Under the pieces are notes generated by a model. It was not told the origin of the DNA, ran no database searches, and saw only the letters and a list, made by a program, of their open reading frames with translations. From positions 1-64,000 of the forward strand of contig CAIYLG010000015.1 in assembly GCA_903927025.1 (NCBI GenBank): DNA of 64,000 nt, read 5' to 3'. The DNA comes from an uncultured Armatimonadota bacterium (GTDB taxonomy: Bacteria; Armatimonadota; Fimbriimonadia; Fimbriimonadales; Fimbriimonadaceae). This document shows positions 1 to 64,000 of the stretch, piece after piece (position 1 is the first letter of the stretch; each line of letters begins with the position of its first letter). The translations under genes and the position numbers were made by a program.

Positions 1-186
1 CCAGGGACGAGAAAGCCCAAGGCCCATCGCAAAAAGCTCTTCAGATGTCACATTGAAATCACGGACAAAAGAGTCGAAAAGCGTCTACCTCTGAGAAAGA
101 TCTGCATTGAACCTAACCCACAGGAAGTGAGAGAGAGCCATGAGCAATTTGGAATCACCGCACTCAAACGACCAACATCTTGCTAA
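1..186 (+). CDS. Possible 3' end of a gene cut by the window edge
   Basis: Frame 1 is open from the first base to a TAA at 184-186, giving 61 residues rich in Lys, Arg and Glu. No family is recognised and no start is inside the window. On the opposite strand a short frame is also open towards base 1, so the strand is not certain. The call rests only on the open frame and on its position just upstream of the next plus-strand gene. Confidence 0.25.
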   Translation, partial: PGTRKPKAHRKKLFRCHIEITDKRVEKRLPLRKICIEPNPQEVRESHEQFGITALKRPTSC

Positions 187-341
187 TGCCGTACCAATAT
201 GACTCATTGTGATGTATGATATCAGTACGTCATGTTTAAAGCAACACGAACCTGGACATTAAGCATCGCAACGAGCTTTTTCTGGCGTGCGTCATTGCGT
301 TCATAGCGCTCCACGCATTACGTCCGCGACTAGACTTTGAC

Positions 342-1415
342 GTGAAAACGAGGGCTCTTCATTATGATAGTCACATCATTTCTAACTCCTTAGTAGCATT
401 AGCCAAAACAGAAGGCGTTCATCTTTATCCACAGACAGGGTTGTCATTGAGCTTAATCGGCAAAACCTCAAACGGCTGGGCAAAATTCACCGATGGCGCT
501 CAAATCGCAGGCGTCCTCGATGCGGCTGCTACCGAGAACGGATACATCGTCCAAGGGCGCGCGATGCTCTTATCGTTGTTATCATGCGCATTCATCGCTT
601 TTGTTTATCAAATGGCGGTTGGGGCCTGGTCCTTGTGGATTGGCCTTATTGCCATTCCCGCGGGAGCTGCAATTTATCAGTCTTGCCCCGCATGTTCAGG
701 CTTAGAGAAAAACATGCTGACGTTTAGCCCCCTATGCGCTGTGCTTTTGGTGGGGCTGCTTTGGATCTTACTTTCCGTTTCGGCTTCTCGCAAAGTCATG
801 CGGTTAGCCATCGCATGCGGTTGCCTCGTATGGTTCGGACAGATGGCCTTGATTGCATTGGCACCCAAATTTTGTCTGGCTTGCCTAAGTCTTGGGTTGG
901 CAAATTGTGCCCTTATTTCTCTCGCGGCTGCACGGCTCGACAATTCAGAAATCCTTCCCATCCGATTGCCAAGAGGATTATCAAGCTTGGCTTACACTGG
1001 GCTTGGTGCGGTAGCTATGCTGCAAGGTGCCTATGCTGCTGGCTGGTTGATTCCTCACCTTGCCCAAGGGATTGCAATGCCTCAATTCATTGGGAAAGGC
1101 ATTCGCCCCTATGTGCCGATGATCGACCGCGTGAAGTCACGAATATTAGTCGTAACACGTGAGGGGTGTAGCTACTGCGACCGGGCTATGGCGGCTCTGA
1201 CCTTAAGAAAAATAAATTTTCAAAACGTGCCCGTTAATCTGGGCGACGATTCCATTGTGACTTTCCACGCCAAGGACACACCGATCCTAACTCCGCTTAT
1301 CCTGGTTTTAAATCCCGATAACACCGTTGGGTTTGCCCAGTCCGGTTGGCCAAGTTCATCTGATGGACAGACGACTTTACTCGAAACTCTTGCATCGGTT
1401 CGGAGGAGCAAATGA
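342..1415 (+). CDS. VKOR-like membrane thiol oxidoreductase with C-terminal thioredoxin-like domain
   Basis: This is a multi-pass membrane protein with about five hydrophobic segments between residues 73 and 240 and three CxxC motifs: CPAC at 115-118, CLAC at 178-181 and CSYC at 276-279. The layout of membrane cysteine pairs followed by a soluble CxxC domain matches bacterial VKOR-thioredoxin fusions, which make disulfides outside the cytoplasm and pass electrons to quinone. A MauE-like protein is the main alternative. The start used is GTG at 342, but the frame is open back to 240 and that stretch would encode a hydrophobic segment (FLACVIAFIALHAL), so the true N-terminus is probably longer or the start is frameshifted. 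It overlaps the next gene by four bases (ATGA), so the two are probably translated together. Confidence 0.6.
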   Translation: MKTRALHYDSHIISNSLVALAKTEGVHLYPQTGLSLSLIGKTSNGWAKFTDGAQIAGVLDAAATENGYIVQGRAMLLSLLSCAFIAFVYQMAVGAWSLWIGLIAIPAGAAIYQSCPACSGLEKNMLTFSPLCAVLLVGLLWILLSVSASRKVMRLAIACGCLVWFGQMALIALAPKFCLACLSLGLANCALISLAAARLDNSEILPIRLPRGLSSLAYTGLGAVAMLQGAYAAGWLIPHLAQGIAMPQFIGKGIRPYVPMIDRVKSRILVVTREGCSYCDRAMAALTLRKINFQNVPVNLGDDSIVTFHAKDTPILTPLILVLNPDNTVGFAQSGWPSSSDGQTTLLETLASVRRSK

Positions 1416-1765
1416 AACTAGCAAAGATCAAAATCTACGTGTGCCGCTACGCGGCTTTAACTTTAGCAGTCGGCGTTATCGGGCTTTCTGCTCGCAGTGC
1501 GCTAGCAACGGGTATTAATTGCAGCGCGGATGGAGTGGAAGGGTGCGAGAGTATCCCCAAACAGTTCTGCGGCACCATCCAGGGAAACTACAACTATGTG
1601 ATGCGTCAACCTTACGGCTGTAACGGCTCGGTTAATACAGGGTCTGGAATCTGTTTTCCTGCAGAAACTGGCCCATGTTGTGTGACAGTCCGCACAAAGA
1701 GCTGCCCAACAGCCTTGCCATGTCCTTGCCCCGCTCCAGCATCACCCGTTAATCCTAACCCTTAG
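1412..1765 (+). CDS. Secreted cysteine-rich small protein
   Basis: The 117-residue product has a clear signal peptide: a basic start, a hydrophobic core near residues 13-27 and an ALA cleavage site near 32. The mature part holds ten cysteines and ends in a Pro-rich tail. No family is recognised. The start overlaps the stop of the membrane thiol oxidoreductase gene (ATGA), and an even number of cysteines in an exported protein next to a disulfide-forming enzyme suggests it is that enzyme's substrate. That link is inference. A GGAGG ribosome site just before 1412 lies inside the upstream gene. Confidence 0.65.
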   Translation: MKLAKIKIYVCRYAALTLAVGVIGLSARSALATGINCSADGVEGCESIPKQFCGTIQGNYNYVMRQPYGCNGSVNTGSGICFPAETGPCCVTVRTKSCPTALPCPCPAPASPVNPNP

Positions 1766-1777
1766 CGGAGGAATTCC

Positions 1778-2392
1778 ATGAAATCGCGTGCATTTAGCTT
1801 AATGGAACTTCTAGTCGTCATCGCAATCATTGCGGTTTTGGCAACTGTTCTATTCCCCGTTTTTGGGAGGGCAAAGCAGAAAGCAAAAGAGGCCAACAGT
1901 ATTTCAAACTTGCGGCAATGCTCTTTGGCGTTATTACTTTATGCTGACCTGTACGGCGGTGAACAATACATGCCTCAATATAGCGAGGCCATAAAGGTTC
2001 TGAGCAAAGCACCAACATGCGATCTAAACGACTACTGGCGGCAGAGTTGTACTGAAAATGTTTATGCTCCTCTGATTGGCAGTTACGGATATGTACGCGG
2101 TTCCATAGTAGGCGACACGGAAGCACATTGGACGGAATACCTTGCAGACCAAACCGTCGGGCAAAGTCTGCTAATTTGTCCCTTCTATGGTTCAGAGCAT
2201 CTGACCAAATTCAGGGGCGACATTGAACCGCCGACCTGTGGCCCTCCTATAGCGGGTTGCCGTTATCCTGACCGCTTGCTGGTGGCTCGGATGGATGGAT
2301 CGGCTACCGGCAGCAACAACAAAGCTGGCGGATCAGTTGCGACCGGGGGATTTTCATTTAGTTGGTCGTCCGCTTTTGTGGGGAGGTATTAG
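1778..2392 (+). CDS. Type II/IV pseudopilin-like prepilin
   Basis: The N-terminus is a classic class III prepilin signal: MKSRA followed by FSLMELLVVIAIIAVL, with Glu at position 5 of the mature protein and Ala instead of the usual Gly at -1. After the hydrophobic helix come FGRAKQKA and a SNLRQC segment, the form seen in the very large families of pseudopilins of Planctomycetes and Armatimonadota. The 204-residue length is normal for that group and several cysteines lie in the C-terminal part. A strong GGAGG site sits eight bases before the ATG. It probably belongs to one transcript with the two genes before it. Whether it forms a secretion pseudopilus or a single surface protein cannot be told. 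Confidence 0.85.
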   Translation: MKSRAFSLMELLVVIAIIAVLATVLFPVFGRAKQKAKEANSISNLRQCSLALLLYADLYGGEQYMPQYSEAIKVLSKAPTCDLNDYWRQSCTENVYAPLIGSYGYVRGSIVGDTEAHWTEYLADQTVGQSLLICPFYGSEHLTKFRGDIEPPTCGPPIAGCRYPDRLLVARMDGSATGSNNKAGGSVATGGFSFSWSSAFVGRY

Positions 2393-2395
2393 AAT

Positions 2396-2830
2396 TTGAG
2401 TTCACAATTTGCGACACTTGCAGAAGCGGTGAAAGAGTTTCCTAGGGCGACAAGACTATTCCTCGGAATTACAATTGCGACGCTTCTCGGTGTGTTTGTA
2501 CCAATCGTGTGTCTGAACATTTTTGGGGTGTGGTCGAATGCCTACAGTGCTTTTGGCGATCACTTGTTTGTCGGCATCCCTTGCACCCTCGGCAACCTTC
2601 TTGGCTTTGCCGTCAAGCGGATCTGGCCTTGCGTGATGGCGTTTTTGTTCTTACTGGCCATGATCCAGTTCGTTCTTTTGGTAAAGGCAAAGCCCATGGA
2701 CGACTGGTTAAGTGCCTATCCCGCCTTCACGCGGACGGTTGGTGGTCTTCTCCTTGATGCTCTGTTCTTCAACTGGTACGCCAAGCAATCTGGTTTGCTG
2801 ACAAGTTCTAAATCCAAGTCCGCAATCTGA
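2396..2830 (+). CDS. Small multi-pass membrane protein of unknown function
   Basis: The 144-residue product has hydrophobic segments near residues 20-42, 55-70, 77-97 and 110-128, so about four membrane passes. The start is TTG at 2396, three bases after the pseudopilin stop, which places it in the same transcript; GGGAGG at 2381-2386 can serve as its ribosome site. No family is recognised. By position it may help assemble or anchor the secreted products of this cassette, but nothing in the sequence proves it. Confidence 0.55.
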   Translation: MSSQFATLAEAVKEFPRATRLFLGITIATLLGVFVPIVCLNIFGVWSNAYSAFGDHLFVGIPCTLGNLLGFAVKRIWPCVMAFLFLLAMIQFVLLVKAKPMDDWLSAYPAFTRTVGGLLLDALFFNWYAKQSGLLTSSKSKSAI

Positions 2831-3163
2831 TTTAGACGAATTTCCGACAACGGTTTGTGGCTTCTTCTCACCGTTGCGCAGACGGTCAAATACTCCGCTT
2901 GTTCCGTATTCTCCCAAATGCAGTCAATGCCCCGACTAAATTCGCCTGACTGATGCTAGGCTTCGCATCGCATCGCAAATAGTCCTCTCGCCTCACTCCG
3001 TCCGTCTCCCGGTGGGCGGGTCCACCTCGCCCACCCTTACCGGCGCTTCGGATTTGACCGGCACCTCCGCTCTTTTAGTTCTTAGTGCCGGCGCGATGTT
3101 AGGTTGCGGTCAGCAAAAAAGACGGCGTGAGACCTAGGCTGCCTATGGCTGAGCTTTGGAAGC
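2831..3163. other. Intergenic stretch with one hairpin
   Basis: No coding frame was convincing here. GGTGGGCG at 3011-3018 pairs with CGCCCACC at 3028-3035 over a nine-base loop. There is no T-run after it on either strand, so it is a weak terminator candidate between the plus-strand cassette and the minus-strand KTSC frame. Confidence 0.3.
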
Positions 3164-3421
3164 TTAGCGTTCTGGGAGCCTGTTCCAAATGTTCAGTCTG
3201 CAATACTTGCCTGCTGAGGATGCCGAAATAAATCTCCGGTAGCCTGGCTCGGGCACATCCGCATAAGTACATCCGTTGCCGTCGGCGAATACAATCGCAA
3301 GCGCTTTGGAATCGGCGCCGTCGTCTACTTTTGAAATCCAACTCGATTCTAAAATTTCGCTTGGAGCATCGATAAGTATGGGAAGCGCCGCGGACTGTTG
3401 GCCCAGAGTCCCTGTGCGATC
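3164..3421 (-). CDS. KTSC-domain protein, start codon not standard or lost
   Basis: Reading the minus strand from 3421 to a TAA at 3164 gives 85 residues. The last 60 match the KTSC fold family (first named from lysyl-tRNA synthetase C-termini): SSWISKV, LAIVFADG, YADVP, then SASSAGKY and NIWNRLP, which fits the family pattern of SS-x-I, L-x-I-x-F-x-x-G, Y-x-x-VP, ASSKGxY and N-x-I. There is no ATG, GTG or TTG between the upstream in-frame stop and the domain; CTG at 3404-3406 is the best start, giving 80 residues. It is either a gene with a rare start or the 3' remnant of a longer protein. Stand-alone KTSC proteins are common and have no firmly known role. Confidence 0.55.
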   Translation of the reverse strand, partial: DRTGTLGQQSAALPILIDAPSEILESSWISKVDDGADSKALAIVFADGNGCTYADVPEPGYRRFISASSAGKYCRLNIWNRLPER

Positions 3422-3573
3422 TCACGAGGTGCTGATGTGGACTGGTCAGAGCTAGTCGTGCCCTTTTGTCTAAAGGGATTCTGCGGGAAATGAAGCGAAC
3501 CAAGACCCATTGCGCCAGGATCCGTGACCTCAGGGCATTTGATTGTTGACAGCCGAAAGACTGGCCCAGGCCC

Positions 3574-3626
3574 AAAGAGTGGTGGAGAATAGGGGACTCG
3601 AACCCCTGACCTCTTCCATGCCATGG
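3574..3626 (-). repeat. Left attachment-site repeat, tRNA-Ala 3' remnant
   Basis: These 53 bases match 9066-9118 with one mismatch and correspond on the minus strand to the anticodon loop, variable region, T arm, acceptor 3' strand and CCA of tRNA-Ala. Beyond 3626 identity drops sharply, but a nine-base D-arm match (CTCAGCTGG on the minus strand) persists near 3638-3646 at nearly the tRNA spacing. It could therefore be a displaced att copy or a whole tRNA copy whose 5' half has decayed. Confidence 0.75.
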
Positions 3627-3775
3627 TTAAGGCGATTTCCAGCTGAGATAAGTGCCGTTTGAACCTGAGATTGGATCTCAAACTGTCCTGAAATGACGAA
3701 ATGAAGCGGTCATACAACGCTTCAGACCTAGTATAGATCGTTTACCGCCTCCGATGTTATCGGATTTGGCAGGCA

Positions 3776-4036
3776 CTACTTTGTAGCGATTTGGTCGGTC
3801 ACCTGTTTAAACAACTCGTTGGGATCAATGCCCAAGGCAGTCGCAACTTCTATAAACTCGACGACATCAATGCGCCGTGTGCCTTTCTCAATCTTGGCGA
3901 TGTAGCTGAATGACTTGCCCATTTTAAGCGACAGGTCACGTTGGGTGGCATTTCCTGCCCTTCTAGCGGCCTTCAGGACAGCGAGTAGGGCGTCATATTC
4001 GGCGGTCCTAACAGAATCGACAGCCTTTTCGCCCAC
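3776..4036 (-). CDS. XRE-family HTH transcriptional regulator
   Basis: The 86-residue protein is almost only a lambda-repressor-type helix-turn-helix (HTH_3) domain at residues 16-75. TQRDLSLKMGKSFSYIAKIEKG supplies the two helices, followed by a dimer-type helix ending in ALGIDPNELF. The start is GTG at 4036. It is transcribed away from the zinc-ribbon gene and the gap of 60 bases holds a perfect palindrome, so it probably controls both promoters, as small repressors in mobile elements usually do. The DNA-binding role is secure; the target is inferred. Confidence 0.85.
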   Translation of the reverse strand: MGEKAVDSVRTAEYDALLAVLKAARRAGNATQRDLSLKMGKSFSYIAKIEKGTRRIDVVEFIEVATALGIDPNELFKQVTDQIATK

Positions 4037-4057
4037 TCGTGAAATTTGGATTCGTTT

Positions 4058-4090
4058 TTGATACCAACTTGGTATTTCTTCGAATAGAAT
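4058..4090 (+). promoter_or_regulatory. Operator palindrome and promoter between divergent genes
   Basis: ATACCAA-C-TTGGTAT at 4061-4075 is a perfect 15-bp inverted repeat, the size expected for a dimeric XRE repressor. It overlaps a possible -35 (TTGATA, 4058-4063) and precedes a possible -10 (TAGAAT, 4085-4090) that ends six bases before the GTG of the zinc-ribbon gene, so that transcript would be leaderless. The -35 to -10 spacing is long, so the exact promoter is uncertain; the palindrome is not. Confidence 0.65.
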
Positions 4091-4096
4091 GTTGTC

Positions 4097-4720
4097 GTGA
4101 GCTCCGCGGATCAGATGCTAGCTAGATTACGGGACCCAAAGTTGGCGCAACTTGCTGTGCCTACTTACACCTCATGTGAGCATTGTAAGGGAACGCAAAA
4201 ATGCGGTTTTTGTGAAGGCCAAGGCATGCACCGGCGATTTGGTGGAGACCGACACGGGAATCCTATGCTCTGCGGATTCTGTGAGGGGACTGGTCGTTGC
4301 CCGGGCTGTGCTACTCATATCGACGGACTGGCCAAGGTGAAAATGGAAATCGAAGCTGGCTATCTCACTCTGGCGGAATCTACAATCCAAGTTCATCTTC
4401 AGAAAGTAAACGAACGTGAGGCAAAGGAACGAACGTTCGACAAAGCCGTTGCGGTGGGTGGTCTAGCATTGGCTGGTGCCGCATTGTTCTCGGGATTAGG
4501 ACTGGTTGCCGGTGCTTTGGGCGGTGGTCTCGTTTCTGAGAACAAGAATGCGAAGCCAATTCAGCATCTTCAGGTAAGAAGGGCGGATCTGTTTTTCTGT
4601 CTTGGTTTGGTGTACACACTGCAACAGCGTCACTCAGAAGCCAAGCAGGCATGGATAAAGGCCCTTACAATGTGTGACACCCACCAGCCAACGATCAAAG
4701 TTTTAAAGGAGCTTGGATAA
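4097..4720 (+). CDS. Zinc-ribbon membrane protein with C-terminal TPR-like helices
   Basis: Eight cysteines form four CxxC pairs at residues 27/30, 36/39, 59/62 and 68/71, with CxxCxGxG-like spacing as in the DnaJ zinc-finger region. A His- and Gly-containing loop separates the two halves. Residues 118-145 are a Gly/Ala/Leu-rich membrane helix or hairpin. The C-terminus (about 166-205) has a TPR-type helix pair, LGLVYTLQQRHSEAKQAWIKAL. No J domain is present, so it is not DnaJ. The start is GTG at 4097. The stop is followed at once by the ATG of the His-rich gene, so the two are coupled. A role in protein or membrane quality control within the element is only a guess. Confidence 0.6.
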   Translation: MSSADQMLARLRDPKLAQLAVPTYTSCEHCKGTQKCGFCEGQGMHRRFGGDRHGNPMLCGFCEGTGRCPGCATHIDGLAKVKMEIEAGYLTLAESTIQVHLQKVNEREAKERTFDKAVAVGGLALAGAALFSGLGLVAGALGGGLVSENKNAKPIQHLQVRRADLFFCLGLVYTLQQRHSEAKQAWIKALTMCDTHQPTIKVLKELG

Positions 4721-4978
4721 ATGCAAATCGATCTACCGGGAATCATGGGACTCAAAGTCCACCTCTTCAACGGTCTGGATGGAGTCACCCACGTTGGATC
4801 AGGGCATATGCATCACATGAATGCTGGCAGCTGGGTCAATAACGGTCACGTGATGCACCATTCACCAAGTTTTGCCGCTTCTCACATGGGTGGCGCTTTC
4901 CACCATTCAGCTAATCCTCTGGGTGGGGAAATCACCCTGCCAAGTGATCACGTTGGCGGGATGTTGTTGGAACTCTGA
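4721..4978 (+). CDS. Small histidine-rich protein, unknown function
   Basis: The 85-residue product contains clusters HMHHMN, HVMHHS and FHHS and is otherwise rich in Gly, Ser and Asn. It has no signal peptide or membrane helix. Its ATG directly follows the TAA of the zinc-ribbon gene, so it is very likely co-translated with it. The histidine clusters could bind a metal such as Zn, Ni or Cu, which fits the metal-binding partner next door, but no family is recognised. Confidence 0.5.
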   Translation: MQIDLPGIMGLKVHLFNGLDGVTHVGSGHMHHMNAGSWVNNGHVMHHSPSFAASHMGGAFHHSANPLGGEITLPSDHVGGMLLEL

Positions 4979-5018
4979 GTCTGAAAGGCTGGATCAGTTG
5001 GTTTAAGTGAGAGGCTTG

Positions 5019-5279
5019 ATGAAACGAAGTTCTTTGGTCTGCTTGGCGTTTGCCCTCTGGGGTTGCAAAGCCAGCCACCCAGCATATGGTGGGCCTCCCA
5101 GAGCTGTCTACAGTGTCTACTATTTGGCGTCGGAGGATGGGGTGAACAAGACCGAAGTATCTGAAACCCAGTTCTACGACATGGTTGACGCTCATGAATG
5201 CAAAGCCGTCAGCCGGGAAGGCAACTCCTGTGTGGTGTCGCCGCAGACCTACATGGCACTCTCCCTGAAGACCCAATAG
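5019..5279 (+). CDS. Small predicted lipoprotein
   Basis: From ATG at 5019 the product has 86 residues and begins MKRSSLVCLAFALWGCKAS, a basic start and hydrophobic stretch ending in a lipobox (ALWGC), so it should be lipid-anchored at the cell envelope. A GTG at 5007 would add four residues. The remaining part has two further cysteines and no known domain. It lies 40 bases after the His-rich gene, on the same strand, probably in the same transcript. Confidence 0.5.
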   Translation: MKRSSLVCLAFALWGCKASHPAYGGPPRAVYSVYYLASEDGVNKTEVSETQFYDMVDAHECKAVSREGNSCVVSPQTYMALSLKTQ

Positions 5280-5700
5280 TGTGTCGAAGGATTCGTCATT
5301 GCGGGAGAATCGACCCTCTAAACCTGCTTGTAGCGCCCACCAACAGCGTAGATTCAATTGGGAGCTTATGGTCTGTTGGGAAGGCTCCGCCACTGGGACC
5401 AGCCCGATTGCAATAATCCTTGGTGATCGCTAACGCATTTCGATCTTCATGGACTTAGCTGGTTTCGGTGGTGGAAGGGGCCTGGCTGACCATAAGTCAC
5501 AATTGAGGCGGAGCAGGAAGCACGCCAACCAGACAGGGTCGAAATTATTGAACGGAATGCAAGGAGTGCGACGCAGGCGCCCCTGGAATGCAGAGATCAA
5601 TTTCGTGCCCGGAAAAACACGAACAACAATGGAATTTCGAGGTTAAAAGGCCTTGTCGGAAAGTGATGCTAACATCTTAAAGTTGTCCGAGAGAGGAGAA
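5280..5700. other. Stretch without a supported gene inside the element
   Basis: A 65-codon frame at 5449-5646 has no ribosome site or family likeness and is not called. No repeat, hairpin or RNA gene was recognised here. Confidence 0.3.
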
Positions 5701-5928
5701 ATGACTCGAAGAATTAGAAACAATACGATTTTTTGGGGTGCTGTGCTCGGATCGTTTTGTGCCAATAAACTTGGAAATGAGTTCGTTTTGCTGTTTGGCC
5801 TAGTTCCAAAAGGTGAGGAGGTGGAAAGTAGCGATGCGGGAATAACCGCGTCGATGATCTGCTACCCCGCTGGCTTCGTAGTCACCTTTATTTTCTTGTG
5901 GTGGTTTCTCGCTAAACGGAAGGGCTAG
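5701..5928 (+). CDS. Small two-pass membrane protein
   Basis: ATG at 5701 is preceded by a strong GAGAGGAGAA site, so it is preferred to TTG at 5653. The 75-residue product has hydrophobic segments near residues 10-36 and 48-70 and ends in the basic tail LAKRKG. It is convergent with the RHS gene. An immunity role for that gene's possible toxin tail can be imagined because of the position, but immunity genes normally lie downstream on the same strand, so this is weak. Confidence 0.45.
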   Translation: MTRRIRNNTIFWGAVLGSFCANKLGNEFVLLFGLVPKGEEVESSDAGITASMICYPAGFVVTFIFLWWFLAKRKG

Positions 5929-5998
5929 CCACCTCATTGCACACCGCTCGGGGGCTTTGACTAGTTTTGCACAGGAGCCCTTGGCACTGAGCCGAATA

Positions 5999-6823
5999 TC
6001 ACGCAGGATTGCACTCTGGTAAATACGGGAACGGAGGGAGAAACGGTTGAGGCGGATTTGTCTTGTAGATGCCACTGCATTGTGCTTCGCAGTCTGCTTG
6101 GGAACTCTTGCCCTTTTTGATGGGCTTTCGGCCAATTGCCACTCCAGTGCTGCACCAGCCCCACCTGTCTTGCCAGGACCCAACTCTGGACGGCGTTGTG
6201 GCGTTCTGTCCCGCTTGAGCCGTCTGAGCACAAGTTGATCCATCCACACGTGTGAGAACACAACAAGCCATGCAGTGGGAGTAGGGATGGTTTGCTCCAT
6301 GCATAGGCGCTGGGAGCCAAGACTTTCGAATAGCCTGAGCGCAATCTTTGCAATGCTGGAGCCCTGTGCGAATCCCGTTCACCCCATTGTAGAGGCTGAT
6401 CCCCTGTTCTGGAGTACAACCCAATCCGCCCGAGAAAATACCTTGCATTCCAGGAGGGTCTACAAAACTTATCGGATTGGCGTTGACGTAAGCATATGGC
6501 AATTGCCATGGCCACATCTCATCGACAGTTAGCCATCGAGTCAATTGGGGGACATACTCCCGTGCGCGCATATATATTCCACCCCAACTGTCGGTGTAGC
6601 AACCCAAGATGCCTCCAAACATGAACGGTGTTTCGCTGGTGCCGACATGGCTCTGTAGCTCACCAAATGGCCAGTAGGTGAATGTGTCCGTTACGTTTCC
6701 TGATGCGTCCATTAGCCCGATTGTGTTGCCGTTGGTATCTCCCATATAGAAGCGTTCGACTCCTCCTCGATTTTCATGGACGATCCTACCGTTGATGGTT
6801 GTGTAAACGACGCTCATAGGCAT
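5999..6823 (-). CDS. Orphan RHS core tip with cysteine-rich C-terminal tail
   Basis: Residues 20-126 are the end of an RHS repeat-associated core: DTFTYWPFGEL, a GIYMRAREYVPQLTRWLT segment matching the YYRARYYDPxLGRFLS motif, then YVNANPISFVDPPGM matching the NNPLNFVDPSG closing motif. Residues 127-274 are a unique tail with 11 cysteines, including HCMACC. Full RHS proteins are far longer, so this is a stand-alone 3' module, yet it has its own ATG with GGAGAAAA seven bases upstream. In polymorphic toxin systems such tails are the effector. The tail could not be assigned to a toxin family, and no signal peptide is seen. Confidence 0.65.
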   Translation of the reverse strand: MPMSVVYTTINGRIVHENRGGVERFYMGDTNGNTIGLMDASGNVTDTFTYWPFGELQSHVGTSETPFMFGGILGCYTDSWGGIYMRAREYVPQLTRWLTVDEMWPWQLPYAYVNANPISFVDPPGMQGIFSGGLGCTPEQGISLYNGVNGIRTGLQHCKDCAQAIRKSWLPAPMHGANHPYSHCMACCVLTRVDGSTCAQTAQAGQNATTPSRVGSWQDRWGWCSTGVAIGRKPIKKGKSSQADCEAQCSGIYKTNPPQPFLPPFPYLPECNPA

Positions 6824-6917
6824 GGGCTTTTCTCCATATCTTTGCGGCTAGTTGCGTCACTCCTCCAAAGAGGTCGACACGCTTGTCTCCATCTAACCGC
6901 ACTCACATTGAAATTAT

Positions 6918-7145
6918 ATGACAGGATTTCGTCATTCAGTGAGGGTATTTTTCAAATCTGAAAGCCTGATTGGTCACGCAAACTTGGCGGGCTCTATCTG
7001 GGAATTTCGGGAGGTCCCCAAAGCAGTCACTAACCAGACGAAGCCGACTGAAAGGCAGGATGCCTGGAAGGAGAGCGTCAAAACCACGACACAGAGACGC
7101 AGTTCCGCAAAGCCGGTGAGCAACGCGAACAATCAGAAAGCGTGA
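6918..7145 (+). CDS. Possible small basic hypothetical protein
   Basis: ATG at 6918 opens 75 residues whose second half is strongly hydrophilic (many Lys, Thr, Arg, Asn and Gln), a composition more like a real protein than a shadow frame. There is no clear ribosome site and an overlapping minus-strand frame exists. The rest of 6824-7296 shows nothing else that can be supported. Confidence 0.2.
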   Translation: MTGFRHSVRVFFKSESLIGHANLAGSIWEFREVPKAVTNQTKPTERQDAWKESVKTTTQRRSSAKPVSNANNQKA

Positions 7146-7296
7146 AGCGATGCCATGGATGGCAGTGCTCAAGGAAGTGGTTTTAGCCATGGATGGCGTG
7201 AAGCGTGGAACACAACTGCCGATCAGTTGCCCCAAAACGAGCTTCCAAACCGAAACCGTATGAAGGCATGGATGCCGAAATTCCTTCAAGAAGCAA

Positions 7297-7971
7297 TTGG
7301 GCCTGAATGTTTGGGAGGTATTTGCGGATTACGCCGGGGTGGAGTTCAAGTCAGATGTTAAGAAGGCGATCAAGGCATCTCTATATGGGACGGTAAACGG
7401 TTTAACTGCAAAGGGTGCCTGTGTAGATCTAGCCAAGGTGATCGGAGACGGTCCCGCGACCAAGTTGGTTCACCACGCTGTCTATAAGGCTTTGCGTGAA
7501 GCCAGTAAGGCCCGCCTAGATTGGTTTTTGCAGGAAAAGAAGCTTGTTGACGCTGTCGGCCAAGAATTTGAGCTTGGCCCCCATGTGAGAGGAAACACCC
7601 ATCGACAGCAAACTTATTCGGCGTTTGCCAACGAGGAGCAAAGTTACGAAATGGCTGTGCTGGCCCCGGTCTTTCAATACGCCAAATTAAGCGAGAGGAC
7701 AGATAGGCCAGTTTGGGTGATGGGTTGGCTCCATGACGGTTTGTTCATCCACTGTGAGCCTCAGTTCCGAGACCACCACGTCAAGCAGATAAGGCGTCTC
7801 ATTAAAGTCACGTCCGCCGATTTATTGGGAGCTGAAATGGATGTTGACATTGATCTGCCAAAGTCGCCGTTGACTCCAACACAGATCAGTACATTGCGAT
7901 CTCTTTATGCTTCGAACCCTGTAAAGCATGAAGACTTCGATTTTTCGGCGCTCATCCCGGAAACCGCCTAA
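7297..7971 (+). CDS. C-terminal fragment of a family A DNA polymerase-like protein
   Basis: The order of polymerase A palm/finger motifs can be followed. Residues 20-37 (SDVKKAIKASLYGTVNGL) match motif B, normally K-x-x-N-F-G-x-x-YG. Residues 104-126 (QTYSAFANEEQSYEMAVLAP) match the NAPIQGTAADI region. WLHDGLFI at 144-151 matches motif C, where the catalytic Asp follows His. Motif A and all exonuclease parts are missing and the frame is open upstream only to 7264, so this is a truncated gene. TTG at 7297 is a nominal start. It was probably the replication gene of a phage or plasmid-like ancestor of the element. It overlaps the recombinase gene tail to tail by four bases. Confidence 0.5.
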   Translation: MGLNVWEVFADYAGVEFKSDVKKAIKASLYGTVNGLTAKGACVDLAKVIGDGPATKLVHHAVYKALREASKARLDWFLQEKKLVDAVGQEFELGPHVRGNTHRQQTYSAFANEEQSYEMAVLAPVFQYAKLSERTDRPVWVMGWLHDGLFIHCEPQFRDHHVKQIRRLIKVTSADLLGAEMDVDIDLPKSPLTPTQISTLRSLYASNPVKHEDFDFSALIPETA

Positions 7972-8963
7972 GTGCTTTTGGTTCCTAATCTGTCTCCGGG
8001 TGAGAATTGCCGGTGCTGATTCTCGATGTCCGCCTGAGCCAATGCAACATAGCGATTCACCATGGTTAAGGTTGTATGGCCCAAGATCTCTTTGAGGCTG
8101 AACACATTTCCTCCCGCTCGTAGAAACTGAACAGCAAAGGAGTGCCTGAAAGTGTGAGGACTGCAACGAGTAGCTTCAATTTTGGCGGCTGTGCCAATTC
8201 GACCAATGAGTTGTAGCAGACCGTTTGGTCTAAGTGCTTCCCCTGTTTGGGTGCCCCGATCTGAGTAGAAAACGGTTTGACCTGGCTCCCGTGGTGATTC
8301 ACGCAAATAGTGCATCAACGCTTTGGCGGTCTGCTTGCCGAAATACACCGTTCTGTATTTGTTGCCCTTTCCTTGCACAACGCATCTGCGACCAGGGACG
8401 TCAAGATTCTTGGTTTTCAGGCTACGCAACTCCGACGCGCGCATACCTGTATCGTAGAGAAGCCGGACAATCACCTCATCCCTTTTTGGGTGAAATGTCA
8501 ACTTCGATGCTTTGATCAGTGACTCAATCTGTGCTTCAGAGAAGGGCTGTACTTGATCACTTCGCACAATTGGGGATGCGATACTCTCCATGGGTGAGTC
8601 CGAAAGCATGCCCTCTTCGACAGCCCGTCGGAAAAAGGTTCTGAGGTGGGCATAGAAGGTTCTGATTGTTGATGGTCGGGCTTGGCCACACTTGCGACCA
8701 TTGTTCCATCTTCCCTCTAGACCATGATTTGCTCGCCCCAGGTAGGCAATAAACGCCTTCAATTCAGGAGTGCCGCAGTGTTCGTGTCGGTTCTTTTTCA
8801 GGAACCAGATCAACTTTTCGGTTATGACTCTTCTGAGCGATAGCGTTGCCGCTGAATGCTGTCTGATCTCGCAATCGAGCAACCATTCTTGGACGGTTGA
8901 CTCAAAATCGACAACCGAAATGGTCGTCGTCGTTCTTCGTGAAGTAAGCGCGCTTTTTCTCAA
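7968..8963 (-). CDS. Tyrosine recombinase/integrase
   Basis: The 331-residue protein has an N-terminal SAM-like core-binding domain (about 15-120) and a catalytic domain with the full set of residues: R175 (GMRASEL), K199 (GKGNKYR), H270 and R273 (HTFRHS), H296 (LGH) and Y305 (NRYV). Length and motif style are XerC/XerD-like. TTG at 8963 is preceded by AGGAGG at the right distance. It ends about 110 bases inside the tRNA-proximal end of the putative element and most likely catalyses integration and excision at tRNA-Ala. Because all catalytic residues are present it may still be active. Confidence 0.9.
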   Translation of the reverse strand: MRKSALTSRRTTTTISVVDFESTVQEWLLDCEIRQHSAATLSLRRVITEKLIWFLKKNRHEHCGTPELKAFIAYLGRANHGLEGRWNNGRKCGQARPSTIRTFYAHLRTFFRRAVEEGMLSDSPMESIASPIVRSDQVQPFSEAQIESLIKASKLTFHPKRDEVIVRLLYDTGMRASELRSLKTKNLDVPGRRCVVQGKGNKYRTVYFGKQTAKALMHYLRESPREPGQTVFYSDRGTQTGEALRPNGLLQLIGRIGTAAKIEATRCSPHTFRHSFAVQFLRAGGNVFSLKEILGHTTLTMVNRYVALAQADIENQHRQFSPGDRLGTKST

Positions 8964-9065
8964 GGAAGCCTCCTGCTTGGGTTAGGAGGACAGAGAGATT
9001 CTTGAATTCAAAACACTTAAGGTGCTTAAGTGAACCTCAATACTCGCGGTATTGCAGGATTCCTT

Positions 9066-9118
9066 AAAGAGTGGTGGAGAATAGGGGGCTCGAACCCCTG
9101 ACCTCTTCCATGCCATGG
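9066..9118 (-). repeat. Right attachment-site repeat within tRNA-Ala
   Basis: This copy of the 53-bp repeat lies inside and just past the 3' half of the intact tRNA-Ala gene. It ends at the anticodon loop, where the match to 3574-3626 stops abruptly. After integration this end would have rebuilt a functional tRNA. Confidence 0.75.
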
Positions 9119-9147
9119 AAGCGCTCTCCCAGCTGAGCTAATTCCCC
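9072..9147 (-). tRNA. tRNA-Ala(GGC)
   Basis: The 76-base gene folds as a full cloverleaf. The acceptor GGGGAAU pairs with AUUCUCC (one G-U pair), the D arm contains AGCUCAGCUGGGAGAGC, the anticodon stem CUUCC/GGAAG holds loop AUGGCAU with anticodon GGC, and the T arm is AGGGG-UUCGAGC-CCCCU. The discriminator is A and CCA is encoded. Its 3' half is duplicated at 3574-3626. Confidence 0.96.
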
Positions 9148-9229
9148 ACTCGGAATTGATATTGTACCGCCTGGTGCCGATTGATGCTACAGCTCCCCTG
9201 CCGGATCGGAAAATTTGGGTCACACCCGT

Positions 9230-10906
9230 CTACAGGCCAGGAGCGTGGTCGAGGAAGTAGATGGAGGTGGCGGTGCGAAAGGCGAGGCCCTTTGCTCCAA
9301 ACCGGACTAGGTTGGGATCTGGGACAGAGTTCAAGCTGGTGCCGAACACGGCTGGGATATTCACCGAGCCGACGGGGAGGAAGGTTCGAGTGTCAAAGGC
9401 GCTAAGGATGTAGGGGCCGGAATAATAGTTCACGGTGAGAAAGAACACCCTATGGTTGACCCCGTCCACCACGAATGAGATGGCAGAGCTTGACTGGTTG
9501 CTCACAATAGACAAATCGAACGATCCGATTCGCGTCTTCGCCACGGCATCGAGAACCGAACCGTCTGACACATACACTCGGCCAGAATCGTAGGTTAGGC
9601 TCACCGTGTTCGTGCTGTTCAGCAGGTTTAGGCTACTCAGCTGCGTTAGACCCTGAGAATCTGCAGATACATCCAAGAGGCCGGAGTAGTTTGTGGCAGC
9701 AAACAATTCGCTGGGAGAGACAAAAGCTAGCGCATAGGCCGTCGAATTTGACAGCGTGTTTGGAGCAACGGCTCCACTGAGATAGAACTCCGCGCCGCTA
9801 TTGAAGTTGCTGACGCGAGAGACGGCAATGTTGGATGTGCTGCCCGGCTGAACGACGATCTGTCCTGCAGGTGCGTTTACGTTGCTAAATTGCGGCGCGG
9901 CGAGGGCAAACTGGGTTCCCAGACTCGGCCCTGCAGTCAAAATTTGTTGGATGGCATCCGCCCCGCTGAGCCCCACAAACAGTGTGGACCCATCTGAAGA
10001 CAGTGCGAGTGGCCCCGGCTCACTTCCGGCAAAGATTCCGCCCACAACTGCTCCCGTCGCCGGGTTGATCTCCACCACCTGGTTGCCGTAAGTACCGCCA
10101 ATTGAGGGCACGCTTGCCCAGATCAATCCCGATTGGGGACTGATAACCATTGAATTGGTGTTTTGCAACAGCTGTCTCAAAGCTGCTGACACCGCTTGGA
10201 CGCTGATCGCGGTCGCAGAGCTCGTAATGTTGCCAATGCTCGCCTGCACCGTAACCGTGCCAGCAAGTCCGGCAACTAGGTTTCCTGCCGCATTCACCGT
10301 CGCATCCCCCCCCTGAACAATCTGGAAGGAGACGGCACCATCTTGGACTGCGACGATATTGCCGTTTACGTCGAGGGCGCTGAATTGGATCGGATAAGCC
10401 TGACCGACGTTTGCGGTTTGCCCATTGATTACGGAGATTGAATTCACTCCAGTCCCGAATGCGATGGGCTCCATCGCTCCTCCCTGATTCCCCATCAGGG
10501 TTCCTGCGCTGGTTGCTGTTACCGTGCCAGATGCGGTTGCCACCTCGGTTCCGGTGCCATTTGAACCTGATTCAAACTTGACGAGCATTGTGTGGAGACC
10601 AAAACTGATGACGACTGGGCATCGGTAACCCTGGGTCATCGCTCCTGACCCCGATCGGTTCACAGTGAACGTCACGTCGCCGCCACCAGCGGCGGCACCA
10701 GGGAACACGATGATGGCCGACTTTGGGCTTTTGAATGCATTCGATGGAGCAGGCCAAGCAATCTTGACGAGCGGATTCGGCAGAGGCGTAGGGTGCCCTG
10801 TGGCACCTGAACCACCACATCCTGTTAATCCAAGAGCAATAGCGCAGAACAGAATTGAGGTTGGGCAAAGCTTTGACATGGCGGCTCGAATGCTCAGATA
10901 GTTCAT
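9230..10906 (-). CDS. Lipoprotein with Ig-like domain and beta-propeller
   Basis: The product starts MNYLSIRAAMSKLCPTSI and has a lipobox LTGC, so it is an envelope lipoprotein; ATG at 10879 (nine residues later) gives a more typical signal. Residues 60-240 are Gly/Ser/Thr-rich with a bacterial Ig-like (Big2-type) repeat pattern, INGQTANVGQAYPIQFSALD through GTVTVQASIGN. From about 250 to 558 there are repeated blades of the YncE type, such as INPATGAVVGGI and LALSSDGSTLFVGLS. The substrate or partner is unknown. It is divergent from the glyoxalase-like gene and lies just outside the integrated element. Confidence 0.7.
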   Translation of the reverse strand: MNYLSIRAAMSKLCPTSILFCAIALGLTGCGGSGATGHPTPLPNPLVKIAWPAPSNAFKSPKSAIIVFPGAAAGGGDVTFTVNRSGSGAMTQGYRCPVVISFGLHTMLVKFESGSNGTGTEVATASGTVTATSAGTLMGNQGGAMEPIAFGTGVNSISVINGQTANVGQAYPIQFSALDVNGNIVAVQDGAVSFQIVQGGDATVNAAGNLVAGLAGTVTVQASIGNITSSATAISVQAVSAALRQLLQNTNSMVISPQSGLIWASVPSIGGTYGNQVVEINPATGAVVGGIFAGSEPGPLALSSDGSTLFVGLSGADAIQQILTAGPSLGTQFALAAPQFSNVNAPAGQIVVQPGSTSNIAVSRVSNFNSGAEFYLSGAVAPNTLSNSTAYALAFVSPSELFAATNYSGLLDVSADSQGLTQLSSLNLLNSTNTVSLTYDSGRVYVSDGSVLDAVAKTRIGSFDLSIVSNQSSSAISFVVDGVNHRVFFLTVNYYSGPYILSAFDTRTFLPVGSVNIPAVFGTSLNSVPDPNLVRFGAKGLAFRTATSIYFLDHAPGL

Positions 10907-10963
10907 ATTAACGGTTTGCAGTCAGAACGTGGTTGCAACGGACCCTGTGATTAAATAAAGGTC

Positions 10964-11668
10964 ATGCTGGATATTGCTGGCCAAAAGGTTCCATGGCTCA
11001 GACGCCTTGATCACCTGATCTGCGAGGTGCCGAATATCGAGGAGGCAATGGATGTCTTTCAAGCGCATGGGTTTCCCGTCGCTTGGCCCATTGGTCGGTT
11101 TTGGCCGACCGGACGCACCTCTGGGGTGGCCCTTGGCGGACTGAATCTCGAGTTCATTGAATTTGATGAAGGTGCCCCGGAGGTCGCCCAAATTCGGACA
11201 CTCGTCTTTGAGCCAACGGATCTGCAGAGCGCCGCAGAAACGCTCACACGGCTCAATATCCCGATGCGAATTACGGATAAGGTCGAGGCTAACCCTGACC
11301 TGCTCCAGCTGCGGGGTTTCTCGGCAGAAGATTCACAGAGCACGCAGCTCATCTGCCGTAACGCCTACCCAATCGAACCTCAGCCGTATGACTTCTTCCT
11401 GTGTGATTACGCGCCCTTCCTGAAGGCACGGCTATTGCCTAAGGCATTTCCTGGAGTGCCACCGATAAGGAGCATCATCCTTGGCTCTCCCAATCCTTGG
11501 GAAGATTGGGGACCTGCCAACAGTGCATTTGGGTTGCCAGAAAAGGAGCGCGGCTGTGAACTGTGGATCTCGGAATCCGCGCATCCGACGCGGGAGGTCA
11601 TCGAGATCATTTCGGATCGGGGGCCCCTTGATTTCGGCGATTGGCCAGCCTCGTTTCGTTTCTCTTAA
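10964..11668 (+). CDS. Glyoxalase-like (VOC superfamily) protein
   Basis: The 234-residue protein opens with LRRLDHLICEVPNIEEAMDVFQAHGFPVAWP, the first beta-alpha-beta unit of a VOC metal-binding fold, and has a second module near residues 125-230. It fits the Glyoxalase-like type (about 200-250 residues, both modules in one chain). His at LDHLI and Glu in LEFIEFDE are candidate metal ligands. The substrate is unknown. A short gap separates it from the GH115 gene downstream on the same strand. Confidence 0.65.
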   Translation: MLDIAGQKVPWLRRLDHLICEVPNIEEAMDVFQAHGFPVAWPIGRFWPTGRTSGVALGGLNLEFIEFDEGAPEVAQIRTLVFEPTDLQSAAETLTRLNIPMRITDKVEANPDLLQLRGFSAEDSQSTQLICRNAYPIEPQPYDFFLCDYAPFLKARLLPKAFPGVPPIRSIILGSPNPWEDWGPANSAFGLPEKERGCELWISESAHPTREVIEIISDRGPLDFGDWPASFRFS

Positions 11669-11746
11669 TGTGTGTGCCAACCGCTGACGAGTCGATGCTA
11701 AGATCGTGTTGGATTGGCTCTGGGGCCATCCAGCACGGGACACACG

Positions 11747-14560
11747 ATGAAGTCACTGACCGGCTCGCTCCTACTCGCTCTGGCATCTTCCGCGTTAGCG
11801 CTGGGTGGCAACCCCAACGTCCAATTCAAGGCTAGGCGAGGTGCCTTTTCGCTTATTCAGAAGGGACGAGCTGCTCGAGTTTTGGTGGACCCAGCTGATT
11901 GGCCAGGAGTTGCTCGGGCGGCATCGGATCTTCGGAAAGATCTCGGTTCAGTAGCCGGTAGCATCGCGGAGCCTGCCGGCAGCAGCCCGACAATCCTTAT
12001 TGGCACGATTGGCCATAGCCCGATCATTGACGGCTTAATCCGCTCAGGTCGGATTCAGGTTGGAGCAACTAGGGACAAATGGGAAGCGTGCGTCACTCAG
12101 GTTGTCCAACTGCCGGACACTGGGACGACACTAGTCATTGCCGGTAGCGATAAGCGCGGAACGATCTACGGAATCTACGATCTCAGTCAGGCTCTCGGCG
12201 TTTCTCCCTGGAAGTGGTGGGAGGATGTCCCGATTCGCCGGCACCCCGATGCGAGCATCATCGGCAGATACGAAGCACCGTCACCAAAGGTGAAGTATCG
12301 CGGAATCTTCTTGAATGATGAGGCGCCTTCCCTCTCGAACTGGGTCGCTGCAAACTACGGCACCTACAATCACTTTTTCTACGAACGGATCTTTGAACTG
12401 CTGCTTCGGCTAAGGGCCAACTATCTGTGGCCGGCAATGTGGAACAGCGCATTCAGCGCGGATGACCCGGAGAACCCGAAAAATGCGGATGAGTACGGGA
12501 TCGTTATGGGAACTTCCCATGTTGAGCCGATGATGCGCGCCGATAAGGAGTGGGGGCGTGCTGGCTTTTCCGAACGGGATTGGAACTACAGCACCCACCC
12601 GAAAGAGCTCGAAGCATTCTGGAGCTCAGGAGTTGTTCGCAACAAACCTTACGAGAACATCGTGACGAAGGCGATGCGAGGGAAGGTTGATACGCCGATG
12701 TCCGAGACAGCGAACATTGGTCTCCTTGAGAAGATCGTTGCCGCACAAAGGAGGATTCTCGCAAGTTCAATTAATCCAGACCTCACTCAAATTCCACAGT
12801 TGTGGTGCCTCTACAAAGAGGTGCAGGAATATTACGAAAAAGGGATGCGGGTCCCAGAGGATATCACCCTGTTGTGGGCAGATGACAACTGGGGAAATAT
12901 CCGTCGACTTCCGACTTCGGAGGAGCGTTCTCGATCTGGCGGAGCAGGCGTTTACTACCACTTTGACTACGTAGGCGGGCCGAGAAACTATAAGTGGATC
13001 GACACGAATCCGATTCCAAAGATTTGGGAGCAGATGCACCTGGCCTACGAGTCCGGCGCTGACCGAATCTGGATCGTCAATGTAGGAGACCTCAAGCCAA
13101 AGCCGTTCGCGACCGAGTTCTTTCTCACGCTAGCGCAAGACCCGGAGAAGATTCGCTCAAGCGATCTGGCGCGTTACGCCCGTGAGTGGGCTGAGCGCGA
13201 ATTCGGTGGTACCCACGCCGCTGAAATCGGGGGGATCATGATGGAGACGGGTCGCCTGAATGGTCGTCGCAAACCGGAGCTTTGCGACGCAGACACGTAT
13301 TCTCTGACGATCTACGATGAGGCGGAACGGGTGAATCAACAGTTCTCGGACCTACTGAATCGTGCAGAGAAGGTTGGAAGTCGGTTGCCTGATAATTGTC
13401 AGGCTGCCTACTTTGAAGAGGTTCTCCACGGCATCAAGGCCGGGAGAGTCCTCAACGACCTCTACCTCGCCACCGCGAAGAATCACTTGTACGCCAAGCA
13501 GGGTCGCGCAAGCACGAATGATTGGGCTCGGGCCGCTTCGGATGCGTTTGCGAAGGATGCGGCAGTCACTGAGGAGTACCACAGTCTAAACGGTGGAAAG
13601 TGGAATCACTTCATGGACCAGACCCACATTGGCTACACATCCTGGCAGCAACCGGACAAGAATGTGATGCCCAAATTGGAGACTCTTACCATTCCCGCCT
13701 TACCCGCTCTGGGGGTTTCAGCCAGGCCGGGCGGCATGGAATTCACACGTTTTGGACAGGACACGGGAACGATCGACCTGTTCAACAAGGGCGGCGGCAA
13801 AATCTCCTATCACGCCTCGGCGAGTGTGGATTGGGTAAGACTGGACCCCGCCGAGGGACGACTGGATGATTCCCGAAAGGAGCTGACGATGCGAGTTCAG
13901 GTGGATTGGACTCGGGTACCAGTAGGAACTTCGAGGGGGATCCTGACCATTGGTTCGGATGCTGGCTCCTTTACGGTTCCGCTTTCCGCGTTGGTCCCAT
14001 CGATATTCGGGAATGCGCCCTTGGGCTCTTTTTTAGAGGGAGATCATCTGATAACTATTGAAGCCCACCACACTACGGGTCGGACGAAGCAAAGCGCCAT
14101 TCAATGGGAGACCCTTCGCGGATACGGAAAGACGGATTCTGCGGTGACTCCCTTGCCAACTCAGTTCCTGCCATTTAGACCTGGCAAGGGACCTAAGCTG
14201 GAGTATCGGGTCATGGTGTTCACAACTGGCGCAGCCCAAGTCGTGGTCTCTACTTCCCCTTCCCTTGCCTTCCATCCCGGGCATGGTCTTCGGCTGGGAG
14301 TGAGCCTGGATGACGGCCCCATTCAGCTCGTTGATACATCAACAAGCTATCTCTCCCACGCCTGGGAAATATCAGTGATCAACTCCGAGAATCGGGTGTC
14401 GGTGCCTGTGCAGCTCACGGCTGGACCGCACCGCCTTCAGCTTTGGGCGATCGACCCCGGTGTAGTCGTCCAGCGCGTCCTCTTGGACCTAGGCGGGCTC
14501 AAGTCCACCAACCTCGGGCCGGTTGAGAGCAAGCAGGCAGGCGATTCAGGGACGGACTGA
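11747..14560 (+). CDS. Glycoside hydrolase family 115 (alpha-glucuronidase type)
   Basis: From ATG at 11747 the product has 937 residues and a signal peptide, MKSLTGSLLLALASSALA. An upstream TTG at 11714 would spoil this signal, so the ATG is preferred. The GH115 pattern is clear: ATNLDPADWPG-like N-terminal domain, IYGIYDLSQALGVSPWKWWEDVP, the catalytic region with KYRGIFLNDEAPSLSNW and LRLRANYLWPAMWN, ITLLWADDNWGNIRRLP, and C-terminal beta domains. Known members remove 4-O-methyl-glucuronic acid from xylan or glycans. A -10-like TAAGAT at 11699-11704 is upstream. It is exported, so it acts on outside polysaccharide. The end overlaps the convergent membrane gene by 15 bases. Confidence 0.9.
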   Translation: MKSLTGSLLLALASSALALGGNPNVQFKARRGAFSLIQKGRAARVLVDPADWPGVARAASDLRKDLGSVAGSIAEPAGSSPTILIGTIGHSPIIDGLIRSGRIQVGATRDKWEACVTQVVQLPDTGTTLVIAGSDKRGTIYGIYDLSQALGVSPWKWWEDVPIRRHPDASIIGRYEAPSPKVKYRGIFLNDEAPSLSNWVAANYGTYNHFFYERIFELLLRLRANYLWPAMWNSAFSADDPENPKNADEYGIVMGTSHVEPMMRADKEWGRAGFSERDWNYSTHPKELEAFWSSGVVRNKPYENIVTKAMRGKVDTPMSETANIGLLEKIVAAQRRILASSINPDLTQIPQLWCLYKEVQEYYEKGMRVPEDITLLWADDNWGNIRRLPTSEERSRSGGAGVYYHFDYVGGPRNYKWIDTNPIPKIWEQMHLAYESGADRIWIVNVGDLKPKPFATEFFLTLAQDPEKIRSSDLARYAREWAEREFGGTHAAEIGGIMMETGRLNGRRKPELCDADTYSLTIYDEAERVNQQFSDLLNRAEKVGSRLPDNCQAAYFEEVLHGIKAGRVLNDLYLATAKNHLYAKQGRASTNDWARAASDAFAKDAAVTEEYHSLNGGKWNHFMDQTHIGYTSWQQPDKNVMPKLETLTIPALPALGVSARPGGMEFTRFGQDTGTIDLFNKGGGKISYHASASVDWVRLDPAEGRLDDSRKELTMRVQVDWTRVPVGTSRGILTIGSDAGSFTVPLSALVPSIFGNAPLGSFLEGDHLITIEAHHTTGRTKQSAIQWETLRGYGKTDSAVTPLPTQFLPFRPGKGPKLEYRVMVFTTGAAQVVVSTSPSLAFHPGHGLRLGVSLDDGPIQLVDTSTSYLSHAWEISVINSENRVSVPVQLTAGPHRLQLWAIDPGVVVQRVLLDLGGLKSTNLGPVESKQAGDSGTD

Positions 14561-14911
14561 CCCATCCGGGTAAGTGCGATTTCTATAGGCGATCGCGATA
14601 AAGATCAGCACGAGACCGGTACTTGACTGCGGGATTGCGGCATAGAACACACTATCCTCCGCGACTGCAAGACTGCCCGGGCCAATCACTAAATGGGCGA
14701 TGAGCAATAGCAAGAGAGTCCTTTTTAGGTTCTTAACTAGGATCCTATCGACAAGGTAAGCGGCAACGGTGAGCAGCGTGAGCCCAGCAACGGTCGCCCA
14801 TACGGCAGGCGGTATAGGAACATTCGAAGTATGCCGAGTGAACCTCAACAAGCTGACGACATACCAAAAGACACCCAAACATGCCAGGGCAATGTGTTCA
14901 AATGGCTCCAT
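14546..14911 (-). CDS. Small membrane protein, unknown
   Basis: The 121-residue protein has hydrophobic segments near residues 6-22, 34-52, 63-84 and 88-108, so three or four membrane passes, with an ATG start. It is the first of several small minus-strand membrane proteins up to 16506. No family is recognised. Confidence 0.5.
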   Translation of the reverse strand: MEPFEHIALACLGVFWYVVSLLRFTRHTSNVPIPPAVWATVAGLTLLTVAAYLVDRILVKNLKRTLLLLLIAHLVIGPGSLAVAEDSVFYAAIPQSSTGLVLIFIAIAYRNRTYPDGSVRP

Positions 14912-15083
14912 GTTGAATGTTTGGTGGTCAGTTCTCTAGTGACGTGCTGGAAGAGGATTGCCACGAATATCTCGTTCCGCAACCAATACTAGAATTCAAA
15001 TCCGCTTTGCTACGCACCGCGGTGGACAGCTTCGGCACGCTAACGAATTTCAATCATAACATTGAAGTTTCAGAAAGCAAAAA

Positions 15084-15317
15084 TCAAACTGCTCGAATTC
15101 GCCTGGCGTGAATTAGGAGGCTCGCATTGATGAGGAGCGCGGAGCAAGTCAGGGTAAGGGCAAGCATCGTCCCAGGCAGTTATACCGCTGCCACACCTCA
15201 AGCTGGCCCCAAAAGGAACCCAAGGTCTCGGTACCGCTTGTTCTTGCTGCCAAGTGCGAGTGTCGCCCCACACAGGACGTTCAAGAGAAATAGGGTCCAA
15301 ATCGCAATCGTGATCAT
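15084..15317 (-). pseudogene. Broken small two-helix membrane protein gene
   Basis: Reading from ATG at 15315-15317, the frame gives a hydrophobic helix (MITIAIWTLFLLNVLCGATL), then TGA at 15198-15200 and, after six codons, TAA; the same frame continues with MLALTLTCSALLINASLLIHA and stops at 15084. Two helices in one frame with two stops between them suggest a small membrane protein gene interrupted by mutation. It could also be two separate tiny proteins of 39 and 27 residues. The plus-strand frame covering this area has no protein-like features. Confidence 0.35.
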
Positions 15318-15378
15318 GGATGAATTTTTCGGCAAACATCGCTCGTGCGGACGGTCTGCAAAATATCACCCAACCATC

Positions 15379-15729
15379 CTAGACTCGGTAGAGCTTCCAA
15401 TTGACCACCAGCGCCCAACAGAAAATTCCCGTTGCACAAGTTGCTCCGATCCAGTAGATGCCCAGAGCGAGAGGAGCAGCGACGATCAAAGTGAAGAGTG
15501 GCCACGTTAGTCGGAGGTGGTGAATCTTACGGACTTCAACCTCGCCGGCACCAAGGAAGAACATCGGCGCACTGTCGAAGGGCCTGAGAGCATGATGGGG
15601 TGCTGACCCCGATGCCGCAACGAGGAAGCAACAGCCGACGAGCCCCAGGAAGACAAAGAAATGCCCTACAGCGGCTCTAGTTTCATCCGATACTGGCTGT
15701 TTCACTAAACTCTTCCGTGCCTGCGTCAA
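15379..15729 (-). CDS. Small membrane protein, unknown
   Basis: The 116-residue product has a polar N-terminus, a hydrophobic segment near 22-42 and two more near 75-95 and 97-112. No family is recognised. It shares strand and character with the neighbouring small membrane genes. Confidence 0.45.
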   Translation of the reverse strand: MTQARKSLVKQPVSDETRAAVGHFFVFLGLVGCCFLVAASGSAPHHALRPFDSAPMFFLGAGEVEVRKIHHLRLTWPLFTLIVAAPLALGIYWIGATCATGIFCWALVVNWKLYRV

Positions 15730-15938
15730 CTATACAGATGTTTGCCACCAGAATCAACTTCCAGAGAGTTGCTTGGCTACGTCCTAGATAGCAATCAGGC
15801 CTAATTGACAACATCCCCCAAATTCATTCCCGTTATACGGTCATTTCGACTTACCGCGCAATTGTTGATTCGTTGAGCATTTACTGGACCACAGTTGGTG
15901 ACGACGGATGGGCGGTATTGAAATGTTGGGTATAGCCT

Positions 15939-16220
15939 CTAGCCAGGTGCACGTATGAACCGCCTGAGCAACCAGGTCGTCAGGACAAACGAGGTGAATG
16001 GCACCACGATCAGCCAGTTGAGCCCGTAATCGTGGCTTACAGCCAAGATCCAGACCGTTAACCCCGCTAGGGCGGGAAGGGTGATGGCATTGCAAAGGAT
16101 AATGGGCCAGCACTTAGGCTTTATCCTGAGGAGGTTCACCATCGCCGCGGCCAATGCTCCTTTCGAGAAGAGCATCGCTGCAATCTCAGCAGTTACCTCG
16201 GCTGGGATGTCTAGATGCAT
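15939..16220 (-). CDS. Small membrane protein, unknown
   Basis: The 93-residue protein has hydrophobic segments near residues 13-30, 40-60 and 67-86 and ends in the basic RRFIRAPG. The start is ATG at 16220. The overlapping minus frame at 15841-16113 is a shadow. The 200 bases between this and the previous gene hold nothing that can be supported. Confidence 0.45.
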   Translation of the reverse strand: MHLDIPAEVTAEIAAMLFSKGALAAAMVNLLRIKPKCWPIILCNAITLPALAGLTVWILAVSHDYGLNWLIVVPFTSFVLTTWLLRRFIRAPG

Positions 16221-16290
16221 CGTGATTGAACTGATTCTAACGACTCTTTGGCGACGATGCCATAGATTTACAGTAGATGGCTCCGTCGAC

Positions 16291-16506
16291 TTATCCCGCT
16301 ACGATAAGCATCCCCAGGCCCAGAGGCAATGATACAAACTTGAATACCTGAATAGACATAAGCAGTTCGGCCAAAACTAGGCCTGAGCCCTTGCCGAACG
16401 GCCGAACTATTTCGGGCAACAATTGCGAGACAATTCTAAGCGTGAGGGCAGATAGGTAGACCGCACCATAACCGATCGCAAAGAGGGGATCATTTTGTCC
16501 AGTCAT
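16291..16506 (-). CDS. Small membrane protein, unknown
   Basis: The 71-residue protein has hydrophobic segments near residues 8-28 and 43-70 and an ATG start. It is the outermost member of the row of small minus-strand membrane genes. No family is recognised. Confidence 0.4.
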   Translation of the reverse strand: MTGQNDPLFAIGYGAVYLSALTLRIVSQLLPEIVRPFGKGSGLVLAELLMSIQVFKFVSLPLGLGMLIVAG

Positions 16507-16644
16507 GCCAAATCAGATTATCAGGTGGAAGATAAACTGGCTAGCAGGCTAAGGGTATAGGGAGTCGAAACATCTGCCGTGGCACCTACAGGTTTCCGGA
16601 GAGCCAACCCACTTTGAGGTTGAACCGTTTGGTCGCCCTTTGAC

Positions 16645-16678
16645 CCCAAGGTTAGCCGCCACAGCGGCTAACCTTGGG
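16645..16678. terminator. Perfect 15-bp hairpin after the oxidoreductase operon
   Basis: CCCAAGGTTAGCCGC at 16645-16659 pairs fully with 16664-16678 over a four-base loop. It lies 45 bases past the end of the minus-strand operon that finishes at 16723. There is no T-run on either side, so it is a strong stem of the U-less kind or an RNA-end stabiliser. Confidence 0.6.
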
Positions 16679-16722
16679 CTATGCGGAAGCAAGCCCTACA
16701 CGCTTGGGGCGCGAAAATATCT

Positions 16723-17727
16723 TCATCCGACCAAATGCTTCGGCAAGTAGCTTTGGAGGACTTTGACGTAGTTCGCACGGTCGAAGGCGGCTGGGTTTAG
16801 GACGTGCTTTTTGCTCATGGAGCCTTTCATCTGCTCAACGGAACGATATCCGTGGCGATTGGCCCACTCGACGAATTCGGCCATAAGGACGGCGAGGTGT
16901 CCGGTGCCATTCTTGAGCAGCGAAGAGGTCGTCATCGCCACATCCGCACCGGCAAGAATGTACTTCGCAACATCGTGACCGCGGTGGACGCCGGTAGTCC
17001 CAGCTAGAGAGCCATTGATGTTGCCGTACAGATTGGCAATCCAAAGAAGCGGCAGACGGATTTCTCCGCTGTGGCTCAGTTCTAGACTCGGACGTACGTC
17101 TTGCCGCTCCATGTCGAAATCTGGCTGATATAGACGATTGAACAACACCAAACCATTGGCACCTGCGTCTACCAGTCTCTTTGCGGTGTAGCCCATTGAG
17201 CTGAAGTACGGCGGAAGTTTCACCGAAATGGGAATCACCACTGCTCTACGCACGGCGGCTACCATATCTTCATACTGCTTCTCCACGTCCATTGAGGACT
17301 GTGTGTAGCTCGGAATGAAGTAGGGGTTCAGTTCAATCGCGTCTGCGCCGGCCTGTTGAAGCTTCAGCGCGTACTCTGACCAGCCGTCGGGAGTACATGC
17401 ATTGAGGCTCGCAATGATAGGAATCTCGACAGATCGCTTTGCCCTCCGAATCAGGTCCAGATATTCATCTGGACCCGCCTCAAAGTCATCCATATTCGGA
17501 AAGAAGCTGAGGGATTCGGCAAAGGAGTTGGAGGAAGTGTGATCAAAGAAGTCATGAGATTCTGCCTCAAACCTGATCTGCTCCTCAAACAGGGAGAACA
17601 TCACGATGGCGGCAGCTCCTGAATCCTCCAGTCGACGTATTCCATCGAACTGCTGAGAGATCGGAGACGCGGAGGCAACGATCGGGTGCTTGAGCTCTAG
17701 GCCGAGATAGTGTGTTTTCAGATCCAT
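16723..17727 (-). CDS. Dihydroorotate dehydrogenase-like FMN protein, altered active site
   Basis: The 334-residue TIM-barrel protein begins DLKTHYLGLELKHPIVASAS, typical of class 1 dihydroorotate dehydrogenases, and has the FMN-type Lys in PISVKLPP (K170) and the AGADVAMTTSSLL phosphate-binding region. In true enzymes the base lies in an N-x-x-(C/S)-P-N motif; here the matching place reads NPYFIP (134-139), with no Cys or Ser. Together with its place three bases after the pyruvate oxidoreductase gene this argues for another reaction, perhaps as an electron-transfer or reductase partner. A ribosome site AGGAG lies in the end of the upstream gene. Confidence 0.8.
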   Translation of the reverse strand: MDLKTHYLGLELKHPIVASASPISQQFDGIRRLEDSGAAAIVMFSLFEEQIRFEAESHDFFDHTSSNSFAESLSFFPNMDDFEAGPDEYLDLIRRAKRSVEIPIIASLNACTPDGWSEYALKLQQAGADAIELNPYFIPSYTQSSMDVEKQYEDMVAAVRRAVVIPISVKLPPYFSSMGYTAKRLVDAGANGLVLFNRLYQPDFDMERQDVRPSLELSHSGEIRLPLLWIANLYGNINGSLAGTTGVHRGHDVAKYILAGADVAMTTSSLLKNGTGHLAVLMAEFVEWANRHGYRSVEQMKGSMSKKHVLNPAAFDRANYVKVLQSYLPKHLVG

Positions 17728-17730
17728 GAG

Positions 17731-20700
17731 TTAGCTCTCCTGTGCCATCTCTTCGTATAGGTGCCATCGATGGTCGATGCCACTTTGGGCGCTGGCCATC
17801 ATCGACTCCACCGCCTTCGGGTTCGTCTGTTTGAGCATTCGGAACCGGAGTTCGTTGTCCGAGAAGTCTCGGAACTTGCGAGTTGGGCGAGCGGAATCCA
17901 GAATGAACGGATTTTCACCAGACGGCTTTACCTCTGGGTTGTATCGGAGGAGCGGCCAGTAGCCGCTGTGGACGGCGAGCTGCTGCTGTTCCAGCCCCTT
18001 TTCCATGTTGATGCCATGGGCGATACAGTGGCTGTAGGCCAGGATAATCGAAGGTCCGTCGTACGCTTCCGCTTCTCGGAACGCGGTCACGGTCTGCTGA
18101 GGGTTGGCACCCATAGCGATTCGTGCCACATAGACGTTTCCGTAAGCAATTGCCTGGAGCGCGAGGTCTTTTTTGTTGACCTGCTTTCCACCATTGGCGA
18201 ATTTCGCGACGGCCGCCATTGGAGTCGACTTGGAAGCTTGGCCACCGGTGTTGGAGTAAACCTCGGTGTCCATCACGAGGACGTTCACATTTCGACCGGA
18301 GGCTAGGACGTGGTCCAGACCGCCCGATCCAATATCGTAAGCCCATCCATCGCCACCCACGATCCATACGCTTCTTCGCACCAGCGAGTCGGCGACGGCA
18401 AGGAGGAGTTGGGCTTCGGTTCCTGGGACGTCCTTGAGAATCAGCTTGAGGACGGCCACCCGCTCTCGCTGTTTTCGTATGTCTGACTCAATCCGCTGAG
18501 GAGCTGAGATCAGGTCATCGACAAGGCTGGTCCCGATGCGGTCGGCCAACTTCTTCAACAGACGCTCTGCGGAAGCTCGATGCCGGTCGGAGGCGACGCG
18601 CATTCCAAGTCCGAATTCGGCATTGTCCTCAAAGAGCGAGTTTGACCATGCAGGTCCTCTTCCCTCCGAGTTCACCGACCAAGGGGTGGTGGGCAGATTG
18701 CCACCATAGATGGAGGAACAGCCTGTCGCGTTGGCGACCAACATTCGATCTCCAAATAGTTGTGATAAGAGCTTGAGATAGGGCGTTTCGCCGCATCCGG
18801 CGCAGGCACCCGAGAACTCAAACAGGGGCTCCAGGAATTGGGCTCCGCGAACGGTGCTGAAGTCGATACTGCTTCGATTGTTGACGGGAATACTTTCGAA
18901 GAAGTCGTTGTGGGCGGTACCAACGGTGACCTTTTCGGGATCCTTGGGAATCATGTTGATGGCACGGCGATCTGCCTGACGTCGATCCCGCACCGGACAG
19001 GCATCGACGCAGAGCGTGCAGCCGGTGCAGTCTTGAGCGTACACCTGAAGGGTGTAGCGAGTGTCGGGGAATCCTTTTGCCTCGATCGGGGCGCTGGCAA
19101 ACCCTGCTGGCGCTTCGGCGAGGGTCTCCTTGTTGAACAACCGAGTACGGATGACTCCGTGTGGACAGACAAGGCTGCAGTTGCCGCACTGAATGCAGAG
19201 TTCGGGATCCCATTCGGGAATGAACTCGGCGATATTGCGCTTCTCCCACTTTGAAGTGCCGCTTGGGTACGTGCCGTCAATCGGAAGGTCTCCGACCGGG
19301 ATATTGTCGCCATCGCCAGCGATGATGCGAGCGGTCACTCTTTGGACAAACTCAGGGGCGCCGGCGGCAACTGGATCGAGCAGCTGGCGGACGCTGGTGG
19401 CATCGGCGGGGACTTTGACCTCAAAGAGGTTGGCCACCGTCTGGTCGACCGCCTCAAAGTTCTTGCGGACAATCTCTTCGCCCTTCTTGCCGTAGGTCTT
19501 CTTAATCGCCTTCTTGATCTTGCCGATGGCCTCTTCCGCTGGCAGAACGCCAGAGATGGCAAAGAAGCAAGTCTGCATGATGGTGTTGGTTCGGTTGCCC
19601 ATTCCCACCGCACGTGCGACCTGTGACGCATCGATGACAAAGAAGCGCAGCTTCTTGTTGAGGATCTGATGCTGCATGATCTCGGGAAGCTGATCCCAAA
19701 CTTCATCGGGTCCGTATGGGCTGTTCAGAAGGAACGTTCCACCGGGAGCTGCAAGGCGAAGAATGTCCGTTCGGTCGATGAAATTGAACTGGTGGCAAGC
19801 CACGAACTGGGCGTTCTTGATGAGATACGGTGACCGAATCGGTCGAGGTCCGAACCTTAGGTGAGAAACCGTTTGGGAGCCCGACTTCTTGGAGTCGTAT
19901 AGGAAGTAGCCCTGGGCGTAGAACTTGGGATCCTCACCAATGATCTTGATCGTGTTCTTGTTGGCGCCCACGGTTCCGTCGGCACCTAAACCGTAGAAGA
20001 TGGCTCGGTGAACGTCGTTTGGTTCGATGTCGAGATCCCGATCAAAGTCGAGGCTGGTACCAGCAACGTCGTCGATAATGCCAAGCGTGAAGTGGCGCTT
20101 TGGCTTAGCGGCAGACAGTTCATCAAACACAGCTTTGACCATGCCCGGGTTGAACTCTTTTGAGGAAAGCCCATAGCGGCCCGCGATGATTCTGGGCATG
20201 CTTCCGGTTTCTTCCGAGGCTTCAAAGTAGGCGTTGACAACGTCTGCGTAGAGCGGCTCACCCGAGGCCCCTGGCTCCTTGGTTCGGTCTAGCACTGCGA
20301 TACTTTTTGCAGTCGTGGGGATAGCCGCAAGGAGTCGGTCCGCTGCGAATGGGCGGAACAGATGGACTTGAATGACACCAACGTTTTCACCGCGGGCGTT
20401 GAGATAATCGCAGGTTTCCCGAACCGTCTCCGCTCCGGAACCCATGATGATGATTACGCGGTCCGCAGTCTTCGACCCGAAGTATTCAAACAGCTTGTAG
20501 TACCGGCCGGTGAGCTGGCCGAATTGATCCATGGCCTTCTCGACGATTTCTGGACATCGAGCATAGAACGGATTCACCGTTTCTCGGCTTTGGAAGTAGA
20601 CGTCTGGATTTTGAGCGGTGCCTCGAATGAACGGTGCGTCTGGATTGAGGGATCGCTTTCGCTGGGCAATAACGAGGTCTTCATTGATCATCGCTCGGAT

Positions 20701-21300
20701 CTGCTCATCTGAGAGCATCACCAGCTTGTTAACTTCATGGGAGGTTCGGAAGCCGTCGAAAAAGTGAATGAACGGCAGCCTGCTTTCTAGAGTCGCCGCC
20801 TGGGCGATGAGCGCGAGGTCGTGCGCTTCTTGAACCGAACCGGAGGCGAGCTGAGCGAAGCCCGTGCTTCTTGCCGCCATCACGTCCTGGTGGTCGCCGA
20901 AGATGGAAAGGCCCTGAGTAGCGATAGATCTTGCCGCGACATGGATTACGCATGGAGTGAGTTCACCCGCGATCTTGTACATGTTGGGAATCATAAGGAG
21001 GAGGCCCTGAGATGCAGTAAAGGTCGTGGTAAGCGAACCTGCCTGAAGTGCTCCATGAACGGTGCCAGCCGCACCCGCTTCGCTCTGCATCTCGATGACG
21101 TCTGGAACTTCGCCCCAGATGTTCGTTTTGCCTTCGCTTGCCCACTGGTCGGCAAGTTCAGCCATCGTCGATGACGGAGTGATCGGATAGATCGAGCAAA
21201 CGTCGTTCACTCGATAGGCAACGTAGGCGGCGGCCTCGTTGCCATCAATCGTTGCGATTTCTAAGTCAATTGCAGTGGGAGCATCTAAGACTTTGCTCAT
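17731..21300 (-). CDS. nifJ: Pyruvate:ferredoxin (flavodoxin) oxidoreductase
   Basis: The 1189-residue single-chain enzyme turns pyruvate, CoA and oxidised ferredoxin into acetyl-CoA, CO2 and reduced ferredoxin. All domains are present: an N-terminal domain with YPITPSSTMAELAD, the central gamma and CoA parts, two ferredoxin motifs (CIQCGNCSLVCP and CTGCTLCVDACP), the CAGCGETPYLKLL cluster site, and the TPP site GDGWAYDIGSGG to VYSNTGGQ. ATG at 21300 overlaps the stop of the upstream gene (ATGA); a longer frame to 21360 lies inside that gene. It sits between a GltD-like electron-transfer protein and a DHOD-like protein, suggesting one redox unit linking pyruvate oxidation to NAD(P)H. Confidence 0.97.
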   Translation of the reverse strand: MSKVLDAPTAIDLEIATIDGNEAAAYVAYRVNDVCSIYPITPSSTMAELADQWASEGKTNIWGEVPDVIEMQSEAGAAGTVHGALQAGSLTTTFTASQGLLLMIPNMYKIAGELTPCVIHVAARSIATQGLSIFGDHQDVMAARSTGFAQLASGSVQEAHDLALIAQAATLESRLPFIHFFDGFRTSHEVNKLVMLSDEQIRAMINEDLVIAQRKRSLNPDAPFIRGTAQNPDVYFQSRETVNPFYARCPEIVEKAMDQFGQLTGRYYKLFEYFGSKTADRVIIIMGSGAETVRETCDYLNARGENVGVIQVHLFRPFAADRLLAAIPTTAKSIAVLDRTKEPGASGEPLYADVVNAYFEASEETGSMPRIIAGRYGLSSKEFNPGMVKAVFDELSAAKPKRHFTLGIIDDVAGTSLDFDRDLDIEPNDVHRAIFYGLGADGTVGANKNTIKIIGEDPKFYAQGYFLYDSKKSGSQTVSHLRFGPRPIRSPYLIKNAQFVACHQFNFIDRTDILRLAAPGGTFLLNSPYGPDEVWDQLPEIMQHQILNKKLRFFVIDASQVARAVGMGNRTNTIMQTCFFAISGVLPAEEAIGKIKKAIKKTYGKKGEEIVRKNFEAVDQTVANLFEVKVPADATSVRQLLDPVAAGAPEFVQRVTARIIAGDGDNIPVGDLPIDGTYPSGTSKWEKRNIAEFIPEWDPELCIQCGNCSLVCPHGVIRTRLFNKETLAEAPAGFASAPIEAKGFPDTRYTLQVYAQDCTGCTLCVDACPVRDRRQADRRAINMIPKDPEKVTVGTAHNDFFESIPVNNRSSIDFSTVRGAQFLEPLFEFSGACAGCGETPYLKLLSQLFGDRMLVANATGCSSIYGGNLPTTPWSVNSEGRGPAWSNSLFEDNAEFGLGMRVASDRHRASAERLLKKLADRIGTSLVDDLISAPQRIESDIRKQRERVAVLKLILKDVPGTEAQLLLAVADSLVRRSVWIVGGDGWAYDIGSGGLDHVLASGRNVNVLVMDTEVYSNTGGQASKSTPMAAVAKFANGGKQVNKKDLALQAIAYGNVYVARIAMGANPQQTVTAFREAEAYDGPSIILAYSHCIAHGINMEKGLEQQQLAVHSGYWPLLRYNPEVKPSGENPFILDSARPTRKFRDFSDNELRFRMLKQTNPKAVESMMASAQSGIDHRWHLYEEMAQES

Positions 21301-22946
21301 TTCAGGATCCTCTCGCGGGATGCGGGTTCTGGGACAAGGGAGATGGCATGGCATGGGCACTGCTCAAAGCAGGTGGCACAGCCCGTGCACTTGTTGAAAT
21401 CAACGGAGTAGCGTGCGCCTTCACCGAGCTTGATAATCGCGTCTTCTGGACATGCACCGTAGCAGCCGTCGCACTCAAAGCAGTTGCCGCAGGAGAAGCA
21501 GCGAGAGGATTCGAAGATCACTTCTGCTTCCGAGAGTCCACCGATGACTTCGCCAAAGCCATCCTTTCGACCCGCCAGATCTAGCTGGGGCTGGGAGGTC
21601 TTGGTGACGCCAGTGAAGAACCACAGCTTCAGCTTGTCGTAGGTTGCAATCGGCCGTTCCGGACTGGTTTCCGCCTGCTTCTGAGTAAGGAAAGAGTCGA
21701 TGTTTCGTGCAGCCTTTTTACCATGACCTACACCAATCGTTACCGTTCGCTCCGATGGCACCATGTCGCCGCCGGCGAAGATACCGGCGTGTCCCGTCAT
21801 CAGTTGGGCATCCACAACGACCGTTCCGTCGTTTTTGAATTCGATGTCGGGAACCCGGCGCAGAAAGCCGGTGTCGGTATCTTGGCCGAGAGCAAGGATC
21901 AGGTCGTCCGCTTCGACGGTTTCAAATTTCCCAGTTGGTACGGGCCTTCCCTTCTCGTCGATGTCCATCTGCTCGACGGTGATCGTCGTCGCTTCGATTG
22001 ACTTGATGGTTCGAAGCCAGTGGATGTCAACGCCCTCTTCAATCGCCTCGTCTGCCTCAATCTGGTGAGCCGGCATGTGGTCGCGATCTCGACGATAAAT
22101 GATCATCGGGTCGGAACCGAGCCGCATCGCGACTCGAGCCGCGTCCATGGCGGTGTTGCCTCCACCGTAGATGGCGACGCGTCTTCCGAGTTTAGGTGCC
22201 GAACCCATTTCAACGTCTCGGAGGAAAGTGACGGCATCAAGAATTTTTCCGGCATCTCTTGCTGGGATCTCTGTCTTCTTTCCAAGGTGAGCGCCGACGG
22301 CAATAAAGGCGGCGTGGAAGCCTCCCTCCGCCAGTTCCCTTGCGAGATCTTCGACCTTATGGTTGAGCGTGATCTTCACTCCCATTCGGCAGATTCGTGC
22401 GATTTCGGCGTCCAAGATATTGCGCGGAAGTCGGTAGGCAGGAATGCCAAACCGCATCATGCCACCAGCCTGGGGACCCGCATCTCGAATCTCAACCTCG
22501 TAACCAAGCAGCGCAAGGTGATGAGCGCACGAGAGGCCGCTCGGTCCAGCGCCAACGACGAGGACCTTCTTGCCCGTCTTTTTGGCTGGCAACTCTGGGG
22601 TCCACTCCTTTTCGATGGCTAGGTCACCAAGGAACCGTTCGATCGCGTGGATGCTCAGCGGATCGTCAAACTCAGATCGATTGCAGTTTGACTCGCATGG
22701 GTGATAGCAGACGCGCCCGTGAACGGCGGGCATCGGGTTGTCTCGAACGATGACTTCCCAAGCGCCTCTGAAGTCGCCGGCAGAAGCCAACGAGAGCCAA
22801 GCCTGGATATTCTCCCCGGCGGGGCAAGCGTGGTTGCATGAGGGTTTCAGGTCCTGATAAATGGGACGCTGAATGCGAATGGGACCCGTTCGACGCTCGT
22901 GCGTAAGGTCCGGCGGTAGCGTGAGATCTGAACGATTCGAATTCAC
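21297..22946 (-). CDS. GltD/NfnB-like FAD oxidoreductase with C-terminal ferredoxin domain
   Basis: Domains in order are an N-terminal cysteine domain (CNHACPAGENIQAW and CYHPCESNCNR) that binds Fe-S clusters, an FAD Rossmann fold (GAGPSGLSCAHHLALLG), a second nucleotide fold (YGGGNTAMDAARVAMRLG) and a C-terminal two-cluster ferredoxin (CFSCGNCFECDGCYGACP and CTGCATCFEQCP). This is the plan of the small subunit of glutamate synthase and of related NAD(P)H:acceptor subunits. No large glutamate synthase subunit is present, so with nifJ directly downstream it most likely moves electrons between ferredoxin and NAD(P). GTG at 22946 has GGGAG six bases upstream; ATG at 22952 touches that site, and a GTG at 23021 lies inside a hairpin, so both are less likely. 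Confidence 0.88.
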   Translation of the reverse strand: MNSNRSDLTLPPDLTHERRTGPIRIQRPIYQDLKPSCNHACPAGENIQAWLSLASAGDFRGAWEVIVRDNPMPAVHGRVCYHPCESNCNRSEFDDPLSIHAIERFLGDLAIEKEWTPELPAKKTGKKVLVVGAGPSGLSCAHHLALLGYEVEIRDAGPQAGGMMRFGIPAYRLPRNILDAEIARICRMGVKITLNHKVEDLARELAEGGFHAAFIAVGAHLGKKTEIPARDAGKILDAVTFLRDVEMGSAPKLGRRVAIYGGGNTAMDAARVAMRLGSDPMIIYRRDRDHMPAHQIEADEAIEEGVDIHWLRTIKSIEATTITVEQMDIDEKGRPVPTGKFETVEADDLILALGQDTDTGFLRRVPDIEFKNDGTVVVDAQLMTGHAGIFAGGDMVPSERTVTIGVGHGKKAARNIDSFLTQKQAETSPERPIATYDKLKLWFFTGVTKTSQPQLDLAGRKDGFGEVIGGLSEAEVIFESSRCFSCGNCFECDGCYGACPEDAIIKLGEGARYSVDFNKCTGCATCFEQCPCHAISLVPEPASRERILK

Positions 22947-23020
22947 TAACATCTCCCGGCGTACACCGTCATCCAGGGGATATATGAATCGGAGAGGTTC
23001 AGCAGAACCTGGGCGGTTCA

Positions 23021-23069
23021 CCCCGCGGAGTGAGGTTTCCTGCTAATCAGCATAGACCTCAGTGCGGGG
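23021..23069. terminator. Hairpin between fhs and the oxidoreductase operon
   Basis: CCCCGC (23021-23026) and TGAGGT (23031-23036) pair with ACCTCA (23056-23061) and GCGGGG (23064-23069), giving an interrupted stem 42 bases past the fhs stop. There is no T-run. Just beyond it AGGTTC-AGCA-GAACCT at 22995-23010 is a second inverted repeat, near a possible -10 (CATATATCC, minus strand) for the downstream operon. Confidence 0.45.
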
Positions 23070-23110
23070 TTCCAACCGTCGGTATTTCTGTGGACAAAGT
23101 TCGGGTACGA

Positions 23111-24739
23111 CTAGAACAAGCCCGTAATCTTTCCGCTCTCGTCGACGTCAATTTGGAAGGCTGTCGGTGTTTTGCCCAGCCCCGGCATCAGCATGATGTC
23201 TCCACAGACTGCGACAAGGAATCCTGCGCCCGCGGAAAGGCGAATGTCTCGCACGTGAAGCGTGAAACCCTCAGGGGCATTGATCAGCGAAGCATTGTCG
23301 GTGAGGCTGTACTGAGTCTTGGCCACACACACTGGCAGGTTATCAAATCCCTTCTTCTTCAGCCATTCCAACGTCTTCTTCGCCTTGTCCGATAGTTCCA
23401 CCGTTACACCGCCATGGGCTTTTAGCACGATGGCTAGGATCTTCTCCTCAAAACTCTGTGTCGGGCTGTAAAGCGGCGTGAAGGTGGACGGAGTCTCCGC
23501 CATTTCGGCAACGACCCGTGCAAGCTCCGTACAGCCTTCGCCTCCCCCTCCCCACGGATTGCAGGTGATTGCTTGAACGCCAATTTCCGCACACATCTCG
23601 ATGAGTGCATCGTGATCTTCTAGCGAATCTTCTGCTCTTCGGTTAATCGCCACGACCACGGGAGGGCCGTAAGACTGGAGGTGCCGAATGTGGCGCTTCA
23701 GGTTGCCGACTCCTATTGCCAAATCCCCTCCTCCGTGGTGCTGAAGGGCTCGAATGGTAGCGACGAGGACGATGGCATCGGGTCCGTATCCGAGACGCGG
23801 GCACAGAATGTTGAGGAATTTCTCCGCACCCAGGTCTGATCCAAAGCCCGCCTCGGTGACAGTGTAATCTGCCAGTCCAAGCGCACATTTCGTTCCAAGA
23901 ATGGAGCTGCAGCCGTGGGCTATGTTTCCAAAGGGGCCACCGTGGACAAACGCCAGTCCCCCTTCCATTGTTTGGACGATGTTGGGTCGAATCGCAGAGG
24001 CGAGAAGTGCGGTCATGGCACCGTGAGCTTTCAGATCACGTGCGTAGATCGGCTCCTTCTTTCGGCTACGCGCTACCACGATGGAGCCCAATCTCTCCTT
24101 TAAGTCTGATAACGATGTGGACAGACACAAAATTGCCATGATCTCGCTAGCGGGCGTGATCACAAAGCCATCCTCTCGAAGCACACCGTTTCCGCTGCCC
24201 ATGCCGACAATGATCTCGCGGAGCGCACGATCATTCATGTCAATGGTTCTGGGCCACATGACACTTCGGGTATCGATTTCCAACTCGTTTCCAAAGTGGA
24301 TATGGGCGTCCAAGATCGCGCTGAGAAGGTTGTGGGCGGCCGTGATGGCTGGGAAATCGCCGGTGAAGAACAGGTTGATGTCCTCCATCGGAAGCACCTG
24401 GCTGTAGCCACCTCCACAGGCACCACCCTTCACACCAAAGATTGGGCCCAGGGCAGGCTCTCTGATCGCGGGAACAGCCAGCTTTCCGATCTTCTGCAGG
24501 CCCTGAGACAGGCCAACTGTCACGGTGGACTTCCCCTCTCCAGCAGGAGTTGGGCTTACCGCGCTGACTAAAATCAACTTGCCTCGCTTGACCGCACCCA
24601 GTGAGACAACAGCTTCCGGTTTGATCTTTGCCTTGTATGTCCCCAACGGTTCGAAGTCATTTGGGCCAAGCCCAGCGTCGTGTGCGACTGACGTGATTGG
24701 CCTCATTTCGGCCTGTTGGGCGATGTCTAGGTTGGTCAT
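23111..24739 (-). CDS. fhs: Formate-tetrahydrofolate ligase
   Basis: The 542-residue protein joins formate to tetrahydrofolate using ATP, giving 10-formyl-THF for one-carbon metabolism. The ATP site TPAGEGKSTVTVGL is near residues 62-75, followed by EPALGPIFGVKGGACGGGYSQV, the family signature, and INLFFTGDFPAI. The length is close to the usual 550-560. The ATG at 24739 fits the N-terminus of known members. It precedes the pyruvate oxidoreductase operon on the same strand but is separated by a hairpin, so co-transcription may be partial. Confidence 0.97.
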   Translation of the reverse strand: MTNLDIAQQAEMRPITSVAHDAGLGPNDFEPLGTYKAKIKPEAVVSLGAVKRGKLILVSAVSPTPAGEGKSTVTVGLSQGLQKIGKLAVPAIREPALGPIFGVKGGACGGGYSQVLPMEDINLFFTGDFPAITAAHNLLSAILDAHIHFGNELEIDTRSVMWPRTIDMNDRALREIIVGMGSGNGVLREDGFVITPASEIMAILCLSTSLSDLKERLGSIVVARSRKKEPIYARDLKAHGAMTALLASAIRPNIVQTMEGGLAFVHGGPFGNIAHGCSSILGTKCALGLADYTVTEAGFGSDLGAEKFLNILCPRLGYGPDAIVLVATIRALQHHGGGDLAIGVGNLKRHIRHLQSYGPPVVVAINRRAEDSLEDHDALIEMCAEIGVQAITCNPWGGGGEGCTELARVVAEMAETPSTFTPLYSPTQSFEEKILAIVLKAHGGVTVELSDKAKKTLEWLKKKGFDNLPVCVAKTQYSLTDNASLINAPEGFTLHVRDIRLSAGAGFLVAVCGDIMLMPGLGKTPTAFQIDVDESGKITGLF

Positions 24740-24855
24740 GATCTGGTACTTGGCTTCTTCCGAGCCTTCAACAATCTACTGGAAATCTAAGCAGAAGCAT
24801 TGTCGTCGGTTCCCTTGACAGCAGACGACGTTACGAATTGGCTACCCTTTCTGCG

Positions 24856-25452
24856 ATGCCACATATCCTTATCATCAATGGTTCGTTGGGCGGAAACTCC
24901 GGCAACACGGGTGAATTACTCGCGATTGCGGAAGAGGCGCTTTCAGAGAGATGCACTGTGAGCTATCTGGAACTGGTACGCGAACCCAGCATTGATCGGA
25001 TTATTGAGGAAGTTGGAAAGGCAGACGGGTTTGTCTTCGGCAGTGGAACCTACTGGGACTCTTGGGGTTCACCGATGCAACTGTTCTTTGAAACCACGGC
25101 TCACACTGAAGGTGGCGAAATCTGGTTCGGAAAGCCAGTCGTAGGAATCGTAACCGCTCATGCAGTTGGTGCCAAAGGAGTGCTCACTCGTTTGCTTGGA
25201 GTGCTGAATGTTTACGGTTTGCGCATTCCACCTCTTGGCGGGCTCGCCTACACTTGGTCCAACGATGCGGCGCTAGAAACCGCAAGTGACCACCTGCGCC
25301 GAGAGCTCTGGAAACCGACGGACGTCCAAGTGGTCTGCCACAACCTCGTCGAGATGGTGCTCGGCACCAACGAGTGGCGCACGTGGCCAACGGTGGAAGG
25401 GGAGGCCGGCAACAAGTGGCTGTACGCCTACTCGGGCCGACCCAATGCCTGA
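24856..25452 (+). CDS. NAD(P)H-dependent FMN reductase/flavodoxin-like protein
   Basis: From ATG at 24856 the product has 198 residues and begins PHILIINGSLGGNSGNTGELL, a flavodoxin-fold phosphate loop (GSxxxxSxT type) of the NADPH-dependent FMN reductase family. DGFVFGSGTYWDSWGSPMQLFFE is the second FMN-contacting loop. The substrate is unknown; members reduce quinones, azo dyes or free FMN. A TTG six codons upstream is less likely. It converges on argG. Confidence 0.8.
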   Translation: MPHILIINGSLGGNSGNTGELLAIAEEALSERCTVSYLELVREPSIDRIIEEVGKADGFVFGSGTYWDSWGSPMQLFFETTAHTEGGEIWFGKPVVGIVTAHAVGAKGVLTRLLGVLNVYGLRIPPLGGLAYTWSNDAALETASDHLRRELWKPTDVQVVCHNLVEMVLGTNEWRTWPTVEGEAGNKWLYAYSGRPNA

Positions 25453-25462
25453 AGCAGGAAGC

Positions 25463-26875
<1,413 letters not shown>

Positions 26876-26899
26876 TCAGTGCTTCTTTGGGTTCAACAG

Positions 26900-26928
26900 G
26901 TGACGGTTTCATGTCAACCCGCTATAGT
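26900..26928 (+). promoter_or_regulatory. Promoter of the SMP-30 gene, probably leaderless
   Basis: GTGACG (26900-26905) and TATAGT (26923-26928) are separated by 17 bases. The -10 ends ten bases before the ATG at 26939, so the transcript would start at or just before the start codon, and no ribosome site is seen. Confidence 0.5.
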
Positions 26929-26938
26929 TATCTCCAAT

Positions 26939-27817
26939 ATGCTCCACGCCCTCTTTGCGGTTCTGCTGCTGTCCGGTCAGAAGACCGACTCCGTCGTCAT
27001 TGCCTCTGGGGCAACCCTTCAGAAGCTCGGGGGAGGCTATGCCTTTACTGAGGGACCGGTCAATGACGACCAAGGAAATGTCTACTTCACGGATCAGCCT
27101 AACGACCGAATCATGAAGTGGAACATCGACGGCTCTGTTGAGGAGTGGATGAAGCCATGCGGTCGAGCCAACGGGATGGCATTCGACAAGAAAGGAAACC
27201 TGATCGCCTGCGCAGACGAGAAAAACGAACTCTGGTCAATCTCACCTGACAAAAAGGTTGAGGTCCTCATTCACAACTACCACGGCAAGCTGATGAATGG
27301 ACCGAACGACGTATGGATTCGACCGGATGGCGGAATGTACATCACGGATCCACTCTACGCACGACCCTACTGGAAGCGCCGCCCAGAGTCCGAGCTCCCT
27401 GGCAACCACGTTTACTTCCTATCGCCGAACCGCAAGAGCATTGCTCAGGTAACTCGCGACCTAAAGACCCCTAACGGAATCGTCGGCACGCCGGACGGCT
27501 ACTACCTCTACGTTGCAGATTTGGGCCTAAATGAGACGTTTCGGTATCGAATTCAGAAGGATGGCAACCTCAGCGAGAAGACGCTGTTTTGCAAGCTTGG
27601 CTCAGATGGAATGACTCTGGACGCAAAGGGTAACGTCTACCTTTCGGGCAAGGGAGTTACCGTTTTCGATAAAACGGGTCACCAGATTGAATACATTCCA
27701 GTGCCCGAGAGCTGGGTCGGTCACGTATGCTTCGGCGGAAAGGATCACTCACTGCTCTTCATCACGGCAAGCAATGGAATTTATGGCCTGCAGATGAAAA
27801 ACCGCGGGGCCTACTAG
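26939..27817 (+). CDS. SMP-30/gluconolactonase family protein, exported
   Basis: From ATG at 26939 the product has 292 residues with a short signal-like start (MLHALFAVLLLSGQ). It is a six-bladed propeller of the SMP-30/gluconolactonase/LRE type. The metal ligands can be placed: Glu in FTEGPVND, Asn in NGPNDVWI and Asp in VADLGLNE. Such enzymes hydrolyse sugar lactones; the substrate here is unknown. The frame is open much further upstream to 26765, but that part overlaps argG and has no family likeness. Confidence 0.88.
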   Translation: MLHALFAVLLLSGQKTDSVVIASGATLQKLGGGYAFTEGPVNDDQGNVYFTDQPNDRIMKWNIDGSVEEWMKPCGRANGMAFDKKGNLIACADEKNELWSISPDKKVEVLIHNYHGKLMNGPNDVWIRPDGGMYITDPLYARPYWKRRPESELPGNHVYFLSPNRKSIAQVTRDLKTPNGIVGTPDGYYLYVADLGLNETFRYRIQKDGNLSEKTLFCKLGSDGMTLDAKGNVYLSGKGVTVFDKTGHQIEYIPVPESWVGHVCFGGKDHSLLFITASNGIYGLQMKNRGAY

Positions 27818-27872
27818 GTCTCTTCTCGACAGTTAAGAATAAGGTCCCAAGGCGGCGGCCGCTCCCCTTGGG

Positions 27873-27894
27873 CCAGGTTCATACCTGGTATGAT
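27873..27894 (+). promoter_or_regulatory. Inverted repeat and -10 element before the export gene
   Basis: CCAGGT-TCAT-ACCTGG (27873-27888) is a perfect inverted repeat directly touching TATGAT (27889-27894), which ends 11 bases before the ATG at 27906. It looks like an operator over the promoter of the polysaccharide locus. A second inverted repeat, CCCAAGG to CCTTGGG, lies at 27846-27872 and may end the upstream transcript. Confidence 0.5.
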
Positions 27895-27905
27895 TCGCTT
27901 TCACC

Positions 27906-29108
27906 ATGCATTCCAGCTTTGCAAATAATCGTGGATTCGGAAGCGTCGGTCTGGCTAAGTTAGTCGCCTGTCTCCTCTTCGCCGCCTGCTTCTGCTTCGG
28001 CATGGGGCAAGTCCAGTCCGAGCCGTACAAGCTTGGCCCCGAAGACGTGATTTCCGTCGCAGTGAGGAACCACATTGAGTTCTCTGGAGACTTTGTTATT
28101 CCGGCCGACGGCATTGTGGATTTGCCTTTGGCGGGAACGACCAAGATTGATGGCAAAACCCTTGCGCAGGTACGAGAAATCATTTTCGGATATCTGAGAA
28201 AGCGGCTCGTCACCCCGGAAATCAACGTTGTCCTTAAAATGCCTCGAATTCGGCGCGTCTTCGTTGAAGGCGCTGTGCGAGCAAGCGTGCCCATCGACTA
28301 TAAACCGGGCTTTCGAATCAGCGAAGTTCTGGCTGGAGCCGGTGGTCTTCCTGATGCCGTACAGCCGATTGACTGCAAAGTAACTCTGCTCCACGCTGGC
28401 ACGAACAAGGTTGATGAAGTTGCCCTGAGCGACGTTTACGCTGGAAAGAAGTCGGCTAACTTACCGGTCCAACCGGGTGACGTCGTCACTGTCATCACCT
28501 TGGAATCCATTCCCGTGTACGTGGTTGGACAAGTCAAGGTGCCCGGAGTTATCCGAATGCGAACCGACCAGGTAACCCTGATGGCATCCATCGCGATGGC
28601 TGGCGGGTTGCTCCCAACCGCATCTACCTCTGGGGTTACGATTACCCACTCCAACGGTCAGGTCCAGAAAGTTGACATCACTGGTGTTGTGCTGAACGGA
28701 GAAAAGGCGAAGCTGCCAACACTGAAGTCAGGCGACCTGATCAGTGTTCCAGAGCTTCAGTCCCGTTTCGCAGTAACCGGACTAGTCAAGGTCCCCGGTC
28801 TATTCCCTCTTCCTGATGGAAAATCCTATCGGCTCAGTGATGCTATCGCCCTTGCCGGTGGCTGGGACACTAAGCGGGCTCGAATGAGCCGGATTGCCCT
28901 GTTGCGAAACGATCATGGCAAGATGAAGCGAATCGTGATCAACTATGGCCTCTTCCTCACGAAGGGAGATGCGACCCAGAATGTTGAACTCCAAGCAGGC
29001 GACGTCCTTTACATCCCGGAGACAAACTCCATCGATTGGGGTGTGATTCTGCAGGCAGTCTCAGCTTCCTACTATATCGTCAACGCAAACAACCTTCTCA
29101 AACAGTAA
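27906..29108 (+). CDS. Polysaccharide export protein, Wza-like
   Basis: The 400-residue protein has a signal peptide (hydrophobic 16-34), then the Poly_export domain (YKLGPEDVISVAVRNH to VVLKMPRIRRVFVEGAV, about 42-120), followed by three SLBB repeats, the last two opening with VYVVGQVKVPGVIRM and FAVTGLVKVPGLFPL. Wza-like proteins form the outer channel for capsule or exopolysaccharide. No lipobox Cys is placed as in E. coli Wza. It is the first gene of the glycan locus and is followed by a strong terminator, so it is probably a single-gene transcript. Confidence 0.92.
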   Translation: MHSSFANNRGFGSVGLAKLVACLLFAACFCFGMGQVQSEPYKLGPEDVISVAVRNHIEFSGDFVIPADGIVDLPLAGTTKIDGKTLAQVREIIFGYLRKRLVTPEINVVLKMPRIRRVFVEGAVRASVPIDYKPGFRISEVLAGAGGLPDAVQPIDCKVTLLHAGTNKVDEVALSDVYAGKKSANLPVQPGDVVTVITLESIPVYVVGQVKVPGVIRMRTDQVTLMASIAMAGGLLPTASTSGVTITHSNGQVQKVDITGVVLNGEKAKLPTLKSGDLISVPELQSRFAVTGLVKVPGLFPLPDGKSYRLSDAIALAGGWDTKRARMSRIALLRNDHGKMKRIVINYGLFLTKGDATQNVELQAGDVLYIPETNSIDWGVILQAVSASYYIVNANNLLKQ

Positions 29109-29125
29109 CCAGACCTGTTTGAAAG

Positions 29126-29162
29126 AGCCCACCCAGACTGACGGTCAGGGTGGGCTTCTTTG
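29126..29162 (+). terminator. Rho-independent terminator
   Basis: AGCCCACCC (29126-29134) pairs with GGGTGGGCT (29148-29156) over a 13-base loop and is followed by TCTTTG. It lies 18 bases after the export gene stop. Confidence 0.8.
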
Positions 29163-29263
29163 TGCCTGATTGAGTGTCATGCATGACGATGTCAATATCA
29201 AGCCAATAGACCTAATGAAGGATAATTGCCAGGTTCGCCTCGTGCCTTAACGAAAGCCCATGT

Positions 29264-29269
29264 TATAAT
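29264..29269 (+). promoter_or_regulatory. -10 element before the membrane epimerase gene
   Basis: A perfect TATAAT sits 38 bases before the ATG at 29308, and GGAGGGCGAAAG provides a ribosome site. No good -35 is visible at normal spacing. Confidence 0.5.
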
Positions 29270-29307
29270 TAGTACTTCTATTTCTATTTGTTTCCGGAGG
29301 GCGAAAG

Positions 29308-30810
29308 ATGTCGACGGTTGGGATTAAATCTCGTCGCATACATACTGATTTTGCGTTGAAGCTCGCGGTGGATACCGCGTTGGTCAACATAGCCTTGATG
29401 GGCGGTTTTATGTTCCATCGCATCTGGGTCGAGCATAAGCTTCCCAGTGTTCAGCAGGGAGACTCATCCCGATACGTCTTATTAACGGGACTTTTTCTGC
29501 TCATTAGCGCGATGCCGCGTCTTCTGGCCCAGATCCCAGAGCCCAAGCGCGCATTAGAATCTCTGCCGACAGTTTTGGGAACTTTCTCCCTTTACGGCGT
29601 TCTAACAGTTCTCTTCCCAGCCCGCTTTGGCGAGCCTTTGTCTGTGCTGGCGACCAGCACTGGGCTCGGCCTACTCTTCATCGTTGGAACCCGTATGAAA
29701 ACAGTTGCAGCCGACAAGACCACACAGCCTGCTCGCACGAGCCTGTTCCCCGAGAAGCGGATCAAGAAGGTACTTGTGATCGGGGGTGCAGGTCACGTTG
29801 GAGCGGTCCTGGTGCCGAAGCTCCTTGAGCGCGGATATACAGTTAGAGTGCTTGATCGCCTAGCCTTCGGGGCGGGCTCTCTCGAGTCATGCCGATCAAA
29901 CCGCCGATTCCAACTGATTCAGGGTGATTTTCGCGACCTGCATGTCGTGGTGAGGGCCATGAGCGGTGTGGATGCGGTTGTCCATCTTGGAGCTGTTTTG
30001 TCAGATCCTGACTACTGCGGAGATGAAGACCGGTTGATGGAGACAAACTTGATCGCCTCCAGGCTTATCGCTTCCTGCGCCAAGGCTGTCAATGTCCGAC
30101 GCTTTGTGTATGCAAGCTCCTGTGCGGTCTATGGCACTCAGGATGGAGTTTACGACGAAGAGTCTGAAACTGCACCTGAGACACTCTTTGCAAGAATCAA
30201 GGCAGAGTCAGAAGCCGAAATACGGCGACTTTGCGGCAACCGCCTTCAACCTACGATCATCCGATTTGGCACCGTTTTCGGAATCGGCGAAAACAGCAGA
30301 TTCGACCTGGTCGTAAATTTCCTGGCATCTGCCGCCAGAATGCCGGGAAAGGTCACGCTCCACTCAAGAGAGCACCGACGTCCCTTTATTCATGTGGCCG
30401 ATGCGGCTGACGCGGTTGTTCTCGTGCTCGATTCAAAATGCGCTGTCGTCAGGGGGCACGTTTTCAATGTGGGATCAGAAGATCAGTGCCGGACGTTGGA
30501 TGAGCTGGCCTCAACAATCCGAAAAGTTGCCCCAACTGCAAATGTTGAGGTTGAATCGGAATCCACTGGCGGCTCCAGACACCTGGTTCAGTTTTCCAAA
30601 ATCAGGTCCCAGCTAGGTTTCCAGCCGTCTTGGACAATAGAGGCGGGAATCAAGCAGATTGTGGATCGAACGGAACCTGACCAGCCGTTTCAAGGCACAA
30701 TAGGCATGCCTGCAAAAGCGGATTTGATGACAGATGAAATGGTGCTCCAGTTCGTCGCTGGGGAGACTCCTGCACTTCGATGTTTTGGCGACCAGACGAT
30801 GCTTTACTAG
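29308..30810 (+). CDS. Membrane-anchored SDR epimerase-like protein, catalytic Tyr replaced
   Basis: Four hydrophobic segments (about 18-40, 55-76, 87-104, 110-130) come before an extended-SDR domain with the NAD loop VLVIGGAGHVGAVLVPKLL (155-173), SSCAVYG (270-276) and a Rossmann body like UDP-glucose 4-epimerases. Membrane helices in front of an SDR domain recall polysaccharide 4,6-dehydratases of the CapD type, though here the fold is shorter. The YxxxK catalytic pair reads FARIK (294-298): the Tyr is Phe. Most SDR enzymes need this Tyr, so the protein may be inactive, use another acid, or have a structural role. It has a good ribosome site and belongs to the glycan locus. Confidence 0.8.
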   Translation: MSTVGIKSRRIHTDFALKLAVDTALVNIALMGGFMFHRIWVEHKLPSVQQGDSSRYVLLTGLFLLISAMPRLLAQIPEPKRALESLPTVLGTFSLYGVLTVLFPARFGEPLSVLATSTGLGLLFIVGTRMKTVAADKTTQPARTSLFPEKRIKKVLVIGGAGHVGAVLVPKLLERGYTVRVLDRLAFGAGSLESCRSNRRFQLIQGDFRDLHVVVRAMSGVDAVVHLGAVLSDPDYCGDEDRLMETNLIASRLIASCAKAVNVRRFVYASSCAVYGTQDGVYDEESETAPETLFARIKAESEAEIRRLCGNRLQPTIIRFGTVFGIGENSRFDLVVNFLASAARMPGKVTLHSREHRRPFIHVADAADAVVLVLDSKCAVVRGHVFNVGSEDQCRTLDELASTIRKVAPTANVEVESESTGGSRHLVQFSKIRSQLGFQPSWTIEAGIKQIVDRTEPDQPFQGTIGMPAKADLMTDEMVLQFVAGETPALRCFGDQTMLY

Positions 30811-30833
30811 GCGTTTTATCGATCCAAGCGACG

Positions 30834-30861
30834 TTGCTTGAGTTCTGATTCTCAATAGACT
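30834..30861 (+). promoter_or_regulatory. Promoter of the nucleotidyltransferase gene, probably leaderless
   Basis: TTGCTT (30834-30839) and TAGACT (30856-30861) are 16 bases apart. The -10 ends six bases before the ATG, which leaves no room for a ribosome site. Confidence 0.5.
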
Positions 30862-30867
30862 ATCGCA

Positions 30868-31599
30868 ATGGACTCAACTTCAAATTCTCCACTTGATGTC
30901 GTTCTTCTCGTCGGAGGACTTGGTACGCGGTTAAGATCGGTCCTAGGAGACTCCACGCCCAAAGCGTTGGCTCTGATAAAAGGGCGCCCTTTCTTGTGGT
31001 ATCTCCTTCACCACATCGCCGCTCAGGGCTTTGACCAGGTAACTCTTGCCACCGCTCACCTCAGCGATTCCTTCAAAGAAGATCTGCAGAGCTACGTGCC
31101 AGAAGGGATGACGATTCAGTTCTCATTTGAGGCATCTCCAAGAGGCACCGGCGGTGCGATCGTTCAGGCTTATGGAGTCGTCCAATCCTCTCCGTTCATC
31201 GCAATGAATGGGGATGTGTTCGTGAAGGTGCCGCTTCAGCAGATGGTGGAAGAGCACCGGCGGACTGGCGCAAAGGCGACCCTCGCGATCGTTGAGGTGG
31301 ACAATGTGGCGCGATTTGGCACAGTACGGGCTGATGACGACCACCAAATTGAAGCGTTCCTGGAAAAGACTGGAATCGAATCTCCAGGCTGGATCAGCGC
31401 CGGTGTTTACGTACTGAGCGCGGAAGCGCTTAGTGAGATTATGGAAATGGAAGTCTCTTCCATTGAGCGAGATGTCTTTCCAAAGCTTGTTGGGAACGGC
31501 CTCTATGCCTTTCCAGTGATCTCACCCTTTATTGACATCGGACTGCCAGAAACCTTGGAGGCAGCAGGAAAGTTCTTTGAAGAGTGTGGATATGCCTAA
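30868..31599 (+). CDS. hddC: Heptose-1-phosphate guanylyltransferase-like nucleotidyltransferase
   Basis: The 243-residue protein has the sugar-1-phosphate nucleotidyltransferase signature VGGLGTRLRSVLGDSTPKAL near residues 15-34 and the metal Asp in FIAMNGDVFVK, and ends near 240 without an extra acyltransferase domain. Size and style match HddC, which makes GDP-D-glycero-alpha-D-manno-heptose. The overlapping GmhB phosphatase gene downstream supports heptose as the sugar. A mannose- or glucose-1-phosphate enzyme is the main alternative. The usual alpha-pathway kinase HddA is not in the window. Confidence 0.75.
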   Translation: MDSTSNSPLDVVLLVGGLGTRLRSVLGDSTPKALALIKGRPFLWYLLHHIAAQGFDQVTLATAHLSDSFKEDLQSYVPEGMTIQFSFEASPRGTGGAIVQAYGVVQSSPFIAMNGDVFVKVPLQQMVEEHRRTGAKATLAIVEVDNVARFGTVRADDDHQIEAFLEKTGIESPGWISAGVYVLSAEALSEIMEMEVSSIERDVFPKLVGNGLYAFPVISPFIDIGLPETLEAAGKFFEECGYA

Positions 31600-32137
31600 G
31601 AGATATCTATTGCTTGATCGAGATGGAACCCTGATCGTTGAGCAGGACAACCTTCACGACCCTGACGGGGTCGTCATTATTCCCGGTGCCGTAGAGGCCT
31701 TGCGCAGGTTTGTCGACGCAGGTTGGGGATTGGCGGTTGTGACGAACCAGTCTGGGGTGGCCAGGAAGATATTCACCCTTGAGCAGATGCACTCGGTGAA
31801 CGAGAGGGTCCAGAATTTGCTTGAGGAGCAAGGAATCAAGATCGAGAAGTTCTACGCCTGTGTTCATGCCCCTGAAATATCTGAGTGCACTTGCAGGAAG
31901 CCAAAGCCTGGTCTTGTGCAACAGGCTGTAAGCGATCTTGGACTTGAGCCCAACGCGTCGATGATGGTCGGAGATAAAGGATCTGACATCGGCCTCGGAA
32001 AGAACGTGGGTGCAGTCACCGTGCTGGTGAGAACCGGGTACGGACAGAAGGAACAGCACCGGTCGGACCTCGATCCCGATTATATCGTCGACTCTGTGGC
32101 AGATCTTTGCCCAACGATGGCGGACAGCAGGATTTGA
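31592..32137 (+). CDS. gmhB: D-glycero-D-manno-heptose 1,7-bisphosphate 7-phosphatase, copy 1
   Basis: From ATG at 31592 the product has 181 residues and is a HAD-family phosphatase of the GmhB type. The nucleophile motif is LLLDRDGTLI, the second motif VVTNQSGVAR, and the zinc site reads C-V-H, then C-T-C before RKPKPG. The last motif is MMVGDKGSDIGLGKN. It overlaps the hddC-like gene by eight bases, so the two act together. A second paralogue is at 47191-47721; which one serves the alpha or the beta heptose form cannot be told from sequence alone. Confidence 0.9.
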   Translation: MPKRYLLLDRDGTLIVEQDNLHDPDGVVIIPGAVEALRRFVDAGWGLAVVTNQSGVARKIFTLEQMHSVNERVQNLLEEQGIKIEKFYACVHAPEISECTCRKPKPGLVQQAVSDLGLEPNASMMVGDKGSDIGLGKNVGAVTVLVRTGYGQKEQHRSDLDPDYIVDSVADLCPTMADSRI

Positions 32138-32324
32138 AGTTTGTTCTCCACGCCGGGTCTTTAGGTTCCTCCTTTTGGCGTTTACTCGCTTCAAACGGAA
32201 GCGGGTTGGTATATTTGAACCTGGGCTTCAGAAGAAGACGTTTGGATGAGTCTGGTACGCGTGCGCCGCACCCAGAATGTGTTCAGCCAGGGCAACCTGA
32301 GGGGCTCAAGTTTTTTTACTGTTT

Positions 32325-33098
32325 ATGAGCCAATCTGAGAACGCATTGACAGACTATCGCCAGATCCTCGGCATAAACTTTTTTGTAGGAAACTGCGAAA
32401 AGGCAATTGAGTTGATGCTTAAGAATAAGGGGCTTTTGGTGGTTCCATCCGGACCTGGCCTAAAGGACCTAGGGACCCATCCCAAATATCGAGAAGCTCT
32501 GCTTGGCGCCGACATGGCAATCACCGACAGTGCATTGATGGTGATGCTGTGGAATTTCATTCAGCACGACAAAGTTGTCCGAGTTTCTGGCCTCGAATAT
32601 ATCAACAAGTTTTTGGAACAACCCGACATCAAAGACTCACAAAAAGTGATGTGGATAATGGCGGGCGAAGAAAGCAGCAAACGCAACCTGGAATGGCTTG
32701 GATTAAAGGGGATCTCCGTTCCAGAAGAAAACGTTTACATTGCTCCCTTCTATGGCAAGAACGTTGAGGACGAGGTGTTGCTGGAGAGAATCAGAAAAGT
32801 GATGCCCCAGCACATCATCGTGACGGTTGGAGGAGGAACCCAGGAACCACTTGGCTACTACATCAGAAAGAACCTTGACTTTAAGCCAGGAATTCACTGC
32901 ATCGGTGCGGCAATCGCATTTCTCAGTGGAGACCAAGTCAAGATTCCGATGTGGGCAGACAAGCTGTATCTGGGATGGTTGATTCGATGCCTCTCCCAAC
33001 CAAGCCGCTACGTTCCACGATATTGGGAGGCATTTCGCTTAGTGCCGCTCATGCTAAAGTATCGTGCGAAGCTACCCGACGACGTGTCTGGCAAGTAA
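32325..33098 (+). CDS. WecG/TagA/CpsF-type glycosyltransferase
   Basis: The 257-residue protein carries the family pattern: ILGINFFVGNCEKAIELM, SGPGLKDLGTHPKYREALLGADMAITDS with the conserved Asp, and the late VTVGGGTQEP (usual VGLGAPKQE) and CIGAAIAFLSGD segments. Family GT26 enzymes transfer ManNAcA, ManNAc or glucose to a lipid-linked sugar in glycan assembly. The start is ATG at 32325. The 187 bases before it contain no supported gene. Confidence 0.88.
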   Translation: MSQSENALTDYRQILGINFFVGNCEKAIELMLKNKGLLVVPSGPGLKDLGTHPKYREALLGADMAITDSALMVMLWNFIQHDKVVRVSGLEYINKFLEQPDIKDSQKVMWIMAGEESSKRNLEWLGLKGISVPEENVYIAPFYGKNVEDEVLLERIRKVMPQHIIVTVGGGTQEPLGYYIRKNLDFKPGIHCIGAAIAFLSGDQVKIPMWADKLYLGWLIRCLSQPSRYVPRYWEAFRLVPLMLKYRAKLPDDVSGK

Positions 33099-33246
33099 AT
33101 TTCGATCGAAAATCCGAGGGCGCGGTGATGCACCCATCATTCTGCTCGGCGCCCCTTTTGCGGGGAACCAGGCGCAAATAATTAGCAGATATTGGACGAG
33201 TGCCCTGCACTTGCCCACTCATTAAAAAACGAGAGGAGCTATCCAT

Positions 33247-34293
33247 TTGAAGAAAGCGTTAATTACAGGCATCGGAGGTCAGGACGGTTCGTACCTAGCC
33301 GAGTTGCTCCTGGAAAAGGGTTACGAGGTTCATGGAATTGTTCGAAGGTCGTCGACTTTCACCACTGACCGCATCGATCACCTGTACGAAGACCCACATG
33401 CGCCGCACGCTCGACTGAAGCTCCACTACGGAGATCTTGCCGACGGCACATGTCTCAAAAAGGTCATTAGTTCCGTAGAGCCGGATGAGGTCTATAACCT
33501 GGGTGCTCAGTCTCACGTTGCCGTATCGTTCCAGTTGCCCGAGTACACAGCAGATGTAGATGCCCTAGGAGTTTTGAGACTCCTGGAAGGGATCCGAGAG
33601 TTTAGAGATCGGACAGGAAAAGACGTAAAGATGTACCAGGCTGGAACATCTGAAATGTTCGGCTCGGCACCAGCTCCGCAGTCCGAGGCCACTCGGTTCC
33701 AACCTCGCTCTCCTTACGCTGTCGCCAAAATGTACGCTCACTATCAGGTGATCAATCACCGTGAGTCCTACAACATGTTTGCCGCCAACGGAATCCTGTT
33801 CAACCACGAGTCAGAGAGACGCGGCGAAACGTTTGTGACCCGTAAAATCACTCGGGCTGCAACCCGCATCAAGCTCGGTCTTCAGCCCAAGCTGTACCTC
33901 GGAAATATCGATTCGATCCGAGACTGGGGTCATGCTCAGGACTACGTTGAAGCCATGTGGCTGATTCTGCAGCACCACGAGCCAGATGACTTTGTCGTCG
34001 CCACAGGAGAGAGCTGGACAGTTCGCGAGTTCCTCAACGAAGTCTTCGGCCGACTTGATCTGGTCTGGCAGGATTACGTCGAGATCGACCAGCGATACAT
34101 GAGACCAGCTGAAGTTGAAAACCTGCAGGGCATCTCAGACAAAGCTCGAACGGTTCTTGGCTGGAAACCCAAGATCTCGTTCAAAGAGCTCGTCGACCGA
34201 ATGGTTGAGAATGACCTCAAACTGGCGTCTCAGGAACGAGACCTTAAGCATGGCGGGCACACGATGGTGCTTCGCGGAGCAGCCACACAGTAG
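33247..34293 (+). CDS. gmd: GDP-mannose 4,6-dehydratase
   Basis: The 348-residue extended SDR enzyme turns GDP-D-mannose into GDP-4-keto-6-deoxy-mannose. The NADP loop is [20 protein letters not shown], followed by [10 protein letters not shown], the active site [11 protein letters not shown] and [11 protein letters not shown] with the YxxxK pair intact, and [16 protein letters not shown], all typical of Gmd. The start is TTG, set by GAGAGGAGC upstream. The partner gene fcl follows on the opposite strand. Confidence 0.95.
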
Positions 34294-34307
34294 TTGGCCT
34301 AAAGCGA

Positions 34308-34331
34308 AAGCAGCCGCTCAGGCGGCTGCTT
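34308..34331. terminator. Bidirectional terminator between gmd and fcl
   Basis: AAGCAGCCGC (34308-34317) pairs with GCGGCTGCTT (34322-34331) over a TCAG loop, with CGTTTTC after it on the plus strand and CGCTTT on the minus strand. The loop holds the TGA stop of the convergent fcl gene (34318-34320), so fcl ends inside the stem-loop. Confidence 0.75.
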
Positions 34332-35253
34332 CGTTTTCTAAGAACCACTTATAGGTTTTCGACAGCCCGTCCGTGAGACTTGTCTTGGCTTTCCATCCTG
34401 CTTCAGCAAGCCTGGACACATCCAACAGCTTGCGCGGTGTTCCATCGGGCTTGGAGCGATCAAATACCAATTCGCCCTCATAGCCGACGGTTTCCATGAT
34501 CGCAAGCGCCAATTCTCGGATGGTGCAGTCTTCTCCTGTCCCAATGTTGAAGATTTCCTTTCCGTCGTAGCTCTCCATTAAGAACACACAAGCATCGGCG
34601 AGGTCCTCGCAGTAGAGAAACTCCCGCATCGGGGTGCCGCTCCCCCAGATCATAAACTCTGAACTTCCCTGCTCTTTCGCTTCGTGAACCTTTCTCATTA
34701 GTGCAGGCAGCACGTGGGAAGACTGAAGATCGAAGTTGTCACCCGGACCGTAGAGGTTGGTCGGCATCACTGAAATTGCCTTGAAGCCATACTGGTCGCG
34801 ATAAGCCTCGCACATCTTGATGCCAGCTATCTTCGCGACAGCATATGGCTCATTGGTCGGCTCAAGAGCACCCGTCAGAAGGTACTCCTCTTTGATTGGC
34901 TGAGGAGCCAGCTTTGGATATATACAAGAAGAGCCTAGAAACAACAACTTTTCGGCACCATTCACATAGGCGTTGTGGATGATGTTGTTTTGAATCTGAA
35001 GGTTGTCATAGATGAATTCCGCTCGGAGCGTGTTGTTCGCGAGAATTCCTCCCACTTTCGCGGCCGCTTGAAAAATGTACTCGGGCTTTTCGGTCTCAAA
35101 GAAAGCCTTCGTTGCGGAAGAGTCCCTCAGGTCCAGTTCTTTGCTGGTTCTCAGAAGGAGGTTAGTGTAACCAGCCTCTGTAAGTTTCCGCGCAATAGCG
35201 CTTCCTACCATTCCACGGTGACCGGCGACGTAGATCTTGCTGTCCTTTCTCAT
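34318..35253 (-). CDS. fcl: GDP-L-fucose synthase
   Basis: From ATG at 35253 the product has 311 residues, the normal length. It makes GDP-L-fucose from the product of Gmd by epimerisation and NADPH reduction. [18 protein letters not shown] is the NADP loop, [15 protein letters not shown] and [15 protein letters not shown] give the Ser and the YxxxK pair, and [20 protein letters not shown] is typical. The frame continues 20 codons upstream but without likeness. With gmd it shows that fucose or a related deoxysugar enters the glycan. Confidence 0.95.
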
Positions 35254-35495
35254 ATCAGTTGCATCAAGGCAGTTGGGCTCATTTCGAGCGGAAGGAAGAA
35301 TGTCTCGGGCCACGATGCCTCGAATTCATGCTGTCTAGCAGGCGTTTAGTCCGACGGGGACGGATGGTATAGTGGCATCGAATCCTGCGAGATGTAAAGT
35401 CCGCTGACTCGATGGCAACCGTTTAATTGCACCGCAGCATGAATGGTCAAGCACACCTCAGCTTGACGCGGATTCAAGTGATTAGAGTAAAGGAA

Positions 35496-36644
35496 ATGAG
35501 GCTGCTTCATGTTACTGGGTCGGCGAAGCTTTCGAGTGGCGGACCAATAGAAGGAATTCGTCAACGCGCTGTGCACCTAAAGCAGATGGGGCACAGCGTC
35601 GAAATCGTCACGCTTGACGCCCCTGACGCGAACGACATCAGCCACCTAGGAGTTCCAGTCCACGCGATGGGGCTACCGACGGATGCGTTCAATTACACTC
35701 CCAATCTTCGACCCTGGCTTGAGGCCCACAAGGATGACTACGATGCCTTCATCGTTCACGGACTTTGGCGATATCACGGCTGGGCGATGCATCAGGTGGC
35801 TCGGAAGCATAGGCTTCCCTACTTCGTGTTCACACATGGAATGTTGGACCCTTGGTTCAACAAGGCGTATCCCCTAAAGAAGCTCAAGAAGATGGCGTAT
35901 TGGCCGTGGGAATACCAAGTTCTGCGCGACGCGAGGGCCGTCCTGTTTACGACTGAAGAAGAGCGCATCATGGCTCGAGAGTCGTTTAGGCCCTACCAAG
36001 TGGTCGAGCGAGTTGTCCCTTACGGTACTTCCACCCCACCAACGCCCAAACCCGACCATGACAAAGCGTTCCGACAGCTTGTTCCCGGAATCGAGGATCG
36101 CAGAGTTTTACTGTGCCTCGGAAGAATTCACCCCAAAAAGGGTCATGACATTCTGATTGAAGCATTCGCATCAGTGCTCGGCGACCGCAAAGAGTGGGTT
36201 CTAGTTATTGCCGGACCTGATCAAGAGGGTTGGAAGACTCAACTGGTTGAACTCGCAACCAAGCTGGGAGTCGAGGATCGAGTTTTATGGCCAGGAATGC
36301 TGAAAGGGGATGCAAAATGGGGCGCTTTCCGGGCAGCGGATGCCTTCATCCTTCCGAGCCACCAAGAAAACTTTGGAATATCAGTCGCTGAGGCGCTTGG
36401 ATCTGGGACACCTGTATTCATTTCAGACAAGGTCAATATCTGGCGAGAAATCCTCGCGGAAAAGGCTGGAGAAGTTGCACCAGATACGGTGGAAGGCACG
36501 AAACTTCTCCTCGAAAAGCTTGTCGCCCTTTCAAAGAAAGACCTTGATCAGATGTCATCTCATGCGGAGAGCTGCTTTGCAAAGCACTTTGAAGCTTCTC
36601 GCATGGCGACTGGACTGCTGGAAGTCATCCATGAACTCGGATGA
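35496..36644 (+). CDS. Glycosyltransferase family 4
   Basis: From ATG at 35496 the product has 382 residues with a GT-B fold. The N-terminal SGGPIEGIRQRAVHLKQMGHSVEIVT is the acceptor-side motif, LCLGRIHPKKGHDILIEAFA opens the nucleotide domain, and ENFGISVAEALGSGTPV contains the E-x7-E pair. The linkage formed is unknown. An AAAGGA site lies just before the ATG; upstream codons back to 35427 are not supported. Confidence 0.9.
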   Translation: MRLLHVTGSAKLSSGGPIEGIRQRAVHLKQMGHSVEIVTLDAPDANDISHLGVPVHAMGLPTDAFNYTPNLRPWLEAHKDDYDAFIVHGLWRYHGWAMHQVARKHRLPYFVFTHGMLDPWFNKAYPLKKLKKMAYWPWEYQVLRDARAVLFTTEEERIMARESFRPYQVVERVVPYGTSTPPTPKPDHDKAFRQLVPGIEDRRVLLCLGRIHPKKGHDILIEAFASVLGDRKEWVLVIAGPDQEGWKTQLVELATKLGVEDRVLWPGMLKGDAKWGAFRAADAFILPSHQENFGISVAEALGSGTPVFISDKVNIWREILAEKAGEVAPDTVEGTKLLLEKLVALSKKDLDQMSSHAESCFAKHFEASRMATGLLEVIHELG

Positions 36645-36740
36645 CGCGACCCTGAGAAAATTGCGTAGCTAAAAACTATTATTCAAGATCAGGAACGATT
36701 TCACGGCTGAAATCGTCTGGAAGGTTGGGAGGATCCCAAT

Positions 36741-36914
36741 ATGGCAACCGCAAAGTCGCGTAGTCTAAATCCGTTGCTCACTGGTGAGCGGCACAACTGG
36801 TATTTCCAGGTCCGTTCTCTTTGGCAGAGGATTTTGGCGGCCTTTATCATGGAAGAACCTGACGAGTATGCGTTCCACCCTGATTTGGCTGTTCATCTAA
36901 ATCATTACCAATAG
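36741..36914 (+). CDS. Small hypothetical protein of 57 residues
   Basis: ATG at 36741 has GGGAGG eight bases upstream and opens 57 codons to TAG at 36912-36914. The product has an amphipathic middle (WYFQVRSLWQRILAAFIM) and an acidic, His-containing tail. It is not a fragment of either neighbour and no family is recognised. It lies inside the glycan locus and is followed by a 12-bp hairpin, so it may be its own short transcript. Confidence 0.5.
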   Translation: MATAKSRSLNPLLTGERHNWYFQVRSLWQRILAAFIMEEPDEYAFHPDLAVHLNHYQ

Positions 36915-36960
36915 GTTTACAGCCTGTTAGAGACGTGTGCTCGTTGAGCACATCTCCGCT

Positions 36961-36990
36961 CCTTGCCGATTTCTTGATAAATCGGCAAGG
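36961..36990. terminator. Perfect 12-bp hairpin
   Basis: CCTTGCCGATTT (36961-36972) pairs fully with AAATCGGCAAGG (36979-36990) over a six-base loop. The next bases (GTTAGTTGCGTTTGG) hold scattered T only. It probably ends the transcript of the small gene before it. Confidence 0.6.
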
Positions 36991-37029
36991 GTTAGTTGCG
37001 TTTGGTTGGATTACCTGAGATGATTGGTC

Positions 37030-37248
37030 ATGACTCAGGATTTGGAAGCAGAAGACAGACCAGCATCCGTTCCGCATCGCGAGTCAAAATCTCAGCGCAG
37101 AAAGCGGCGACGGAGCGCGAAGACCATCATGCAGATTAAGCGCCGCAAGAGGAAGCGAGTGCTCGTTCCGCTAGCCATAGTTATAGCGATCATTCTAGGG
37201 GCGTTGGTAATTGTGTACCTTGCCAGTGCCACGGCCAAACTAGGTTAG
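37030..37248 (+). CDS. Small basic single-pass membrane protein
   Basis: ATG at 37030 opens 72 residues: an acidic first dozen, a very basic stretch (about 16-44, with many Arg and Lys), then one membrane helix (VLVPLAIVIAIILGALVIVYLA) and a short outer tail. The basic side should stay in the cytoplasm. No family is recognised; the basic part could bind nucleic acid or acidic lipids. Confidence 0.5.
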   Translation: MTQDLEAEDRPASVPHRESKSQRRKRRRSAKTIMQIKRRKRKRVLVPLAIVIAIILGALVIVYLASATAKLG

Positions 37249-37322
37249 GGCGTACCCGCAACGCAAATCCAAGTCGCTAGAATTGCGGCTGGTAAACTAT
37301 TTTGGATGCGTGACCGTAGTTA

Positions 37323-37901
37323 ATGAGCAGGATCGAGCATATCTTTGAGGCTTCTTTTAGGGATGCCCAGGACCTGCTGTCGCTATATGTCGGCGATGCA
37401 GGGATACAGGCGACTCACGTCAATTTAGCTGAGAGGATTGCCGCAACTTTTCAGTCAGGTGGCAAGATCCTTATCGCCGGCAATGGCGGAAGCATGACTG
37501 ACGCCATGCACTTTGCAGAAGAGTGGACGGGCAGATTTCGGTCGGATCGGAAACCGTATCCGGCAATGGCACTGGCGGACCCAGCTCACCTCTCTTGCGT
37601 CGCCAACGACTACGGCTTCGAATTTGGATTTAGCAGGATGGTTGATGCCTTTGCTCGTCCAAATGACTTGCTGATACTGCTTTCCACGTCAGGGAACTCT
37701 GTAAACCTTCTTCGCGCCGCTGAGGCAGCAAAGAAGATAGGGTGCTTTGTCTTCGGGTTTCTTGGCCGCGGTGGCGGTCCGCTTCTTGAATTGTGCGATC
37801 AAGCAATCATTGCCCCTGGCACCACCGCGGATAGGATCCAAGAACTTCACCTCATGTCTCTCCACATTCTCATCGAGGCAACCGAGGAGTTGCTGGCCTA
37901 G
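37323..37901 (+). CDS. gmhA: Sedoheptulose-7-phosphate isomerase
   Basis: The 192-residue SIS-domain enzyme makes D-glycero-D-manno-heptose 7-phosphate, the first step of nucleotide-heptose synthesis. LIAGNGGSMTDAMHFAEEWTGRF is the GmhA signature and LSTSGNSVNLLRAAEAAKKIG the phosphate site; the C-terminal IQELHLMSLHILIEATEE is typical. It lies 95 bases before hldE, which performs later steps. Confidence 0.94.
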   Translation: MSRIEHIFEASFRDAQDLLSLYVGDAGIQATHVNLAERIAATFQSGGKILIAGNGGSMTDAMHFAEEWTGRFRSDRKPYPAMALADPAHLSCVANDYGFEFGFSRMVDAFARPNDLLILLSTSGNSVNLLRAAEAAKKIGCFVFGFLGRGGGPLLELCDQAIIAPGTTADRIQELHLMSLHILIEATEELLA

Positions 37902-37996
37902 CTTTCACAATGAGTGCAAGTCCCGTTGCCCGAACAGCCACATAACCGCTGAGTTGCCTAGCCGATTTAGGATTGCCCACCTTCACTTTCAGAACC

Positions 37997-39535
37997 ATGC
38001 AAGCTCCTACCTCATCACCATCGCCGAGTGCGGGCCCGACAAAGTCTCAAGCAAAAGGGATTCTTCGGGACGCCAGAAAGTGCCAAGCGGTTGTGACAAA
38101 GGGCTTCCCTAATGTCCGAGTGGCAGTTGTCGGAGACGTCATGATCGATCGGTATCTCGTGGGCACCTGTGATCGCATCTCACCCGAAGCCCCGGTGCCC
38201 GTTGTCAAACTGACAAAGAACTTTGCATCGCTGGGTGGGGCCGCAAATGTTGCCGCAAATCTCGCCGCGATGGGAACAACGGTTGAACTGGTTGGAATCA
38301 CTGGGAAGGATAGCGGAGGAATCGAACTCCGGAAGGCTTGTGGCGAGATTGGCATTGGAATTTCGGCGCTTGCAGAGTCCGAACAGCGCTCTACAATCGT
38401 TAAAACGCGGGTACTCGCCTCGGACAGGCAGATCGTCCGAATTGATGAGGAGTCAACCGAGCCCATTTCTGATTCAGATGCTGATCAAATCGTCGAAGCG
38501 CTCCTTGAACTGATTCGGACTGGCCAGGCGCAGGCGGTCATCCTCTCGGATTACGCGAAGGGAGTTTGTACGGAATACCTTTGCCAGAGAGTGATCCAAG
38601 CCGCGGCGGCCAACAGGATTCCAGTGTATGTCGATCCCAAGGGAGTGGATTACGAACGGTACCGTGGAGCGGCAGGAATTAAGCCTAGCCGCCTCGAGAT
38701 GATTGAACTCGCCAAATCAATGAGATGGCCAACCGACGATCTCGTAAAGTGTGCCGGTCTGCTGCGAGAACACCTTTTGCTCGACTTCGTCGCTCTCACC
38801 CTGGGTCCAGAAGGGATTGCAATCGTCACCGATTCAGGAGTGGAAGCAATACCGACGGTTGCGAGAGAAGTTTTTGACGTTTCCGGTGCCGGAGACACCG
38901 TTATTGCGGCCATGGTCGCGGGCAAAACTGCCGGACTAGAGCTTGATGAGGCGTTTTCGCTCGCCACCATCGCGGCCGGTGTCGTTGTCGCCCACGTTGG
39001 CTCTCACCCGATCAGTCGGCAAGAGCTTCTGAGCGCTATTCACGAATACGTGAAGGGTGAAGCAGGAATGAAGCACTTCGATTGGGAAGAGCTTCGAGTG
39101 GTTGTTGACCTGTGGAAGGCTCAGGGCCTTGTGGTTGGATTTACAAACGGCTGCTTTGACCTCATTCACGCAGGACACGTGACGCTGTTGAATGAATCCG
39201 CTTCAATGGTAGATAGGCTTATTGTTGCTGTCAACTCCGACGAGTCAGTGCGGCGGCTCAAGGGAGACCTGCGACCCCTCATGAATGAGGCTCAGAGAAT
39301 CACAGTCCTTTCCTCAATGGAGTCTGTGGATGCGGTTGTTGTCTTTGGGGAAGACACCCCCCTTGAACTGATAGAGACTGTTATCCCAGAGGTGTTGATT
39401 AAGGGTGGCGACTACAAGAAGGAATCGGTAATCGGCCGAGAAGTCGTAGAGGCAAACGGGGGGCGAGTCGAACTGATTGCGCTCGTGCCCAATATGAGCA
39501 CTTCCTACTTAGCCGCTGCAATTGAGAAGCTGTAA
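37997..39535 (+). CDS. hldE: Bifunctional heptose 7-phosphate kinase/heptose 1-phosphate adenylyltransferase
   Basis: From ATG at 37997 the product has 512 residues (a TTG at 37973 adds eight). The N-terminal PfkB-type kinase has VVGDVMIDRYLVG, LGGAANVAANLAAMG and the ATP-site DVSGAGDTVIAAM; the C-terminal cytidylyltransferase-like domain has FTNGCFDLIHAGHVTLL with the HxGH motif. Together with GmhA and a GmhB it completes ADP-D-glycero-beta-D-manno-heptose synthesis. No HldD epimerase is in the window, so the D,D form may be used directly. The flippase gene converges on it. Confidence 0.95.
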   Translation: MQAPTSSPSPSAGPTKSQAKGILRDARKCQAVVTKGFPNVRVAVVGDVMIDRYLVGTCDRISPEAPVPVVKLTKNFASLGGAANVAANLAAMGTTVELVGITGKDSGGIELRKACGEIGIGISALAESEQRSTIVKTRVLASDRQIVRIDEESTEPISDSDADQIVEALLELIRTGQAQAVILSDYAKGVCTEYLCQRVIQAAAANRIPVYVDPKGVDYERYRGAAGIKPSRLEMIELAKSMRWPTDDLVKCAGLLREHLLLDFVALTLGPEGIAIVTDSGVEAIPTVAREVFDVSGAGDTVIAAMVAGKTAGLELDEAFSLATIAAGVVVAHVGSHPISRQELLSAIHEYVKGEAGMKHFDWEELRVVVDLWKAQGLVVGFTNGCFDLIHAGHVTLLNESASMVDRLIVAVNSDESVRRLKGDLRPLMNEAQRITVLSSMESVDAVVVFGEDTPLELIETVIPEVLIKGGDYKKESVIGREVVEANGGRVELIALVPNMSTSYLAAAIEKL

Positions 39536-39544
39536 AGGCTTCTT

Positions 39545-40936
39545 CTAGGCTCGCTTTAGAAGCCGCCTTAACAGCCATTTGAAGTCGGGACGCAACATTG
39601 CTCGGGCCCATTCCTTGGGGTCGTCGTGAATGATTTTGATGGCGATCGGCACCACGATCACCAGCATCAGGGCTTCCAATTCGAAGACGGCAAAGCCCGC
39701 TCCAGCAAGTCCCATGTATTTGCAGGCAATCCAACAAGAGACCACCGAAATCGCGCTTGCGATGCAGTAGTAGATGGACATCTTAAGGTGCTTGTTCACA
39801 CCAGTAGGTGCCCCCATGCTTCCGCTATAGGCGCCATTTGCCAACAGACCCAGCAACATGAGGCCGAACAGGGGCCAATCAAATGGAAGACGCGGGTGTG
39901 CGTTTCTTGTGTAGAGCAGAAAAATGGGCTTACCAAAGATGGCGAGTCCAAGCGCTGCCATTGCCGCCATCCAAAAAGAGACCTGAGACATTCGATGATG
40001 CAGCCGCTTCGCAAGGGCGAAGTCAGATGCACCGAGCGCTGTCGAGAATTCTGAATTGACACTGTAGGACACCATATTGGTGAGCTGCATTCCAGCACGT
40101 GCCACCGTTCTCGTGGTGTTGTAAATTAGCCCAGCTCGGGGACTGATTGCGCTACAAACAGCCAGGAACGTCCCCTGGATGCTGAGCCCCTGGCCAAGGG
40201 TAATCATGTTCATCCCCATACCCGGTCCAAAGATTGGGCGCAGTCGATCCATCGTAAGTGGGATGAGTTTAGGCTTTAGCCAGGCCACTCGGCGCCTTCC
40301 CTCGACGGAAATAACAATCAGAACAGCAAGATACACGGCCAGCATTGAGACTGCCAGAAACAGCGGGGTGGCGTGGAAGACGGCAGTAACGATTACAGCT
40401 AGAAGTGTGCCGAACCCATTGAAACTGGTAATCATCACACTCAGGCTTTGAAGGCCTTGAGTGCGAAATGATGACCGAAGCACTCCGGTCATCTGATTAC
40501 ACAACACTTGCAGTGTGAAAACAATCAGAAGCTGTGTGGTGAGGCCGGGGTCCAAATTCTTAACTCCGAGCCAATGCCCAACGGGTCCCAACACAAATAT
40601 TGGGATAAAGATCATCGCACACAGCGTGCATGACAGAAGAATCACTGTAATGCCGGTCTGATAGACCGTATTTGCTTCTTCCAACCGATCAGCGGCCCAC
40701 AGTCGACCAACCTCACTTCCAACTGCGAGGCCGAATCCAAGGTCGGCCAGAGTAAAGAAGGACGGAAGCGCGATGACCAGAAGCCAGTCCTGGTAGACGA
40801 GCGTTCCCCAGGCTCTCAACAAGAGCGGAACGGTCAAAACTTGGCTGATTATGTTGACGACTTGGCTGAAGCCGTGAGCTGCGAAGGTCCTGCCTAAACG
40901 TCCGCCGACAGAGGTTCCAATCAGTCTCAAACCCAA
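39545..40936 (-). CDS. Wzx-like polysaccharide flippase
   Basis: The 463-residue protein has about 12 to 14 hydrophobic segments and the style of the oligosaccharide flippase branch of the MOP superfamily, opening GRLGRTFAAHGFSQVVNIISQVLTVPLLL with the usual amphipathic start, then ADLGFGLAVGSEVGRLWAADR. Such proteins flip lipid-linked repeat units across the inner membrane. The ATG at 40936 is 100 bases after the co-polymerase gene on the same strand, with a hairpin between them. Confidence 0.82.
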   Translation of the reverse strand: MGLRLIGTSVGGRLGRTFAAHGFSQVVNIISQVLTVPLLLRAWGTLVYQDWLLVIALPSFFTLADLGFGLAVGSEVGRLWAADRLEEANTVYQTGITVILLSCTLCAMIFIPIFVLGPVGHWLGVKNLDPGLTTQLLIVFTLQVLCNQMTGVLRSSFRTQGLQSLSVMITSFNGFGTLLAVIVTAVFHATPLFLAVSMLAVYLAVLIVISVEGRRRVAWLKPKLIPLTMDRLRPIFGPGMGMNMITLGQGLSIQGTFLAVCSAISPRAGLIYNTTRTVARAGMQLTNMVSYSVNSEFSTALGASDFALAKRLHHRMSQVSFWMAAMAALGLAIFGKPIFLLYTRNAHPRLPFDWPLFGLMLLGLLANGAYSGSMGAPTGVNKHLKMSIYYCIASAISVVSCWIACKYMGLAGAGFAVFELEALMLVIVVPIAIKIIHDDPKEWARAMLRPDFKWLLRRLLKRA

Positions 40937-40958
40937 ATCTCCAATCTGCTCATTGAGT

Positions 40959-40988
40959 GTCCTAGCCCCTGCTGTGAAGGGCTAGGAC
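40959..40988. terminator. Perfect 10-bp hairpin
   Basis: GTCCTAGCCC (40959-40968) pairs fully with GGGCTAGGAC (40979-40988) over a ten-base loop. It lies 49 bases past the co-polymerase stop and just before the flippase ATG (minus strand). No T-run follows, so it may only partly stop transcription. Confidence 0.5.
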
Positions 40989-41036
40989 GTAAACACGCTG
41001 AGTTCGGTTTCAGCAAAGTTCGGGATTGGTAAGTGC

Positions 41037-43427
41037 CTACTTATCCTTCGGAGGTCTTGAACCCTTCTTTCTCTTCTTCTCGTCCACTTCGTCTTCACCG
41101 TAGTAGCCATAGTAGTAGTAGTAAGAATAATAGTAGTAGTTGCTTCGGCTATATCGAACTCGGTTGAGAACCATACCCAATACTGGGGCTCCAGCCAAAT
41201 TCAGCAATCGGATGGCACCAGCGAGATACTGCTTTTCCGTAACGTCCAGAGCGACAACCAGGACGATTCCCTGAACAACCGTGCTAATGACCTGAATGTC
41301 TGAAAGGCCGGTACATGGAGGACAGTCGACGAGAACGAAGTCGTAAAGTTCAACCGCTCTTTCAAACAGCGCACGAGCCTGGGTTGAGTTTAGGAACTCT
41401 GAAGGGCTCGGAGGCAATGGTCCTGTAGGAAGACAAGAGACATTGTCGAAGGCGGTTGGAAGGACAGCATTCTCGAGACTGACGTTTCCTCGCACGACGT
41501 TGGTAAAGCCAACTTCGCGGGAAAGGCTGAGATACTTGTGAAGTGCTGGACGTCGAAGGTCAGCATCGATCAGAAGCACGCGGTTACCGTCCATCGCCAT
41601 AGCGATGGCCAGGTTAACGCTGGTGGTGGACTTACCGTCTCCCTTGCCTGCGCTGGTTACAGCGATGATCTTAAGCTGGGTATCCGGAACGCTGAAAGCG
41701 ATGTTGTTTCGCAGAAGGCGGAAGCTTTCCGCAAACCCACTCGGCGCGTCGCTAGAACCAATGGTAAGACTTCTTCCACCCGACTCCGCCGTCGGCTTAA
41801 CCTCTGGCACGGCTGTAAGAACGGTGAGGCCCGTGATTCTCTCAACCAGCGCCGGGTCGTGAATTCTGGTGTCAAGTCTCTCAAGGATCATCGCAGCAAT
41901 GACGCCGGCGAGGATTCCCAAGAGGACCGACAGCGCGGCCGCCGTCATCATATTCGGGAATGAAGCTCTCAGAGGGATTGATGCTCTCGAAACGAAGAAT
42001 CCGCTTGGAATACTCGACTTCTGCTCAATCAGGAGCTCGTAGTATCGGGCAGAGAGGAGATCGTAAGTCCGCAGAAGCTTTTCGACTTCCTCTTTGTATT
42101 CGGCATAGCGTCTGCCCTTTTCCGGGATCGCTTTGAATTCATCTCTACGGCGCTCCACATAAGCCTGGATGCCATGCTGCTTTGCTTCATCGACAACCTT
42201 CTGTCCAAGCGCTTGAGCATAAAGGTCGATAACCTTGTCCAGAGCTGGATTACGGGCGACTGTTCGGCTGTAGATATAGTCTTTGGAGAACCGGGCGAGG
42301 TTTCGCTTTTCTGCATCAAGCGCTTTCGTCAGCGCCTGAAGTTCTGGAGAGTCTGCAGTAAAGGCCTGCTTAAGGGTGGATATCTGACCTTCGATGTTGC
42401 TGATGCGTCCGCGGACCTGTTCGTAGTCGGGATTAGTCTGGATGATGTGAGCCACGTCCACTTCGGGACTAAGCTTCCTCATCTGATCCTCAAGAGTGTC
42501 TACTTGGGCCTTCTCAGCCTCAGCTGCTACTCGGGTTTTATCGAGTTCAGCTTCTGCCTCAATCAAGTCCTTTGTCGCGGCAGTTACAAGGATTGTTGGC
42601 TCAACAATGCCCGTCTCCTTCGCGTAATCAGCCAGCTTCTTGGACGCGTCTTGGAGTTGACCCTTGACCTTATCCATCTCGCCCTGAACAAAGTTAGCGC
42701 CCTGCTGAGCCTGTTGCTGATTGCGCTTCAGGTCGTTGTCAAGATAGGTTTGAACGATAAGGTCGGCCAGTTTGGCAGCAATCTGCGGCTTGTAAGAGGT
42801 GACGTTGACAGTTATGACGTCAACATTTTTCTTCTGCTCCAGGTCAAACGCCCACTTTGGAACTTGCTGTGGGGCGCCTTTATCAACACCAAAACCATCC
42901 AGCTTTTCTTTTTCTGTAAGTCCTAGTCGACCGTTCCTAATTGGCGGAACTGAATCCTGGGAAATCTCACCCTTTCTGACCTTCTTGCTTTCAACCTGAA
43001 GGCGCTCCCTGTACTGCAGTTGGAGCCAGCCTTCTCCATTAAACGCTTCTGCCAAGGTGTCTGGACTCGCCAGAATTGCAGCCTGAGTCTCAACGTTGTG
43101 ACTGCCGCCAGTGAGCGACTCAAGACCGCTCATGATGTCCATCGAAGCGGCCGTGCCGGTTGCTCCGTGGCTGGCAGCCTGGGTCGAAACCGCAAGGCTG
43201 GCACTCGAAGCAAACATCTTCCGCTGATTTTTCGCGAACAGGATGCCAGTGACCGAGACTACGATTAGCGCAATAAGGACAACTACCCAGCGCCTTCGTA
43301 AAATCTCGATGTATTCAAAAAGACTGCCTCCACGCATCGATTCAGTATCGAAGGCATCTTCATTCAGCTCAGGATCTCTCATAGGTGGCGGTCGTTTCTG
43401 TAAAGAATTTTCATCAGGGCCCTGCAA
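41037..43427 (-). CDS. Wzc-like polysaccharide co-polymerase and tyrosine kinase
   Basis: The protein has a Wzz domain with one membrane helix after MRGGSLFEYIEILRRRWVV, a long coiled-coil periplasmic part (about 220-470), a second helix (ASFPNMMTAAALSVLLGILAG) and a BY-kinase domain with Walker A GKGDGKSTTSVNLA, Walker A' LLIDADLRRP and Walker B FVLVDCPP. The C-terminal tail carries 12 tyrosines within about 17 residues, then an acidic/basic end. Such tails are the autophosphorylation site that controls chain length and export. TTG at 43427 gives 796 residues; ATG at 43382 gives 781 and may be the real start. It is divergent from the polymerase candidate. Confidence 0.94.
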   Translation of the reverse strand: MQGPDENSLQKRPPPMRDPELNEDAFDTESMRGGSLFEYIEILRRRWVVVLIALIVVSVTGILFAKNQRKMFASSASLAVSTQAASHGATGTAASMDIMSGLESLTGGSHNVETQAAILASPDTLAEAFNGEGWLQLQYRERLQVESKKVRKGEISQDSVPPIRNGRLGLTEKEKLDGFGVDKGAPQQVPKWAFDLEQKKNVDVITVNVTSYKPQIAAKLADLIVQTYLDNDLKRNQQQAQQGANFVQGEMDKVKGQLQDASKKLADYAKETGIVEPTILVTAATKDLIEAEAELDKTRVAAEAEKAQVDTLEDQMRKLSPEVDVAHIIQTNPDYEQVRGRISNIEGQISTLKQAFTADSPELQALTKALDAEKRNLARFSKDYIYSRTVARNPALDKVIDLYAQALGQKVVDEAKQHGIQAYVERRRDEFKAIPEKGRRYAEYKEEVEKLLRTYDLLSARYYELLIEQKSSIPSGFFVSRASIPLRASFPNMMTAAALSVLLGILAGVIAAMILERLDTRIHDPALVERITGLTVLTAVPEVKPTAESGGRSLTIGSSDAPSGFAESFRLLRNNIAFSVPDTQLKIIAVTSAGKGDGKSTTSVNLAIAMAMDGNRVLLIDADLRRPALHKYLSLSREVGFTNVVRGNVSLENAVLPTAFDNVSCLPTGPLPPSPSEFLNSTQARALFERAVELYDFVLVDCPPCTGLSDIQVISTVVQGIVLVVALDVTEKQYLAGAIRLLNLAGAPVLGMVLNRVRYSRSNYYYYSYYYYYGYYGEDEVDEKKRKKGSRPPKDK

Positions 43428-43452
43428 ATTTACAGTGGCCTATCGTGATTGA

Positions 43453-43901
43453 ACCAAGAAGTCAATGTCAAGGTCCGGTGATTTGGATCGCAGACGCTCG
43501 ATGGCTGGCTTCCAGACTTTGATCACACAGTATGATGGAATTGCTTCAGGCAATGCTCGGCAAGGAGCCAACCGAATAGGAAATGGGCCGATTGGGCCGA
43601 AAGCATTAAACGGTCCATTCAGCAGACTGTTTTCAGGTTGACGTTGATCAGGGTTGCCTTGTTTTCAGCCTAGAAGATCAACGAGGAGTTCTCCGGAGGC
43701 TTGGAATTCCCGATGGATTAGGGATCTTCGGCTCACGCTCTCAACCGGGTTCGACGTGATCAGAGGTTTGCCTGGTATCCTTGTCACCCAGGAAAGGTCA
43801 GTTCCAATGTTCGAAATTGACTTGGCTTTGAGAAACCTTTCGAGTTTCCACGTGGAAATGATCAGTGGCAGATTTAGTGTTGAAATCAGTGGAACTATTC
43901 A
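43453..43901. other. Intergenic control region between divergent glycan genes
   Basis: About 450 bases separate the co-polymerase and polymerase genes, which point away from each other. The only long frame, 43654-43905, has no protein-like character. The promoters of both genes must lie here, but no clear -35/-10 pair or operator could be chosen by eye. Confidence 0.35.
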
Positions 43902-45638
43902 ATGAGATCTGATCGCCTTCCCGGAAACCTTGCAGCTGCCGGTCCCGGATCTCGGAACGCATCGGCATGGAAGAAGCGAAGAAACAAAAAACCTAAGACA
44001 ACTGTCGATATCCCCACAAAACCTGCCAACTTCCGAGAGATTCGAAAGTGGATCTACCTGATCTCAATGGTTGGTATGCTCGCCCAGCTGGCCATTTCTC
44101 AAACTCCTGAGAATGTGTTCGCGGCAATGGTTTGTGCGGGCGGAAACTCGTTCGTGGCCTTCTCATTCTTCAGGCCAAAGAATCTAAAGAATTTCCCGCT
44201 GTCCTCTTGGATGGTGCTCCTATTCGCGCTGTCCAACTTCACTGTCCCGCTGCTGATGAAGACGGCGGAATTCGAGCCGCTGGATTACAACCTCAAATTC
44301 CCATACCTGACCTTTGGATATGCGCTGGCCACCCAGCTAGCGCTCATCGCCGGTCATTGGCTTTATAGCAATTCCCAGACGGTTACCCGCCTGAGAAATA
44401 GAATTACCTATAAAGTTCTCCAGCCGTTGGGAATGTTCAAGACTCCCAATGAATTCCAAATGTGGATCATGGGCTTTATCGGGACGGCCGCACACGCGGT
44501 GGTTATTTCCCGGCCAGACCTTAACGAAGCGGGGTCGCCCTTGGTCAAGGCCTGCAATGCACTTATTCCGTTCACCTACGCTCCATTTTTGATGCCCTTT
44601 GCATTTCTGGTGTCGGATAAAATAGATAAACCTGCAAAATCAAGCAAGCTCATTCCGCTGTATTTTGCCTTCACTGTGGTCATCGCGCTTGCGGCCAACG
44701 GTCGGGGCGGACTGATTATCCCCCTCGTCACCCTCCTTATGTGTTGGATGCTGGGATATTTCAGCAACCGTCTTCCGTCCTCATTCAGGCAAAAGCGGCT
44801 CGTCGTTATCACTGCGTTGGCGGTTGCGATTCTGATGCCGATTATCAGCAATATCGCTCTGGCCATGGCTGTCGCGAGACATGAGCGAACCACGTCATCT
44901 CCCGTTCAACTGATTCAGCAAACGATTAAGGACTACGGTGACACTAAGGCGATCAACCAGGTCATTCTCGATGCTCAAAGTGACTCCACATGGGATGAGA
45001 CATACGTCCACAATCCGCTCCTCGCCCGCTTCGTGAACACCAAATATCACGACAATGGATTCAACGACACTCATAGTCTGAATGGTGGCGACAGGGACGA
45101 GTACGTAGCATTTTTGAAGCAGAAGTCGGTGGACCTATTGCCAGCCCCTGTAATTCTTCAGCTTGGAATGAAGTCGGACAAGAACGATCAGGCCGGAAGT
45201 GGTGCAGATTTCCTTCACCGTCTGAATACCGGTGCAGCCCTGGGCGGATTTCGAACCGGATCAATCGTTGCTTCGGGCGTCTTTCTCTATGGAATCTTCT
45301 ACCTACCCGTGGTGGGAATCGCGAGCATATTTATGTTCCTGGCTGCCGACAGTTTTTGTGCGATTCGCAGACGGCGAAGTGTCCAGCCCGGCGTTGAAGG
45401 ATCTACGGAGCAAATCAGGTTTATCGTCGTTTTTTCGCCTGCCATCCTTCTGATGGTTTGGCAGTGCGTTTACAATAACTTCGAGTTCGAGGCAGTGACC
45501 GACTGGATCGGCGTTCTATTCAGGATTATGCCCGTCCAGGTTTTGTTCTACTTCGTCATTATCAAGCTCACCTCCCTAGTCTCCTTCCAGTCCTCCTTCG
45601 CTGATACGAGCCTTAAAAAGCCAGTGGGCGTGGCGTAA
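43902..45638 (+). CDS. Multi-pass membrane protein, candidate Wzy-like polymerase
   Basis: The 578-residue protein has a basic cytoplasmic start (KKRRNKKPK) and about 10 to 12 hydrophobic segments from residue 50 to 565, with a large polar loop near 320-430 that includes DSTWDETYVHNPLLARF. Such a loop between late helices is usual for O-antigen/repeat-unit polymerases, and the locus otherwise lacks one. Sequence identity in this class is very low, so the call is by topology and place only. Confidence 0.6.
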   Translation: MRSDRLPGNLAAAGPGSRNASAWKKRRNKKPKTTVDIPTKPANFREIRKWIYLISMVGMLAQLAISQTPENVFAAMVCAGGNSFVAFSFFRPKNLKNFPLSSWMVLLFALSNFTVPLLMKTAEFEPLDYNLKFPYLTFGYALATQLALIAGHWLYSNSQTVTRLRNRITYKVLQPLGMFKTPNEFQMWIMGFIGTAAHAVVISRPDLNEAGSPLVKACNALIPFTYAPFLMPFAFLVSDKIDKPAKSSKLIPLYFAFTVVIALAANGRGGLIIPLVTLLMCWMLGYFSNRLPSSFRQKRLVVITALAVAILMPIISNIALAMAVARHERTTSSPVQLIQQTIKDYGDTKAINQVILDAQSDSTWDETYVHNPLLARFVNTKYHDNGFNDTHSLNGGDRDEYVAFLKQKSVDLLPAPVILQLGMKSDKNDQAGSGADFLHRLNTGAALGGFRTGSIVASGVFLYGIFYLPVVGIASIFMFLAADSFCAIRRRRSVQPGVEGSTEQIRFIVVFSPAILLMVWQCVYNNFEFEAVTDWIGVLFRIMPVQVLFYFVIIKLTSLVSFQSSFADTSLKKPVGVA

Positions 45639-45659
45639 TTCGGAGGCAATGCACCAAAG

Positions 45660-46223
45660 ATGTCTGACCTTGTAAAAGAGAGATCCGACCGCTCCAGTCC
45701 CGCGTTCTCCGTGGGCAACCGACTGCGAAGGATGGTTTGGGGCTATGCATACGCGCTCCTTTTCCGACCCTCGCCAAGATTGGCGTTCGAGTGGCGCTCA
45801 ATGCTTTTGCGCGCATTTGGAGCCAAAGTTGGAGTCCGTGGGCGGATCTATCCAAAGTGCAATATCTGGGCACCTTGGAACCTCGATCTCGGCGATGACT
45901 GCGGCATCGGTGACGGCGCCACCCTGTACTCGATGGATCTCATCAAGATCGGGCATCGGACCACCGTTTCTCAAGGTGGCTATCTGTGCTGTGGCACCCA
46001 CAACTACAACGACCCCAAGATGCCGCTCGTCACTCGGCCGATCATTGTTGGCGACGATGCCTGGATATGCGCCGAAGCATTCGTTTTCCCCGGCGTGACG
46101 ATTGGTGACGGTGGCATCGTTGGAGCTCGTGGAGTGGCGACTCGCAATATTCCGGAGTGGACGGTTTGGGCTGGCAATCCTTGTGTCCAGCGCGGTACTC
46201 GCAAGCGTTTTCCAAAGCCTTAA
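45660..46223 (+). CDS. Left-handed beta-helix acyltransferase, WcaF-like
   Basis: The 187-residue protein carries hexapeptide repeats through about 55-170, with CGIGDGATLYSMDLIKIG, VSQGGYLCCGTHNYNDP with the catalytic His, and VGDDAWICAEAFVFPGVTIGDGGIVGARGVATRNIP. This is the form of colanic-acid type O-acetyltransferases (WcaF and WcaB). It probably acetylates a sugar of the glycan or its precursor. It starts 21 bases after the polymerase candidate, likely in one transcript. Confidence 0.88.
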   Translation: MSDLVKERSDRSSPAFSVGNRLRRMVWGYAYALLFRPSPRLAFEWRSMLLRAFGAKVGVRGRIYPKCNIWAPWNLDLGDDCGIGDGATLYSMDLIKIGHRTTVSQGGYLCCGTHNYNDPKMPLVTRPIIVGDDAWICAEAFVFPGVTIGDGGIVGARGVATRNIPEWTVWAGNPCVQRGTRKRFPKP

Positions 46224-46273
46224 ACGGCCAAATTTGAGGCGATCCGCGAATCCTTTTCGTCGGTAAGTGTGAA

Positions 46274-47188
46274 TTGAACTCAGAACCGCCAAAGAAAGGA
46301 CCGATCAGCAGCGTGATCAAACTGCTGAGAATTAAACAGTGGGCTAAGAACCTGCTCGTTTTTGCCGCACCACTATTCAGCGGTCTGTCAGGGCACTCGC
46401 ATTTCGTGATCCCTGCGATCAGTGCTTTCGTGGCAATGTCGCTCGTTAGTTCCGCAACCTACATATTCAACGACCTGCTTGATGTTGAACGGGACCGACA
46501 GCACCCAACCAAGCGATTTCGGCCCCTCGCATCTGGCGCAATTTCAAAGCCCATGGGCACTGCAATCGCGATTGCCTGCCTCATCCTCGGAGTGGGGATT
46601 GCGGCGATGGTCAGCCGTGGCAGCGTCGGGATTGTGCTGATCTATCTCACCCTTCAGGTTTTGTACAACTGGAAGCTGAAGCGGATGCCAATTGCAGACG
46701 TGTACACCATTGCGGTGGGATTTATCCTCAGGGCTGTTCTAGGCGCCGCCGCAATTGCGGTCAGCATCTCTGGTTGGCTTCTCTTCTGCACGGGGGCACT
46801 GGCTCTCATGCTGGGGTTTGCTAAACGGCGAAATGAATTTATCGTCCAGGGTGAAGACAGAACTACCTCCCGAGAGAGCCTGGCCCATTACAGCCGTTCA
46901 GCGTTGGACGTTCTCGTTTGCATGTTCGCTTCGGGAGCGGCCATGTGCTACGCGATTTATTCCCTACAGAGCAAAACTGCACACAAATATCCTGGAATGA
47001 TCTTCACATCGGTATTTGTGTTCTATGGGATTTCCAGATACGTGCTCCTAGTGTTCGCCGCTGATGAAGGGGGAGAGCCGGCTGATCTGCTCTTTAAGGA
47101 CAAGCACATCATCTTCAGCGTTCTTGGCTTTGTCATTGCAGCTGGACTAGCCACCAATTTTGTCCACGTACCCCTTCTGGAACAGTGA
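46274..47188 (+). CDS. UbiA-family prenyltransferase, DPPR-synthase-like
   Basis: The 304-residue protein has about eight membrane helices and the two Asp-rich motifs: NDLLDVERDRQHPTKRFRPLASG near residues 65-88, and KLKRMPIADVYTIAVGFILRAVLG. This matches the decaprenyl-phosphate phosphoribosyltransferase branch, which loads 5-phosphoribose on a polyprenyl phosphate for arabinan-type sugars; homologues exist in many exopolysaccharide loci. The usual DprE1/DprE2 partners are not in the window. The start is TTG at 46274. Confidence 0.78.
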   Translation: MNSEPPKKGPISSVIKLLRIKQWAKNLLVFAAPLFSGLSGHSHFVIPAISAFVAMSLVSSATYIFNDLLDVERDRQHPTKRFRPLASGAISKPMGTAIAIACLILGVGIAAMVSRGSVGIVLIYLTLQVLYNWKLKRMPIADVYTIAVGFILRAVLGAAAIAVSISGWLLFCTGALALMLGFAKRRNEFIVQGEDRTTSRESLAHYSRSALDVLVCMFASGAAMCYAIYSLQSKTAHKYPGMIFTSVFVFYGISRYVLLVFAADEGGEPADLLFKDKHIIFSVLGFVIAAGLATNFVHVPLLEQ

Positions 47189-47190
47189 TC

Positions 47191-47721
47191 CTATACGGAT
47201 GACCGGGACAGAATCCAATCGGCGGCTTCACCGATGTGCGATACAACTGCGTCGGGCTGGGCTCTGAGCTTTTCGTCGTAGCCGTAGTCGATGAAGATGG
47301 TTGTGCAGCCCGCCGTGGCACCACAGTCAATATCTCTCCATCGGTCACCGACCATGTAGCTGGCCCCAAGGTCAATGCCGTATTCTTCAGCGGCCATCAG
47401 GAGCATTCCTGGCTGGGGCTTTCGACAGGTGCACTCGTTGTCGCTACCATGCGTACACACGTAGATCTTCTCTACCGGTAGCTCTGCTCGCACCAGATCA
47501 TGCATGCTCTTCACTGCCTCCAGGGTCTGCTTGCCCCGTCCGATATCGGGTTGGTTGGTTGCCACGAATAGTAGGAACCCGGCAGACATAAGCCTCTGGC
47601 AAGCCTCTTTCGCATGTTCTGTGAATTCGAAAGTATCTGGCCCGGTGGGAGGATAAGGCTTTCCGTCAATCACACGACACACGTTGATGACTCCGTCCCT
47701 ATCTAGAAATACTGCTTTCAT
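47191..47721 (-). CDS. gmhB: D-glycero-D-manno-heptose bisphosphate phosphatase, copy 2
   Basis: The 176-residue HAD phosphatase has VFLDRDGVINVCR, FVATNQPDIGRGK, the zinc site C-T-H and C-T-C before RKPQPG, and YMVGDRWRDIDCG. It is convergent with the prenyltransferase gene, with two bases between stops. It differs from copy 1 at 31592 in the loops around the active site (here PYPPTGPDTFEF), which may reflect the other heptose anomer or another bisphosphate. Imidazole-glycerol-type phosphatases are a less likely alternative. Confidence 0.85.
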   Translation of the reverse strand: MKAVFLDRDGVINVCRVIDGKPYPPTGPDTFEFTEHAKEACQRLMSAGFLLFVATNQPDIGRGKQTLEAVKSMHDLVRAELPVEKIYVCTHGSDNECTCRKPQPGMLLMAAEEYGIDLGASYMVGDRWRDIDCGATAGCTTIFIDYGYDEKLRAQPDAVVSHIGEAADWILSRSSV

Positions 47722-47819
47722 TCGAATCCCCTTCTACTCAAACCCAAGCGGTGAAACCGCCAGTCGCCTGGTTTCTTCCGACTAAAGAGAGGGTACATCA
47801 ACCAGACATGACCGTGCAC

Positions 47820-47850
47820 TTGGACTCGGGCTCTCAAGATCATTCATAAT
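47820..47850 (+). promoter_or_regulatory. Promoter before the conserved unknown gene
   Basis: TTGGAC (47820-47825) and CATAAT (47845-47850) are 19 bases apart, and GGAGGAG about ten bases before the TTG at 47877 is a strong ribosome site that decides this start. Confidence 0.4.
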
Positions 47851-47876
47851 CCCCGGGTTGGAGGAGTTGATACAAA

Positions 47877-49004
47877 TTGGCTAGCGCATACACACCGGGC
47901 CTGACAGTTAGTGCGGACATCGTGGTTAAGAGAGTTCGCCGCCTGCCCATCAAGGGCGAGGTCTTGGTGTCCGTCGGGGAGAAAGTTGGACCCCAACAGG
48001 TCGTCGCTCAGGCGATGCTCCCTGGCGTCCTGCAAACCATCAAGATCGCCGAGAAACTCGGCATTGAACCTCAAGACGTCCCTTCCCTTCTTAAGCTCAA
48101 GATTGGCGACGCGGTTGCAAAGGACCAGCTTATCGCTGAGGGCAAGAAGCTGTTTGGCTTCTTCAAGGCTCCAACGGTCTCGAGCGAGTTTGTAGGAACC
48201 TTGGAGTCGATCTCCGAAGTCACTGGGAACCTTTTGATTCGCGAACCCTCCATTCCCGTTGATGTCACGGCCTACATTCAGGGCACGATCAAAGACGTGA
48301 TGCCCAATGAGGGTGTGGTCGTAGAAACACGGTGCGCCATGATTCAGGGGATTTTTGGCGTCGGTGGCGAGCGAGTCGGCACCATTCGCGTTGCGGTTGC
48401 CGATGGCGGAAAGGTTTTGGATGCCTCCGACATCCTTGATTCCGATGCAGGCAAGATTCTGATCGGCGGCTCGGGCATGACCTTTGAAGCAATCGCGAAG
48501 GCATCCAAGCTCGGCGTTACTGGAATCGTCGCCGGAGGACTGAAAGACAGCGACCTCACCAAGTTCCTAGGCTTCGAAATAGGTGTTGCCATCACTGGGC
48601 AGGAACAAATCAATCTGACTCTCATGGTCACCGAGGGTTTTGGATATCTCGGAATGGCAGAGCGAACCTTCGCCCTGTTCAAATCGCTTGAGGGCAAAAC
48701 GGCGAGCATCAACGGTGCCACCCAGATTCGCGCTGGAGTTATTCGACCGGAAATCATCTCACCAATTGCGGAAGACGTTAAGCTAGCAGAGCAGAGCGCC
48801 GAAACCTTTGAATTGAAGGTTGGCACTCCCATTCGCGTGATTCGTGAACCCTACTTTGGAAAACTCGGCTCAGTCACAGAACTGCCTGCACAGCTTGTGG
48901 TGCTGGAGTCAGGAACAGAAGTGCGCGTTCTTCGCGCCAAGTTGGGCGATGGCGAGGAAGTCACCGTTCCCCGCGCCAACGTCGAGATCATCGCGACTCA
49001 CTAA
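47877..49004 (+). CDS. Conserved protein of unknown function with barrel-sandwich-like start and KOW-like end
   Basis: The 375-residue protein has no signal or membrane segment. Residues 10-45 (VKRVRRLPIKGEVLVSVGEKVGPQQVVAQ) look like a biotinyl/RnfC-type barrel-sandwich hybrid. The centre contains the Gly-rich repeat-like region GGSGMTFEAIAKASKLGVTGIVAGGL. Residues 312-372 (GTPIRVIREPYFGKLGSVTELP to VPRANVEII) resemble a KOW/SH3 barrel that binds RNA or proteins. No known enzyme family is recognised. Ile, Val and Gly are common and codon use is like its neighbours, so it is probably a native core gene. Confidence 0.75.
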   Translation: MASAYTPGLTVSADIVVKRVRRLPIKGEVLVSVGEKVGPQQVVAQAMLPGVLQTIKIAEKLGIEPQDVPSLLKLKIGDAVAKDQLIAEGKKLFGFFKAPTVSSEFVGTLESISEVTGNLLIREPSIPVDVTAYIQGTIKDVMPNEGVVVETRCAMIQGIFGVGGERVGTIRVAVADGGKVLDASDILDSDAGKILIGGSGMTFEAIAKASKLGVTGIVAGGLKDSDLTKFLGFEIGVAITGQEQINLTLMVTEGFGYLGMAERTFALFKSLEGKTASINGATQIRAGVIRPEIISPIAEDVKLAEQSAETFELKVGTPIRVIREPYFGKLGSVTELPAQLVVLESGTEVRVLRAKLGDGEEVTVPRANVEIIATH

Positions 49005-49226
49005 CGAATCTAAGCGCCCAGACAATCGAGTGATTGGCCGACAGAAATGGACGCCAAACACTTCGACTTTACAGTCCCTTAACCTGAGTCGGCTAAAAGT
49101 AACCAGGGGGAAATCTAGAAGGGGAGAAGACACAGGTCGTCTCCCTTTCGAATGTTGCCCCGGGAACGATGTGAACCGATGGCGCTTGTCGATAAACTAC
49201 AATTCGAACTGCAAGGAACTGGCTCC

Positions 49227-49898
49227 ATGAAGCTGCTGATCGTAGACGACGAACCGGCAATTGTTGAAACGGTCGAGAACAAATTCCGCAAGGAAGGGTT
49301 CTCAACCTTTACGGCAGATTCGGCGGAAGAGGGCATGCGACTCTATCGCCGCATCAAACCGGACCTGATCATTCTGGACATCATGCTCCCGCAGCGGTCC
49401 GGATTGGACTTCTGTCGAGCGGTTCGCAAGGACAGCTCCACTCCCATTATTTTTATCTCGGCTCGCGCAGACGAGTCTGACAGGGTCAAGGGCCTTGAAA
49501 TGGGCGCTGACGACTATGTCGTAAAGCCATTTAATCTCTCAGAGCTTGCAGCACGAGTAAAGGCCATCCTGAGGCGCTCTACTGGCGAACCGTTGAAGGA
49601 GATCGTCGAGAGAGGAAATTTAAAAATCGACCCAAGAAGTCATGAGGTCACTCTTGATGGCGGTCCCCTCGCCCTCTCTCCTAAGGAATTCGCCCTACTT
49701 TACTTCTTGACGCGAAATGTTGGGCAGGTGTTTTCAAGAGAGACCCTCTTGGACCGAGTATGGGGACGAGATGCGTTCGTCTCGGCGCGGACAGTGGACG
49801 TCCATATTCGGTGGCTTCGAACCAGAATCGAGCCTGATGCAAATGCCCCGACGCGGCTGCTCACGATCCGCGGGGTTGGCTACAAATTCTCTGGCTAG
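49227..49898 (+). CDS. OmpR/PhoB-family response regulator
   Basis: From ATG at 49227 the product has 223 residues. The receiver domain has D7, D8 and the phosphate acceptor D51 (LIILDIMLPQRSG), S78 in place of the usual Thr, and K100 (DDYVVKP). The winged-helix effector domain follows with LSPKEFALLYFLTRNVGQVFSRETLLDRVWG and RTVDVHIRWLRTRIE. No kinase gene adjoins it; the CHASE-GAF kinase at 52650-54941 is the nearest. AAGGA before the ATG supports this start over upstream ones. Confidence 0.92.
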   Translation: MKLLIVDDEPAIVETVENKFRKEGFSTFTADSAEEGMRLYRRIKPDLIILDIMLPQRSGLDFCRAVRKDSSTPIIFISARADESDRVKGLEMGADDYVVKPFNLSELAARVKAILRRSTGEPLKEIVERGNLKIDPRSHEVTLDGGPLALSPKEFALLYFLTRNVGQVFSRETLLDRVWGRDAFVSARTVDVHIRWLRTRIEPDANAPTRLLTIRGVGYKFSG

Positions 49899-50019
49899 AC
49901 GGTCCGCTTAGAATTAGCTTGCCCATCTTCTACATTGCTGGCGAAACAGCCTGGGTGGGCCACGTACACGGAATAAACGGGTCCAGCAAGTGTCCTGGGC
50001 CATGTCCGTCTGCCGGAGG

Positions 50020-50042
50020 TCCAGGTGCCCTGGAGTGTATAC
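50020..50042 (+). promoter_or_regulatory. Palindrome with -10 before the GMC gene
   Basis: TCCAGG-TGC-CCTGGA (50020-50034) is a perfect inverted repeat, three bases before TATACT (50037-50042). The layout suggests repression or activation of the downstream oxidoreductase pair. It resembles the CCAGGT repeat at 27873-27888 only in its core. Confidence 0.4.
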
Positions 50043-50120
50043 TCCGCAACCAGCACGCAGGCTTGGCTAACAACTTTTAGTTAGCATCCTCAACATGTGA
50101 GGGGCCGCCGAGGGGAGCTC

Positions 50121-51773
50121 ATGTCTTTAATAGAACCAAGTGCGATCTCATCGGAGATCTGGGATGTCATCGTAATTGGATCTGGACCTGCTGGCCTCGC
50201 TTTTGTGCAGGAATACACCAAAAAGCTACATCAATCAAAGATTCTATTGGTCGAGTTCGGCCTCGAATCCGAACCAAGCACCAATGCTTTGGACGAGTCG
50301 ATCGATATCCTCAATCCTGAGAACCATCACCTCCCCTACGACTGCACGAACAAGGGACTGGGTGGAACTTCGGCGACGTGGGGCGGCAGATGCGTCTCCT
50401 ATGATGAGATTGACTTCATCCCTAGATCGATCATCGGGGACAACTGTACTTGGGATCTCTCTATCTTTGAAGACGTCAAGCGATTTTATGGCCCCGCGGC
50501 TGAGCTGTTGGACTGCGGAAAACCTGCCTTCAACCTAAAGGAAATACCCGAGTCGGGAAACAGACGAATCGCTGAAGGATTTCAAGAAGGAGACTGGCTG
50601 GATTCTGCTGTGGAGCGCTGGAGCCTTCCAACTCGCTTGGGTCCCAAGTACAACGAGATTCTAAGGGAAGCCTCGAACGTTCGGGTCGTCTTCGGAATCC
50701 AGGCAAGCAGAATTGGTGAATCTTCAGATGGCGTTAGGACCGTTGAGCTCGTGGATCGGAGCAACGGCCAAGCGCTGACATCCCGTGGAAAGCGAGTTGT
50801 GGTTGCCGCCGGAGCGCAGGAATCAACTCGCATTTTGCTTCAGTCATCTCATCTGTTCCCGGGAGGAAAAACACCCTATGCGCTTGGTCGCTTCTACCAA
50901 GGGCACATCTCCGGCAAAATCGCTTCAATCCGCTTTTCAGGAAATCCGAGGCTGACGGATTTCGGGATGCCAAGAGACGCTGAGGGCATCTACTTCCGAA
51001 GGCGCTTCCAACTTACCACCGACGCTTTGATTCGCGAAGGGTTGCTCAATACCGCGATCTGGACAGACAACCCCCTCTATTACGATGCGCGGCACCGCAG
51101 TGGAACCATGTCTATGATCTATCTGATGCTGATTGCACCCGTGATCGGCAAGAAGCTGGCCCCTGCGCCTATTCGCAACTCTCTCACAAAGGGCAAAGTC
51201 AGCAACGTTCCAGCCCATCTAATGAATATCCTGCGTGGCTTCCCTAAGTCACTCTTCGAACCATTCCTTATATTCTCGAAGCGCTATCTTCCCAAGCGAA
51301 AACTTCCAGGTGTATTCCTGTATAGCCCTAAGAACGAATACGCACTTCATTTCCACGCTGAACAGCAGCCGATTGAGGGGAACTACATGAAGCTCTCCGA
51401 AGACGGGAAGCGGCTTCAAATTCAGTACGGGTACACGGATGAAGATGTAAGGTCTGTGCTCAGAGTCCACGAAATGCTTGATGCCTGGCTCAAAAAGCTG
51501 GGATGCGGAGAGCTCGTCTATTGGTATCCAAAAGAGGAACTCGCCGAACAGGTTAGAAAGGGGTCATCAGACGGTGTTCATCAGGTCGGAACGACACGAA
51601 TCAGTTCCAGTGCCGAAGCAGGCGTTGTCGACTACGATCTTAAGGTGTGGGGCACTGACGACGTTTACGTCTGCTCCTCTTCTTGTTTCCCGACGTCTGG
51701 ACAAGCAAATCCAACCTTCTTACTGGCGGCCTTTGGAGCCAGGCTCGCTCATCAGATTGCCACCCAAAAATGA
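50121..51773 (+). CDS. GMC-family FAD oxidoreductase
   Basis: From ATG at 50121 the product has 550 residues. The FAD loop is VIVIGSGPAGLAFVQEYTK, followed by the GMC-type CTNKGLGGTSATWGGRC region, VVVAAGAQESTRILLQSS, and a C-terminal block with DGVHQVGTTRISSSAEAGVVDYDLKVWGTDDVYVCSSSCFPTSGQANPTF, which is the GMC_oxred_C site. Members oxidise alcohols, including sugars or polyols. The substrate is unknown. AGGGGAGCTC is the ribosome site. The stop overlaps the start of the aldo/keto reductase gene (ATGA). Confidence 0.88.
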   Translation: MSLIEPSAISSEIWDVIVIGSGPAGLAFVQEYTKKLHQSKILLVEFGLESEPSTNALDESIDILNPENHHLPYDCTNKGLGGTSATWGGRCVSYDEIDFIPRSIIGDNCTWDLSIFEDVKRFYGPAAELLDCGKPAFNLKEIPESGNRRIAEGFQEGDWLDSAVERWSLPTRLGPKYNEILREASNVRVVFGIQASRIGESSDGVRTVELVDRSNGQALTSRGKRVVVAAGAQESTRILLQSSHLFPGGKTPYALGRFYQGHISGKIASIRFSGNPRLTDFGMPRDAEGIYFRRRFQLTTDALIREGLLNTAIWTDNPLYYDARHRSGTMSMIYLMLIAPVIGKKLAPAPIRNSLTKGKVSNVPAHLMNILRGFPKSLFEPFLIFSKRYLPKRKLPGVFLYSPKNEYALHFHAEQQPIEGNYMKLSEDGKRLQIQYGYTDEDVRSVLRVHEMLDAWLKKLGCGELVYWYPKEELAEQVRKGSSDGVHQVGTTRISSSAEAGVVDYDLKVWGTDDVYVCSSSCFPTSGQANPTFLLAAFGARLAHQIATQK

Positions 51774-52597
51774 AAACCATCGAACTCGTACCAGGACACT
51801 ATTCCAGTCAAATAGGATTTGGTTGTGCGCCCATTCTTGGCTCTGTAGACCGAGCACGTTCACTGCGCGGCCTTGAAGTGGCCTACGAAGCTGGGATCAC
51901 CCACTTCGACGTCGCTCCATCTTATGGGTACGGGGAAGCCGAAGGATTCCTGGGGGACTTCCTCACTGGCGGAAAGCGTCAACGAGTTGTCATCGCAACG
52001 AAACACGGAATCGAGGCCAACGCCAAAGCAAAGCTCCTTAAGCCACTCAAAGGAATTGCTCGAGCGACTCTCAAACTCCTAAAGGGTTCCCGCCCCGCAT
52101 CGGCCGGCTCGGGCGGCCAGGCGATTGCGCGGGCCATGCTCAACCATGTCCCGATCACAGCTGATTCCCTTGAGAAGAGCGTACATCGATCTCTCAAGCG
52201 CCTCAGAACGGACTACTTGGACATCGTCCTGCTCCATGAGCCTCCTCAGGCCCTCGGCGAGATTGACGCAATTTTTGAGAGTGCACATCGGCTTAAAGAC
52301 GCCGGTAAGATTCTTGGGTTTGGCTTTGCGCTGACGCGCGAGCAATGGCCAATCCACGCAGGGATACTCCCAAAGTGCGATCTGCTCCAATTCGATGCTG
52401 CTTCGCCGGAAACCCCGTTGCCTGACGAATCGGTTGGCAAGCCAACCATTCTCTTTTCGCCATTCCGGACTGCAAAAGAAGGCGAGTCAAGAGAGGATGT
52501 TCTCAGGCGCCTGGTGAAAGCCAATGACCAATCGGTGGTGTTGTGCTCTATGTTTTCAGAAGCGCACATCCGCTCAAACGTGAACGCAGTCAGCTAA
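51770..52597 (+). CDS. Aldo/keto reductase
   Basis: From ATG at 51770 the product has 275 residues of a TIM-barrel NADPH reductase. The tetrad can be placed: Asp in FDVAPSYG with the Tyr, Lys in VVIATKHG and His in IVLLHEPP. The C-terminal NADP loop (VLCSMFSEAHIRSN) is atypical. Coupling to the GMC gene by a four-base overlap suggests the two act on one substrate, oxidising and reducing it in turn. Confidence 0.85.
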   Translation: MKTIELVPGHYSSQIGFGCAPILGSVDRARSLRGLEVAYEAGITHFDVAPSYGYGEAEGFLGDFLTGGKRQRVVIATKHGIEANAKAKLLKPLKGIARATLKLLKGSRPASAGSGGQAIARAMLNHVPITADSLEKSVHRSLKRLRTDYLDIVLLHEPPQALGEIDAIFESAHRLKDAGKILGFGFALTREQWPIHAGILPKCDLLQFDAASPETPLPDESVGKPTILFSPFRTAKEGESREDVLRRLVKANDQSVVLCSMFSEAHIRSNVNAVS

Positions 52598-52649
52598 GTC
52601 AGTGGCACCTCGCAGGCGCCTATGCATGTGAATCAGTTTCTTTCGCGGA

Positions 52650-54941
52650 TTACCGAAGCGTAAAGTAGAAAGTGGCCCCTTGCCCCTCCGTTGACTCTGC
52701 CCAGACGATGCCGCCGTGTCTCTGCACGATCCTCTGCACCGTAGCCAGGCCAATGCCAGAGCCAGGAAACTCGTGATGGGAATGAAGGCGCTCAAACGCT
52801 ACAAAGAGCTTGTCTGAGTAGGCAGGATTAAAACCTACTCCATTGTCCTTCACGAAGAATGCATTCTTGTGAATTCCAATTTCGATAATCGCAACCTCTT
52901 TCGGAGATGAAAATTTCACGGCATTTCGCAGTAAATTGTCCAGAAGCACCCTTACCAGCTTGGGATCGGCATCAGCTTTCATCCCAGGGCGGATAATGGC
53001 TTGAAAGTGCGTTGGATCCTGCCCGTCAAGTACGTCTTCCAGGGCCAACTTTGCGAGTGAAGACATATCGATTGGCTGGCGGACGATTTCCAATCTTGTG
53101 ATGCGCGACAGGTTGAGCAGTGCGCTTATCAGCTCATCCATACGGTGGCTGGCGTTTCGCAACCGGGTGAGGTAGTCCCGAGCCTGGTCATCCAGCTTGT
53201 CGTAGTAGTCTTCAACGAGGGACTTGCTGAAACCGTCAACACTCCTGAGGGGAGCCCGAAGATCGTGCGATACGGAGTAACAAAATGCCTCCAGCTCTTT
53301 GTTGGTTGCTCTTAATTCTGTAGTGCGCTCTTCAACGATCTGCTCTAGATTTTCGTTGAGACGATTCGCTCGTTCTTCAGCCTTACGGCGCTCCTCAAGT
53401 TCTGATTCCCTTTCATCCACCAGCCGATCATTGGTGATGGCGGCGCCTATCCTTGAACTGATTTGTACAAGAATAGCCATATCATCATCACTAAAAGCAT
53501 TCGATTGCCGGCCGACTACTAAGGAGCCTATGGCCAATTGACGATCAAGAATAGGCAATACGGCAAGGGTCCCGATACCAGCATTCTGCATCTCGTAGAG
53601 ATGCGCATCTGGCCCCTTTGAGAGATCGAATCGGACGGGAGTAGGATGCATCGTTAGCCAACCCACGACTGCATTGTCTTCAAATACCCCTGCTGGATTG
53701 AGCGAATCACTCGAATTCGACTTACACCGCACAATCAGCGATCGACCGCTTACGGTGAAGAGGATGGCGCAGAAATCCCCAAACGACTCAGCAATTCGTT
53801 GGGCAACAGCTCGCAGGTTTTCCTCCCCTGAGCCCAAATCGACCAGTTGTGCACCGATCGTTGCAAGCAGCCGCTGATTGGATTCACTTCTCTCCAACTC
53901 CCTTGCTTTGGAATGCAGCTGATCATAAGCCTTAACTTGGCTGAAGCTCACTGCCGCGAGAACGGCACTGATCAGCAGCCCCGAGATCGGAATCCATCTC
54001 ACGAGCCAGTAGGCGGACTGCTGCTCAAAGGCCCGGCTCGAGTGGTATCGAACCAGCCACTGCCTACCGTGAACCGGTATGTATCCATCGAACACAATCT
54101 TTGCCCGGGTGTCGCCCGCCGTTCGCGCAGACTGATAAAATCGGACTGGAGTCTTGCCGGACTCTGCATCAAAGATCTCAATGGAAAGGTCGCGACGGGC
54201 CTCACCCTCCAGGACATCACGAAACAGCTCACCGCCTCGAAATCGCGTGTAGATGAATCCGATTAGTTTTTGTGCCCGATCAGCTGCTGTGTCTGGAATT
54301 GCCCCTCCAGCATAAACAGGACAGTACATCAAGAATCCGCGGACTGAGCGTGAACCTGACTGAGATGGCACGGAGACAAGTCCAGAAACTGTCGGCTGGC
54401 CAGAATCGCGGGCAGACAGCAGAGCAAGTCTCCGGATTGGATCTGTATAAGTGTCAAAGCCTACAGATGGATTATTCAGCGACGTTCGAGGTTCGATGTA
54501 GATGACCGGGTACATCGGCTCTTTTGTCGAGCGCGGATGAATAGCGAAGTCAACTTCACCCTCCAACTTCAGACGCTTTTCTACCTGGTCGACCTCTGAA
54601 GGCTGAATCCGTTGAATGAACCCAATCCCCTGGGAGCCCTTGAAGAAGGTGCCAAGGTGAAGGCTGTTTACGTAGCTGTGGAATTGTGAGCGAGTCCAGC
54701 GACCCTGAAGATTGAAAGTTGCGGCCGTAGCACGAAGCAGATCAACCTGATCTCCAATTCGGTCTCGGATCGCATGCTCTGCTTCCTCTGTGGCGTAGGT
54801 GAACCGCTCTTGGTCTTTGTTCCCAACCACCAAGCCCGCCCACGCCCAGGCACAAAGCGTTGCCGCCATCGACAGCAAAAAGACGAGATAGGGCAGAGAC
54901 TGCCTATTTCCTCCCTTCGCTCGCTGCAATCCTTGCCTCAT
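52650..54941 (-). CDS. CHASE-GAF sensor histidine kinase
   Basis: The 763-residue protein has membrane helices at about 18-40 and 312-335 around an outside CHASE domain (45-305), a GAF domain (355-505), a short coiled coil and a HisKA domain with H559 (FCYSVSHDLRAPLRSVDGFS), then HATPase_c with N-box LLDNLLRNAVKFSS, KDNGVGF and GSGIGLATVQRIVQRHGG. CHASE domains sense small outside ligands, often cytokinin-like or sugars. No receiver domain is fused. It may pair with the orphan regulator at 49227, which is three genes away on the other strand. Confidence 0.93.
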   Translation of the reverse strand: MRQGLQRAKGGNRQSLPYLVFLLSMAATLCAWAWAGLVVGNKDQERFTYATEEAEHAIRDRIGDQVDLLRATAATFNLQGRWTRSQFHSYVNSLHLGTFFKGSQGIGFIQRIQPSEVDQVEKRLKLEGEVDFAIHPRSTKEPMYPVIYIEPRTSLNNPSVGFDTYTDPIRRLALLSARDSGQPTVSGLVSVPSQSGSRSVRGFLMYCPVYAGGAIPDTAADRAQKLIGFIYTRFRGGELFRDVLEGEARRDLSIEIFDAESGKTPVRFYQSARTAGDTRAKIVFDGYIPVHGRQWLVRYHSSRAFEQQSAYWLVRWIPISGLLISAVLAAVSFSQVKAYDQLHSKARELERSESNQRLLATIGAQLVDLGSGEENLRAVAQRIAESFGDFCAILFTVSGRSLIVRCKSNSSDSLNPAGVFEDNAVVGWLTMHPTPVRFDLSKGPDAHLYEMQNAGIGTLAVLPILDRQLAIGSLVVGRQSNAFSDDDMAILVQISSRIGAAITNDRLVDERESELEERRKAEERANRLNENLEQIVEERTTELRATNKELEAFCYSVSHDLRAPLRSVDGFSKSLVEDYYDKLDDQARDYLTRLRNASHRMDELISALLNLSRITRLEIVRQPIDMSSLAKLALEDVLDGQDPTHFQAIIRPGMKADADPKLVRVLLDNLLRNAVKFSSPKEVAIIEIGIHKNAFFVKDNGVGFNPAYSDKLFVAFERLHSHHEFPGSGIGLATVQRIVQRHGGIVWAESTEGQGATFYFTLR

Positions 54942-54994
54942 CAGTCCTTCGGTGGAGAAGAAAACGCGCCCCTCTCCACCCCACTATAGCGAAA

Positions 54995-57900
54995 CTAGAC
55001 TTTGAGTTTAATGGTGATGATTTCAAACGGCTTGAATTCAAACCGTACAATGCCATCGCTGACCTCGAGCTCTGCCAGTTCGTTCTCTTCTAGATCACAC
55101 AGAATGGCAGTAGAAGGTTTTCGAGCGCAAGAGAGTTCGGCACGCCCTCGGCTGTTGTGGCACTCATATAGGCGAACGATAATGTCGCTGGAATCCTCGG
55201 CCTTTTTGACCGTCTCTATGACAATATTGCGGTCCTCACAGGCAACCAGAGTGGGCAGCTCACCATCGGCACCAGCAGACGGCTCGAGCCGGACTGCTCT
55301 TAGAGGGGCGTTGAACGCGTATCCTGCTTCCACGATGCCGGCGTAGTTGTAGGGGCCATAGTGCGGCATCAGGCAGTAGCTAAATCGATGAAGGCCCATA
55401 TCGCATTCAGGATCGGGTGCCTTGGGTGAGCGCAACAAGGTCAGCCTCATCACATTGCCACGAATATCGTGACCGTACTTGCAGTCATTGATCAGAGCAA
55501 CACCCTGATCTCCTTCACTAAGGTCGACCCACTTCTGGGCGCAGACTTCAAACGCTGCCATATCCCAGCTAGTGTTTCCGTGGGTTGGCCTCTCAACGTT
55601 GCCGAACTGGATTTCGTACGTCGCTCGACTGGAGTGGACTTGAACCGGGAAAGCCACCTTGAGGAGCTTGTCCTCCTCATGCCAGTCGATCTCGGTGTCA
55701 AATCGAATACCGGGGGTGGGTCCCAACGAGATTCTCTGACGAATGGTCGAGTTGCCAAATCTCTTGACTACTTCTGCGGCAACACGAACTGGGCCGCGCT
55801 CAACTATTTCAAAGCTCTCACTCTTAATGAGATCCTGGCCAGTCTCCAGGGCGAATGCATCAATATCCCAGGCAGACCAGAAATTTGGCTTGTCCTCAAA
55901 AATCTGAAACAGATTGCCGAGCTTTCCGGCTTCGAGAAACTCTGTCTGATCCTCAAGGCTTTGGATAGAAGTGATGTTTCCGTGATTGTCGAAGCGAACG
56001 CTAATCTGGTCGTTCTCGATTCTCCTGTTGCTGCTCTTGAGACGATACTTTGCAGTCGAAGGAGCGTCGCACAGATCTCCTACCACGACTGTCCCGAGGG
56101 CACCCTCTGGAATTGGAAGGATCAGCTTTCGCTCTCCAAATTCTTGGACCAGCTGGACAGGAAGGTTCTCCTCAGCCGTGACAAGAGAGTTTGGAACTGA
56201 CTCTTCTGTCCAGGGAATGATTCCCTGAGTTGTCATCGTTGCGTTGTGGAAGAGCGCAACCGGCTTGGACATCTTGCTGGTATCGAAAGCGGCTCCAATT
56301 TCTGCCAGGGCCGAATTCACGATGGAAGTGCCAACCTGTTCGATCTTGGCGTAGTCCACTGCGCTGTCCTCATAGACTTCGTGAACCGATGAGCCTGGGA
56401 TGATATCGTGGAACTGGTTCAGCAGCACTAGCTTCCATGCGGCCTCCAATTCCTCAGCCGGGTAGCTTGCTGGGAATCCAGGGCGGAAGCATGAAAGAAT
56501 CTCTGCATCTCGAAGCAGAAACTCACTGACGCGGTTTCCTTTCTTATTGGCGGCCTGGCTGGTGTAAGTACCTCGGTGAAGCTCAAGATAGAGCTCTCCG
56601 ACCCAGGTCATCAAATCGCGCGAACGCGCCTTTGACTCTCGGAAGAATTCAATCGCCTTCTTTCCGCTGGCAACATCCGGGTAGTTCGGAGCCATTCGAC
56701 CCCGACGCAGGAATTCCAAGTGCCGTTCGGTTGGTCCGCCGCCGCCATCACCGAAGCCAAAAACGTACATGGACTGATCCAGCCGGGCCTGGTCCTTGTA
56801 ATTCTTTACTGAGTAGACAACTTCTTTAGGCTCACAGGATGCGTTGTAAGTGTCTGCCGGAGGAAAGTGCGACCAAACCCGAGTGCCATCAATTCCCTGC
56901 CACCAAAAGGTATGGTGCGGAAACTTATTGAATTGATTCCACGAGATTTTCTGGGTGAGGAAGTATTTGATGTTGAACTTCGCCAGGATCTGGGGAAGTG
57001 CTGCCGCGTAGCCAAAAACGTCCGGCAGCCACATATCTTGAGTGTTGTAGCCCAGCTTGTCCCGGAAATATCTTCGACCATAGAGGAACTGTCGGATAAG
57101 CGACTCAGCCCCAGTTAGATTGCAGTCTGCCTCGACCCACATGGAGCCGACAGGCTCCCACTGGCCCTTTTTAACCGTTGCCTTCACTCGCTCGAATAGA
57201 ACCGGGTAGTCCTGCTCCAGCCACTCATACTGGCTAGCCTGGCTATGGCAGAAGATGTATTCGGGATATCGCTCAATCAACCCAAGCTGGGTTGAGGTCG
57301 TGTGAGCCATCTTCTTCCTGGTGATGTGAAGCGGCCAGAGCCACGCAGTGTCGAGATGGGCGTGTCCGACTGGAACGATTGTATGCTTGAACTCGCCGTT
57401 CAGCGATCCCAACGCGTCCTTCAAGATCTTTCGGCAACGCGCTAAGGTCTCTCTATTGGTAGGAGAGTAAGTGTTGGCAACATCGTTGAGAGCCCGAAGA
57501 ATCGTTGCATAAGCGGGATCACCCTGATCGATTGTCTGCAGCAGATTCAGGGAGAAGTCGACGTCGTAAAAGAGATCCTTCGTCTCGTGGTCGACGGTTA
57601 CGAGTTCGGCTCGCTCGACCGTTTCAGTGACTGCAGATCGAGGAAGCTCTCGGCCGTGCACCGATGTTTGCGCATTCCGGGTGTATGCCTGGATATAGAA
57701 TTCGACGTCTTCACCTCCGACGGGAGGAGTGCTTCCACTTGAGAATGCCGCGCCCTCAAGCCATCCAAAATCGCTGTGCTCGACGTCCACGCCACACCAG
57801 GGGGAGTTGTCCTTCCAAACGGTTCGCTCGCCACCGACCTCGGCAACCACCGAAACATGGTGTCCACCAAAGGAAGTCGGAATCGTTCCACTCAGACGGA

Positions 57901-58105
57901 ACCAAAAGGTTGTGTACGCTGGACCATACTGATAACCCTTTGTAACCTCTACCCAAGGTCCTTTCATGGCCTCGTGTTGGTTCTCACACGGATTGGTGTT
58001 GATTTCAATCTTCAGGGCAGACCTTTCGCCGTAAATTCTCGGCTTGAGTTCCGTCTGGAGAAAAGATTGGATACGATTTCGGGTGAGGTCGGTGTGCTTG
58101 AGCAT
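54995..58105 (-). CDS. Alpha-mannosidase, glycoside hydrolase family 38
   Basis: The 1036-residue enzyme has an N-terminal beta domain, then the catalytic domain opening GHAHLDTAWLWP (247-258) with zinc ligands H250 and D252 and the likely nucleophile D327 in MWVEADCNLTG; WLPDVFGYAAALPQIL follows. The C-terminal half has the middle and sandwich domains. There is no signal peptide, so it probably works in the cytoplasm on imported oligosaccharides, as bacterial GH38 enzymes do. The starts of this gene and the dprA-like gene are close together and divergent. Confidence 0.95.
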   Translation of the reverse strand: MLKHTDLTRNRIQSFLQTELKPRIYGERSALKIEINTNPCENQHEAMKGPWVEVTKGYQYGPAYTTFWFRLSGTIPTSFGGHHVSVVAEVGGERTVWKDNSPWCGVDVEHSDFGWLEGAAFSSGSTPPVGGEDVEFYIQAYTRNAQTSVHGRELPRSAVTETVERAELVTVDHETKDLFYDVDFSLNLLQTIDQGDPAYATILRALNDVANTYSPTNRETLARCRKILKDALGSLNGEFKHTIVPVGHAHLDTAWLWPLHITRKKMAHTTSTQLGLIERYPEYIFCHSQASQYEWLEQDYPVLFERVKATVKKGQWEPVGSMWVEADCNLTGAESLIRQFLYGRRYFRDKLGYNTQDMWLPDVFGYAAALPQILAKFNIKYFLTQKISWNQFNKFPHHTFWWQGIDGTRVWSHFPPADTYNASCEPKEVVYSVKNYKDQARLDQSMYVFGFGDGGGGPTERHLEFLRRGRMAPNYPDVASGKKAIEFFRESKARSRDLMTWVGELYLELHRGTYTSQAANKKGNRVSEFLLRDAEILSCFRPGFPASYPAEELEAAWKLVLLNQFHDIIPGSSVHEVYEDSAVDYAKIEQVGTSIVNSALAEIGAAFDTSKMSKPVALFHNATMTTQGIIPWTEESVPNSLVTAEENLPVQLVQEFGERKLILPIPEGALGTVVVGDLCDAPSTAKYRLKSSNRRIENDQISVRFDNHGNITSIQSLEDQTEFLEAGKLGNLFQIFEDKPNFWSAWDIDAFALETGQDLIKSESFEIVERGPVRVAAEVVKRFGNSTIRQRISLGPTPGIRFDTEIDWHEEDKLLKVAFPVQVHSSRATYEIQFGNVERPTHGNTSWDMAAFEVCAQKWVDLSEGDQGVALINDCKYGHDIRGNVMRLTLLRSPKAPDPECDMGLHRFSYCLMPHYGPYNYAGIVEAGYAFNAPLRAVRLEPSAGADGELPTLVACEDRNIVIETVKKAEDSSDIIVRLYECHNSRGRAELSCARKPSTAILCDLEENELAELEVSDGIVRFEFKPFEIITIKLKV

Positions 58106-58195
58106 TGGTAAACGGATTTGGTGAGAGCGGACAGTTTACACGGCACTGAGTGGCCAACCTCCTCGTGGGGCCCATCGCGGCGCAAGAAGTATGAG

Positions 58196-59056
58196 ATGAT
58201 CGAGGACCTTTCCACATGTCTCGCGGCTCTTTACCTGCGGGGTCTTCCTCGCCCCGCCCCATTGGTGAGGAGGAGGTGGCCAAAAGTCGTTTCGGTGCTG
58301 CGACAACACGACACTGGTTTGGCTGGCGCTGCGGAACTGTTGCGGAAGCACGGACTTTGGGAGGAGGCAGTCGCCCTTGATACGCCGGTGCTTATCGAGG
58401 CTGCTTCGGCTGAAGTCACGTCCGGCAGAGTTCTAACATCAGTCGATGACGGTTATCCAATTCGGTGGCTGGAGAGACTCGCTGACGGAGCCCCACCCGC
58501 CCTATGGATTTCAGGTTCTGTTTCCAAAACCCGATACATCGGAATTGTTGGAAGCCGTCAAGTTGATGATGCAACGCGGCGCTTTGCCGCAGCAATTGGG
58601 TCCGAAGCGGTTGAACTTGGATTTGGAGTCGTTTCGGGAGGTGCCATAGGTTGCGACCAAGCTGGGGCACAGGGAGGACTGACTGCAGGCGGTGTTGTTG
58701 TTGAGATCCTCCCCCATGGCATAGACCTGTATCGAACTCAGGATCGATGTGGTCTCGCGGTCTGCCCACCTCACGAAGAGTTCACCCGAGCAAATGCGAT
58801 GGAACGCAATACACTCATTTACGCGGCTTCTGAACAGACAGTGGTGGTTCACGCGCGATTCAAGGAGGGCGGAACCTGGATTGGAGCGGCTGAGGCAAAC
58901 CGAAGACGACTATGCCAACTGATCGTTAGAGACGATGGCTCCCCAGGAAACCGAGCCCTGATCTCCCTCGGAGGCACAGGAATTGAGCATCCAGAGCAAC
59001 TAGGGCAGGCGCTCGAGCGCACCCCTCCGCAGCCTGGCCTCTTCCACATCGGATAG
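58196..59056 (+). CDS. dprA: DprA/Smf-family DNA-processing protein
   Basis: From ATG at 58196 the product has 286 residues. The Rossmann-like DprA core is present: VDDGYPIRWLERLADGAPPALWISG, GIVGSRQVDDATRRFAAAIG, FGVVSGGAIGCDQAG, EFTRANAMERNTLIYAASEQTVVVHARFKEGGTW. DprA loads RecA on incoming DNA in natural transformation; some members take part in other DNA handling. The second Rossmann motif GGAIGCDQAGAQGGL replaces the usual GxARGIDxxAHxxAL, so this is a divergent member. The C-terminal winged helix is missing. Confidence 0.8.
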   Translation: MIEDLSTCLAALYLRGLPRPAPLVRRRWPKVVSVLRQHDTGLAGAAELLRKHGLWEEAVALDTPVLIEAASAEVTSGRVLTSVDDGYPIRWLERLADGAPPALWISGSVSKTRYIGIVGSRQVDDATRRFAAAIGSEAVELGFGVVSGGAIGCDQAGAQGGLTAGGVVVEILPHGIDLYRTQDRCGLAVCPPHEEFTRANAMERNTLIYAASEQTVVVHARFKEGGTWIGAAEANRRRLCQLIVRDDGSPGNRALISLGGTGIEHPEQLGQALERTPPQPGLFHIG

Positions 59057-59086
59057 CCCAATAGGTCGGTACACTTCCGTAAAGAC

Positions 59087-60292
59087 ATGAAGATTCTGGT
59101 TGCGGATAAATTCGAAAAGAGTGGTTTGGATGGGCTCAAGGCCATTGGCGCGGAAGTGCTTTACGAACCAGAGCTGAAGGATGAAACGCTCGCGGCTCGT
59201 CTGACCGAGTGCGAGGCAGACCTTCTTGTCGTTCGATCAACCAAGGTCACCGAGTCCATGATCAGCGGATCGCGGCTGAGCGTCATCATCCGTGCGGGTG
59301 CTGGCTACAACACGATCGACGTGGCAGCTGCAAGCCAGCGCGGAATTCTTGTCACCAACTGCCCGGGGAAGAATTCGCAGGCGGTTGCTGAACTTGCTTT
59401 TGGACTCATCATCGCCTGCGATCGCCACATTCCCGATAACGTTGGGGAATTGCGGGCTGGTAAGTGGAACAAGAAGAAATTCAGTGTTGCAAAGGGTTTG
59501 TACGGCAGAACGCTCGGGCTCATCGGAATGGGCAAAATCTCGCAGGAAATGATCCCGCGGGCACGAGCTTTCGGCATGAATGTGATTGCCTATTCTCGGT
59601 GGATGACGCCAGATATTGCGGCGGCCCTCGGAATCGGCCGCGCAAGCACGCCCGAGGATCTCGCCCGCATGTCGGATATCGTCTCGGTCCACGTCTCTTT
59701 GACCCCGGACACAAAGGGCCTCATTGGAGAAGCGTTCATTAAGGAGATGAAGACGGGCGCCATCTTCGTGAATACAAGCCGGTCTGAAGTCGTCGATCAA
59801 GCCGCCCTGCTGGACGGAGTCGAGTCCAAGGGAATCATCGCAGGCCTGGACGTATTCGAAGGTGAGCCAACCTCCGCGGAAGGATCCTACAACGGCATCC
59901 TGACATCCAAAGAGAACGTCTACTGCACGCACCACATTGGGGCTAGCACCGATCAGGCGCAAGAGGCGATCGCGGCGGAGACTGTTCGCATCGTCCGCGA
60001 GTACAAACTCACCGGGACTGTGCCAAACGTTGTCAACATCAGCAAGGCGGAGTTGGCCACTCACCTGATCGTGGTTCGACATTTGGACAAGGTTGGCGTT
60101 CTTGCCCACATCCTTGGTGTGCTTAAGGACGAAGGCGCGAGCGTGCAAGAGATGGAAAACATCGTTCTTGGCGGAGCCAAGGCCGCCATCGCCCAAATTA
60201 CTGTTGACAAGCAGCCGAGCGATGAAGCGATCCAGTCGATCAAGCGCAATCCAAACGTATTCGATGCAAGCGTCTTCGCAATCGGCAAATAG
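59087..60292 (+). CDS. serA: D-3-phosphoglycerate dehydrogenase
   Basis: The 401-residue protein starts serine synthesis by oxidising 3-phosphoglycerate with NAD. The NAD loop is LGLIGMGKISQEMIPRARAFG, and the catalytic Arg, Glu and His lie in NTSRSEVVDQAAL, LDVFEGEP and THHIGAST. A C-terminal ACT domain (about 325-400) opens HLIVVRHLDKVGVLAHILGVLKD. The long regulatory insert of the type found in mycobacteria is absent. A terminator hairpin follows. Confidence 0.95.
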   Translation: MKILVADKFEKSGLDGLKAIGAEVLYEPELKDETLAARLTECEADLLVVRSTKVTESMISGSRLSVIIRAGAGYNTIDVAAASQRGILVTNCPGKNSQAVAELAFGLIIACDRHIPDNVGELRAGKWNKKKFSVAKGLYGRTLGLIGMGKISQEMIPRARAFGMNVIAYSRWMTPDIAAALGIGRASTPEDLARMSDIVSVHVSLTPDTKGLIGEAFIKEMKTGAIFVNTSRSEVVDQAALLDGVESKGIIAGLDVFEGEPTSAEGSYNGILTSKENVYCTHHIGASTDQAQEAIAAETVRIVREYKLTGTVPNVVNISKAELATHLIVVRHLDKVGVLAHILGVLKDEGASVQEMENIVLGGAKAAIAQITVDKQPSDEAIQSIKRNPNVFDASVFAIGK

Positions 60293-60332
60293 CCTAACAA
60301 TAGACGCTTGATAAAAGCGAATCACCTGATTG

Positions 60333-60372
60333 GAACGACTCACTTCGCGTTTGCGAGGTGGGTCGTTCTTTC
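60333..60372 (+). terminator. Rho-independent terminator after serA
   Basis: GAACGACTCAC (60333-60343) pairs with GTGGGTCGTTC (60358-60368), with one G-T pair, and TTTC follows. It lies inside a longer frame of the next gene, so that gene must start later. Confidence 0.75.
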
Positions 60373-60383
60373 ATAATTGTCAG

Positions 60384-62330
60384 GTGCTCCTATCTGTTTC
60401 CAATGTCTCGAAAACCTATGGGGTCGATCAGATCCTCACGGGAGTCACATTCCGGCTTGAGGCCAGAGAGAAGGTCGCCCTTGTTGGAAGAAACGGAACC
60501 GGGAAAACCACGCTTCTAAAGATCATAACCGGCCAAGAAGAGCCAGATTCCGGAACCGTTCACGTTGCCAAGGGAGCAAAGATCGGCTACCTGAGACAGG
60601 AAGCGCCCGTGACGTTCGGCCGCAGCGTTCTCGAAGAAGCGGAGGAGGCAGTCAAGAATCAATTGGTTCTTCGCGCCCGACTCGAAGAGATTGAAGCACG
60701 GTTGGAACTGGGAAATCCAAGTGATGAAGACTTGGAGGAATACTCCCTGCTCCACGAACACTTCTTGGAGGCAGAAGGCTATTCCGCTGAGCGCGATATC
60801 AAAGTGGTTCTGCAGCGAATGGGCTTCACCGAAGATGAGTTCGACAAGCCGACGTCTAAACTGAGCGGAGGCGAAAAGACTCGGTTGGCAATTGCTCGGC
60901 TCCTTCTGGAGGAGCCTGATCTTCTCATCCTCGACGAGCCCACAAACCACCTAGACCTGCAGGCCACGGAGTGGCTTGAGGGATGGCTGAAGGGTTATCA
61001 CGGAGCCGTCCTTCTCGTTTCGCATGACCGCGCCTTCCTAGACAACACGGCTGAAAGGGTGATCCTGATGAGGGACAAAACCGTGAAATCCTATCCTGGA
61101 CCCTTCCCGAAATACCTTCAGCTCAAGGCCGAGGAAGAGGACCGTCAGGCAGAAGTAGCCAGAAGGCAAGATATCGAACTGGCAAAGATGGACGAGTACG
61201 TCCGCCGGTTTATGAACTCGCAGCGCACCGCTCAGGCGCGGGGACGCCTCAAGCTGATGAACCGATTGCTCGAATCCAAGGTTGAAGCGCCGAAGAACGA
61301 AAAAGGAATGAAGGCTGGCTTTGGCGAAGCAAAGAGAAGCGGTGACCTCGCCCTAGAAACCGAAAAGCTCTCGGTTGGATTCAATTCAGCTGAGGAGGGT
61401 AAGACAACCCTTTTCACCGATTTGAACTGGGTCGCTCGATATGGGGAAAGATGGGGTGTCATTGGTGAAAATGGTGCTGGAAAGTCGACCCTTGTCAAAG
61501 TTCTGATGGGTGAGTTGGAGCCCCTATCTGGCAAAACTCGCCTAGGCTCCAACATTGTCGCCGGCTACTTCACGCAGGACAACAGCGATATCGACCCAGA
61601 AATGTCTCCCCTGGACGTGATGGTGTGGGAGATGGACATGAAGCCTCCAGAGGCCCGCAACCTCTTGGCACGCTTTCTCATCTCTGGAGATGATGTCTAC
61701 CGGCCGGTAAGAACGCTGAGCGGCGGAGAAAAAAACAAGCTGTCTTTGGCGAGACTGACGCAGCTGCAGCCTAACCTTCTGATTCTCGACGAGCCCACCA
61801 ACCACCTTGACATGGACTCGCGGGAAGCCCTTGCTGAGGTTCTCAAGGATTACAAGGGCACTCTGATCCTCGTATCACACGACCGCTGGCTACTGTCGCA
61901 GATCACTCAACAAACCCTAGACGTGCGCAAAGCAGGTCCGATTGTCTATCACGGTTCCTACAGCGAGTACCGTGCACGCGGATCCAAAGCCAACACCAGA
62001 ACCGCCAAGCCCGTCGAAGCGGCACCGCTGATTCCCAAGCTCTTAGGTTCAGAGAAGCCGGAAGAACCTCAAATGACTCCCCGCGAACTCAGCAAAGAGA
62101 TCGGCAGAGTCACAAAACTCGTGGCCGAGATTGAGACTGAGATTTCAGTGAAAGAATCCGAAATCAAGGTCCTTGAAGACCAGCTGGCAAACGTATCGCC
62201 AACTGCCGACATATTCACACTCACTCGTGATCACCAGCGACTTCAAGAAGAACTCGAAGGGAGCCTCTCCGCTTGGCAGGAGCAATCGGAGAGGCTCGAG
62301 AAGCTCGCCGCGATGCAAGGTTCAGCGTGA
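60384..62330 (+). CDS. ABC-F family ATPase
   Basis: From GTG at 60384 the product has 648 residues. A TTG at 60330 would run through the serA terminator, so it is rejected. Two ABC domains are present, each with Walker A (GRNGTGKTT and GENGAGKST), an LSGGEK signature and LLILDEPTNHLD, joined by the charged ABC-F linker (about 240-310), and a coiled-coil C-terminal part with DxExE-like Glu-rich helices. ABC-F proteins act on the ribosome as translation factors or give antibiotic protection. The length and the C-terminal coiled coil fit the Uup/EttA-like group. Confidence 0.93.
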   Translation: MLLSVSNVSKTYGVDQILTGVTFRLEAREKVALVGRNGTGKTTLLKIITGQEEPDSGTVHVAKGAKIGYLRQEAPVTFGRSVLEEAEEAVKNQLVLRARLEEIEARLELGNPSDEDLEEYSLLHEHFLEAEGYSAERDIKVVLQRMGFTEDEFDKPTSKLSGGEKTRLAIARLLLEEPDLLILDEPTNHLDLQATEWLEGWLKGYHGAVLLVSHDRAFLDNTAERVILMRDKTVKSYPGPFPKYLQLKAEEEDRQAEVARRQDIELAKMDEYVRRFMNSQRTAQARGRLKLMNRLLESKVEAPKNEKGMKAGFGEAKRSGDLALETEKLSVGFNSAEEGKTTLFTDLNWVARYGERWGVIGENGAGKSTLVKVLMGELEPLSGKTRLGSNIVAGYFTQDNSDIDPEMSPLDVMVWEMDMKPPEARNLLARFLISGDDVYRPVRTLSGGEKNKLSLARLTQLQPNLLILDEPTNHLDMDSREALAEVLKDYKGTLILVSHDRWLLSQITQQTLDVRKAGPIVYHGSYSEYRARGSKANTRTAKPVEAAPLIPKLLGSEKPEEPQMTPRELSKEIGRVTKLVAEIETEISVKESEIKVLEDQLANVSPTADIFTLTRDHQRLQEELEGSLSAWQEQSERLEKLAAMQGSA

Positions 62331-62933
62331 TATCTGGCGAGCCCAGCGCCGCATGGCTTTTCCAATCGCGATCTGAACGGCTCTTTGCTCGCGAGGAGTC
62401 GCTGGACCTCCGCTAACCATCGGCACGATCGGAGTAATCAGGACCGCGGCGACATCCTTAAGAGCGGATTCCTTTTCGTCGCTTCTACCTTCACTTCCGA
62501 GGTTGCGGTAGACAACCCTGCCCTGCTGTGCACTGTAAACAAACAGGTCTACAGTTGCGCTGGAAATCGTTTTGGGACCGGTTCCTACCCAGATGCTGCG
62601 GGTATGCCAGTTCACCTTTCCAAAGATGATGGTTCCAGCGTGGACGGCATCAGCATATCTTGCCAACTCACGATCACCTGGCAATCCATGTCGAAGCGAA
62701 ACGTGTGGACGGAGTGAGTCCCATACGCCGACTGCGGTGTCTTGAGCAATCACTCGAAGTCCCTGGTTCTCGGCAATGCGGGTAATGGTTGAAACCGCGA
62801 ATGACTTTGAGGTGACGTTTCCGCTTGTGAAAATCCAAGGATAGACGGCGACGTTTCTGCCACTTTGCGCGGCCGAGAATCCGGCTAGAGCAGAGACGAG
62901 AGACACGGTAAGTGCGGTGTGAAGTGCTTTCAT
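62322..62933 (-). CDS. Secreted protein of unknown function
   Basis: The 203-residue product starts MKALHTALTVSLVSALAGFSAAQ, a good signal peptide with an AxA-like cleavage site. The mature part has no membrane helix and contains VDLFVYSAQQGRVVYRNLGSEGRSD and a short conserved-looking AGTIIFGKVNW. It recalls outer-membrane or lipoprotein-assembly proteins that sum activities over several subunits (TolB-N or GNA1162-like folds), but no family can be named with confidence. It overlaps the end of the ABC-F gene by nine bases. Confidence 0.6.
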   Translation of the reverse strand: MKALHTALTVSLVSALAGFSAAQSGRNVAVYPWIFTSGNVTSKSFAVSTITRIAENQGLRVIAQDTAVGVWDSLRPHVSLRHGLPGDRELARYADAVHAGTIIFGKVNWHTRSIWVGTGPKTISSATVDLFVYSAQQGRVVYRNLGSEGRSDEKESALKDVAAVLITPIVPMVSGGPATPREQRAVQIAIGKAMRRWARQISR

Positions 62934-63034
62934 GGGTCGAAACCTCCCTCGGTAAATACCTGCTCCTTCTACGACAAATTCGCCAAAATATCAGGTTAGT
63001 CCCAATTTCCCCCAGTAGGTAACATCGGCTTCAG

Positions 63035-63928
63035 ATGGAAAGACGCTCGTTTGGGAACACCGGAATGAAGGTTAGCGCGCTTGGCTTTGGGGGCGCAGAA
63101 ATTGGATTTGAAGGGGCGCCCCAAGGTGACGTCGACAAACTCCTCAATGCTGCGCTGGACGCTGGACTGAACGTTATTGATACCGCGGAATGCTATGCAG
63201 ACAGCGAGGACAAAATTGGTGCGGCGGTAGCAGGAAGAAGGAATGACTTCTATCTGTTCACGAAGTGCGGGCACAGTTCGGGTCTAGATCTGCCTGATTG
63301 GGACCCTAAGATGCTTGAACTGAGCATTGACCGGAGCCTTAAGAAGCTCAGAACTGACTGCGTGGACCTCGTCCAGCTACATTCCTGTTCAGAGGACCTA
63401 TTGAAGCAGGGGGACGCGATAGATGTCCTTCAGCGGGCTAGGGCCGCTGGCAAAACGAAGCATATCGGCTACAGCGGAGACCACAGGGCGGCACTCTACG
63501 CGGTTGAGTGTGGCGCATTTGATAGCCTCCAGACTTCCGTAAATATCGCCGACCAGGAATGCCTTCACCTAACCCTTCCAAAGGCTCTCTCGGCGGGAAT
63601 GGGCGTTATCGCGAAGCGCCCGGTAGCAAATGTTTCATGGCGAAGTGGAGGAGAGCCTCCCAAAAACAGCTACTACCAAACTTATTGGGAGCGCCTCAAC
63701 GTGTTGAAATATCCGTTCCTCTCGACCCAGGATGCCGTCTCGATTGCTCTGCGCTTTACACTGAGCCAGGTTGCCGTCAGTGTCGCGATCGTCGGGACGA
63801 AGAACCCTTCGCGCTGGGCTGAGAACGCTTCTTTTGCGGATCTCGGCCCCCTTTCTCCTTCGGAAATGAATGCGATTTTGGCTCGGTGGCAGGAAGTGGC
63901 TGAGCCGGATTGGACGGGACAGCAGTAG
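63035..63928 (+). CDS. Aldo/keto reductase
   Basis: The 297-residue TIM-barrel protein has the family start KVSALGFGGAEIGFEG, the Asp and Tyr in DTAECYADSEDKIG, Lys in FTKCGH, His in VQLHSC, and the C-terminal NADP loop with VSVAIVGTKNPSRWAENAS. A -10-like TAACAT at 63020-63025, nine bases before the ATG, suggests a leaderless transcript. The substrate is unknown. It is about 23% longer than the relative at 51770 and is not a recent copy of it. Confidence 0.88.
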   Translation: MERRSFGNTGMKVSALGFGGAEIGFEGAPQGDVDKLLNAALDAGLNVIDTAECYADSEDKIGAAVAGRRNDFYLFTKCGHSSGLDLPDWDPKMLELSIDRSLKKLRTDCVDLVQLHSCSEDLLKQGDAIDVLQRARAAGKTKHIGYSGDHRAALYAVECGAFDSLQTSVNIADQECLHLTLPKALSAGMGVIAKRPVANVSWRSGGEPPKNSYYQTYWERLNVLKYPFLSTQDAVSIALRFTLSQVAVSVAIVGTKNPSRWAENASFADLGPLSPSEMNAILARWQEVAEPDWTGQQ

Positions 63929-63947
63929 TCGAAGGCACTATCTTCAG

Positions 63948-64000
63948 ATGACGCTTCTTGAAGAAGCGCAGATTGAGCATCTCGACGAGCACCGACCACG
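63948..64000 (+). CDS. Possible start of a gene cut by the window edge
   Basis: ATG at 63948 opens a frame running off the window. The 17 residues (MTLLEEAQIEHLDEHRP) look protein-like, but this is too short to assign. Confidence 0.3.
   Translation, partial: MTLLEEAQIEHLDEHRP

Follow-up and report, generated by a model that had tools for sequence, protein, structure and literature searches.

The window, by which we mean the whole 64,000-nt stretch of DNA analysed, comes from an uncultured Armatimonadota bacterium and carries a 5,492-bp element (one repeat copy counted) at a tRNA-Ala(GGC) gene, bounded by a 53-nt direct repeat and equipped with a tyrosine integrase. Relatives of this integrase occur across the phylum, predominantly beside tRNA genes, and the elements around them carry short copies of tRNA sequence near both ends that track each element's own target tRNA. 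The account as a whole, comprising an integrated element with its own integrase, a crossover in the anticodon arm, a putative assembly of attP from half-sites and a probably non-autonomous copy in the window, is in our judgement likely correct.

Element boundaries and target tRNA

The two repeat copies are identical at 52 of 53 positions and are spaced 5492 nt apart. ARAGORN analysis of the whole window identified a single tRNA, an intact tRNA-Ala(ggc), and BLAST of this tRNA against the window returned one second copy alone, at the far repeat (E 2e-23). The original prediction had claimed a direct repeat and an intact tRNA, and both were borne out. As in Islander-type islands, an intact tRNA lies at one end of the interval, a matching 3' tRNA fragment lies at the other, and an integrase gene lies within.

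9072..9147, minus strand: target gene tRNA-Ala(GGC), intact, at attL (ARAGORN)
9066..9118, minus strand: attL repeat copy, 53 bp, covering tRNA nt 30-76 plus 6 bp beyond CCA (repeat comparison, BLAST)
3574..3626, minus strand: attR repeat copy, the displaced tRNA 3' part (repeat comparison, BLAST)
3627..3656, minus strand: tRNA 5' half in decayed form, within the element beside attR (best match to tRNA nt 1-29)

The repeat begins at tRNA nt 30, which puts the crossover within the anticodon arm. tRNA genes are ordinary insertion targets, and crossover at this place characterizes a common class of tRNA island. Among the matches listed for both window strands, 3627-3656 was the top match to tRNA nt 1-29 besides the tRNA itself; the D-arm CTCAGCTGG is kept in this copy, and its D-arm part (3639-3656) agrees at 15 of 18 positions. 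Judged from these traces, the window element seems to be a decayed version of those family members that have a whole tRNA copy at the distal end.

Integrase

The gene directly 3' of tRNA-Ala, on the same strand, encodes the integrase.

7968..8963, minus strand: tyrosine integrase, 331 aa, XerC/D-like, core-binding and catalytic domains (Pfam, PHROG and XerA/C/D profiles)

The protein matched 4-170 of the 172 positions of Pfam Phage_integrase (PF00589; E 2e-34), and PHROG also assigned this ORF to integrases. Putative catalytic residues were recognized by eye within the near full-length PF00589 match (ASELR, GKGNK, HTFR, GH and NRY), and a Shine-Dalgarno-like AGGAGG precedes the start codon. 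The integrase looks intact, in agreement with the earlier claim of a complete tyrosine recombinase: the ORF is full length and the catalytic-domain match is near-complete.

A SAM-like core-binding domain was matched weakly from about residue 25, and the XerA profile aligns from residue 27. Because the core-binding domain starts so near the N-terminus, there is no room for an arm-binding domain, and the integrase is of the simple recombinase type, with no N-terminal arm-binding domain. An enzyme built in this way would bind core-type half-sites only.

Cargo of the element

Seven further ORFs were listed between the repeats.

3776..4036, minus strand: XRE/HTH_3 regulator, 86 aa, near attR (Pfam HTH_3, E 8.5e-12)
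4097..4720, plus strand: 207-aa protein with CxxC zinc-binding motifs and a TPR-like C-terminus (ORF list, Pfam)
4721..4978, plus strand: 85-aa histidine-rich ORF, no family (Pfam, PHROG)
5007..5279, plus strand: 90-aa ORF with a lipoprotein-like signal, no significant family (Pfam, PHROG)
5653..5928, plus strand: 91-aa ORF with hydrophobic segments, no significant family (Pfam)
5999..6823, minus strand: RHS C-terminal fragment, RHS-associated core and variable tip (TIGR03696, E 6.7e-11)
7297..7971, plus strand: C-terminal fragment, 224 aa, of a family-A-polymerase-like protein (alignment to relatives)

Homologs of the 207-aa protein were found in only 2 other genomes of 291. The RHS fragment had 14 further matches elsewhere in the host genome; several of the 15 (its own included) are clustered on two contigs (G000:C48 and C39), and this clustering suggests, at the level of sequence matches, RHS cassette arrays in the host genome.

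The 224-aa ORF was considered as a complete protein, and this was rejected: it aligns solely to the C-terminal part of proteins of 470-570 aa. These full-length relatives show weak but consistent, sub-threshold Pfam similarity to the palm motifs of family A polymerases (DNA_pol_A, PF00476). The window copy retains motifs B and C but lacks the region that holds motif A in the relatives; the gene is therefore broken and cannot encode a working polymerase. Full-length members of the family (L046:8442-10007, L047:8432-9847, L048:8391-10112 and L049:8239-9822) have WLHDG at motif C, and no Pfam family covers them at threshold. In several genomes these genes lie near helicase or restriction-modification-like genes.

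The original prediction that the element lacks transfer and phage structure genes held up in Pfam, PHROG and NCBIfam searches. No phage structural or packaging genes (0 PHROG structural matches), no relaxase or conjugation genes (Pfam, NCBIfam) and no primase-helicase replication gene were found in the element. Nor were known defence genes found; PADLOC returned generic HTH control proteins and one weak match. A self-transmissible element, a prophage and a defence island were each rejected, as no such genes are present. With a truncated replication-like gene, no transfer or packaging genes and an apparently intact integrase, the window copy is probably non-autonomous.

Flanking DNA and the tRNA-Ala site in relatives

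To the left of the element, 3.5 kb remain before the contig ends, and this flank had no match in any relative. Since the left flank is short and unmatched, the left boundary is set by the repeat alone. The flank (window 1-3573) holds a VKOR-like gene and a prepilin-like gene with no close counterpart among the genus relatives searched, and it may itself be acquired DNA. The VKOR-like gene was tried as a synteny anchor and rejected, its matches in the genus being only distant. The GC content of the element is 0.508, compared with 0.548 in the 8-kb right flank; the left flank is similarly low, so composition is uninformative on the element.

The same tRNA-Ala site was compared in genus relatives, as the original prediction had proposed. 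There was no integrase relative at the loci read, and the right flank was loosely common to two relatives (G004 and G019), the left flank to none. When the two flanks were compared by BLASTN with the tRNA-Ala loci of the relatives, no match was returned. Neither an empty site nor a junction of an excised circle was seen.

Related elements in the phylum

At E<=1e-45, a search of 291 genomes of the phylum gave 44 integrase matches including the window's own, in 29 genomes; the 43 relatives, in 28 other genomes, are 35-55% identical to it. No close relative was found in IMG/VR, GTDB contigs, plasmids or phages, and none of at least 60% identity in plasmids or phages; the named-database search gave one partial 64% match, in a Chthonomonadaceae MAG. 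A tRNA lies just upstream of the integrase on the same strand at 34 of 41 relative loci and at 13 of 20 further loci. The target tRNAs represent ten amino acids (Val, Ala, Gly, Leu, Pro, Glu, Asp, Asn, Arg and Ile), some of them as single loci. On the integrase tree, at least 17 changes of target amino acid were counted over 33 integrases; most deep forks are unresolved, which leaves the number of independent target switches uncertain.

A distal tRNA repeat was found for six other members, giving element sizes of 8.9-36.9 kb:

tRNA-Glu element: 36.9 kb
tRNA-Val(TAC) element: 34.9 kb
tRNA-Val(CAC) elements, two: 15.2 kb and 11.8 kb
tRNA-Asp element: 10.0 kb
tRNA-Asn element: 8.9 kb

For many members no distal repeat was found in the stretches read, and several of their contigs end close by. 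In the Val(TAC) case, tRNA-Asp, Phe and Thr come directly after the displaced fragment, and a tRNA array (Val|Asp-Phe-Thr) was probably split by the insertion. This family-wide position at tRNA 3' ends, together with the six distal repeats, lends good support to the earlier claim of integration at tRNA-Ala by the adjoining tyrosine recombinase.

The distal end holds a whole tRNA copy in three members (G018, G055 and G244) and the 3' part alone in three others (G100, G127 and G090). In the former (L133:9233-18083 in G244), the entire tRNA gene is duplicated, with two apparently intact copies around the element. In the three members where the repeat does not cover the whole tRNA, it starts at nt 29, 30 and 32, compared with 30 in the window, and these members and the window element thus have the same crossover region.

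The two Val(CAC) elements (G018 and G055; L050, L106 and adjoining stretches) share an integrase, an XRE regulator and a 749-aa DUF3854/Toprim protein at 84-85% identity, and the primase-like gene for this last protein is not present in the window element. Their cargo differs: type III restriction-modification-like genes in one, and a C5 methylase, an ORC/CDC6-like ATPase and a ThyX-like protein in the other. The class thus combines a common integration module with exchangeable cargo. Restriction-modification systems, a primase-like gene and phage-like genes are all found among the elements that have this integrase family.

The original prediction of a small, little-described class is not supported in that form. 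Smallness is not a feature of the class, as relatives measure about 9-37 kb and the window element is the smallest mapped member; decay of this copy seems to account for its small size and odd cargo. The class does seem to be little described as regards the integrase clade, especially in the layout of its attachment sites.

Copies of the target tRNA near the element ends

Family members carry copies of the 5' anticodon stem (nt 27-33) of their target tRNA near both element ends. On the tRNA side these lie about 40 and 100 bp into the element, and on the distal side about 135 bp from its boundary. In the Val(CAC) elements, 13-14 nt of the tRNA 5' anticodon arm, AGCACTTCGTTCAC, recur at +37 and/or +101, counted from the end of the tRNA; the +101 copy falls within the first integrase codons, and a shorter copy is located about 135 bp from the distal end. 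Arm copies were seen in L050 (G018), L106 (G055), L124 (G090), L133 (G244) and others.

The best 13-mer match to each locus's own tRNA 5' anticodon arm was compared with that obtained when tRNAs were permuted among loci (32 loci, near-duplicates dropped). Own tRNAs scored significantly higher at +20-70 (mean 8.38 vs 7.82 permuted, p<0.0002) and at +85-140 (9.44 vs 8.07, p<0.0002), in a permutation that treats related elements as independent and is uncorrected for phylogeny. Control windows at +150-205, +210-265 and +265-320 showed no difference in the same 32 loci (p=0.28, 0.43 and 0.77). With the Val members left out, the increase persisted in both intervals (p=0.0008 and p<0.0002, respectively). 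Because the intervals had been picked after the Val cases were known, the unchanged test was repeated on 13 held-out loci from a second search, giving p=0.036 at +20-70, p=0.002 at +85-140 and 0.25-0.76 in the controls. For the 7-mer of nt 27-33 alone, across all 45 loci, z was 4.6 and 8.0 in the two intervals. The excess is confined to these nucleotides, which form the 5' anticodon-stem strand plus two loop bases, equivalent to one core half-site.

On the left arm, six elements with different tRNAs gave an exact permutation p of 0.001 in the interval -175 to -115, which was picked after some of the same elements had been seen and has no held-out set. Five of the six sites lie between -132 and -140, and three control windows were null. 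Several members share an isoacceptor, which works against detecting tracking, and about half of the members have no clear copy at one or both positions. Across the family, the arm copies statistically track each element's own target tRNA.

The window element has candidates at the corresponding positions:

8958..8969, minus strand: candidate P' arm site GCTTCCTTGAGA, covering the integrase start codon, at a position that the family conserves
8942..8954, minus strand: second candidate P' arm site AGCGCGCTTACTT, at +118, 10/13 to its own tRNA
3700..3712, minus strand: candidate P arm site TGACCGCTTCATT, 9/13, located 139 bp from the distal end

At 8958-8969 the window reads CTTCCTT, compared with CTTCCAT at tRNA nt 27-33, a match that is weak alone in this element, and 3700-3712 is positioned as in five of the six other elements. 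Taken singly, each of the three matches is within chance.

Proposed mechanism and alternative explanations

In our reading, the window holds an integrated mobile element whose integrase joined an element circle to tRNA-Ala(GGC) by recombination within the anticodon arm. A new 3' half came from the element, keeping the tRNA gene whole at attL, and the old 3' half was displaced 5.5 kb to attR. For its assembly on attP, the integrase would most likely use additional half-sites of the core type that copy target sequence: one lies about 80-85 bp to the left of the core, and of the two on the right the outer covers the integrase start codon. In this mechanism the integrase would bind the candidate arm sites. 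The extra half-sites would change when the integrase switches tRNA; they could aid loading on a weak core half or give direction, and repression of the integrase gene could be a further role of the start-codon site. For prophage KplE1, an integrase gene is reported to be tightly controlled. For the broader proposal, that a family without an arm-binding domain builds attP from several tRNA half-site copies, so that a switch of tRNA would need core specificity and accessory sites to change together, we see an even chance.

Integration itself is common ground with the reading of the window copy as a dead remnant, an older and larger family element cut down by deletion, whose integrase is intact incidentally; the two differ on whether the element still moves. 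The polymerase-like gene without motif A, the RHS fragment, the missing replication and transfer module and the decayed tRNA 5' half at attR are what a remnant would show, and we place this reading a little short of an even chance. The full-length integrase ORF with its complete catalytic-domain match, the AGGAGG ahead of its start and repeats that still agree at 52 of 53 positions argue instead for a copy that may still be able to excise. A tandem duplication of the tRNA-Ala region, with a decayed left copy and an unrelated integrase that happens to lie beside the right one, is highly improbable. The traces of a tRNA 5' half in the left copy are as expected of a duplicated gene, but whole distal tRNA copies in G018, G055 and G244 explain them within the family; moreover, identity stops sharply at tRNA nt 30, in the anticodon arm, as in three other members, and in the left copy divergence is far greater in the 5' half than in the 3' half.

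The tRNA-like copies near the integrase start might alternatively be scars of earlier integrations or serve RNA-level control of integrase translation, as one site overlaps the start or first codons of the gene in many members. We think this unlikely: the att core has sites to its left and to its right at comparable spacings, the copied part is a core half-site (nt 27-33), and the left-arm site is found at the opposite end of the integrated element, away from the integrase start. The assembly of attP on extra half-sites meets a difficulty of its own, in that simple tyrosine recombinases, which lack the arm-binding domain of other integrases, are described as less intricately regulated (PMC8138268), and this counts against a role for arm sites.

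Relation to known systems and significance

The window element resembles the anticodon class of tRNA islands (Islander, PMC4383910; Williams 2002 sublocation A), with the integrase beside the restored tRNA and a displaced 3' fragment marking the far end. Islander lists 2083 anticodon-centred islands with size peaks at 13.6 and 39.9 kb (PMC4383910), whereas the window element measures 5.5 kb and its integrase family was found across one phylum; a further difference is that some members have a tRNA copy, either whole or decayed, just within their distal end. As in prophages, P4-like satellites and integrative islands, the integrase lies near one end and an XRE gene towards the other, and relatives carry primase-like, restriction-modification or phage-like genes as prophages and P4-like satellites do. 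Unlike these, the window copy has no replication, packaging, conjugation or structural genes.

With core-binding and catalytic domains only, the integrase is of the kind found in phage Brujita. The arm-less Brujita integrase is said, in work by Lunt & Hatfull (2016), to have one extra displaced core-type site, P1, in attP. The family described here differs in that its extra half-site copies number two to three, flank the core on either side and track the target tRNA of each member, and the arm layout looks like an undescribed way to build an insertion complex.

The window element is an ordinary, small island with decayed cargo; the arm-site pattern of its family is worth following. Members of this family have changed target among at least ten kinds of tRNA, and their accessory sites appear to have switched along with the target. 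If the integrase binds these sites, arm-type control would be possible without an arm-binding domain, and the accessory sites would provide both a readable record of target switching and a handle for re-targeting simple integrases.
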